A stretch of 37,632 nt of DNA from Candidatus Rokuibacteriota bacterium (GTDB lineage Bacteria > Methylomirabilota > Methylomirabilia > Rokubacteriales > CSP1-6): contig JACPCH010000124.1 of NCBI GenBank assembly GCA_016179875.1, positions 1-37,632 of the forward strand, written 5' to 3'. How positions within the stretch are numbered: the first letter of the stretch is position 1; each line of letters opens with the position of its first letter. Of the stretch, positions 1 to 37,632 are shown in pieces. The notes beneath the pieces are model-generated. The model saw nothing but the letters and a program-made list of their open reading frames with translations, had not been told where the DNA came from and searched no databases. The position numbers were made by a program, and so were the translations under genes.

Positions 1-271
1 GGCGGTCCTCCTGGAACACGATGCCGATTCTTCGTCCGGGCGCCGCCGGCGGGCGGTCGTGGGCGGCGACGACGGGCTCGCCGTCGAGCAGCACGACGCC
101 GCGGGTGGCCGGCTCGATCCCGCCGATGATCCTGAGCAGGGTGGTTTTTCCGCACCCGTTGGGGCCCAGGACACAGACGAATTCGCCCGTCTCGACGCCG
201 AACGAGACGGTGTCGATGATCGGGATCAGGAAGTCCTTGCCGACGCCCGAGACCTGGAGCTTCACCGCCAT
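1..271 (-). CDS. ABC transporter ATP-binding protein (NitT/TauT-like), partial, truncated by window edge
   Basis: Reverse-strand translation MAVKLQVSGVGKDFLIPIIDTVSFGVETGEFVCVLGPNGCGKTTLLRIIGGIEPATRGVVLLDGEP contains Walker A GPNGCGKTT. Confidence 0.9.
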   Translation of the reverse strand, partial: MAVKLQVSGVGKDFLIPIIDTVSFGVETGEFVCVLGPNGCGKTTLLRIIGGIEPATRGVVLLDGEPVVAAHDRPPAAPGRRIGIVFQEDR

Positions 272-1035
272 CGGGTGAGCCGCCGGGCCGCCGCGTCGAA
301 CACGAGCTTGTCGGTGGCCATCATCACCAGGATCATCACCAGCGCCCACACGAAGACCATCTGCGTCTCCAGGATCTCGCGGCTGTAATTCATGATGTAG
401 CCGATGCCCGACGTCACGCCGAAGATCTCGGCCACCACGGACACCTTGAGCGCGAGGCCGAACCCGATCTTCATCCCCGCCACCAGGTAGGGCAGGGTGG
501 ACGGGATCACGATCGCCGTGAACTTCTGCCGGCCCGACAGCCGGTAGACGTCGCCCATCTCGAGCAGGCGCCGGTCCACGCCGGCGACGCCCTCGACGAG
601 GTTCGAGGCGACGACCGGCAGCGTGATCATGAACGTCGTGAAGATCGGCGCCCAGTTCGAGAGCCCGAACCAGATGATCGAGATCACGATCCAGACGAAG
701 ACCGACGTCGCGTTCAGGATCGCGAGCGCGTCCTGCACGACCCCGCGGGCCAGACGCGACAGGAAGGCGGCGAGGCCCATCAGGAGCCCGGCGGCCACCG
801 CGGCGCCGAAGCCCGCCAGGATACGGTAGAGCGAGGCGCCGGTGTGCTGCCAGACCTCGCCCGAGCGGAGGATCTCGACGAAGCCGGCCAGGACGGCGAG
901 CGGCGAGGGCAGCACGTAGGCGCCGTAGCGCCAGGACAGGAGCGACCACACGGCGGCGACCAGGAGCATCGCGCCGAGGGTGGGGAGGTGGAGGCGGGCG
1001 GCCCAGTCCCGCCCGCCCCCCGGTGAAGCGCTCAC
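262..1035 (-). CDS. ABC transporter permease (NitT/TauT/SsuC-like)
   Basis: Multiple hydrophobic segments; inner-membrane permease pattern (EMGDVYRLSGRQKFTAIVIPSTLPYLVAGMKIGFGLALKVSVVAEIFG); GTG start overlapping the upstream stop. Confidence 0.88.
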   Translation of the reverse strand: MSASPGGGRDWAARLHLPTLGAMLLVAAVWSLLSWRYGAYVLPSPLAVLAGFVEILRSGEVWQHTGASLYRILAGFGAAVAAGLLMGLAAFLSRLARGVVQDALAILNATSVFVWIVISIIWFGLSNWAPIFTTFMITLPVVASNLVEGVAGVDRRLLEMGDVYRLSGRQKFTAIVIPSTLPYLVAGMKIGFGLALKVSVVAEIFGVTSGIGYIMNYSREILETQMVFVWALVMILVMMATDKLVFDAAARRLTRWR

Positions 1036-1989
1036 GCGCGGTGGAAGAACTCGCGGCGGATCCGCTCCGGGCTGTCCCAGAGGTCGGACTTCAGGAAGCC
1101 GAACTCCTTGTTGATCTTGAGCTGCGCGATCAGCGTGTCCACCTGCTCGTCGGGCAGGCCGTGCAGCATCCGCACGGTCTCCTTGTGGGCGACCTGGATC
1201 ACGTCCTTCGGGAGCTTCGTGACCTCGGCAACGATCTCCATCGCCCGGGCCGGCTTGTTGTACCAGACGTCCACGGCGTCCCGCTGCGCGTCGTTCAGGT
1301 CCTTCGCGATCGCGGCGTTCCTGTCCAGGAACTCCTTGTGCACGAGGTAGCAGACGTGCACCGGGAACCCCGTCGCGCGGCCGGTGGCCTTCCGCCAGAG
1401 GTCGATCTGCTTGACCAGGTACACTCCCTCGCCCCGGAATACGACCGAGTCGGTGATGGGCTGCCAGGCGATGATCGCGTCCACGTCCTTCTTCCCGAGC
1501 AGCGTCACCATGTCGGGCGGCGAGGTCGCGGTGACGATCCGGGCTTCCTTCTGGATGTCGAGGCCGTAGCCCTTCTTCAGCAGCGCGTTGATGTCGAAGA
1601 ACGTCGAGGTGCCCACGATCGCCGCGATCTTCTTGCCCTTGAGGTCCTCGACCCTGGCGAGACCGGCGTCCTTGCGGGCCACGATGGCGCCGAGCACCGC
1701 GGTGGCGACGCCCGTCACCTTGAGCGGCACGCCGTCCTCGAACGCCTTGGCGGCCAGCGCGAAGCTCATGTCGATCGCGTCCACGTTCTTCGACGCGAGC
1801 TGGTTCAGCAGCGGGCCCGGCGCGCCGGGCACGATCGAGTACTCGGCCTGCCAGCCGCGCTTGCCCAGCAGGTCCTCCTTGTGGATGATCTCGGTCGCCG
1901 CCCAGCCGAGCTGCAGGTAGGCCAGGCGCCGCGGCCGCGGCGACGGCCGCGGCGCCGATTCTCAGAAAGTCACGGCGTCCGGTGCTCAT
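1032..1989 (-). CDS. ABC transporter substrate-binding protein (NitT/TauT-like) with Tat-type signal; apparent frameshift near 1925-1940
   Basis: [21 protein letters not shown] (RRDFL Tat motif) in one frame, then [55 protein letters not shown] in another; stop at 1032. Confidence 0.75.
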
Positions 1990-3371
1990 ACACTCACCTT
2001 CGGCAGGCCGCGCAGCGCCGCCTCGATCTTCTCGGCCGGGTAGTCGTAGTCCTGGAGCTTGCCGGCCAGGAAGGCCTCGTAGGCGCCGAGGTCGAAGTGG
2101 CCGTGGCCCGAGAGGTTGAAGAGGATCGTCTGCCGCTTGCCGGCCTTCTTGCAGCGCAGCGCCTCGTCGATCACCACGCGGATGGCGTGGGCGGCCTCGG
2201 GCGCGGGGATGATGCCCTCGGCGCGCGCGAACTGGAGCGCGGCCTGGAAGGTCGAGATCTGGGGCACGGCGACGGCCTCGATCACGCCCTCGTCGTAGAG
2301 CTTGCAGACGAGCGGCGCCATGCCGTGGTAGCGGAGCCCGCCCGCGTGGAGCGGCGCCGGCACGAAGGAGTGGCCGAGCGTGTGCATCTTCACGAGCGGC
2401 GTCAGGCCCACCGTGTCGCCGAAGTCGTAGACGTACCGGCCCTTGGTGAGGCTCGGGCAGGCGCTGGGCTCGACGGCGATGAGCCGGAGCTTCTTCTTCT
2501 TGCCGGCGAGCTTGTCGGCGGCGAAGGGGAACGAGAGCCCGGCGAAGTTGGAGCCGCCGCCGGCGCAGGCGACGACGATGTCGGCCTCGTCGTCGGCCTT
2601 CTCGAGCTGCTTCTTGGCCTCGAGGCCGATGATCGTCTGGTGCATGAGCACGTGGTTGAGCACGCTGCCGAGCGAGTACTTCGTGTCCTCGCGCGTGGCC
2701 GCGTCCTCGACGGCCTCGCTGATCGCGATGCCGAGGCTCCCGGGCGAGCTCGGATCCTCCAGGAGGATCTTCTTGCCGGCCTGGGTGTCGGGGCTCGGGC
2801 TCGGGACGACCTGGGCGCCCCAGGTCTCCATCATGATGCGGCGGTACGGCTTCTGCTGGTAGGAGACCTTCACCATGTAGACCTTGCACTGCAGCCCGAA
2901 CATCTGGGTCGCCATCGCCAGGGCCGAGCCCCACTGGCCCGCGCCCGTCTCGGTGGCGATGCGGGTGACGCCTTCCTTCTTGTTGTAGTACGCCTGCGCG
3001 ACGGCGGTGTTCGGCTTGTGGCTGCCCGCCGGGCTCACGCCCTCGTACTTGTAGTAGATGCGGGCGGGCGTGCCCAGGGCCTTCTCCAGGCGCCGCGCGC
3101 GGTAGAGCGGGCTCGGGCGCCAGAGCCGCAGCACGTCGCGGATGCCGTCGGGGATGGGGATCCAGCGCTCCTGGCTGACCTCCTGCTTGATCAGCTCCAT
3201 CGGGAACAGCGGCGCCAAATCTTGAGGTCCGATGGGCTGGCCCGTGCCCGGGTGCAGGACGGGCGGCGGCGGCGTCTTGAAGTCCGCCATGATGTTGTAC
3301 CACTTGGCGGGGATGTCCCTCTCGTCGAGGGTGAACTTCGTGCGGTACTTGTCGCTCCCCTTGGTCGCCAT
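1986..3371 (-). CDS. trpB2: TrpB-like pyridoxal-phosphate dependent enzyme (TrpB2 type)
   Basis: [27 protein letters not shown]...[18 protein letters not shown]...[13 protein letters not shown] lysine context GSHKPN; length typical of TrpB2. Confidence 0.92.
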
Positions 3372-3421
3372 CACCGGCCTCCTTCGGATGTCGCTGCGCG
3401 GGCTGTCGGGAAAGTGCGCCA

Positions 3422-3450
3422 ACGATAAGGCAGGCGCACGAGGCTGTCAA
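3422..3450 (-). promoter_or_regulatory. Sigma70-like promoter for the TrpB2 gene
   Basis: Reverse strand TTGACA - 17 nt - TATCGT, about 50 nt upstream of the start codon. Confidence 0.5.
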
Positions 3451-3453
3451 ACA

Positions 3454-3483
3454 TTGACGGAGGCCGCGCGGGGTGTGTAAGAC
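3454..3483 (+). promoter_or_regulatory. Possible sigma70-like promoter for the DUF993 operon
   Basis: TTGACG - 18 nt - TAAGAC, shortly upstream of ATG 3497; weak -10. Confidence 0.3.
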
Positions 3484-3496
3484 TGTTAGCCGATCC

Positions 3497-4567
3497 ATGC
3501 CGCCGACGCTGACGCTGCCGCAGAAGGACGGGACGCTCGCGCCCTACACGCTGTCGGGCCGCGCCCCGGTGATGCCGCCGCCCGGGCCCATCAGGAGCCG
3601 GATCCCGTACGCGGCGGTCCACGTCGTCGCCGACCCGCTCGCGAACGTCCATCCGGCCCTCGAGACGCGGCTGGACTGGGACGCGACGCTGGCCTACCGG
3701 CGCCACGTCTGGTCGCTCGGGCTCGCGGTGGCCGAGGCCATGGACACCGCGCAGCGCGGCATGGGGCTCGACTGGGGCCGCTCGGTGGCCGAGGCGCGGA
3801 CGATGTCGGGCGCCGTGCTCGCGAGCGGTGCCGGCACCGACCACCTGGAGCCGGGGCCGCGCGTCACGCTGTCGGACGTCGAGACGGCGCACGAGGAGCA
3901 GTGCGACGTCATCGAGTCGGTCGGCGGGCGGATCATCCTGATGGCGAGCCGCGCGCTCGCCGCGTGCGCCAGGGGCGCCGACGACTACGGGAAGGTCTAC
4001 GGCCGGATCCTGAGCCAGGCGCGGGAGCCCGTCATCATCCACTGGCTCGGCGACATGTTCGATCCGGCGCTCCGCGGCTACTGGGGCGCGGTCTCGCTCC
4101 TCGACCAGCGGCGCGAGATCGCGATGCGGCGGCGCTTCCCGCCCGGCGTCCGCATGTACAGCGGCGACGACTTCGACTACCCGACGACGATCCGCGGCGA
4201 CGCCCACGGCCACTCGGACGCGCTCCTCGGCATCTTCGACGTGATCGCGCCGGCCGCCTCCGCGGCGCTCCACGCCCTCGACCGCGGAGACGTCGTGGGC
4301 TTCGACGCGATCCTCGCGCCGACCCTGCCGCTCTCGCGCCACGTCTTCGGCGACCCGACGCGCTTCTACAAGACGGGCGTCGTCTTCGCCGCGTATCTGA
4401 ACGGTCACCAGGCGCACTTCCGGATGGTCGGCGGCCTCGAGAGCGCGCGTCCGGTCGTCCATCTCGCCCAGCAGTTCGTCCTGATGGATCAGGCCGGCCT
4501 GCTCGCCGATCCCGACCAGGCCGTGGAGCGGATGCGGCGCGTGCTGGCCGTGGCGGGGGTCGTCTAG
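3497..4567 (+). CDS. DUF993 family (dihydrodipicolinate-synthase-like) protein
   Basis: MPPTLTLPQKDGTLAPYTLSGRAPVMPPP...VAEAMDTAQRGMGLDWGRS...GDDFDYPTTIRGD..GHSDALLGIFDVIAP...YKTGVVFAAYLNGHQAHFRMVGGL. Confidence 0.7.
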   Translation: MPPTLTLPQKDGTLAPYTLSGRAPVMPPPGPIRSRIPYAAVHVVADPLANVHPALETRLDWDATLAYRRHVWSLGLAVAEAMDTAQRGMGLDWGRSVAEARTMSGAVLASGAGTDHLEPGPRVTLSDVETAHEEQCDVIESVGGRIILMASRALAACARGADDYGKVYGRILSQAREPVIIHWLGDMFDPALRGYWGAVSLLDQRREIAMRRRFPPGVRMYSGDDFDYPTTIRGDAHGHSDALLGIFDVIAPAASAALHALDRGDVVGFDAILAPTLPLSRHVFGDPTRFYKTGVVFAAYLNGHQAHFRMVGGLESARPVVHLAQQFVLMDQAGLLADPDQAVERMRRVLAVAGVV

Positions 4568-4570
4568 GGC

Positions 4571-5302
4571 GTGACGGCTCCCTGGCAGCAGTGGGCCAAG
4601 CGCCCGGAGACCGAGCCGACGCTCGTCGAGCGGGCCCGCGGCGCGCTGCCCCCGATGGAGTCCACCAAGCAGCTCGTCCAGCTGGTCGCCGGCGTCTACC
4701 GGCCGGGGATGCGCGTGCTCGACGTGGGCTGCAACGTGGGCCACTACCTGCGCGGGCTGCGCGGGCTCGACCCGCGGCTCGACTACACGGGCGTCGACGC
4801 CTACGCCCACTACGTCGAGCGCGCCCGCGAGATCTTCAGCGACGACCCGCACGCGAGCTTCCACGTCAAGGACGTCCACGAGCCGCTCTTCCCGGGCGAG
4901 CCGTTCGACGTCGTCTACTGCTGCAACGTGCTGCTCCACCTGCCGGACTTCCGCCGCCCCGTCCGGAACCTTCTCGACAGCACGAAGAGCGTGCTGCTGG
5001 TCCGGACCCTCCTCGGCGAGTACACGACGATCGTCAAGCGCGCGGTCAGCCACGCCTACGACGACGCCGGCGAGCCGCTCGACTTCGTGTACCAGAACAC
5101 CTGGGAGACCGGCTGGTTCACGGGCTGGATCGAGCGCCAGGGCTGGAGGGTCGAGCTGATCGCCGACGCGTTCGACGCGCTGGCGCTGGCGCGCGAATAC
5201 GACGCGGTCAAGCGCGGCCGGGGCACCCGCGTGGTCGAGGGCCGGCAGGCCGACGGCAACATCATCTTCAACTGGACGTGGGCGAAGATCACGCGCCCGT
5301 GA
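4571..5302 (+). CDS. Class I SAM-dependent methyltransferase
   Basis: VLDVGCNVGHYLRGLRGLDPRLDYTGVDAYAHYVERAREIF (motif I and post-I); GTG start. Confidence 0.85.
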   Translation: MTAPWQQWAKRPETEPTLVERARGALPPMESTKQLVQLVAGVYRPGMRVLDVGCNVGHYLRGLRGLDPRLDYTGVDAYAHYVERAREIFSDDPHASFHVKDVHEPLFPGEPFDVVYCCNVLLHLPDFRRPVRNLLDSTKSVLLVRTLLGEYTTIVKRAVSHAYDDAGEPLDFVYQNTWETGWFTGWIERQGWRVELIADAFDALALAREYDAVKRGRGTRVVEGRQADGNIIFNWTWAKITRP

Positions 5303-6336
5303 GCGCCCCAGCCGACGCGCGGGTGGCCGGCCTGTCGGTGGTGGTCGCCGGCGCGGGCTCGATCGGGCGGCGGCACCTCCGGAACCTCCGCGACCTCGGC
5401 GTCGGCCGTCTCGCGGCGTGCGACCCCGACCCGGCGCGGCGGAAGGCGGTCGCCGACGAGCTCGGCGTCGCGGCGCTGGCGGGCCTGGACGAGGCGCTGG
5501 ACGCCGGCCCGCCCGACGCGGTCCTGGTCTGCAGCCCGCCGGTGTCGCACGTGTCGCAGGCGTTGCGCGCCGTGGACCGCGGCGCCCACGTGTTCGTCGA
5601 GAAGCCGCTCGCGCACTCGCTCGCCGGCGTCGAGGAGCTGGCCGCCCGGGCCCGCGCGGCGGCGCGGGCCGTCCAGGTCGGCTACAACCTCCGGTTCCAC
5701 CCGGGAATCCGCCAGCTCAAGGGGCTGGTGGACGCGGGCGCCGTCGGCCGGGTGCTCTGGCTTCACGGGGAATTCGGCTTCGACTTGCGCGAGTGGCGGC
5801 CCGGCCGGGATTACCGCACGAACTACTCGGCGCGAGCGGATCTCGGCGGCGGTATCATCCTCGACGCGTCGCACGAGATCGACTACGTGCTCTGGCTGCT
5901 GGGGCAGCCGACCGAGGTCGTGTGCATGGCCGGCAAGGTGAGCGGGCTCGAGATGGACGTCGCGGACTGCGCGACCGTGCTGCTGCGGTTCCCGGGCGGC
6001 GGGCCGGCCGATGGCCCGCAGGCGGATATCCACATGGATTGCGTCCAGCGCGTCCGCCGCCGGGCGTGCCGGATCGCCGGCACGGAGGGGACGCTCGTGT
6101 GGGACTACGACGCGCGCGAGATCCAGGTCTTCCGGGCCGCGCGCAAGCAGTGGGAGCGGTTGCCGTACCGCTTCGAGGAAAACGATATGTACGTGGCCGA
6201 GCTGCGCCACTTCCTCGACTGCGTCCTCGGGCGCGCGACGCCGCTCGTCGGGCTCGACGAGGGCCGGCGCGCCCTCGCCGTCGCGCTCGCGGCGCAGACC
6301 GCCGCGCGCGAGCGCCGGGTGGAGCGCCTGGCGTGA
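5299..6336 (+). CDS. Gfo/Idh/MocA family oxidoreductase
   Basis: VVVAGAGSIGRRHLRNLRDLGVGRLAACD Rossmann motif; HVFVEKPLAHS (EKP motif); GTG start with 4-nt overlap. Confidence 0.92.
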   Translation: MSAPADARVAGLSVVVAGAGSIGRRHLRNLRDLGVGRLAACDPDPARRKAVADELGVAALAGLDEALDAGPPDAVLVCSPPVSHVSQALRAVDRGAHVFVEKPLAHSLAGVEELAARARAAARAVQVGYNLRFHPGIRQLKGLVDAGAVGRVLWLHGEFGFDLREWRPGRDYRTNYSARADLGGGIILDASHEIDYVLWLLGQPTEVVCMAGKVSGLEMDVADCATVLLRFPGGGPADGPQADIHMDCVQRVRRRACRIAGTEGTLVWDYDAREIQVFRAARKQWERLPYRFEENDMYVAELRHFLDCVLGRATPLVGLDEGRRALAVALAAQTAARERRVERLA

Positions 6337-7103
6337 TCGACGTGACCGGGCGGGTCGCGCTCGTCACCGCGGGGGCCAAGGGCCTCGGCGCCGAGGTGGC
6401 GCGCCGGCTCGCCGCCGCCGGCGCCGACGTGGCGGTCACCTACGCCCAGGACGGCGTGGCCGCGCGCGGGTTCGCGGCCGAGGTCGAACGGGGCGGGCGC
6501 CGCTGTCTCCCGCTCCAGGCCGACGCGCGCGACTTCGGACGCGCCGCACGCGTGGTGGAGGAAGCGCGCGCGGCGCTGGGCGGGCTGCACATCCTGGTGT
6601 GCGGCGCCGGCGGCATGGGCATCGCGCGCAGGGGACCGCTCGCCGCGATGACCGAGACGGACTGGGACGACGCGGTTGTCTTCTCGCTCAAGAGCGCCTT
6701 CAACTATATCCGTGCCGCCGCCCCCCACTTCCAGGCCCAGCGCTACGGCAAGATCGTCTGCGTCGGCTCGGTCAACGGCCTCGGCGGGCGCCCCGGCACC
6801 GCGAGCTACAACGCCGCCAAGGCGGGGCTGGTCGGCCTGGTGAGGACGGCGGCGGCCGAGCTGGGCGCCTGGGACGTCAACGTGAACCTGGTGGCGCCCG
6901 GGTTCATCGAGACGACGACGCAGGTGAACACGCCGCAGAAGGTCCGCGATCAGGTGCTCGGCGAGTGCGCGATCAAGCGCCTCGGGACCCCCGCCGACAT
7001 CGCGCCGCCGATCGTGTTCCTGTGCAGCGATGCCGCCCGTCACGTCACCGGCCAGGTGCTCGGGGTGGACGCGGGCCAGTACCTGCCACGCCCGCTGCCG
7101 TGA
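6333..7103 (+). CDS. SDR family oxidoreductase
   Basis: VALVTAGAKGLGAEVARRLAAAGADVAVTY; catalytic YNAAKAG; 4-nt overlap with upstream gene. Confidence 0.92.
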   Translation: MIDVTGRVALVTAGAKGLGAEVARRLAAAGADVAVTYAQDGVAARGFAAEVERGGRRCLPLQADARDFGRAARVVEEARAALGGLHILVCGAGGMGIARRGPLAAMTETDWDDAVVFSLKSAFNYIRAAAPHFQAQRYGKIVCVGSVNGLGGRPGTASYNAAKAGLVGLVRTAAAELGAWDVNVNLVAPGFIETTTQVNTPQKVRDQVLGECAIKRLGTPADIAPPIVFLCSDAARHVTGQVLGVDAGQYLPRPLP

Positions 7104-7855
7104 CGGGCGCCCGCCCGCGCGTCGTCGCGCTGGTCCAGGCGCGGATGGGCTCGAGCCGCCTTCCCGGCAAGGTGCTGGCGCCGGTCGGCGGCGTCCCGCT
7201 GCTCCAGGCGATCGTCGAGCGCGTGCGCGGCGCCCGGACGCTCCACGCGCTGGTGATCGCCACCACCGAGCGCCCGGCGGACGACGCGGTGGCGGCGCTG
7301 GCCGGCCGGCTCGGCGTCGCCTGCTTCCGCGGCGCCGACGAGGACTGTCTGGACCGCCTCGCCCGCGCGGCGCGGGCCCACGGCGCCGACGTCGTCGTCA
7401 GGCTGACCGGCGACAATCCCTTCGTGGACGGCGCCCTCGTGGACTGGGCCGTCGGCGAGCGCGCGGCGGCGGAGCCGCCGTGGGACTACGTCGGCACGTC
7501 GCGGAGCGGCACCTTTCCCGTCGGGATCTCCGTGGAGGTGGTGGCGCACGCCGCGCTCGACTGCGCCTGGCGCGAGGCCACGGCGCCGGCGCACCGGGAG
7601 CACGTGACCCTCTGGATCGTCGAGCGCCCCGAGCGGTTCCGCGTCCGCGACCTCGTCGCCGACCCGAGTGACGGCGACCTGCGGCTCACGGTGGACGCGC
7701 CGGAGGACCTCGAGCTGGCCCGGCGCGTGTTCGACCACTTCGGCCACCGGCACTTCGCCTGGCGCGAGGCGGTGGCGGCGGTGCGCGTGCGCCCCGATTG
7801 GGCTGCGCTCAACCGGCACGTCGCGCAGCGCGTGCCGGACGGGCGTTCCCGCTAG
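7100..7855 (+). CDS. Cytidylyltransferase-like glycan biosynthesis protein (SpsF/CMP-sugar NTP-transferase type)
   Basis: VVALVQARMGSSRLPGKVLAPVGGVPLLQAIVERV ... VVRLTGDNPFVD ... LRLTVDAPEDLELARRVF. Confidence 0.85.
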   Translation: MTGARPRVVALVQARMGSSRLPGKVLAPVGGVPLLQAIVERVRGARTLHALVIATTERPADDAVAALAGRLGVACFRGADEDCLDRLARAARAHGADVVVRLTGDNPFVDGALVDWAVGERAAAEPPWDYVGTSRSGTFPVGISVEVVAHAALDCAWREATAPAHREHVTLWIVERPERFRVRDLVADPSDGDLRLTVDAPEDLELARRVFDHFGHRHFAWREAVAAVRVRPDWAALNRHVAQRVPDGRSR

Positions 7856-8358
7856 TCCAGCCAGAACACCCAGTCGATCCGGCGGACCCGGGCGCCCCGG
7901 AACGAGAACTCGACGCGGTTGAGGCGTTCCGAGTCCTCGTACCGGTCCGTGTCGATCTCGCCCGGCTCGGCGCGGACGCCGGGACCGAGCACGCGCCGTA
8001 CCGCGTCCCGGGTGCTGCCGACGCCGAGACCCCACTTCACGCGATAGCGCTCGCTCGTGAGCGACATCTCCATGAGCAGCTCGCGGCCGGTCGCGCTGAC
8101 GCGGTAGAGGACGACGCGGAGACCGTCGTACTCGAGCTCGTGCACCTCATCGGTCCGTCCGGGCTCGTGCCGGTTCTGCACGCGCCGGACGGTGGCCGAT
8201 CGGGGCGGACCGAGGCTCGCCGCCAGCTCGACACGGGTCCGCCCGAGCGGGACCGCGAAGCCGTCGGCGATCAGCTCGTCCACGCGCGCCTGGAAGGGCT
8301 CCGCGGCGCCGACCGCGGGCGCCACGGCCAGCAGGCACGCGGTGACGAGGACGCTCAT
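7852..8358 (-). CDS. Hypothetical secreted protein
   Basis: 168-aa ORF with N-terminal signal-like MSVLVTACLLAVAPAVGAAEP; convergent with previous gene, sharing the CTAG stop. Confidence 0.65.
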   Translation of the reverse strand: MSVLVTACLLAVAPAVGAAEPFQARVDELIADGFAVPLGRTRVELAASLGPPRSATVRRVQNRHEPGRTDEVHELEYDGLRVVLYRVSATGRELLMEMSLTSERYRVKWGLGVGSTRDAVRRVLGPGVRAEPGEIDTDRYEDSERLNRVEFSFRGARVRRIDWVFWLD

Positions 8359-8364
8359 CGCGCG

Positions 8365-8901
8365 TCAGATCACGTGGAGCAGGGGGCGCGCCGCGAGTGC
8401 CCCCGGCGTCCAGAAGCCGGTCTCGCCGAACCACGCCAGGGCCTGGGCCGCGTCCGGCGTGTTCATCAGCGCGAAGGTCTGGCCGTCCTCGAAGAAGCCG
8501 CCGAACGCCAATCGTCCGGCCCCGCGCATCTCGATGAGCGCGAACTGCGCCATGGCGTGGTCGGCCACCGGGCCCTCGACGATGGTGATCCGGCGCGAGC
8601 CGTCGAGGACGACCGGCACCTGTTCCCACGGCTCCACGAACTGGGCGAAGCTCCGCGGCGTGTAGCCGACCCAGGCGCCGCCCGTCCAGTACGGATCCTC
8701 CTCGATCGCGTGCTTGAGCTGTCCCGGCTGCTGCAGGCGATAGACGAGATCGGCCGAGGTGCCGTCGGGCGCCGGGCCGCCGCCGATCAGGATGCCGGCG
8801 GCGCGGAGCCCCTGCAGGCGCTCGAGGTGGGCGCGGCGGTGCGGCTCGCGGCGCGTGAGGTAGTTGTCGGCGGCGGTGATGGCGACGTGGAAGACGATCA
8901 T
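8365..8901 (-). CDS. YciI-related domain protein, apparently two tandem domains
   Basis: MIVFHVAITAADNYLTRREPHRRAHLERLQGLRAAGILIGGGP... then a second related half ending DAAQALAWFGETGFWTPGALAARPLLHVI. Confidence 0.7.
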   Translation of the reverse strand: MIVFHVAITAADNYLTRREPHRRAHLERLQGLRAAGILIGGGPAPDGTSADLVYRLQQPGQLKHAIEEDPYWTGGAWVGYTPRSFAQFVEPWEQVPVVLDGSRRITIVEGPVADHAMAQFALIEMRGAGRLAFGGFFEDGQTFALMNTPDAAQALAWFGETGFWTPGALAARPLLHVI

Positions 8902-8949
8902 GGGCCGACGCCCAGCGTATCAGCCGGCTCGTCGGTCCGCCCGATTACG

Positions 8950-9172
8950 TCAAGGCGCCGGGCTCGCCCGCAGCGCGCGGGCCCGTGCCGCGAAGCGCTC
9001 GAGCCCGAGCGCGTCGAACGCCTCCAGCCCGGCTTCGGCGTGGGCGCGCGCCCCCTCGGGGTCGCCCGCCGAGCAGAGCAGCGCCACCGCCTGGCGCCCG
9101 TGCTCGACTCCGGCCGCCGGCCGTGCCCAGAAGTTCGCCAGAGCGAGCAGGAAGTGGGCAAGCGCAGAAGTA
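8950..9172 (-). pseudogene. C-terminal remnant of an alpha-helical/TPR-like protein lacking its 5' part
   Basis: Reverse frame reads ALAHFLLALANFWARPAAGVEHGRQAVALLCSAGDPEGARAHAEAGLEAFDALGLERFAARARALRASPAP* with no plausible start; abuts the mazF stop. Confidence 0.5.
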
Positions 9173-9176
9173 GCCT

Positions 9177-9539
9177 TTACATGCTCAACACCAGCCTTAG
9201 GGCTCTCTCTACGTCCGCTATGCGAGCCGCCGGGAGAGCTCCTGCAAGATTTGGACGGCGAGTCTTGGGCTCATAGAAACGGGCCGGGTCCAGAGAGCGA
9301 ATCTGAAAACAGAGAAAAACGGTCTCCATCGGAAGACCCGATTCCTTTCTCGTCACGCGCACATTCGTGGGATAGTCACGGGGCACGTTTCTCGCATCAG
9401 TGCCAACCACCACGGTGACAACCAAAGGCTGCCGATTAATAGCATCCGCTGAAACGACGAGGACGGGCCGGCGTCCAGCCTGTTCTCGGCCCTTTGTCGG
9501 ATCGAGACTGACGAAATAGATCTGGCCGCGGCTAATCAT
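9177..9539 (-). CDS. mazF: Type II toxin-antitoxin system PemK/MazF family toxin
   Basis: MISRGQIYFVSLDPTKGREQAGRRPVLVVSADAINRQPLVVTVVVGT...NVRVTRKESGLPMETVFLCFQIRSLDPARF. Confidence 0.92.
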   Translation of the reverse strand: MISRGQIYFVSLDPTKGREQAGRRPVLVVSADAINRQPLVVTVVVGTDARNVPRDYPTNVRVTRKESGLPMETVFLCFQIRSLDPARFYEPKTRRPNLAGALPAARIADVERALRLVLSM

Positions 9540-9807
9540 TCTTCAGCCCATCGGTCTCAGCGGCGGCGAACTCTTTCGATATGGCCGCACACTCGGCCTG
9601 GATCGCAGGGTCTGCGGCCATTTGGGCCATTACCTCCTCGAAGGCCCGTTCCTTGCGCTTAGCCGCGAATTCCTGAAGAGCCACGGTGACGAGTCGGTTG
9701 AGGTTTTCACGCAGCTCAGGCGGGGCGGCTGCCTTCACGTCGTCGACGAGTTGCCGCGCTAGCGCCACGCTTCGACGAACCGTCTTGGGGTGGGTCTTCG
9801 CTTTCAT
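9532..9807 (-). CDS. Antitoxin partner of MazF (ribbon-helix-helix-like)
   Basis: MKAKTHPKTVRRSVALARQLVDDVKAAAPPELRENLNRLVTVALQEFAAKR; 8-nt overlap with mazF; GGAGGTG Shine-Dalgarno upstream of ATG. Confidence 0.8.
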   Translation of the reverse strand: MKAKTHPKTVRRSVALARQLVDDVKAAAPPELRENLNRLVTVALQEFAAKRKERAFEEVMAQMAADPAIQAECAAISKEFAAAETDGLKND

Positions 9808-9820
9808 GTCACACCTCCAA

Positions 9821-9835
9821 TCACACAAAATGTGA
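9821..9835. promoter_or_regulatory. Perfect palindrome TCACA-CAAAA-TGTGA just upstream of the antitoxin start; candidate autoregulatory operator
   Basis: TCACACAAAATGTGA located 14 nt upstream of the antitoxin ATG. Confidence 0.4.
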
Positions 9836-10041
9836 CCCATCGAAGCTTCCTTGTCAACACTGCCATTGCCATGCCAATCATCACCTGACCGGGGGACTCA
9901 TGGAAGGGATTCGACCGTTGAGTAGCGACGGAAGGGTGTTCGCCCGGTACCCATCTTTGAGCGCCTGCTCGAGCTGGCTGCGTCGCCACAGCCGGAGGGC
10001 CTCCTCGGTGGGGCGCCGATCCCCGTGGTAGTGTGGGCCTG

Positions 10042-12633
10042 ATGGAGCTGCTCGAGCGGTTCAAGTCCCGCTATCCTTTCGCCCTCGACGACTTCCAGCT
10101 CGAAGCGATCCAGGCGATCGAGGGCGGCCAGTCGGTCATCGTGTCGGCGCCGACGGGCGCCGGCAAGACGCTCGTCGCCGAGTTCGCGATCCACGCCGCG
10201 CTCGCGTCGGGCACCCGCCTGGCGTACACCACGCCGCTCAAGGCGCTGTCGAACCAGAAGTTCGCCGACTTCACGCGCGCCTTCGGCGCCGACACGGTGG
10301 GCATCCTCACCGGCGACGTCAAGGTGAACCCCCGGGCGCGCGTGCTGGTGATGACGACCGAGATCCTCCGCAACGCGCTCTACGGCTCCGGCCTCGACGA
10401 TCTCCGCTACATCGTGCTCGACGAGTGCCACTACATGGGCGACGAGGGGCGCGGCACCGTGTGGGAGGAGATCATCGTGGCGGCGCCGAAGGACGCCCAG
10501 CTCGTCGGCCTCTCGGCCACCGTGGCCAACGTCGAGGAGATCGCCGACTGGATCTCGCTCGTGCACCGGCCGATCGTCCCGATCTTCCACCCCGACCGGC
10601 CGGTGCCGCTCGCCTACGCGGTGGCCGACCTCGCGGCGGAGATCCACGCGCTCGACGCCGTGCGGGCGGGGCGCGCCCGGCTGGTGGGCGACGAGTCGCG
10701 CGGCCCCGACGCGCGCGGGCGCTGGTACCCGCGCCGCGTGGCCGACCCCGCGGCGCTCATCGACGCGCTGGCCGCGCGCGGCTGGCTGCCGGCGATCTAC
10801 TTCATCTTCAGCCGCGCCGGCTGCGAGCGCGCGCTGCAGGACGTGCTGGCCGAGGGCCGGAGCCTGCTCGCCCGCGCCCAGCAGGGCGAGGTGGACGGCG
10901 CGATCCGCGAGCTGCTCGCCGAGAGCCCGGCGGCCGGCGAGTCGTCGCTGAACCAGTCGGTGTTCGAGGCGCTGCGCCTCGGCGCGGGCCTCCACCACGC
11001 GGGCATCCTGCCGGGCGTCAAGCGCCTGATCGAGGTCCTGTTCGAGCGCGGGCTGTGCAAGGTCGTCTTCGCGACGGAGACGATGGCGCTCGGCATCCAC
11101 ATGCCGGCGCGGAGCGTGGTCCTCCAGAGCCTCACCAAGCGCACCGACCGCGGCTTCCGCTCGCTCTCGCACAACGAGCTGACGCAGATGGCGGGCCGCG
11201 CCGGGCGCCGCGGCATCGACCCCGAGGGCACCTGCGTCGTCGCGCTCGACGCCCGCGACGGCCTCGAGGGCGTGCTCCACGTGATCGACGGCGCCCCGGA
11301 GCCGATCGAGAGCCGCTTCAAGCTCGGCTACGGCTCGGTGGCGCTCCTGCTCGGCACCGGCGCCGAGCCCGAGGTGCTGCGGCGGCGGATCGAGTCGTCG
11401 TTCGGCCAGTACCAGAACCTGAAGCGCATCCGCGAGATGGACGCGGAGGTCGCGCGGCTGACCGGGCAGCGCGACGAGGCGCGACGGTACGAGGCGCCGT
11501 GCGGCGACTTCCCGCGCATCGGCCGCTACCGCCGGGCGCGCCAGGAGGTCGACGCCCGCCGCCAGGCGCTCGGGCGCGGGGCGCGGCGCGGCGAGCGGCC
11601 GGTCGCCGAGGCCGAGCCGGGGCGGCTCGCCCTCGTCCGGCGCAAGGGCGCGCCGAGCCTCGCGATGCTGCTGAGCGTCCACTCGATCCGCGGTCACCGG
11701 GTGCTGGTGGACGCGCTCCTGCCCCACGGCGCGGTGGTGCGGCTCAAGAGCGCGGCGATCAAGCGCGTGTTCTGGGCGACGCCGGCGCTCCACGTGCCGC
11801 GCGACCTCCACCGCGGGCACGGACGGGGCCTCGGCCACCTGGCCGGCGAGCTCGAGCGGCTCTCGGTGCCGGAGCTGCTCGAGCGCGAGCGCGCGCAGGG
11901 GCCCGAGGCGGCGCTGGCGGCGATCGAGTGTCACCGCTGCCCCTGGGGCGCGACCTCGCGCTGCGAGCGCGCCTGGCGCGACGTCGAGGCCACCGGCGAG
12001 CGCCTCCAGGGGCGCCGCGGGCAGCTCGAGGCCTTCCGCGGCGCCTACTGGCAGGAGTTCCTGCGCGTGGTGGAGGTGCTCGAGCAGTTCGGGGCCGTGC
12101 GTGACCGGCGCCTCGAAGCGAAGGGGCGGCTCATCGCGGGCCTGCGCCACGACAACGAGCTGCTGGTGGCCGAGTGCGTCGCCCGCGGCGTGTTCGCGGA
12201 CCTCACGGCGGCGGAGGCGGCGGCGGTCTGCTCGGCGCTCATCGAGGAGGCCCGCTCGGGCGAGCCCAACGTCGCGCGGCTCTTCCTGCGCAAGCGGCCG
12301 AAGCTCAGGCGCAAGCTCGACCAGCTCCTGGCCGTCGCCGACACCGTCCACGAGGCCCAGCGCTCGCGGCACCTCCGGATGCCCGTCGGCGTGCACCCGG
12401 GGTTCATGCCCGCGGTGCTCCGCTGGGCGTCGGGCGAGGACGACTGGACCGGGATCGTCGAGGACTCGTTCGGCGGCCACGAGGGCGACTTGATCCGCGC
12501 GATGCGCCGGCTCATCGACCTCCTGCGCCAGCTCGCCGAGAGCGCGGAAGTGCCGGCGGAGACGGCGCGGCTCCTGGCGCAGGTCGCGCGGGTCGTGGAT
12601 CGCGGCATCGTGCTGGAGTCGGCCCTGATATGA
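10042..12633 (+). CDS. Ski2/Mtr4-like DEAD/DEAH-box superfamily II helicase with DSHCT-like C-terminus
   Basis: SAPTGAGKTLVAEFA (Walker A), DECHYMGDEGRG, LSATVANVEE, QMAGRAGRRGID; C-terminal LIAGLRHDNELLVAECVARGVFADLTAAEAAAVCSALI. Confidence 0.92.
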   Translation: MELLERFKSRYPFALDDFQLEAIQAIEGGQSVIVSAPTGAGKTLVAEFAIHAALASGTRLAYTTPLKALSNQKFADFTRAFGADTVGILTGDVKVNPRARVLVMTTEILRNALYGSGLDDLRYIVLDECHYMGDEGRGTVWEEIIVAAPKDAQLVGLSATVANVEEIADWISLVHRPIVPIFHPDRPVPLAYAVADLAAEIHALDAVRAGRARLVGDESRGPDARGRWYPRRVADPAALIDALAARGWLPAIYFIFSRAGCERALQDVLAEGRSLLARAQQGEVDGAIRELLAESPAAGESSLNQSVFEALRLGAGLHHAGILPGVKRLIEVLFERGLCKVVFATETMALGIHMPARSVVLQSLTKRTDRGFRSLSHNELTQMAGRAGRRGIDPEGTCVVALDARDGLEGVLHVIDGAPEPIESRFKLGYGSVALLLGTGAEPEVLRRRIESSFGQYQNLKRIREMDAEVARLTGQRDEARRYEAPCGDFPRIGRYRRARQEVDARRQALGRGARRGERPVAEAEPGRLALVRRKGAPSLAMLLSVHSIRGHRVLVDALLPHGAVVRLKSAAIKRVFWATPALHVPRDLHRGHGRGLGHLAGELERLSVPELLERERAQGPEAALAAIECHRCPWGATSRCERAWRDVEATGERLQGRRGQLEAFRGAYWQEFLRVVEVLEQFGAVRDRRLEAKGRLIAGLRHDNELLVAECVARGVFADLTAAEAAAVCSALIEEARSGEPNVARLFLRKRPKLRRKLDQLLAVADTVHEAQRSRHLRMPVGVHPGFMPAVLRWASGEDDWTGIVEDSFGGHEGDLIRAMRRLIDLLRQLAESAEVPAETARLLAQVARVVDRGIVLESALI

Positions 12634-13130
12634 TGCGGGGCGTGCGGACCGCCACGCTCGCCGTCGCGACGCTCGCCGTCCTGCTCGCCGCCTGCGCCAC
12701 GATGCGCGGCGGGGTCGAGCAGCGGACGGCGCAGGGGCCGGTGGCCGAGGACGTGTGGGGCTACGCGGTGCTGGAATCGACCGGGCGCACGCCGAGCTTC
12801 GACGAGCGCCGCCACTGGGACAACCAGATGGACCAGAAGATCTCCGACTACCTCCGGGCCCATCCCGAGTTCGCCAACTCGCTCGAGATCGCGGCCTTCC
12901 GCTTCAATCGCCGGGTCACCATGGGCATGACCAAGGAGCTGGTGCTGCTCCTGCTCGGGCCGCCGCTGGTCGCGACCACGGAGCCGGCGCGGATGGAGGA
13001 GCTGGCGCGCCGGTACTGGCCGGCGATCAAGGCCGCCGGCGCGACGGAGGCGTGGGCGTACCCGCTCGGCTGGCGGATCTACTTCAAGGACACCCGCGTG
13101 GTGGACATCACCCAGTACCTCATCAGGTGA
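12630..13130 (+). CDS. Hypothetical lipoprotein
   Basis: MMRGVRTATLAVATLAVLLAACATMRGG (lipobox LLAAC), 166 aa, overlaps helicase stop. Confidence 0.7.
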   Translation: MMRGVRTATLAVATLAVLLAACATMRGGVEQRTAQGPVAEDVWGYAVLESTGRTPSFDERRHWDNQMDQKISDYLRAHPEFANSLEIAAFRFNRRVTMGMTKELVLLLLGPPLVATTEPARMEELARRYWPAIKAAGATEAWAYPLGWRIYFKDTRVVDITQYLIR

Positions 13131-13158
13131 CGCCGCCCCGGCGCCGTCCGCTCCGCTC

Positions 13159-14814
13159 GTGATCGAGTCCCGGCTCGTCGTGACCAAGGAGACGCCGCTC
13201 GCGCCGCGGGGGATGGTCGCGGCCGAGCATCCGGCCGGCGCGCGCGTGGGCGCCGCCGTGCTCGAGGACGGCGGCAACGCGGTGGACGCCGCCGTGGCCG
13301 CCGCCTTCGCGATGACCGTCGTCGAGCCCTTCATGTCCAGCATCGCCGGCGCCGGCACGATGCTCGTGTACCTGGCCGAGCGGGGCGAGTGCGTGGCGCT
13401 CGACTTCAACGGCGCGGCGCCGGCGCGCGCCCACGCGGCGATGTGGCGGATCACCGGCGGCGTCTCCGGCGGGCTCTTCGCCTGGCCGTGCGTGGAGGGC
13501 GCGGCCAACGAGCACGGTCACCTCTCGGTGGCCGTGCCCGGGTCGCTGGCGGGCCTGGCGCTCGCGCTCGAGCGCTTCGGCACGCTGAGCCTCGCCGACG
13601 CGCTCGCGCCGGCGATCGCGCTCGCGCGCGAGGGCTTCGTGCCGGACTGGTACCAGGCGCTCACGACCGCCCGCCACCTCGATGAGCTGGCGGCGGCTCC
13701 CGAGGCGGCGCGGATGTACCTGCGCGACGGGCACGCGATCCACCGGCCGCCGTCCATGGACGAGGGCGACCGCGTCCGGTACCCGGACCTCGCCCGGAGC
13801 CTCGAGCTGATCGCGCGGGAGGGGCCGGACGCCTTCTACCGCGGCGCGCTCGCGCAGGCGATCCACGAGGACATGGCGGCTCACGGCGGGCTCCTCACGC
13901 GGGAGGACCTCGCGGCCTACGAGGTGCACGTGGAGGCGCCGCTGACGGGGCGCTACCGCGACCTCGACCTCGCGTTCTCGCCGGGCGCGACCGGCGGGAT
14001 CACGGCGCTCGCCATCCTGAACATCCTCGACCAGCTCCCCCCGAGCCAGGCCGGCTGGCAGACGACCGGCGGGCTCCACTTCCGCGCCGAGGCCGTGCGG
14101 CGCGCCTTTCGCGACCGCCTGGCGCTCCTCGGCGATCCGCGGCACGTCGCGGCGCCGTGGGAGCGGCTGGCGTCCCCGGCGTACGCGACGGCGGTCGCCG
14201 CCGAGCTCCGGCGGGCCGGGAGCGCGGGCGGCCCGGGCCCGGCCGCCGCCGGCGCCGCCGACTGCACCACGCACGTCTCGGTGGTGGACCGGCGGCGCAA
14301 CATGGTGGCGCTCACCCACACCGCGGTCTCGATCTTCGGCTCGCGCGTCGTCGTGCCCGGCACCGGCATCCTGCTGAACAACGGCATGATCTGGTTCGAT
14401 CCGGAGCCCGGCAAGCCGAACTCGGTCGGGCCGGGCAAGCGCGCGCTCGTCAACATGGTGCCGGTCCTCGCCTTCCGCCGGGGCGCGCCGCACCTCACGC
14501 TCGGCGCCCCCGGCGGGCGCCGGATCGTGTCGGCGATCCCGCAGGTCGTCGCCACGCTCGTGGACGGCGCGCCGTCGCTCCAGGCGGCGATCGAGGCGCC
14601 GCGCCTGCACACCGAGGGCGGCGAGCTGCTCGTGGACGACCGGGTGGGGGAGGGGGCGCTGGCGGGGCTGGCGCGGCTCGGCCACCAGGTCGTGGCGCGG
14701 CACGAGACGTACGCCAGCATGAACTTCGCCAAGCCGGTGGGGGTGCGGGTCACCGCGCAGGGGCTCGAGGCCGGGCTCGACCCCTTGCGTCCCGCCGCCG
14801 CGGCCGGATACTAG
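13159..14814 (+). CDS. ggt: Gamma-glutamyltransferase (Ntn-hydrolase)
   Basis: AAEHPAGARVGAAVLEDGGNAVDAAVAAAFAMTVVEPFMSSIAGAGTMLVY; CTTHVSVVDRRRNMVALTHT (catalytic Thr region); GILLNNGMIWFDPEPGKPNSV. Confidence 0.92.
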   Translation: MIESRLVVTKETPLAPRGMVAAEHPAGARVGAAVLEDGGNAVDAAVAAAFAMTVVEPFMSSIAGAGTMLVYLAERGECVALDFNGAAPARAHAAMWRITGGVSGGLFAWPCVEGAANEHGHLSVAVPGSLAGLALALERFGTLSLADALAPAIALAREGFVPDWYQALTTARHLDELAAAPEAARMYLRDGHAIHRPPSMDEGDRVRYPDLARSLELIAREGPDAFYRGALAQAIHEDMAAHGGLLTREDLAAYEVHVEAPLTGRYRDLDLAFSPGATGGITALAILNILDQLPPSQAGWQTTGGLHFRAEAVRRAFRDRLALLGDPRHVAAPWERLASPAYATAVAAELRRAGSAGGPGPAAAGAADCTTHVSVVDRRRNMVALTHTAVSIFGSRVVVPGTGILLNNGMIWFDPEPGKPNSVGPGKRALVNMVPVLAFRRGAPHLTLGAPGGRRIVSAIPQVVATLVDGAPSLQAAIEAPRLHTEGGELLVDDRVGEGALAGLARLGHQVVARHETYASMNFAKPVGVRVTAQGLEAGLDPLRPAAAAGY

Positions 14815-14846
14815 GCACACCCGTGCTCAACGAGGAGGGTCACCGC

Positions 14847-15107
14847 ATGGCCGAGCTCGAGGAAAAAGTCATCGCGAGCTGGAAGTACCGGAAGGGCGCG
14901 CTCGACCCGAAGACCGCGTTCCTCTGCTACCTGGCGGCGAACCTCGCCGCCGGCAACACCCACTGAGCGAAGCGCGACCTGGCAGGTGCCAGGGCATCGG
15001 GCGCGAGCGAAGACGAGGTGCGCGAGGCGATCAGCTTCGCGATCCGCGCCAACGCGGCGAAGACGCACGCGGACATCCTGCAGGTGTACGCCGATGGCGG
15101 ACGTTAG
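14847..15107 (+). CDS. Probable selenoprotein, CMD/AhpD-like (86 aa, Sec40 encoded by TGA 14964-14966)
   Basis: Read through the TGA: MAELEEKVIASWKYRKGALDPKTAFLCYLAANLAAGNTHUAKRDLAGARASGASEDEVREAISFAIRANAAKTHADILQVYADGGR*. In-frame, CMD-like continuation after TGA; SD GAGGAGGGT upstream; hairpin CCTGGC-AGGT-GCCAGG downstream of the TGA. Confidence 0.8.
14978..14993 (+). promoter_or_regulatory. Candidate bacterial SECIS apical hairpin for the selenoprotein at 14847
   Basis: CCTGGC (14978-14983) / loop AGGT / GCCAGG (14988-14993): perfect 6-bp stem; loop starts 17 nt after the TGA and has G at position 2. Confidence 0.7.
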
Positions 15108-15405
15108 CCTCACCGCGGCGTTCTCCACGGTCCCCGCGGCCGAGGCCGAGGAGATCAAGCGGGTGCTCGTCGAGACCGTCGAGCAGCTCGCGCGCGACGA
15201 CGGCGCGTTCACGCGGGCCAAGCTCGTCTTCACCGAGTCCGACGAGCGGTGCGGGCTCACCGCGGAGCTCGACGGCGTCAAGAAGGAAGGCGTCCCGCTC
15301 CAGCTCGACCTCGATCAGCTCGAGGACGCCAAGACCTCGGCGGGGGCGCGCGCCCAGCTCAAGGAGGCGCTCCGGCTGTACTTCCGGAAGGTCCTTGGCC
15401 GGTAG
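15094..15405 (+). CDS. Hypothetical protein, 103 aa, overlapping the end of the upstream selenoprotein gene
   Basis: MADVSLTAAFSTVPAAEAEEIKRVLVETVEQLARDDGAFTRAKLVFTESDERCGLTAELDG...; 14-nt overlap suggests translational coupling. Confidence 0.6.
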   Translation: MADVSLTAAFSTVPAAEAEEIKRVLVETVEQLARDDGAFTRAKLVFTESDERCGLTAELDGVKKEGVPLQLDLDQLEDAKTSAGARAQLKEALRLYFRKVLGR

Positions 15406-16099
15406 CGACGAGGGCCTGCTCCTCTTCGCCTGGCGCGGCTGCGTCTTCCGCGTCCCGGACGGCGTCCAGCCGCCGAAGGGCGGCTCGCTCTTCTTCTGCC
15501 GCCACCTCGCCGCGCGCCCGGGCGAGCGCGTCCTCGAGCTCGGCGCCGGCCTCGGGCTCGGCGCGGTGCTCCTGGCCCGGCAGGGCGCGGCGGTCGTGGC
15601 GACCGACGTGGTCCCCGCCGCGGTGGAGGCGGTCCGGCTGAACGCGCTCCTCAACGGCGTGACGGTGGACGCGCGGCTCGGCGACTGCTACGCCCCCGTC
15701 GCCGGCGAGCGCTTCGACCTCGTCTGCACGAACCCGCCGCAGATGCCGACGCCGCCCGGCCGCGGGCGGGACGACGCCGCGGCCGCCGCCGACAACGGCG
15801 GCGCCGACGGCTGGGCGCTCCTGGACCGGGTGATCGCGGGCGCGCGCGGCCATCTCCGGCCGGGCGGGCGGCTCGTGTTCACGATCTTCGCGTTCCTCGG
15901 GCGCGAGACCGCGTACGCCAGGCTCGAGGCCGCCGGGCTGGTCCCGTCGATCGTCGCCCGCGAGACCCAGCCGTTCCCGCGCATCGGCTACGAGCGGCTC
16001 GAGCACATCCGCGCCGTGGAGCCCGAGGCCACGGTGCCCGCCACCGGCGTGCCGGCCACGGTCGAGCGCTTCGTCGTCCAGGGCGCGCTCCCGGCCTGA
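15395..16099 (+). CDS. Methyltransferase (HemK/PrmC-like small-domain MTase)
   Basis: VLELGAGLGLGAVLLARQGAAVVATDVVPAAVEAVRLNALLNGV...FDLVCTNPPQMPTPPG (NPPQ motif). Confidence 0.82.
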   Translation: MAGSDEGLLLFAWRGCVFRVPDGVQPPKGGSLFFCRHLAARPGERVLELGAGLGLGAVLLARQGAAVVATDVVPAAVEAVRLNALLNGVTVDARLGDCYAPVAGERFDLVCTNPPQMPTPPGRGRDDAAAAADNGGADGWALLDRVIAGARGHLRPGGRLVFTIFAFLGRETAYARLEAAGLVPSIVARETQPFPRIGYERLEHIRAVEPEATVPATGVPATVERFVVQGALPA

Positions 16100-16106
16100 G
16101 ACGCCC

Positions 16107-16850
16107 GTGACCCGGCGCCTCATCGTCAACGCCGACGACTTCGGGCTCACCCGCGGCGTGAGCGCCGGGATCCTCGCGGCCTGGCGCCACGGTATCGTGA
16201 CGAGCGCGACCCTGCTCGCGACGATTGTGGTCGAGGATGACCTGCTGAGCGCGGCGCGCGACGCGGGCCTGGGCCTCGGCCTTCACGTGAACCTCACGCT
16301 CGGGCGGCCGCTGTCCGGGCGGAGCTCGCTCACCGGCGCCGACGGCCGCTTCGTCCGCGACGCGCGGCGCGCCGCGGCCAGGGCCGCGGCCGCCGACGTC
16401 GAGCGCGAGCTCGAGGCCCAGCTCGACCGCTTCGCGGCGCTGGTCGGCCGCGCGCCCACGCACCTCGACACGCACCACCACGTCGGCCTGCACGAGCCGG
16501 TGGCCGGCGTCGTGCTGGCCGCCGCGCGCCGCTTCGGCCTGGCGGTGCGGAGCCAGAACGCCGCGGCTCGCGCGCGCGCCCGCGCGGCCGGGCTCCGGAC
16601 GCCGGACCACTTCTTCGGCGAGTCGGGGCCCGGCGCCTACTGGACGCCGGCGACGACGCGCGCGCGCCTGGCGGCGCTGCCGCCGGGCGTGTCGGAGTTC
16701 ATGGCGCATCCCGGCTGGTACGACGCCGGCCTCGCCGGGAGCCGCTACGGGCGCCAGCGCGAGACCGAGCTGGTCGGGCTCGGCACGCCCGCCGCGCGCG
16801 CGACGGCCGCCGCGCTCGGCATCCGGCTCTGCCACTTCGGCGACCTGTAG
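16107..16850 (+). CDS. ChbG/HpnK family (YdjC-like) deacetylase
   Basis: RRLIVNADDFGLTRGVSAGILAAWRHGIVTSATLLAT...GLHVNLTLGRPLS...PTHLDTHHHVGLHEPV...EFMAHPGWYD. Confidence 0.9.
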   Translation: MTRRLIVNADDFGLTRGVSAGILAAWRHGIVTSATLLATIVVEDDLLSAARDAGLGLGLHVNLTLGRPLSGRSSLTGADGRFVRDARRAAARAAAADVERELEAQLDRFAALVGRAPTHLDTHHHVGLHEPVAGVVLAAARRFGLAVRSQNAAARARARAAGLRTPDHFFGESGPGAYWTPATTRARLAALPPGVSEFMAHPGWYDAGLAGSRYGRQRETELVGLGTPAARATAAALGIRLCHFGDL

Positions 16851-16851
16851 T

Positions 16852-17058
16852 CTGGATTATTGATGAACGGATTGGCGGCGACCGAGCGGGTGGCACCGGG
16901 TGCGGCCCCGGCGGGGCGGGCGGAGTGGGACCCCTCGACCGCTCGCCGTTCGGAGAACGGCGGGTGCGGTCGACGGGTGACGGAGCCCGACCGGTCGGGG
17001 CCGCACCCGGCGCCAGGACCCGCTCGCCTCGCGCGGTGGGCGTTCATGAATAATCCAG
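16852..17058. mobile_element. MITE-like palindromic element with 18-bp terminal inverted repeats and near full-length internal complementarity
   Basis: Left CTGGATTATTGATGAACG (16852-16869); right CGTTCATGAATAATCCAG (17041-17058), 17/18 complementary; internal arms GCACCGGGTGCGGCCCCG / CGGGGCCGCACCCGGCGC and CGCCGTTC-GGA-GAACGGCG at the centre; no transposase. Confidence 0.6.
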
Positions 17059-17067
17059 GCTAGCGGG

Positions 17068-18066
17068 ATGACGGCGGCGGAGCTGCTGCTCGGCGTGGAC
17101 GTCGGCGGCACCACGACGGCGGCCGGCGCGGTCACGCGGGCCGGTGCCGTCGTCGTCGAGCGGCGCGTCTCGACCCACCGCGACGGCCCCGGGCGGGCGT
17201 TCGAGACGATCGCCGGGCTGATCGCCGCGGTCCGCGCCGAGGCCGGGCGCGCGGGCGGCGCGATCGCGGGCGTCGGCGTGGGCGTCCCCGGGCCCGTGGA
17301 CACGGCGCTCGGCCGCGTCGGCGAGCACGTGCCCCACGTGCCCGAGCTGGCGGGCCGGGCGCTGGCCGCGGAGCTCGGCGCGCGGTTCGGGCTCCCGGTC
17401 TTCGTGGACAACGACGTGAACGCCCTCGCCCTCGGCGAGTGGACGTTCGGCGCCGGCCGCGGCGCGCGCTCGCTCGTCGTGCTGGCGCCGGGCACCGGCT
17501 TCGGCGCGGGCATCGTGCTCGACGGCCGGCTGGTGCGCGGCGTCGCCGGCTTCGGCGGCGAGCTGGGCCACACGCCGGTGAACTTCGACGGGCCGCCGTG
17601 CTGGTGCGGCGGGCGGGGGTGCCTCGCCCTCTACGCGAGCGGGCGGGGCATCGCCGAGGCCGCCCGCGCGCGGGTCGCGCGCCACCCCGACGCGCCGCTC
17701 CTCGCGGTGGCCGGCGGCGACGCGGGGGCGATCACCGCGCCGCTCGTCTTCAGCGCCGCCGCCGCGGGCGACCCTGTGGCATCATCGGTGGTGGACGAGG
17801 CCTGCCAGGCGCTCGGCGCGATACTCGGCACCGTGGTGAACGGGCTCAACCCGGAGGTGGTGGTGATCACGGGCGGCGTCGCGGCCTCCCTGGCGGCGCT
17901 GGAGACACGCATTCTGAAAGCGGCGGGGCAGTACGCGTTCCCGCGGGCGCTCGCGCTGACCCGCGTCCTCATCGTCCCGGGGGACAAGGCGACCAGCATG
18001 CGCGGCGCGGCGGCGCTCGCGCTCTACGAGCTCACGACCGCTCGACACACGGAGGGACAGCCATGA
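17068..18066 (+). CDS. ROK family protein (glucokinase-like)
   Basis: LLLGVDVGGTTTAAGAVT; GVGVGVPGPVDTALG; ELGHTPVNFDGPPCWCGGRGCLALYASGRGI (ROK zinc motif CWCGGRGCL). Confidence 0.93.
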   Translation: MTAAELLLGVDVGGTTTAAGAVTRAGAVVVERRVSTHRDGPGRAFETIAGLIAAVRAEAGRAGGAIAGVGVGVPGPVDTALGRVGEHVPHVPELAGRALAAELGARFGLPVFVDNDVNALALGEWTFGAGRGARSLVVLAPGTGFGAGIVLDGRLVRGVAGFGGELGHTPVNFDGPPCWCGGRGCLALYASGRGIAEAARARVARHPDAPLLAVAGGDAGAITAPLVFSAAAAGDPVASSVVDEACQALGAILGTVVNGLNPEVVVITGGVAASLAALETRILKAAGQYAFPRALALTRVLIVPGDKATSMRGAAALALYELTTARHTEGQP

Positions 18067-19115
18067 AGGCGATCGCGTTCCGCGGAGTGGGCGACGTCCG
18101 GACCGAGACCGTGCCCGACCCGACGATCGTCGACCCGACCGACGTGGTGCTGCGGATCACCACGAGCGCCGTCTGCGGCTCGGACCTGCACCAGTACCAC
18201 GGCCGGGGCGGGGCGCTCGTGCAGCCGGGCTCGGTGATGGGCCACGAGTTCATGGGCGTCGTGGACGAGGTCGGCGCCGGGGTGACGACCCTCACGCGCG
18301 GCGACCGCGTGATCGTGCCGTTCTCCGTCTCGTGCGGCCGCTGCGAGTGGTGCCGGCGCCGGCTCCCGACCCAGTGCGCCACCACGCAGCGCGCCGTGTT
18401 CGGCGGGCGCTGGGGCCACGTGTTTCCCGGCGGCCAGGCCGAGCGCATCCGCGTCCCGTTCGCCGATCACCTCTGCGAGAAGGTCCCGGCCGGCATGTCC
18501 GACGAGGACGCGCTCTTCCTCGGCGACATCCTCTCGACCGGGTTCGTCTGCGCCGAGAACGGCGGGATCCGTCCGGGCGACACCGTCGCCGTCTTCGGCG
18601 CCGGCCCGGTCGGGCTCCTCGCGATGCAGTCGGCGCAGCTCTTCGGCCCGGCGCGCGTCTTCGCGGTGGACCGCGTGGACTACCGGCTCGCGCTGGCCGG
18701 GGAGTTCGGCGCCGAGCCGGTGCACCTCGACCTCGGCGACCCGGCCGAGCAGCTCCGCGCGGCGACCGGCGGCCACGGACCCGACGTCGTGCTCGAGTGC
18801 GTCGGCCACGAGACGCCGTTCACCCAGGCGATCCAGGCCGTGCGCGCCGCCGGCACCGTCTCGTCGGTGGGCGTCTACGTCGAGACGAGCATGGGCTTCC
18901 CGGCGCGCGAGGCGTTCTTCAAGGACCTGAACCTCAGGATGGGCATCTGCAACGCGCGCAACTACATGGCGCCGCTCATGCCGCTCGTGCAGGGCGGCAA
19001 GCTCAGGCCGGCGCGCATCATCACCCACACGATGCCGCTCGGCGACGCGCCGAAGGGCTACGCGATCTTCGACAAGAAGGAGGACCGCGCGGTCAAGGTG
19101 ATGCTGAAGCCCTAG
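18063..19115 (+). CDS. Zinc-dependent alcohol dehydrogenase family protein (MDR)
   Basis: VCGSDLHQYHGR, GHEFMGVVDEVG, CGRCEWCRRRLPTQC structural zinc motif, VFGAGPVGLLAMQSAQLFG. Confidence 0.93.
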   Translation: MKAIAFRGVGDVRTETVPDPTIVDPTDVVLRITTSAVCGSDLHQYHGRGGALVQPGSVMGHEFMGVVDEVGAGVTTLTRGDRVIVPFSVSCGRCEWCRRRLPTQCATTQRAVFGGRWGHVFPGGQAERIRVPFADHLCEKVPAGMSDEDALFLGDILSTGFVCAENGGIRPGDTVAVFGAGPVGLLAMQSAQLFGPARVFAVDRVDYRLALAGEFGAEPVHLDLGDPAEQLRAATGGHGPDVVLECVGHETPFTQAIQAVRAAGTVSSVGVYVETSMGFPAREAFFKDLNLRMGICNARNYMAPLMPLVQGGKLRPARIITHTMPLGDAPKGYAIFDKKEDRAVKVMLKP

Positions 19116-19621
19116 AGCTTGCGGGAGGGGCGGGCCTGGGCGGCCAGGAGCTCGTCGAGGAGCTTCGGCAGCCGCGCGAGCGCCGACTCGCCGTGGATCC
19201 GCGCCGCCATCTCGCCCCGGCGGTCGATCACGACGGTGTAGGGCGTGCCCTTGAAGCCGAAGCGGTTGCCGACCGCGAGCTTCGGGTCGAGCGCCACCGC
19301 GTAGGCGACCTTGTGCGCGGCGACGAAGCGCCGCACGTCGACGGTGGTATCCTGCACGTGGAGCGCCAGCACCTCGACGCCCCGCGGGCGGTAGCGCTCG
19401 GCGAGCGCGCCGAGCGCCGCCGACTCCTTCGCGCACGGCGTGCAGTAGGACGCCTGGAAGCGCAGCACGAGGATCTTCTTGCCCAGGAGGTCGCGCGAGT
19501 CGAGCGTGGCCTTGCCGTCGAACAGCCGCACCCGGAAGGCCGGCGCCGCCGGCGCCGCGTCCGCGCCGGCCGCCGCGACCAGCGCGACGAGCACGGCGAC
19601 GGACAAGGCGCGCGAAACCAT
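19112..19621 (-). CDS. TlpA-like/redoxin-domain thioredoxin-fold secreted protein
   Basis: Signal-like N-terminus; KKILVLRFQASYCTPCAKESAAL (CxxC); GFKGTPYTVVIDRRGEM (cis-Pro loop). Confidence 0.85.
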   Translation of the reverse strand: MVSRALSVAVLVALVAAAGADAAPAAPAFRVRLFDGKATLDSRDLLGKKILVLRFQASYCTPCAKESAALGALAERYRPRGVEVLALHVQDTTVDVRRFVAAHKVAYAVALDPKLAVGNRFGFKGTPYTVVIDRRGEMAARIHGESALARLPKLLDELLAAQARPSRKL

Positions 19622-19626
19622 GAGCG

Positions 19627-19633
19627 TATAATA
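19627..19633. promoter_or_regulatory. Candidate bidirectional -10 element for two near-leaderless divergent transcripts
   Basis: CAT(19619-21)-gagcg-TATAATA-gcccccg-GTG(19641): TATAAT on + lies 8 nt before GTG; TATTAT on - lies 6 nt before ATG. Confidence 0.4.
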
Positions 19634-19640
19634 GCCCCCG

Positions 19641-22550
19641 GTGAACGACCTCGAGCACGAACTTCGGCGCGTCGTCCGCGGCGACGTGCGCTTCGATCCC
19701 GCCTCGCGCCTCCTCTACTCGACCGACGCCTCGATGTACCAGGTGGAGCCGCTCGGCGTCGTGATCCCGCGCGACGCCGAGGACGTGCAGGCGGCGGTGG
19801 AGGTCGCGCGGCGGCAGCAGGCGGCGCTCCTGCCGCGCGGCGGTGGCACCTCGCTCACCGGCCAGACGGTGAACCGCGCGCTCGTGCTGGACTTCTCGCG
19901 GCACATGCACGGGGTGCTCGAGGTGAACGCCGACGAGCGCTGGGCGCGCGTGCAGCCCGGGCTCGTGCAGGACAACCTGAACGACCACGTCCGCCCGCTC
20001 GGCCTCCTCTTCGGCCCCGACACCTCGACCTCGAACCGCGCCACGCTCGGCGGCATGCTCGGCAACAACTCGGGCGGCTCGCACTCGATCGCCTACGGGC
20101 TCACGGTGGACCACGTGCTCGAGCTGACGTGCCTGCTGGCCGACGGCAGCCGCGCCGTCTTCGGCGAGGTCACGCCGGCGGAGTTCGAGCGGAAGTGCGG
20201 CGCGCCGGGCCTCGAGGGGCGGATCTACCGGGAGGTGGCCCGCATCCGCGAGGCCTGCGCCGGCGAGATCCGCGCGCGCTACCCGCGCCACTGGCGGCGC
20301 GTCTCCGGCTACAACCTGAACGAGCTGCTCGGCCTCGGCGTGAAGCCCGGGTCGTACGCGGGCGGCGGCGGGGACGGGACGCCGCGGCCCCTCAGCATGG
20401 CGCGGCTCCTCGTGGGCTCGGAGGGCACGCTGGTCACCATCGTCGAGGCCAGGGTGCGCCTGATGCGGCGGCCCGCGCGGACGGCGCTCGGCGTGATCCA
20501 CTACCGCGACCTCCAGGAGGCGCTCGAGTCCTCGCAGGCGATCTTGGAGACCGGACCCTACGCCGTCGAGCTGACCGACAAGATGATCCTCGACCTCGCG
20601 CGGGCGAACATCGAGCAGTCCGCGCGCATGGGGTTCGTGCAGGGCGACCCCGAGGCGATCCTGATCGTCGAGTACGCGGGGGAGACCGACGCCGAGGTGC
20701 GGGCGAAGGTGGACGCGCTCGAGGCGGTCCGCGCGCGCGGAGGCTTCGGCTACGCCGCCCATCTCGCCTTCGACGCGGCGGAGCAGCAATCCATCTGGAA
20801 GCTCCGCAAGGCCGGGCTCGGGCTCCTCCTCGGCATGAAGGGCGATCGGAAGCCGATCGCGTTCGTCGAGGACACGTGCGTCGAGCCCCGGCACCTCGCG
20901 GAGTTCGTCCCGCGCTTCCGCGAGGTCATCGCCAAGCACGACACCGTCGGCGCCTACTACGGCCACTGCTCGGTCGGCTGCCTGCACATCCGCCCCGTGA
21001 TCGATCTGAAGACTCCGCGCGGCCTCGACCAGGTGCGGGCGATCGCCGGGGAGATCGCCGACCTCGTCGGCGAGTTCGGCGGCACGCTGTCCAGCGAGCA
21101 CGGCGACGGCCGCGCGCGCAGCCCCCTCCTCGAGCGGATGTACGGCCCCCGGCTCATGCAGGCGTTCCGCGAGCTCAAGGGCGCGTTCGACCCCGAGGGC
21201 CGGCTGAACCCGGGCAACGTCGTCGCCTCGCCCGGCATCACCGAGCACCTGCGCTACGGCACGCAGTACACGACGTGGGAGCCGGCGACGCTGCTCGACT
21301 TCGGGGCGCAGGGCGGCTTCGCCGCGTCCGTCGAGATGTGCAACGGCGTCGGCGCCTGTCGCAAGACCCTCGAGGGCACGATGTGCCCCTCGTACATGGC
21401 CACGCGCGACGAGGAGCACTCGACGCGCGGCCGGGCCAACGCGCTCCGCGCCGTGCTGTCGGGCGCGCTGCCGCCGGCCGAGTTCACCGGCCGGCGGCTC
21501 TACGAGGCCATGGACCTCTGCCTCGAGTGCAAGGGCTGCAAGGCCGAGTGTCCCGCCAACGTGGACATGGCCAAGCTCAAGTACGAGTTCCTGCATCATT
21601 ACTACCGGGCGAACGGGCTGCCGCTGCGCAACCGCCTCTTCGGGCGGATCGAGCGCCTGAACCGGCTGGGCGCGCGCATGCCGGCGCTGTTCAACTGGAT
21701 GCTGAACCTGCCGCTGCACCGCTGGCTGCTGGACCGGGTGGTGGGCATCGACCGGCGGCGCCCCTTGCCGCCGCTCGCGGCCGAGCCCTTCACCGCGTGG
21801 TTCGCGCGGCACGCCCCGCCGGCCGCCGCCCCGCGGGGCGAGGTCGTCCTGTTCCACGACACGTTCACGACCTACAACACGCCGGCCATCGGGCGGGCCG
21901 CGGTCGGGCTCCTGGAGGCGGCGGGCTACCGGGTGACGCTCGCCGACAAGACGTGCTGCGGCCGGCCGCTGATCAGCAAGGGCATGCTGGCCGAGGCGAA
22001 GGTGCACGCGGCGTGGAACGTCGCGCGGCTGCACCCGTACGCCGCGCGCGGCGTCGCCATCGTCGGCCTCGAGCCCTCGTGCCTGCTCACGCTGCGCGAC
22101 GAGTCAGTGGACCTCCTGCGCACCGCCGAGGCGCGGCTGGTCGCGACGCAGAGCTTCCTGCTCGAGGAGTTCCTCCTGCGCGAGCGCGGCCGCGGCCTCG
22201 AGCTGGCCTTCGCCCCGCGCGGGCGGAAGGCGCTGCTCCACGGCCATTGCCACCAGAAGGCGCTCGCCGGCACCGGGTCCACGGTGGCCGCGCTCCGCTG
22301 GGCGGGCTTCGAGGTGGAGGAGGTGGACTCGGGCTGCTGCGGCATGGCGGGCTCGTTCGGCTTCGAGCGCGAGCACTACGACGTCTCGGTCGCGCTCGGG
22401 AACCGGCGGCTCGCGCCCGCGGTGAAGGCGGCGCCCGCCGACACCGAGGTGGTCGCGTCCGGCGTGTCCTGCCGCCAGCAGATCGACCATCTGGCCGGCC
22501 GGCGCGCCCGGCACCCGGCCGAAGTGCTCTGGGAGGCCCTCTCGCGCTAG
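19641..22550 (+). CDS. FAD-binding / (4Fe-4S)-binding fusion oxidoreductase (GlcD-GlcF / D-lactate dehydrogenase-like)
   Basis: FAD_binding_4-like LLPRGGGTSLTGQTVNRALVLDFSRHMHGV, GGMLGNNSGGSHS; Fe-S motifs CNGVGACRKTLEGTMCPSY and CLECKGCKAECPANVDM; CCG domains CCGRPLISKG, CCGMAGSFG. Confidence 0.93.
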   Translation: MNDLEHELRRVVRGDVRFDPASRLLYSTDASMYQVEPLGVVIPRDAEDVQAAVEVARRQQAALLPRGGGTSLTGQTVNRALVLDFSRHMHGVLEVNADERWARVQPGLVQDNLNDHVRPLGLLFGPDTSTSNRATLGGMLGNNSGGSHSIAYGLTVDHVLELTCLLADGSRAVFGEVTPAEFERKCGAPGLEGRIYREVARIREACAGEIRARYPRHWRRVSGYNLNELLGLGVKPGSYAGGGGDGTPRPLSMARLLVGSEGTLVTIVEARVRLMRRPARTALGVIHYRDLQEALESSQAILETGPYAVELTDKMILDLARANIEQSARMGFVQGDPEAILIVEYAGETDAEVRAKVDALEAVRARGGFGYAAHLAFDAAEQQSIWKLRKAGLGLLLGMKGDRKPIAFVEDTCVEPRHLAEFVPRFREVIAKHDTVGAYYGHCSVGCLHIRPVIDLKTPRGLDQVRAIAGEIADLVGEFGGTLSSEHGDGRARSPLLERMYGPRLMQAFRELKGAFDPEGRLNPGNVVASPGITEHLRYGTQYTTWEPATLLDFGAQGGFAASVEMCNGVGACRKTLEGTMCPSYMATRDEEHSTRGRANALRAVLSGALPPAEFTGRRLYEAMDLCLECKGCKAECPANVDMAKLKYEFLHHYYRANGLPLRNRLFGRIERLNRLGARMPALFNWMLNLPLHRWLLDRVVGIDRRRPLPPLAAEPFTAWFARHAPPAAAPRGEVVLFHDTFTTYNTPAIGRAAVGLLEAAGYRVTLADKTCCGRPLISKGMLAEAKVHAAWNVARLHPYAARGVAIVGLEPSCLLTLRDESVDLLRTAEARLVATQSFLLEEFLLRERGRGLELAFAPRGRKALLHGHCHQKALAGTGSTVAALRWAGFEVEEVDSGCCGMAGSFGFEREHYDVSVALGNRRLAPAVKAAPADTEVVASGVSCRQQIDHLAGRRARHPAEVLWEALSR

Positions 22551-22570
22551 CCCTCGCCGCCGCCGCCGTC

Positions 22571-23273
22571 GTGCTGGCCGCCGCGTTCGTCAAGGGCGCG
22601 ATCGGCTTCGGCTTCCCGGCCCTCGCCACGCCGCTCCTGGCGCTGTTCCTCGATGTGAAGACGGCGGTCCCGCTGCTCGTCTTTCCCAACATCGTGATGG
22701 ACGGGGTCCAGGCCGCGCGCCGCGGCTCGCTCGCGCCGACGGCGCGCCGGATGGCGGTCCTGCTCGTGTTCGGCGCGTTCGGGACGGTGCTGGGGACGCG
22801 CCTGCTCATCGCGTTGCCGGCACGCACCGTGACGCTCGTCCTCGGCGTGTTCATCGTCGTCTTCGTTGCGCTCAACGTGGCCCGCGTGGCGCCCCGGATC
22901 CCGCGCCGTTTGGAGCCCTGGTGCGCGCCGCCGGCCGGGCTCGTGGCCGGGCTCCTGGGCGGGCTCACGAACGTGCCCGGGACACCGCTCGTCCTCTATT
23001 TCTACGCGCTCGGGATGGACAAGGCGGAGTTCGTCCGCTCGGTCGCCTTCACGTTCCTGCTCTACAAGCTCATGCAGCTCGGCGCGCTCGTCTGGTTCGG
23101 CCTGCTCGACTGGCCGCTGTTCCTGGCGTCGGCCGGGCTCACGGTGGTGGCGCTCGGCGCCTTCGCGCTCGGCCTCCGACTTCAAGACGCTGGAGCAGGC
23201 GACGTTCAACCGCCTCGTGCTGGCCTTCCTCGGCGCGCTCGGCCTCTGGCTCGTGGTCCGCGCGCTCCGCTGA
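22571..23273 (+). CDS. Sulfite exporter TauE/SafE family protein, with apparent frameshift near 23178; start uncertain
   Basis: AAAFVKGAIGFGFPALATPLLALFLDVKTAVPLLVFPNIVMDG...GLLGGLTNVPGTPLVLYFYALGMDK; the C-terminus continues in another frame as DFKTLEQATFNRLVLAFLGALGLWLVVRALR*. Confidence 0.8.
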
Positions 23274-23279
23274 GCCGAC

Positions 23280-23768
23280 TCAGGGCACGGCGCCCGAGAG
23301 GAGCGCGAAGATCCTCCGGATCAGCTCCTCGTGATCCTCGATGTTGTGGCGGAAGATCCGGAGCTCGCGGAGGTCGGCGAGATCCACCGTCCGAAACGGC
23401 TCGCCGGGCGGCGCGCCCCCGAACGAGATCGCCTGGAAGCACGAGCGCCCGGGCGCGGGGCGGTCGGTGACGAGGACGAAATAGAGGTGGGGCCAGTGGC
23501 GGCGCGCCATGACGAACACCGAGCGGTCGCCGCGCTGGTTCTCGACCGACACGAACTGGTCGGCGGACGGGCGGTACTTGACTTCGACCAGGAGCTCGCC
23601 GGCGCCGTCGGGGCCGGGCGCGGCGCAGAAGTCGGGCGAGAAGTCCTCGCGGCCGAAGCGGAGCGGGAGCTCATCGCTGTGCCAGCGGCGGATCTGATAG
23701 CGGGCGCGGCGGAAGACCGACTCGACGAGGGCCTCGGCGACCCGGCTCTTCGCCTCGAGCAGATCCAT
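23280..23768 (-). CDS. Hypothetical protein with possible PD-(D/E)xK nuclease-like core
   Basis: MDLLEAKSRVAEALVESVFRRARYQIRRW...GREDFSPDFCAAPGPDGAGELLVEVKYRPS: SPDF then LLVEVKYR resembles PD...ExK. Confidence 0.6.
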   Translation of the reverse strand: MDLLEAKSRVAEALVESVFRRARYQIRRWHSDELPLRFGREDFSPDFCAAPGPDGAGELLVEVKYRPSADQFVSVENQRGDRSVFVMARRHWPHLYFVLVTDRPAPGRSCFQAISFGGAPPGEPFRTVDLADLRELRIFRHNIEDHEELIRRIFALLSGAVP

Positions 23769-23838
23769 CGTCCCTCCTCCCGGAGAGGCGCCGGCCGCCG
23801 CACCGACACGGTGCGGAACCCATAGTATCAGGTGCGCG

Positions 23839-24504
23839 CTACAGCGTCGCGAAGAAGCGGGCGGGGGCGCCCTCGGTGCCCGCGATCTTGTAGAACGGCG
23901 CCGCGAAGTCCACGCGCCGCGCCGGGAGGGCGCCGAGGTTCGTCAGCCCCTCCATGATGACGACGCCGGCGCCGAGGATCACCCGGTGCATCGGGAAGTC
24001 CTCGGAGCTGAAGTCGGGCAGGCGCGCGCAGTACTCCTCGAAGAAGTCGAAGCCGATGTTCTTCGGGCCCTTGGCCACCAGCCACTCCGCCGTCTCCGGC
24101 GGGCAGTACGGCGACTGGGTGAAGTAGTCGGGCCACTTCCCGTACGTTTTGTCGGTCCAGTCCGTGCGCAGCAGGACGATGTCGCCCTTCTTCACCTGAT
24201 CGGCGCCGCCGCGCCTGAGGTCGTCGATCGTCAGCTTGTGGTTGGCGCCGACGAACGACAGATCCACCACCAGCGCCTCACCCATGACCTGGTCGAGCGC
24301 GATCTCGGCGGTGGTGATCCCGTCCTTGTAGACGTGCAGCGGCGAGTCGATGTGGGCGCCGGTGTGCAGGCTCTGGCGCACGCTCGTCACCTGCCAGAAG
24401 CCGGGGCCGCGCCGGTGCGGCGTCGTCTCGAGCCGGAGGTTGGTCGAGGGCGGGCTCATGGTGGTGTTGTCCACGGTCACGGAGAGATCGACGTAGCGCT
24501 TCAT
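23839..24504 (-). CDS. Cyclase family protein (kynurenine formamidase-like)
   Basis: SLHTGAHIDSPLHVYKDGITTAEIALDQVMGEALVVDLSF (HxGTHxDxPxH-like motif). Confidence 0.9.
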   Translation of the reverse strand: MKRYVDLSVTVDNTTMSPPSTNLRLETTPHRRGPGFWQVTSVRQSLHTGAHIDSPLHVYKDGITTAEIALDQVMGEALVVDLSFVGANHKLTIDDLRRGGADQVKKGDIVLLRTDWTDKTYGKWPDYFTQSPYCPPETAEWLVAKGPKNIGFDFFEEYCARLPDFSSEDFPMHRVILGAGVVIMEGLTNLGALPARRVDFAAPFYKIAGTEGAPARFFATL

Positions 24505-24532
24505 CGGGACGGGGTCTCCTCTCGCGTCGGAG

Positions 24533-25903
24533 TCAGCGGCCGAGCCGGTCCACGAGGGCGCGGGCCCAGGCCATCTTCTCGGGGGGCATGACGAGCTTCT
24601 CGGCGAAGGGCTGGCCGAACGGCCGGGTGGCGTCGATGCCGAGCTTGGCGGTGACGCCGCGGTCGTCGGCGCTCGGGTCGAGCAGGGCGCCGAGGCTGCC
24701 GGCGATCACGACGAGATCGCGATCGGCCTGCATGCGGGTGGCGACCGCCCACAGCACGTCCGATTCGTCGAAGACGTCGATGTCGTCGTCCACGACGATG
24801 ACCAGCTTCAGGTAGTGATCGACGCCCAGCACGATCGGGATCACGTGCCGGGCCTCGCCCGGGCGGCCCTGCCGGATGGCGACGTAGGCCGTGAACGACG
24901 ACGTGCCCGAGAGCGGCACGTGCACGGCCGCCACGTTGGGGATCGCGCGCCCGAGCGCGTTCAGGATCTCGGCCTCGCGGACCAGGCCGAGCGTGGTGAT
25001 GTGGTCGCCGGCGCGCCCCGAGCCGATCGACTGGAACCACGGCCGCTCCCTCATGGCGATGGCCTTCGCGACGAAGACGTGCTCGGTCGAGCGACGCGAG
25101 ACGTAGCCGGTGAACTCGCCGAACGGGCCCTCGGGCTCGCGGACGCCCGGAAGGATCTCGCCCTCGATGACGATCTCGGCGTGCGCCGGCACGTGCAGGT
25201 CCGCCGTCACGCACGGCGCGACCTCGAGCGGCGCCCCGAAGAGGCCGCCGACCACCTCGAACTTGCCGACGTCGGCCGGCGGGTAGGCGAGCGAGCCCAT
25301 CGAGACGAGCGGGTGGAGGCCGAGCACGACCGCGCAGGGCAGGGCCTGCCCCCGCGCCTCGGCCCGCCGCTGGTACTCGAACATGCGCCGGCGCGAGTGG
25401 AGGCTCACCCCCATCCGGTCGGGGCCCTTCACCTGGAAGCGATGGTAGCCCTCGGTCTCGACGCCCGTCTCGGGGTCCCGCGCCACCAGCATGCCGGCGG
25501 TGAGGTAGCGTCCGGCGTCGCCCGGAAAATAGAGCGGGATCGGGAGCTTCGCGAGGTCCACGTCGGCGCCGCGCAGGACGCGCCGGTGGAACGACGGGTC
25601 GGGCACGACCACCGGCTTCACCCGCTCCTTGATGCGCCGCGCGTACGCGGCCGCCAGCTCGCGCTCGGGCACGCCGAGGGCGAAGGCGAGCGTCCGGCGG
25701 CTGGCGACGGCGTTGGCGACGATCGGGATGTCGTGGCCGGCGACCTTCTCGAAGAGCAGGACCGGCCAGCGGCGCCGGCGCTCGTACTCGAGGACGAGCG
25801 CCATCACGTCGTGCTCGATGGACACCGGCTCGGCGACGCGGACGACCTCGCCGGGGTGCGCCCGCTCGTAGGCGGCGACGAAGCTCCGGAGATCCTGGCT
25901 CAT
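24533..25903 (-). CDS. UbiD family decarboxylase
   Basis: MSQDLRSFVAAYERAHPGEVVRVAEPVSIEHDVMALVLEYERRRRWPVLLFEKV...EGPFGEFTGYVS...VVDDDIDVFDESDVLWAVATRMQADRDLVVI. Confidence 0.93.
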   Translation of the reverse strand: MSQDLRSFVAAYERAHPGEVVRVAEPVSIEHDVMALVLEYERRRRWPVLLFEKVAGHDIPIVANAVASRRTLAFALGVPERELAAAYARRIKERVKPVVVPDPSFHRRVLRGADVDLAKLPIPLYFPGDAGRYLTAGMLVARDPETGVETEGYHRFQVKGPDRMGVSLHSRRRMFEYQRRAEARGQALPCAVVLGLHPLVSMGSLAYPPADVGKFEVVGGLFGAPLEVAPCVTADLHVPAHAEIVIEGEILPGVREPEGPFGEFTGYVSRRSTEHVFVAKAIAMRERPWFQSIGSGRAGDHITTLGLVREAEILNALGRAIPNVAAVHVPLSGTSSFTAYVAIRQGRPGEARHVIPIVLGVDHYLKLVIVVDDDIDVFDESDVLWAVATRMQADRDLVVIAGSLGALLDPSADDRGVTAKLGIDATRPFGQPFAEKLVMPPEKMAWARALVDRLGR

Positions 25904-25954
25904 GGCACCCTAGGCTAGCATTGGCCCGGGCGAGTGTGCTATGTCTCTCGCGCG

Positions 25955-26590
25955 ATGCTCGTCCTCGATCCCCGGCGGACCGCCCTCGTCGCGATCGACA
26001 TGCACCGCGGCCACCTCGACCCGGCGGTGGCCACGCTGCCGCTGGCGGCCGAGCGCTGCGGCCCCGTGATCAAGCGGGCGGCCGCGCTGTTCGACGGCGT
26101 GCGCGCGCTCGGCGTGCCGGTCGTCCACGTCGTCACCGAGTACCGCGACGCGGCCGAGATCGCGGCGAACCCCTTCTGGAAGGCCGTGCACGACGACCCG
26201 GGCAAGGCGCGGAAGGGGATCCTCCGCCACAACCTCGCCGGCTCGCCGGGGACCGAGATCATCCCCGAGCTCCGCGGCCCCCGGGACCTCGTGGTGCGGG
26301 GCAAGCGGCGGTACAACTCGTTCCAGGCCACCGATCTCGAGTTCACGCTGCGCCGGGGCCTCGGCGCCGACACGCTGATCCTCGCCGGCATCAACACCAC
26401 GACGTGCGTCCTCAACGCCGCGTTCGAGGCGACCAACCTCGACTTCCGGGTCGTCGTCGCCGCCGACGCCGTGGACTCGATGGACGGCGAGGACATGCAC
26501 CGGTTCGCGCTGCGCCTCATGGCGGCGGCGCTCGCCTGGCCGCTCACCAACGCGGAGATCCTGGCGGCCCTCTCGAACAAAGGAGACTGA
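25955..26590 (+). CDS. Isochorismatase-like cysteine hydrolase
   Basis: TALVAIDMHRGHLDP; VRGKRRYNSFQATDLEFTLRRGLGADTLILAGINTTTCVLNAAFEA (catalytic Asp/Lys/Cys pattern). Confidence 0.9.
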   Translation: MLVLDPRRTALVAIDMHRGHLDPAVATLPLAAERCGPVIKRAAALFDGVRALGVPVVHVVTEYRDAAEIAANPFWKAVHDDPGKARKGILRHNLAGSPGTEIIPELRGPRDLVVRGKRRYNSFQATDLEFTLRRGLGADTLILAGINTTTCVLNAAFEATNLDFRVVVAADAVDSMDGEDMHRFALRLMAAALAWPLTNAEILAALSNKGD

Positions 26591-26592
26591 GC

Positions 26593-27831
26593 ATGCGAAA
26601 GCCTCTCGTGCTGGTCGTGCTGGTGCTGGCGGCGGTGGCGCTCTGCCTCGCCGGCGAGACCGCGGCCCAGAAGGGCCCGATCAAGGTCGGCCTGCTGGTG
26701 CCGCAGACCGGGCCCCTCGCCGGGAACGGCAAGGACATGATCAACGGCTTCGAGCTGTTCTTCGAGCAGGTCGGGTACAAGCTCGCCGGCCGCGAGATCA
26801 AGCTGGTCATCGAGGACGACGAGGGCAAGCCGGCCACCGGCCTCACCAAGGCGCGCAGCCTCGTCGAGGGCCAGGGCATGCACGTGATCGTCGGGCCGCT
26901 CAGCGCCGCCATCGGCTACGCCGTCGCCGGGTACGTGGACAGCAAGAAGATGCCGACGATCTTTCCGATCGTCTCGGCCGAGGACATCACCCAGCGCAAG
27001 CGGAGTCCGTACGTCGTCCGGACCGGGTGGTCGAGCGCCCAGCCCTCGCACCCCTTCGGCAAGTGGGTCGTGGACACCCTCCGCTACAAGAAGATCGCGA
27101 TGATCGCCTACGACTTCGCCTTCGGCTGGGAGGTGGCGGCGGGCTTCCAGCGCAGCTTCGAGGAGGCCGGCGGGCAGGTGGTGCAGAAGCTCTGGCCCCC
27201 GCTCGGCACCGCCGACTTCGGCCCGTACCTGGCCCAGCTCCGCCGCGACGTGGACGCGATCTACTGCGTCTTCTCGGGCGCCGACGCGCTCCGCTTCGGC
27301 AAGCAGTTCACCGAGGCCGGGCTGAAGGCGCGGCTGCCGCTGATCGGCGGTGGCACCTTCACCGACGAGCACGTGCTGCGCGTCCAGGGCGACGAGGTGC
27401 TCGGCGTCGTGACCGCGCTCCACTACTCGGCGGCGCTGGCCACGCCGGCCAACCAGAAATTCGTGAAGGCGTACGAGGCGAAGTACAAGCAGATCCCGTC
27501 CTACTACTCCGAGGGCACCTACGTGGCCGGCATCGCGCTCAAGGCGGCGCTCGAGGCCATCGGCGGCGACATCGAGAACGCCGAGAAGTTCCTGGCCGCG
27601 CTCCGGCGCGTGGATCTCTCCGACGCCCCGCGCGGCCCCATGAAGTTCGACGACTTCGGCAACCCCGTCCAGAACATCTACGTGCGCAAGGTGGAGCGGA
27701 AGGACGGGAAGCTCCAGAACACCATCATCCACACGTTCCCGAGCGTCGGCCAGTTCTGGACCTACAAGCCGGACGAATATCTGAAAAATCCCGTCTACTC
27801 GCGCGACTACCCGCCCTGCAAGCACTGCTAG
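26593..27831 (+). CDS. ABC transporter substrate-binding protein (LivJ/branched-chain amino-acid type)
   Basis: Signal peptide then KGPIKVGLLVPQTGPLAGNGKDMINGFELFFEQVGYKLAGREIKLVIEDDEGKPATGLTKARSLV. Confidence 0.92.
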   Translation: MRKPLVLVVLVLAAVALCLAGETAAQKGPIKVGLLVPQTGPLAGNGKDMINGFELFFEQVGYKLAGREIKLVIEDDEGKPATGLTKARSLVEGQGMHVIVGPLSAAIGYAVAGYVDSKKMPTIFPIVSAEDITQRKRSPYVVRTGWSSAQPSHPFGKWVVDTLRYKKIAMIAYDFAFGWEVAAGFQRSFEEAGGQVVQKLWPPLGTADFGPYLAQLRRDVDAIYCVFSGADALRFGKQFTEAGLKARLPLIGGGTFTDEHVLRVQGDEVLGVVTALHYSAALATPANQKFVKAYEAKYKQIPSYYSEGTYVAGIALKAALEAIGGDIENAEKFLAALRRVDLSDAPRGPMKFDDFGNPVQNIYVRKVERKDGKLQNTIIHTFPSVGQFWTYKPDEYLKNPVYSRDYPPCKHC

Positions 27832-27852
27832 TCTAGGCGGGGGCTGACGGTC

Positions 27853-28749
27853 ATGGCGACGGTCGGGATCGTCGGGCTCGGGCTCCTCGGCTCGGCCGTC
27901 GCCTCGCGCCTCGTCGCCGGGGGCCACGCGGTCGTCGGCTACGACGTGGTGCCCGACCAGGTGAGGGCCCTCGAGGCCCTCGGCGGCCGCGGCGCCGGCG
28001 GGGTGGCGGAGGTGGCGCGGGCGGCGGAGGGCGTCTGCGTGCTGCTGCCCTCGCTGGCCAGCGTGGAGGAGGTCGTCCTCGGCCCGCAGGGCCTCGCGGC
28101 GCGCGGGCGCCCCGGGCAGACCGTGATCCAGATGAGCACCATCTCGCCCGCGCTGACGGAGCGCCTGGCGCGCGGCGTGACGGCGAAGGGGCTCGAGTTC
28201 CTCGATTGCCCGATCAGCGGCACCAGCGGCATGGTCGCGCGCGGCAACGGCACCATCTACGTCGGTGGTGAGCGCGCGGTCTACGAGCGCTGGCGTCCCA
28301 CGCTCGAGTCCATCCTGCCGCGCGCGGTCCTGATCGGCCGCCCCGGCCAGGCGATGTTCCTCAAGCTCATCGCGAACCTGCTGGTGGCGCTCAACTCGGC
28401 CGCCGCCGCCGAGGCGCTCACGATGGCGAAGAAGGCGGGGCTCGACCTGCCGCTCGCCTTCGACACGCTGGCGCTGGGTGCCGCCACCTCGCGGATGTGG
28501 GAGGTGCGGGGCCCGATGATGGTCAAGGGCGAGTTCCCGCCCCAGATGAAGCTCGACCTCTTCATGAAGGACCTGCACCTGATCCAGGAGGCGGCGCGCT
28601 CGGTGGGCGCGCCGCTGCCCCTCACCGACGTCGCCGAGCGCCTGTACGCCGCGGCGATGGCCGCGGGGCACGCCGGCGAGGACCTCTCGGTCGTGATCAC
28701 GGTGCTGGAGTCGCTCGGCCCTCGAGGAACATCGTCAGGGTCCGGATGA
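27853..28749 (+). CDS. NAD(P)-dependent oxidoreductase (3-hydroxyisobutyrate dehydrogenase family)
   Basis: VGIVGLGLLGSAVASRLVAGGHAVVGYD; DCPISGTSGMVARGNGTIYVGG; GQAMFLKLIANLLVA (catalytic Lys). Confidence 0.92.
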   Translation: MATVGIVGLGLLGSAVASRLVAGGHAVVGYDVVPDQVRALEALGGRGAGGVAEVARAAEGVCVLLPSLASVEEVVLGPQGLAARGRPGQTVIQMSTISPALTERLARGVTAKGLEFLDCPISGTSGMVARGNGTIYVGGERAVYERWRPTLESILPRAVLIGRPGQAMFLKLIANLLVALNSAAAAEALTMAKKAGLDLPLAFDTLALGAATSRMWEVRGPMMVKGEFPPQMKLDLFMKDLHLIQEAARSVGAPLPLTDVAERLYAAAMAAGHAGEDLSVVITVLESLGPRGTSSGSG

Positions 28750-29482
28750 ACGCGTCCGCCGCCTCGACCGGCGAGCAGTGCATGGCGCCGGGAAGGATGA
28801 CGAGGCGGGAGCCCGCGATGCCCTCGTGGAGGACGCGGGCCATCGCGGGCGGCGTGCCCGGGTCCCGCTCGCCCACCATCACCAGCGTGGGGCAGCGGAT
28901 CGCGCCGAGGCGGTCGCGCAGGTCCACCCAGCCGATGGCGCGGATCGCGGCCGCGTAGCCCCGCGGGTCGGTGGCGCGCAGCATCGCGCTCACGCGATCC
29001 ACGACGGTCTTGTGCCGCGCGTGGAACTCCGGCGTGAACCAGATCGCCATCGTGCGCTCGATCAGCTCCTCGGTCATGCCGCGAGTCTCGGCGACGCGGA
29101 TCCGGTCATCCCACATCGGCGTCACCGCCGGGCCGTAGCAGGCGGTGGTGTCACAGAGGACGAGGCTCCGGACGCGGCCCGGATGGGCGAGGGCGAAGGC
29201 CATGCCGATGAGCCCGCCCATCGAGAGGCCCACGAAGTGGACGTCCGCGATCCCGAGCGCGTCGAGCAGCTCCCGCAGGTCGCCCGCCATCTGCTCGAGC
29301 GTGTAGGGCCCGGGCGGGACCTCTGAGCCGCCGTGGCCCCGCACGTCGTAGCGGAGCACGCGGTACCGGGCGGCGAGCGCGGCGGCCGGGGCGTCCCAGA
29401 CGTCGAGGGTCGCGCCGAGGGCGTGGGCCATCACCACGACGGGCGCGCCCGCGGGCCCGTCGAGACGGTGGTGGGTCTTCAC
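28697..29482 (-). CDS. Alpha/beta fold hydrolase (3-oxoadipate enol-lactonase-like)
   Basis: VVVMAHALGATLDVWD; LRYDVRGHGGSEVPPGPYTLEQMAGDLRELLDALGIADVHFVGLSMGGLIGMAFA (GLSMGG nucleophile elbow). Confidence 0.9.
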   Translation of the reverse strand: MKTHHRLDGPAGAPVVVMAHALGATLDVWDAPAAALAARYRVLRYDVRGHGGSEVPPGPYTLEQMAGDLRELLDALGIADVHFVGLSMGGLIGMAFALAHPGRVRSLVLCDTTACYGPAVTPMWDDRIRVAETRGMTEELIERTMAIWFTPEFHARHKTVVDRVSAMLRATDPRGYAAAIRAIGWVDLRDRLGAIRCPTLVMVGERDPGTPPAMARVLHEGIAGSRLVILPGAMHCSPVEAADAFIRTLTMFLEGRATPAP

Positions 29483-29904
29483 GGCGCCGGGACGATCGTC
29501 ACGCCCGTCTTGTGCCAGTAGAGCCGGTTCTTGTCCACCGTGACCCGGTCCACGGCGGACAGACAGCGCGCGTCCGACATGATCTCGATCTTGAGATCGT
29601 AGGAGCCGTCGCCGCCGGTCCGGACCAGGCGGAAATTGCACACGCAGCCCTGGGGCAGGCCCTGCAGGAACGGCAGGTCCCGCGAGGCGGCCATGCCGCC
29701 ACCGCCCTTGCTGGCCGCGCCGCCGCCGTCCCAGGAGACGTCGGCGCCGCTCACGCCCTGGCCGTCCGAGGTCCGCACGTGGCCCTTGACGTGGATGTGG
29801 TCGCCGCAGCCGCTGGACTGGCCGGGGTCGGCCCAGGCCGGCGCGCCCGCGCCGACCGTGAAGACGAGAGCGAACAGCAGGCCTCTGGTCATCGTAGCCT
29901 CCAT
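29479..29904 (-). CDS. Hypothetical secreted protein (possible carboxypeptidase-regulatory/Ig-like domain)
   Basis: Signal peptide MTRGLLFALVFTVGAGAPAWA; HVKGHVRTSDGQGVSGADVSWDGG...GGDGSYDLKI; TAATG overlap with upstream gene. Confidence 0.65.
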   Translation of the reverse strand: MEATMTRGLLFALVFTVGAGAPAWADPGQSSGCGDHIHVKGHVRTSDGQGVSGADVSWDGGGAASKGGGGMAASRDLPFLQGLPQGCVCNFRLVRTGGDGSYDLKIEIMSDARCLSAVDRVTVDKNRLYWHKTGVTIVPAP

Positions 29905-30368
29905 TAGCGCGCGACGTAGTCCACGCCGGCGATCTCACGGCTGCCCGGCGCCTTCGCGACGAAGTTCACGTTGGCGATCTCGCGGGTGCCCGGCGACTTC
30001 GCGACGAAGTTCACCCCGGCGATCTCGCGGGTGCCGGGCGCGCGGGCGACGAAGTTGACGCCGGTGATCTCCCTCGCGCCGGGGGCCCGCGCGACGAAGT
30101 TCACGCCGGTGATCTCCCGGCCCCGAGGGGCGCGGGCGACGTAGTTCACGCCGGTGATCTCGCGGCCACGCGGGGGCGACGCCTTGAGCTGCCGGGGCGG
30201 CGCCGCCGGCGCCTGCTGGAGGGCCGGCGCCTGCGGCAGCACGCCCGGCGCCACGCGCTCCCGGACGGCGCCCTTGAGCGCCGGCGCCGTCTGCGTCTGG
30301 GCGCGCGCGACGTGCTCCCCGGTCAGCGCGAGCGCCACGACCAGCAGCCCGAGTGTCCAGGCTCTCAT
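29904..30368 (-). CDS. Secreted protein with six tandem 15-aa repeats (consensus P-x-x-REI[TA]GVN[FY]VA[RK]A)
   Basis: Signal peptide MRAWTLGLLVVALALTGEHVARA; PRGREITGVNYVARA PRGREITGVNFVARA PGAREITGVNFVARA PGTREIAGVNFVAKS PGTREIANVNFVAKA PGSREIAGVDYVAR. Confidence 0.75.
   Translation of the reverse strand: MRAWTLGLLVVALALTGEHVARAQTQTAPALKGAVRERVAPGVLPQAPALQQAPAAPPRQLKASPPRGREITGVNYVARAPRGREITGVNFVARAPGAREITGVNFVARAPGTREIAGVNFVAKSPGTREIANVNFVAKAPGSREIAGVDYVAR
29907..30173 (-). repeat. Six tandem 45-bp coding repeats
   Basis: Repeated motif gcgacgaagttcac(g/c)ccgg(t/c)gatctc... at 45-nt period, matching the 15-aa repeats. Confidence 0.9.
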
Positions 30369-31360
30369 CAGCCCTGAAGATACCGCAAGGCGTTCTCGCC
30401 GAGAATCCGGGCGCGGTCGCGCGCGGTGAGAAACGCGAAGCCCTCGATCTCGGTGACCGAGCGCGCGAGGTCGCCGACGGCGAAGGGCGCGTCGCTGCCG
30501 ATCAGGAGCCGGTCGGCGCCGACGCAGGCGATCCCGGCGAGCAGCGCCGGCGCGTAGTAGGAGAGCGTGTCGAACCAGAGCTGCTCCATGTAGTGCTCGG
30601 GGCTCCGGGTGATCTTGAACGCGGCGCCGAAGGCCTCCCGCCCGACCTGCCAGCCGATGACGAGGCGCTCGCGCAGCGCCGGCAGCGCGCCGCCGAGGTG
30701 CGCCAGGCAGATCCGGAGCCGCGGGTGCCGCTCGAGCACGCCGCCGTAGATCAGGCGCGCGGCGGCGATCGTGGTGTCGAAGGGGAAGCCGACGGCGAGG
30801 TCGAGGCGGTAGTCGTGGAGGTTCCCGTGGCCCGCCGGGTTGATCGGATGGACGAAGAGCGGAACGCCGAGCGCCTCCACGCGCGCCCAGAACGGCGCGA
30901 GGTCCGGGTGGTCGAGCTGGGTGCCGTGGATGTTGGAGCCGATCCCGATGCCCGTGAGCCCGAGACCGTGGATCGCGCGCTCCAGCTCCGCCAGCGCCGC
31001 CTCCGGGCGCTGCAGCGGCACCGCGGCGAAGCCGACGAAGCGGTCGGGGTGCCGCCGCACGACGGCGGCCGTCTCGTCGTTGTAGACCCGGCAGAGCTCC
31101 CGGCCCAGCTCGGGATCGGCCCAGTACATCATCGGCGGGCCGAGCGAGAGCACCTGGCGGTCCACGCGCGCCGCGTCCATCTGCTTCAAGCGCAGCTCGG
31201 GGCTCCAGAACGCCTCGGTGTAGCGCCAGAACCGGATGCCCTCGAAGCAGAGGACGGGCGGCGCGTCCGCCGTGAGGCTCACGCCGTGGCGCGGCCCCTC
31301 GGCGGCGAGCGCCTCCATGAACGCGCGCGGGTAGAGGTGCGCGTGGACGTCGACGACCAC
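30368..31360 (-). CDS. Amidohydrolase family protein (ACMSD-like)
   Basis: MVVDVHAHLYPRAFMEAL (HxH); VPLFVHPINPAG; LRICLAHLGGALPALRERL; LLIGSDAPF. Confidence 0.92.
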   Translation of the reverse strand: MVVDVHAHLYPRAFMEALAAEGPRHGVSLTADAPPVLCFEGIRFWRYTEAFWSPELRLKQMDAARVDRQVLSLGPPMMYWADPELGRELCRVYNDETAAVVRRHPDRFVGFAAVPLQRPEAALAELERAIHGLGLTGIGIGSNIHGTQLDHPDLAPFWARVEALGVPLFVHPINPAGHGNLHDYRLDLAVGFPFDTTIAAARLIYGGVLERHPRLRICLAHLGGALPALRERLVIGWQVGREAFGAAFKITRSPEHYMEQLWFDTLSYYAPALLAGIACVGADRLLIGSDAPFAVGDLARSVTEIEGFAFLTARDRARILGENALRYLQG

Positions 31361-31361
31361 G

Positions 31362-32591
31362 CTACGGGCGCACCGGCGGGTAGCTCCGGTCGTAGGCCGG
31401 CGTCTTGAGAAACTCGTCGGGCTTGTAGGTCCAGAACTGCGACACCATCGGATAGGTGTGGACGACGGTGTTCTGCAGCCGTCCGCCGACCTTCTCGACC
31501 TTCAGGATGTAGACGTTCTGGGTCGGGTTGCCGTACTCGTCGAGCTTGATCGGCCCGCGCGGGTCCTCGGTCGTCTCGCTGGCCTTGCGGATCGCGGCGA
31601 GGAAGCGGTCGCGGTCCTCGACCTGGCCGCCGAGCGCCCGGGCGGCCTCGACGACCCAGCGCCCGGCGCTGTACATGACCGCGTGGAAGTACGACGGCTG
31701 GCGCTTGAGCTTCGCCTCGGCGAGCTGCATGAACGTCCGGTTCGCGGGCGTCGCGAGCGTCGGCGCCCAGATCAGCGACGTCACGGTGCCGGTCACCTCG
31801 TCGCCCATGCCCACCAGCGCCGACTGGTCGGTGAAGACGCCGCTGCCGATCAGCGGCACCGCGCCCTTCAGCGCGCTCTCGCCGTACTGCCGGGCGAACC
31901 GCACGGCCTGCGCGGCGACGAACACCTGGACGACCGCGTCCACGTCGCGCGGGATCTGGGTGAGGTAGGGCGCGAAGTCCATCGCGTTCAGCGGCACCCA
32001 CGTCTTCTGGACCACGCGGCCGCCCGCGTCCTCGAACACGCGCTGGAAGCCGCCGATGCCCTCGTGGCCGAAGCCGTTGTCCATCGCGATGGCCGCGACC
32101 TTCTTGTACTTGAGCACCCTGGCCGCGTAGTCGCCGAGCGCGTGCATCGGCTGGCTCGCGCTGAAGTTGGCGCGCAGGATGTACCTGGTCGGGCGGCGCT
32201 TGGTGAGGTCGTCGGGTGTCGTCAGGAAGAGCGACGGCAGCCGGTCGCGCTCGATCGGCGGCACCAGGCCGTAGCCGATGTTGACGAGCAGCACACCGGT
32301 CAGGACGTGGATCTTGTCCTGGGCGACGAGCTTCCGGTACTTGGCCTGGGCGGTCGCGGGATTGCCCTCGGTGTCCTCCTCGTGGAGCTCGATCTTGCGG
32401 CCGGCGGCCCGGGCGCCGGCCTGCTCGAGCCCCAGCTTGAGCCCGTCGAGCATGTCCTTGCCGGCCTGGGCGAAGATGCCGGACAGCGGGCCGAGGAAGC
32501 CGACGCGGATGGGCTCCTGGGCGGCGGCGGGGCCCGCGCCCGCCAGGCAGACGGCGGCGCAGGCCGATGCGATGAGCGCGCGGATTGTCAT
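31362..32591 (-). CDS. ABC transporter substrate-binding protein (LivJ/branched-chain amino-acid type)
   Basis: Signal peptide then QEPIRVGFLGPLSGIFAQAGKDMLDGLKLGLEQAGARAAGRKIELHEEDTEGNPATAQAKYRKLV. Confidence 0.92.
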   Translation of the reverse strand: MTIRALIASACAAVCLAGAGPAAAQEPIRVGFLGPLSGIFAQAGKDMLDGLKLGLEQAGARAAGRKIELHEEDTEGNPATAQAKYRKLVAQDKIHVLTGVLLVNIGYGLVPPIERDRLPSLFLTTPDDLTKRRPTRYILRANFSASQPMHALGDYAARVLKYKKVAAIAMDNGFGHEGIGGFQRVFEDAGGRVVQKTWVPLNAMDFAPYLTQIPRDVDAVVQVFVAAQAVRFARQYGESALKGAVPLIGSGVFTDQSALVGMGDEVTGTVTSLIWAPTLATPANRTFMQLAEAKLKRQPSYFHAVMYSAGRWVVEAARALGGQVEDRDRFLAAIRKASETTEDPRGPIKLDEYGNPTQNVYILKVEKVGGRLQNTVVHTYPMVSQFWTYKPDEFLKTPAYDRSYPPVRP

Positions 32592-32658
32592 GAAGGGTCT
32601 CTCCTCGGGGCGAGGATATCAAACATCCTCTATACTACGCGCCGGCGGGGGGGAACCC

Positions 32659-33303
32659 ATGGCGCAGCGCATCCGCGGGATCGGCGACGACGAGGCGGCG
32701 GGGGAGGTCCGCGAGGTCTTCGAGGCCTCCACCGAGATGCTCGGGCGGGTGGCGAACCTCGTGCGCATCCTGGCCCACAGCCCGGGCGTCGCCCGGTGGT
32801 TCCTGCCGCTCGTCGTCGCCGTCCGCCAACCGAGCGCCGGCGCCGTGTCCGACGTCCGGCTGCGGAACCTGGCCATCCTGAGGACCTCGATCCTGAACGG
32901 CTGCCGCTACTGAACCGAGCACAACCTCGTGCTCGGTCGAGCACTCGGACTGACCGACGCCGAGTTCGCGGCGCTCGAGGGCGACTGGCGGGCGAGCTCC
33001 CTCTTCGACGCGCGCGCGAAGGCCGTGCTCGGCTGGGCCGAGGCGATGACGCTGAACACCGCCCGGGGGGACGACGGGGCGTGGAGCGAGCTGCGGCGGC
33101 ACTTCGGCGACGCCGAGATCGTCGAGCTGTCGATGGCGACGGCGCTCTTCAACATGATCAACCGGCTGAACGACTCGTTCCGGACGGAGCTCGAGCCCGA
33201 GGAGTACAACCGGCGGCAGCACAAGGCGGTCGGCGTGACGGCGCGCGCCCTGGTGGCGTACGCCTGCCGCATCTGCGGGACGCCGGCTCCGGCCGGCCCG
33301 TGA
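32659..33303 (+). CDS. Probable selenoprotein, CMD/AhpD-like (214 aa, Sec85 encoded by TGA 32911-32913, CxxU motif)
   Basis: MAQRIRGIGDDEAAGEVREVFEAS...RLRNLAILRTSILNGCRYUTEHNLVLGRALGLTDAEFAALEGDWRASSLFDARAKAVLGWAEAMTLN...; TGA is exactly in frame between two CMD-like halves, giving C-R-Y-U-T-E-H where the family has CxxCxxH. Confidence 0.87.
32929..32944 (+). promoter_or_regulatory. Candidate bacterial SECIS apical hairpin for the selenoprotein at 32659
   Basis: GTGCTC (32929-32934) / loop GGTC / GAGCAC (32939-32944): perfect 6-bp stem; loop starts 21 nt after the TGA and begins with GG. Confidence 0.7.
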
Positions 33304-33350
33304 TAGATATAGGGCCCCGCGACGCGCGAGAGACGCGAGAGGAGCGAGCC

Positions 33351-34397
33351 ATGCTGAGACTGCTGGCGCTAGTCCTGTTCCTGGTGATGGCCGTGGTCCC
33401 GCCGCCGGCGGCGGCCCAGGCCCCGGACCCGTGGGCGAAGCTCGCGCCGTTCCCGGAGCCGGCGGAGGAGCTGTACGGGATCGCGGCCGCCGGCAAGCTC
33501 TACGTCTTCGGCGGCCTGGCCCCGGGCTGGGTCCCGCGGGGGCTCGTGTTCGAGTACGATCCCGCCACCAACGCCTGGACCAAGAAGAAGCCGATGGCGC
33601 TGCCCGCCCACCACGTCGCCGTCGCCGAGCTCAACGGCAAGATCTACGTGTTCGGCGGATTCGTGCCGCCGGCGTCCGGGCCGCCGGCCTGGGCCCCGAT
33701 CGACAACGCCTGGGAGTACGATCCGGCGGCCGACAGCTGGAGGGCGCTCGCCCCGATGCCGAGCAAGCGCGGCTCGCCGGTGGCGGCCGCGGCCGGCGGC
33801 AAGCTCTACGTGATCGGCGGCGCCTCGACCCATCCGGGCTCGCCGGCCACGAGCATCCATCCGGCCCGGCCCCACCGCGCGGTCGCGATGGTCGAGGAGT
33901 ACGACCCCGCCACCAACACCTGGCGCGCGCGCTCGCCGATGCCGACCGCGCGCAACCACGCGGCCATCGGCGCCGTGAACAACAAGATCTACGTGCTCGG
34001 CGGCCGCGTCGGGGCGGCGTTCATCGGCGTGGCCAGCAACACCGACGTCGTCGAGGAGTACGACCCGGCCACCGACCAGTGGGGCGCCGTCCGGGCGCGG
34101 ATGCCGACGGCGCGGAGCGCCGTGGCGTGGGGCGTGCACGGCGGACGGATCTACGTGGCGGGCGGCGAGGGCCAGAACGACCAGTTCATGGCCGCGTTCC
34201 GGGCGGTCGAGGCCTACGAGCCGGCCACCAACCGGTGGACGGCGCTGCCGCGGATGCCGGCGCCGCGCCACGGCCTGGCCGGCGCCGCGCTCGGCACCCG
34301 CCTGCACCTGGTGAGCGGCGACGTCCAGTCGGCGGGGATTCCGGGCATGCAGCTGCACTCGCCGAACCACGACGCGATCGAACTTTCCGGCCGGTAG
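33351..34397 (+). CDS. Secreted Kelch-repeat beta-propeller protein
   Basis: Signal peptide; repeated blades KLYVFGG..., KIYVFGGF..., KLYVIGGA..., KIYVLGGR..., RIYVAGGE... with EYDPATN(A/T)W motifs. Confidence 0.92.
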   Translation: MLRLLALVLFLVMAVVPPPAAAQAPDPWAKLAPFPEPAEELYGIAAAGKLYVFGGLAPGWVPRGLVFEYDPATNAWTKKKPMALPAHHVAVAELNGKIYVFGGFVPPASGPPAWAPIDNAWEYDPAADSWRALAPMPSKRGSPVAAAAGGKLYVIGGASTHPGSPATSIHPARPHRAVAMVEEYDPATNTWRARSPMPTARNHAAIGAVNNKIYVLGGRVGAAFIGVASNTDVVEEYDPATDQWGAVRARMPTARSAVAWGVHGGRIYVAGGEGQNDQFMAAFRAVEAYEPATNRWTALPRMPAPRHGLAGAALGTRLHLVSGDVQSAGIPGMQLHSPNHDAIELSGR

Positions 34398-34427
34398 AGA
34401 CCGGCCGCCCAGACGAGGAGAGACGCC

Positions 34428-35441
34428 ATGAGGCGGATCGCATTCACCGGAGCGCTGGCAGTGATGGCTGCGGGCCTGGTGTGGACGGCGGGCGCCCAGC
34501 AGCCGGCGGTGCTGACCGCGGCGGTCGGCGCCAACATGAACCACGTCCCGTCCTTCGTGGGCGTCGAGAAGGGCATCTTCCTCAAGCACGGGGTCGACCT
34601 CAAGCTCAAGGTCCTGGCCACCGGCCAGGAGATGGCCAAGGCGTTGCAGGCCGGCGAGGCCCAGATCATCGGCTCGGCGTTCTCCAACTACCCGGTGGCG
34701 GTCGAGCGCGGCATGGCGGCCCGGGGCGTCGTCGGCATGATGGGCGATCGCACCAGCCGCTACTCGGACGATCCGGTGAGCGTGTGGACGCGCAAGGGCA
34801 CCGGGATCGCGAAGATCGAGGATCTCGCGGGGCGACGCGTGGGGACGGCGGTCGGCGGCACCGCCGACGAGTACCTGGGCGTGCTCCTGAAGAAGAAGGG
34901 CGTGCCCCGGGAGAAGGTGAGCTTCCTCAACGTCCCGCCCGGGAATGCCGTCTCGACGCTCCAGGGCGGCAGCGTGGACGCGGTGGCGGTGTGGGAGCCG
35001 TTCGGCTCGCTCGTCCAGTCGAAGGTACCCGACGCCGTCCTGGTGTCGCGGGGCGGCGGGCACCTCGGCTACTACATCAACATGGCCGTGCGCAACGACG
35101 TCATCGAGAAGACTCCCGACGTGGTCGAGCGCTACGTGATCGGGGTCGCCGAGGCCGCCCAGTATACGCGCAAGAACATCGACGAGGCCGCGGAGATCGC
35201 CACGCGCTGGGTGGCCGGGCTGGACGCCGCCGTGGCCAAGCAGGCGCTGCGCCAGATGACCTTCGACCCGCGGATCACGCCGCACACGATCGCCTCGTGG
35301 GACGAGAACGTGAAGATCCTCATCGAGCAGAAAAAGCTCAAGGCGGTCCTGCCCTGGCAGCAGGGGATCGAGCTGCGGTTCATCGAGAAGGTGACGAAGA
35401 GCCACCCTCAGCTCTTCACGGATCTCAAGCCGGTGCCCTGA
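34428..35441 (+). CDS. ABC transporter substrate-binding protein (NitT/TauT family)
   Basis: Signal peptide; AAVGANMNHVPSFVGVEKGIFLKHGVDLKLKVLATGQEMAKALQAGEAQII...GGSVDAVAVWEPFGS. Confidence 0.92.
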   Translation: MRRIAFTGALAVMAAGLVWTAGAQQPAVLTAAVGANMNHVPSFVGVEKGIFLKHGVDLKLKVLATGQEMAKALQAGEAQIIGSAFSNYPVAVERGMAARGVVGMMGDRTSRYSDDPVSVWTRKGTGIAKIEDLAGRRVGTAVGGTADEYLGVLLKKKGVPREKVSFLNVPPGNAVSTLQGGSVDAVAVWEPFGSLVQSKVPDAVLVSRGGGHLGYYINMAVRNDVIEKTPDVVERYVIGVAEAAQYTRKNIDEAAEIATRWVAGLDAAVAKQALRQMTFDPRITPHTIASWDENVKILIEQKKLKAVLPWQQGIELRFIEKVTKSHPQLFTDLKPVP

Positions 35442-35463
35442 GGGGCGGACGTCCGGGCCCGGC

Positions 35464-36258
35464 GTGACCGCCAAGATCGCCGTGCAGGGACTGGGCCACG
35501 AGTACGTCAACCCGTTCACGCGCGAGCGGGTCCTCGCCCTCGACGGCCTGACCCTGGACGTCGCCGACGGTGAGTTCCTCACGGTGGTGGGGCCGAGCGG
35601 CTGCGGTAAGACGACCCTGCTCAACATCCTGGCCGGCCTCATCCCGCCCACGCGCGGCGCCGTGCTCGTGGACGGCCGGCCGGTGACGGGCCCGGGCCGT
35701 GACCGCGGCGTCGTCTTCCAGGAGTTCGCGATCCTGCCCTGGCGGACGGTGGAGCGGAACATCGCCCACGGCCTCGAGATCCAGGGGGTCCCGAAGGTCG
35801 AGCGGGCCGCCGCCGTCCGCCGCTTCGTGGAGCTGATCGGGCTCGCCGGCTTCGAGAAGAAGTACCCGCACGAGCTGTCGGGCGGGATGCGCCAGCGCGT
35901 GGCCGTGGCCCGCACGCTGGCCGCGAACCCCGAGGTGATGCTGATGGACGAGCCGTTCGCCTCGGTGGACGCGCAGACCCGCATCACGCTCCAGGAGGAG
36001 CTGAACGCGATTGCCCAGGCCACCCGCAAGACGATCCTCTTCGTGACCCACAACGTCGAGGAGGCGGTGTTCCTCGGCGACCGCTGCTGCGTGCTCGCGC
36101 GCCGGCCGGGGCGCGTCAAGGCGCTGGTGCCGGTGGACATCCCGCGCGCGCGCCGGACGTGGAAGCTCTTCACGTCCGACCCGGCGTTCGGCGCGATGAA
36201 GGACCGCGTGCTGCGCCTGGTGCGCGAGGAGGTGGAGGGCGGGGGGGGCGACGGGTGA
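35464..36258 (+). CDS. ABC transporter ATP-binding protein (NitT/TauT family)
   Basis: VVGPSGCGKTTLLNILAG (Walker A), HELSGGMRQRVAVARTLAANPEVMLMDEPFASVD (signature and Walker B). Confidence 0.96.
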   Translation: MTAKIAVQGLGHEYVNPFTRERVLALDGLTLDVADGEFLTVVGPSGCGKTTLLNILAGLIPPTRGAVLVDGRPVTGPGRDRGVVFQEFAILPWRTVERNIAHGLEIQGVPKVERAAAVRRFVELIGLAGFEKKYPHELSGGMRQRVAVARTLAANPEVMLMDEPFASVDAQTRITLQEELNAIAQATRKTILFVTHNVEEAVFLGDRCCVLARRPGRVKALVPVDIPRARRTWKLFTSDPAFGAMKDRVLRLVREEVEGGGGDG

Positions 36259-37030
36259 CGCCTCACCGGGAGGCCGTCGTCAGCTGGGTCGTCGTGCTGG
36301 CGGCGGCGGTGGCGGCGTGGGGGCTGGCGGCGGCGACGCTGCCGCTGCCCGAGTACTACCTGCCGCCTCCCACCGCGGTGCTGGCCGCGCTGGGCGACCT
36401 CGTCGCCAAGGGGATCCTGCCCACCTACGTCGCCGAGAGCCTGCGGCGGATGCTGCTCGCGGCGCTGCTGGGGCTCGCGGTCGGCGTGCCGGCCGGTCTC
36501 CTGCTCGGCATGAGCCGCCGCGTGGCCGACTTCTTCTATCCGCTCCTGAACTTCTTCCAGTCCGTGTCCGGCATCGCGTGGCTGCCGCTCCTGCTGGTCT
36601 GGTTCGGGTTCGGCGAGCGCACGATCCTGGTCGCCGTCAACTACACGGTGCTCTTCCCCGTCATCTTCAACGCGCTGCTGGGCGTGCGGAGCGTGCCGCC
36701 GATCTACGTGAACGCGCTCCGGACGCTCGGCGCCCCCCGCTGGCGGATCGTCCGCGACGTCCTCGTGCCCGGGGCGCTGCCCAGCATCGCCACCGGCATG
36801 CGCCTCGGCCTCGCCTACGGCTGGCGGGCGCTCATCGCCGCCGAGATGCTCGTCGGCGCCCACGGCCTCGGCTCGGCTTCATGATCTTCAACGCCCAGAA
36901 CTTCCATCTCACCGCGCGGATCATGCTCGGCATGGGGATCATCGGCGTGCTGTGGGTGGTCCTCGACTACTTCCTGCTGCGCCCGCTGGAGGAGGCCACC
37001 ATCGCCCGCTGGGGGCTCGTGCAGCGATGA
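36255..37030 (+). CDS. ABC transporter permease (NitT/TauT family), interrupted by an apparent frameshift at about 36873
   Basis: VTPHREAVVSWVVVLAAAVAAWGLAAATLPLPEYYLPPPTAVL...EMLVGAHGLG then, in another frame, FMIFNAQNFHLTARIMLGMGIIGVLWVVLDYFLLRPLEEATIARWGLVQR*; extra TCGGC at the break. Confidence 0.88.
36774..36872 (+). repeat. 99-bp exact direct repeat, copy 1
   Basis: gcgctgcccagcatcgccaccggcatgcgcctcggcctcgcc...cacggcctcggc, identical to 37534-37632. Confidence 0.92.
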
Positions 37031-37632
37031 GCGCGGTGCTCCGGGGGCTGGCGCCGTTCGCGGTGCTCGTGGTCGCGTGGGCCCTGATCACGCGGACCGG
37101 GCTGGTGGCGCCGCTCTTCCTGCCGCCGCCGGGCGACGTGGTGCGAACGGCGGTGGAGCTGGCGCGTGACGGCTCGCTCTGGGTCAACATCGCGGCGAGC
37201 CTCGGGCGCGTGCTCCTCGGCATTGTCATCAGCGTGCCGCTGGCGGTGGCCCTCGGCGTCCTCGTGGCCCTGAACCGGCGCCTGGCGCCGGTCGTGGAGC
37301 CCATCGTCGGCTTCTTCAACGCGCTGTCCGGGATCGCCTGGCTGCCGCTGGCGATCACCTGGTTCGGCCTGGGCTGGACGAGCGTGACCTTCATCATGTG
37401 CAACACCATCTTCTTCCTGGTCTTCTTCAACACGTTGGTGGGCGTGCGGGCGGTCCCGCGGCTCTTCGAGCACGCGGTGCGGACCATGGGTGGCTCGCGG
37501 CGTCACGTGATCCTTCAGGTGCTGATCCCGGGCGCGCTGCCCAGCATCGCCACCGGCATGCGCCTCGGCCTCGCCTACGGCTGGCGGGCGCTCATCGCCG
37601 CCGAGATGCTCGTCGGCGCCCACGGCCTCGGC
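37027..37632 (+). CDS. ABC transporter permease (NitT/TauT family), partial at window end
   Basis: MSAVLRGLAPFAVLVVAWALITRTGLVAPLFLPPPGDVVRTAVELARDGSLWVNIAASLGRVLLGIVISVPLAVALG...; open to the window end, so missing from the ORF track. Confidence 0.88.
   Translation, partial: MSAVLRGLAPFAVLVVAWALITRTGLVAPLFLPPPGDVVRTAVELARDGSLWVNIAASLGRVLLGIVISVPLAVALGVLVALNRRLAPVVEPIVGFFNALSGIAWLPLAITWFGLGWTSVTFIMCNTIFFLVFFNTLVGVRAVPRLFEHAVRTMGGSRRHVILQVLIPGALPSIATGMRLGLAYGWRALIAAEMLVGAHGLG
37534..37632 (+). repeat. 99-bp exact direct repeat, copy 2, ending at the last base of the window
   Basis: Identical to 36774-36872. Confidence 0.92.

Follow-up and report, generated by a model that had tools for sequence, protein, structure and literature searches.

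An 86-residue CMD/AhpD-fold protein of Rokubacteria predicted to carry selenocysteine in an NxxU motif

The relay of AhpD comprises Glu118, Cys130, His132, Cys133 and His137 (PMC3141380), with the cysteines in a CxxC pair. TTHA0727 of Thermus thermophilus (PDB 2cwq), a 137-aa protein of the CMD family, has SxxC, with a single Cys at the second of these positions; it has been reported as a hexamer of unknown function and judged to lack peroxidase activity (PMC3141380). A 2026 inventory covering 119 selenoprotein families of prokaryotes lists selenocysteine (Sec) forms of AhpD/CMD as CxxU only, and it treats a domain that recurs with another Sec motif as a separate subfamily (PMC13188914). NF041047 (distant AhpD homolog / GSU3128 family (seleno)protein) is CMD-like, ~84 aa long and has Sec at the second position of its CxxU motif (PMC13188914). 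The ArsM/AhpD and MduS selenoproteins (NF041537, NF045649) carry CxxU in an AhpD domain fused to a methyltransferase.

Here we analyzed a gene in a 37,632-nt stretch of DNA (the window) from a member of the Rokubacteria, a soil lineage. In its tiny 86-residue product, a redox-type site that normally needs a Cys pair would carry one Sec. The protein resembles NF041047 in length, fold and Sec position, but its family has NxxU or TxxU with an invariant Cys27 in place of CxxU. Unlike the methyltransferase fusions, whose AhpD domains give the best NCBIfam profile similarity, it is free-standing. Under the rule of the inventory, the NxxU motif makes this form a new AhpD/CMD selenoprotein subfamily, by comparison with the families listed there, and not a new kind of system. 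The window protein scores 37.2 bits against NF041047, below the curated cut-off of 110, and 15 of 15 scanned members match that model. No model in NCBIfam release 20 (June 2026) scores the family above its cut-off, so automatic annotation may truncate the protein at the UGA.

The gene and its surroundings are given in Table 1. The start codon (ATG 14847), Shine-Dalgarno site, in-frame TGA, terminal stop (TAG, 15105–15107) and hairpin of the original prediction are all present where it placed them. The hairpin reads CCTGGC (14978–14983), AGGT, GCCAGG (14988–14993), with the loop 17 nt from the UGA. With the UGA read through, the product is MAELEEKVIASWKYRKGALDPKTAFLCYLAANLAAGNTHUAKRDLAGARASGASEDEVREAISFAIRANAAKTHADILQVYADGGR.

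Table 1. Features of the locus, in window coordinates; neighbor counts were taken over 30 loci, some of which are cut short.
Feature	Position	Strand	Remarks
Lipoprotein-like gene upstream of ggt	12633..13130	+	recurrent neighbor, 26/30 loci; no Pfam family
Gamma-glutamyltransferase (TIGR00066) gene ggt, upstream	13159..14814	+	recurrent neighbor, 20/30 loci
Shine-Dalgarno GAGGAGGGT	14832..14840	+	from sequence; GGAGG-type sites also 5' of several orthologue starts
Gene of the predicted 86-aa selenoprotein (CMD/AhpD fold; N37-T38-H39-U40 motif)	14847..15107	+	
Cys27 codon (invariant residue; candidate for the alternative thiol)	14925..14927	+	Cys in 40/40
In-frame UGA, predicted Sec40 (codon 40)	14964..14966	+	TGA in 41/41 orthologous loci
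SECIS upper hairpin, 6-bp stem, AGGU loop	14978..14993	+	11 nt after UGA
103-aa neighbor gene, invariant Cys53, HPF/RaiA-like predicted fold	15094..15405	+	start overlaps selenoprotein gene by 14 nt
HemK2/MTQ2-family protein methyltransferase gene	15395..16099	+	recurrent neighbor, 29/30 loci
YdjC-like gene	16107..16850	+	recurrent neighbor, 28/30 loci

Across 95 genomes of the phylum Methylomirabilota, a search gave 41 orthologous loci. They come from 40 genomes, each of which belongs to the same family as the window. Codon 40 is TGA in every one of these loci and Cys in none, and in all of them the reading frame runs on for 43–47 codons beyond the UGA. Judged by this comparison of sequences, such retention with a continued frame is far beyond chance. 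Mean pairwise dN/dS is 0.107 on the 5' side of the UGA and 0.106 on the 3' side, and coding constraint is thus kept after position 14966. A scan of 84,980 GTDB genomes returned 24 loci, a set that overlaps in part with the 41 above; these were in Rokubacteria alone, with TGA at codon 40 in all. The peptide patterns used in that scan assumed Cys at codon 40, which would have favored finding a Cys version. The same single scan (GTDB r220), which reaches close relatives only, gave no relatives beyond the phylum, and tblastn against plasmids gave no match. Reassignment of UGA to Trp was also considered and rejected: the terminal stop of the same gene is TGA in nine of the 41 orthologues, which excludes it. 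Taken with the conserved SECIS hairpin, these results bear out the prediction of a selenoprotein, and it is nearly certain on comparative grounds that 14847–15107 makes a Sec-containing protein. Two assemblies hold the gene in two copies, G090 (contigs C51 and C99) and G081 (C205 and C346), the second copy of G081 ending at a contig edge.

The hairpin is conserved along with the TGA. In its codons (44–49) dS is 0.16, compared with 0.78 in the stretch before the UGA and 0.55 in the whole stretch after it, a roughly four-fold reduction in synonymous change. Arg49 is encoded by AGG in 40 of 40 sequences, a codon used for 6% of Arg residues in the rest of these genes; Ala46 uses only GCA or GCG, and Asp44, Leu45 and Ala48 each have a single codon. 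Published bSECIS criteria are a stem of 4–16 bp, a loop of 3–9 nt with G in the first two positions, a spacing of 16–37 nt and an MFE ≤ −7.5 (PMC13188914). The hairpin agrees with every one, having 6 bp, an AGGU loop with G at position 2, the 17-nt distance and an MFE of −18.8 kcal/mol (computed on a 43-nt stretch). Its loop and 11-nt spacing are the same as those of the E. coli fdhF SECIS, where the UGA-to-hairpin spacing is 11 nt (PMC8659212); a check of the fdhF sequence found it in 5,368 genomes. In comparison with a sister family that has the motif CTSU, the stem occupies identical columns, and two of its pairs differ at both bases (C-G/U-A and G-C/C-G). The stem covariation is 0.345 compared with 0.131 for shuffles, with 99.4% of cells paired, and each of the two covarying pairs may represent one event between two clades. 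Single-sequence folding was not significant (z about −1.5), and the case for a SECIS element, drawn from aligned sequences, is one of conservation and not of folding energy. An Rfam search with the window and the hairpin returned no family.

The genome to which the window belongs is 77% complete. It contains selD, itself with an in-frame TGA, while selA, selB and tRNA-Sec were not found in it. This absence is what would favor reading the UGA as a true stop, a pseudogene lesion or a sequencing error that leaves a 39-aa peptide. However, among the 95 genomes of the phylum tRNA-Sec is found in 79 and SelB scores above its cut-off in 84, and a missing contig is a simple reason for the gap, since all three congeners carry selB and tRNA-Sec ~3 kb apart on one contig. 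The TGA retained at all loci in 40 genomes, the dN/dS downstream of it, the synonymous constraint and covariation of the SECIS, and the TGA-containing selD of the same genome all stand against a terminating UGA. That reading is contradicted by the comparative data and, as far as these go, is extremely improbable.

Besides the window gene, the genome has at least two other selenoprotein-type genes with a TGA, one at 32659 and a CTSU paralogue on contig C21, and selD adds another. The first of these (32659–33303, +) is a CRYU selenoprotein candidate whose UGA (32911–32913) is directly followed by ACCGAGCAC-AACCTC-GTGCTCGGT, a hairpin whose loop breaks the G-in-loop bSECIS rule. Its nearest models are NF053654 (68 bits, cut-off 310) and TIGR01926. 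The CTSU paralogue (locus L002, C21:1797–2003, −) belongs to a CxxU family of ~40 copies in the phylum, with TGA in all, whose nearest model is again NF041047 (51 bits, below the cut-off of 110). The CTSU paralogues of Methylomirabilota share with the window protein the fold, the Sec column and a SECIS at the same place with a covarying stem. They differ in having Cys at position 37, no Cys27 and another SECIS stem and loop sequence, and they form a clade separate from the NTHU group, which is itself one clade (98/94 support). Genus g7 (G048–G056) has kept SelB, and tRNA-Sec in most members, and is without NTHU and CTSU selenoproteins. Elsewhere in the phylum, a CMD-like gene (L114, G038:C330:6897–7076, +) has two in-frame TGA codons in a GULPU (UxxU) motif, with a SECIS-like GCTTCGC-AGTT-GCGAAGC after the second; NF041537 is closest (61 bits, cut-off 510).

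The description of the protein as CMD-like agrees with its profile match, its predicted structure and its structural neighbors. It matches Pfam CMD (PF02627) at 2.2e-9 (37.6 bits, gathering score 23). An AlphaFold2 model built with 47 related sequences has a pLDDT of 94.7, with strands at 5–9 and 12–16, helices at 21–35, 38–50 and 55–84, and U40 at the start of the helix 38–50. The top 49 Foldseek matches in the PDB are all CMD/AhpD proteins, with probabilities up to 1.00; their E-values are weak (≥ 0.05), which probably reflects the shortness of the query. M. tuberculosis AhpD (PDB 1gu9) shares the helical hairpin, with a Foldseek rmsd of 1.1 across 52 columns, and its His132 and Cys133 occupy the positions of H39 and U40. 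Its CxxC pair and its relay residues Glu118 and His137 are not kept in the window protein. By sequence, the best PDB match is TTHA0727 (7e-6), which has its single Cys at the U40 column and thus provides a precedent for a lone thiol there.

As had been proposed from the window alone, Asn at position 37 replaces the first Cys of CxxC or CxxU, and Sec is the sole redox residue of the motif. This Asn is present in 39 of 40 orthologues, with Thr once. The proposal of a lone Sec holds for the motif but not for the whole protein: it overlooked Cys27, which is invariant and the only invariant Cys (the other Cys in the aligned part, Cys25, occurs in a single orthologue). Helix spacing in the predicted model suggests that Cys27 and Sec40 are apart within one subunit. 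The assignment of U40 to the 'resolving' Cys position is not established, and that of Arg43, three residues after U40, to the usual His was made in the wrong column. The relay His of AhpD is at Cys133+4, and mapping by ungapped spacing places it (His137) at the invariant Asp44 and Glu118 at the variable position 25. His39, absent from the original prediction, is invariant and aligns with AhpD His132.

We tentatively favor, at somewhat short of an even chance, a one-selenol peroxidase or reductase that is resolved by another thiol, a reading drawn from the fold, the Sec at the place of Cys133 and general selenoprotein chemistry. Sec40 would follow His39 at the point where the second helix of the conserved hairpin begins. 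Acting alone, its selenolate would reduce either a hydroperoxide or a disulfide and pass into an oxidised selenium intermediate. Because the motif has no partner Cys, a thiol from elsewhere would have to reduce this intermediate; the candidates are Cys27 (of the same or a neighboring subunit), Cys53 of the 103-aa protein encoded downstream, or a small thiol. In outline, this would be a 1-Cys-peroxiredoxin-type cycle on an AhpD-type scaffold. Against it count the apparent loss from the sequence of the two AhpD relay residues, Glu118 and His137, the non-peroxidase verdict on TTHA0727, the nearest solved relative with the second Cys alone (PMC3141380), the likely separation of Cys27 and Sec40 within a subunit, and the lack of selA, selB and tRNA-Sec in the incomplete genome. 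With Sec in 41 of 41 loci and never the first Cys, the clade offers a way to test if one selenol can stand in for a dithiol active site on the CMD fold.

In one of two main alternatives, Sec40 would serve as a nucleophile or a soft-metal or metalloid ligand with no peroxidase role. Fusions of a CMD-like domain to an arsenite methyltransferase (NF041537, NF045649) may be a parallel case. Their AhpD-like domains give the best NCBIfam matches, found in 15 of 15 scanned members, but the scores are far under the family cut-offs. Moreover, no arsenic or comparable methyl-transfer gene was identified beside the selenoprotein gene, where the recurrent neighbors are ggt, the 103-aa gene, the HemK2/MTQ2 methyltransferase and YdjC. 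We regard such a role as unlikely.

The selenoprotein locus also brings to notice a conserved, uncharacterised neighbor, the 103-aa protein. In 35 of 41 loci its gene either overlaps the end of the selenoprotein gene, by 14 nt at most, or begins no more than 22 nt past that gene's stop; a match to its profile at locus L066 was spurious and was left out of the count. The protein carries FTESDERCGLTAELDG, with Cys53 invariant in the aligned orthologues, and belongs to no Pfam, NCBIfam or PHROGs family. Its predicted model (pLDDT 89.6) draws Foldseek matches that are mostly HPF/RaiA/YfiA proteins, at a marginal level (E 1.6e-3, TM 0.4–0.5), and this likeness is without sequence support. The tight gene arrangement, the invariant Cys53 and these matches would fit the other main alternative for Sec40, not as a peroxidase centre but as half of a 1:1 redox pair with the 103-aa protein, in which a Cys53–Sec40 selenenylsulfide forms a selenium-dependent switch or sensor, possibly related to the ribosome. 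The weak HPF match argues against such a pair, and so does the distribution of the 103-aa gene. It is found in 55 of 95 genomes, restricted to the window's order (Rokubacteriales). All nine g7 genomes have it in the absence of the selenoprotein, as do members of other families in this order; it therefore does not depend on the selenoprotein. A redox pair of this kind seems to us improbable. A combined scheme, decidedly more speculative and very unlikely, would have a one-selenol CMD-fold selenoenzyme with its second thiol moved to Cys27 or to Cys53 of an HPF-like partner, giving selenium-dependent redox control of a possible ribosome-hibernation factor. In several genomes without the selenoprotein, the 103-aa gene directly follows ggt, an order that would fit either removal of the selenoprotein gene or its never having entered the locus.
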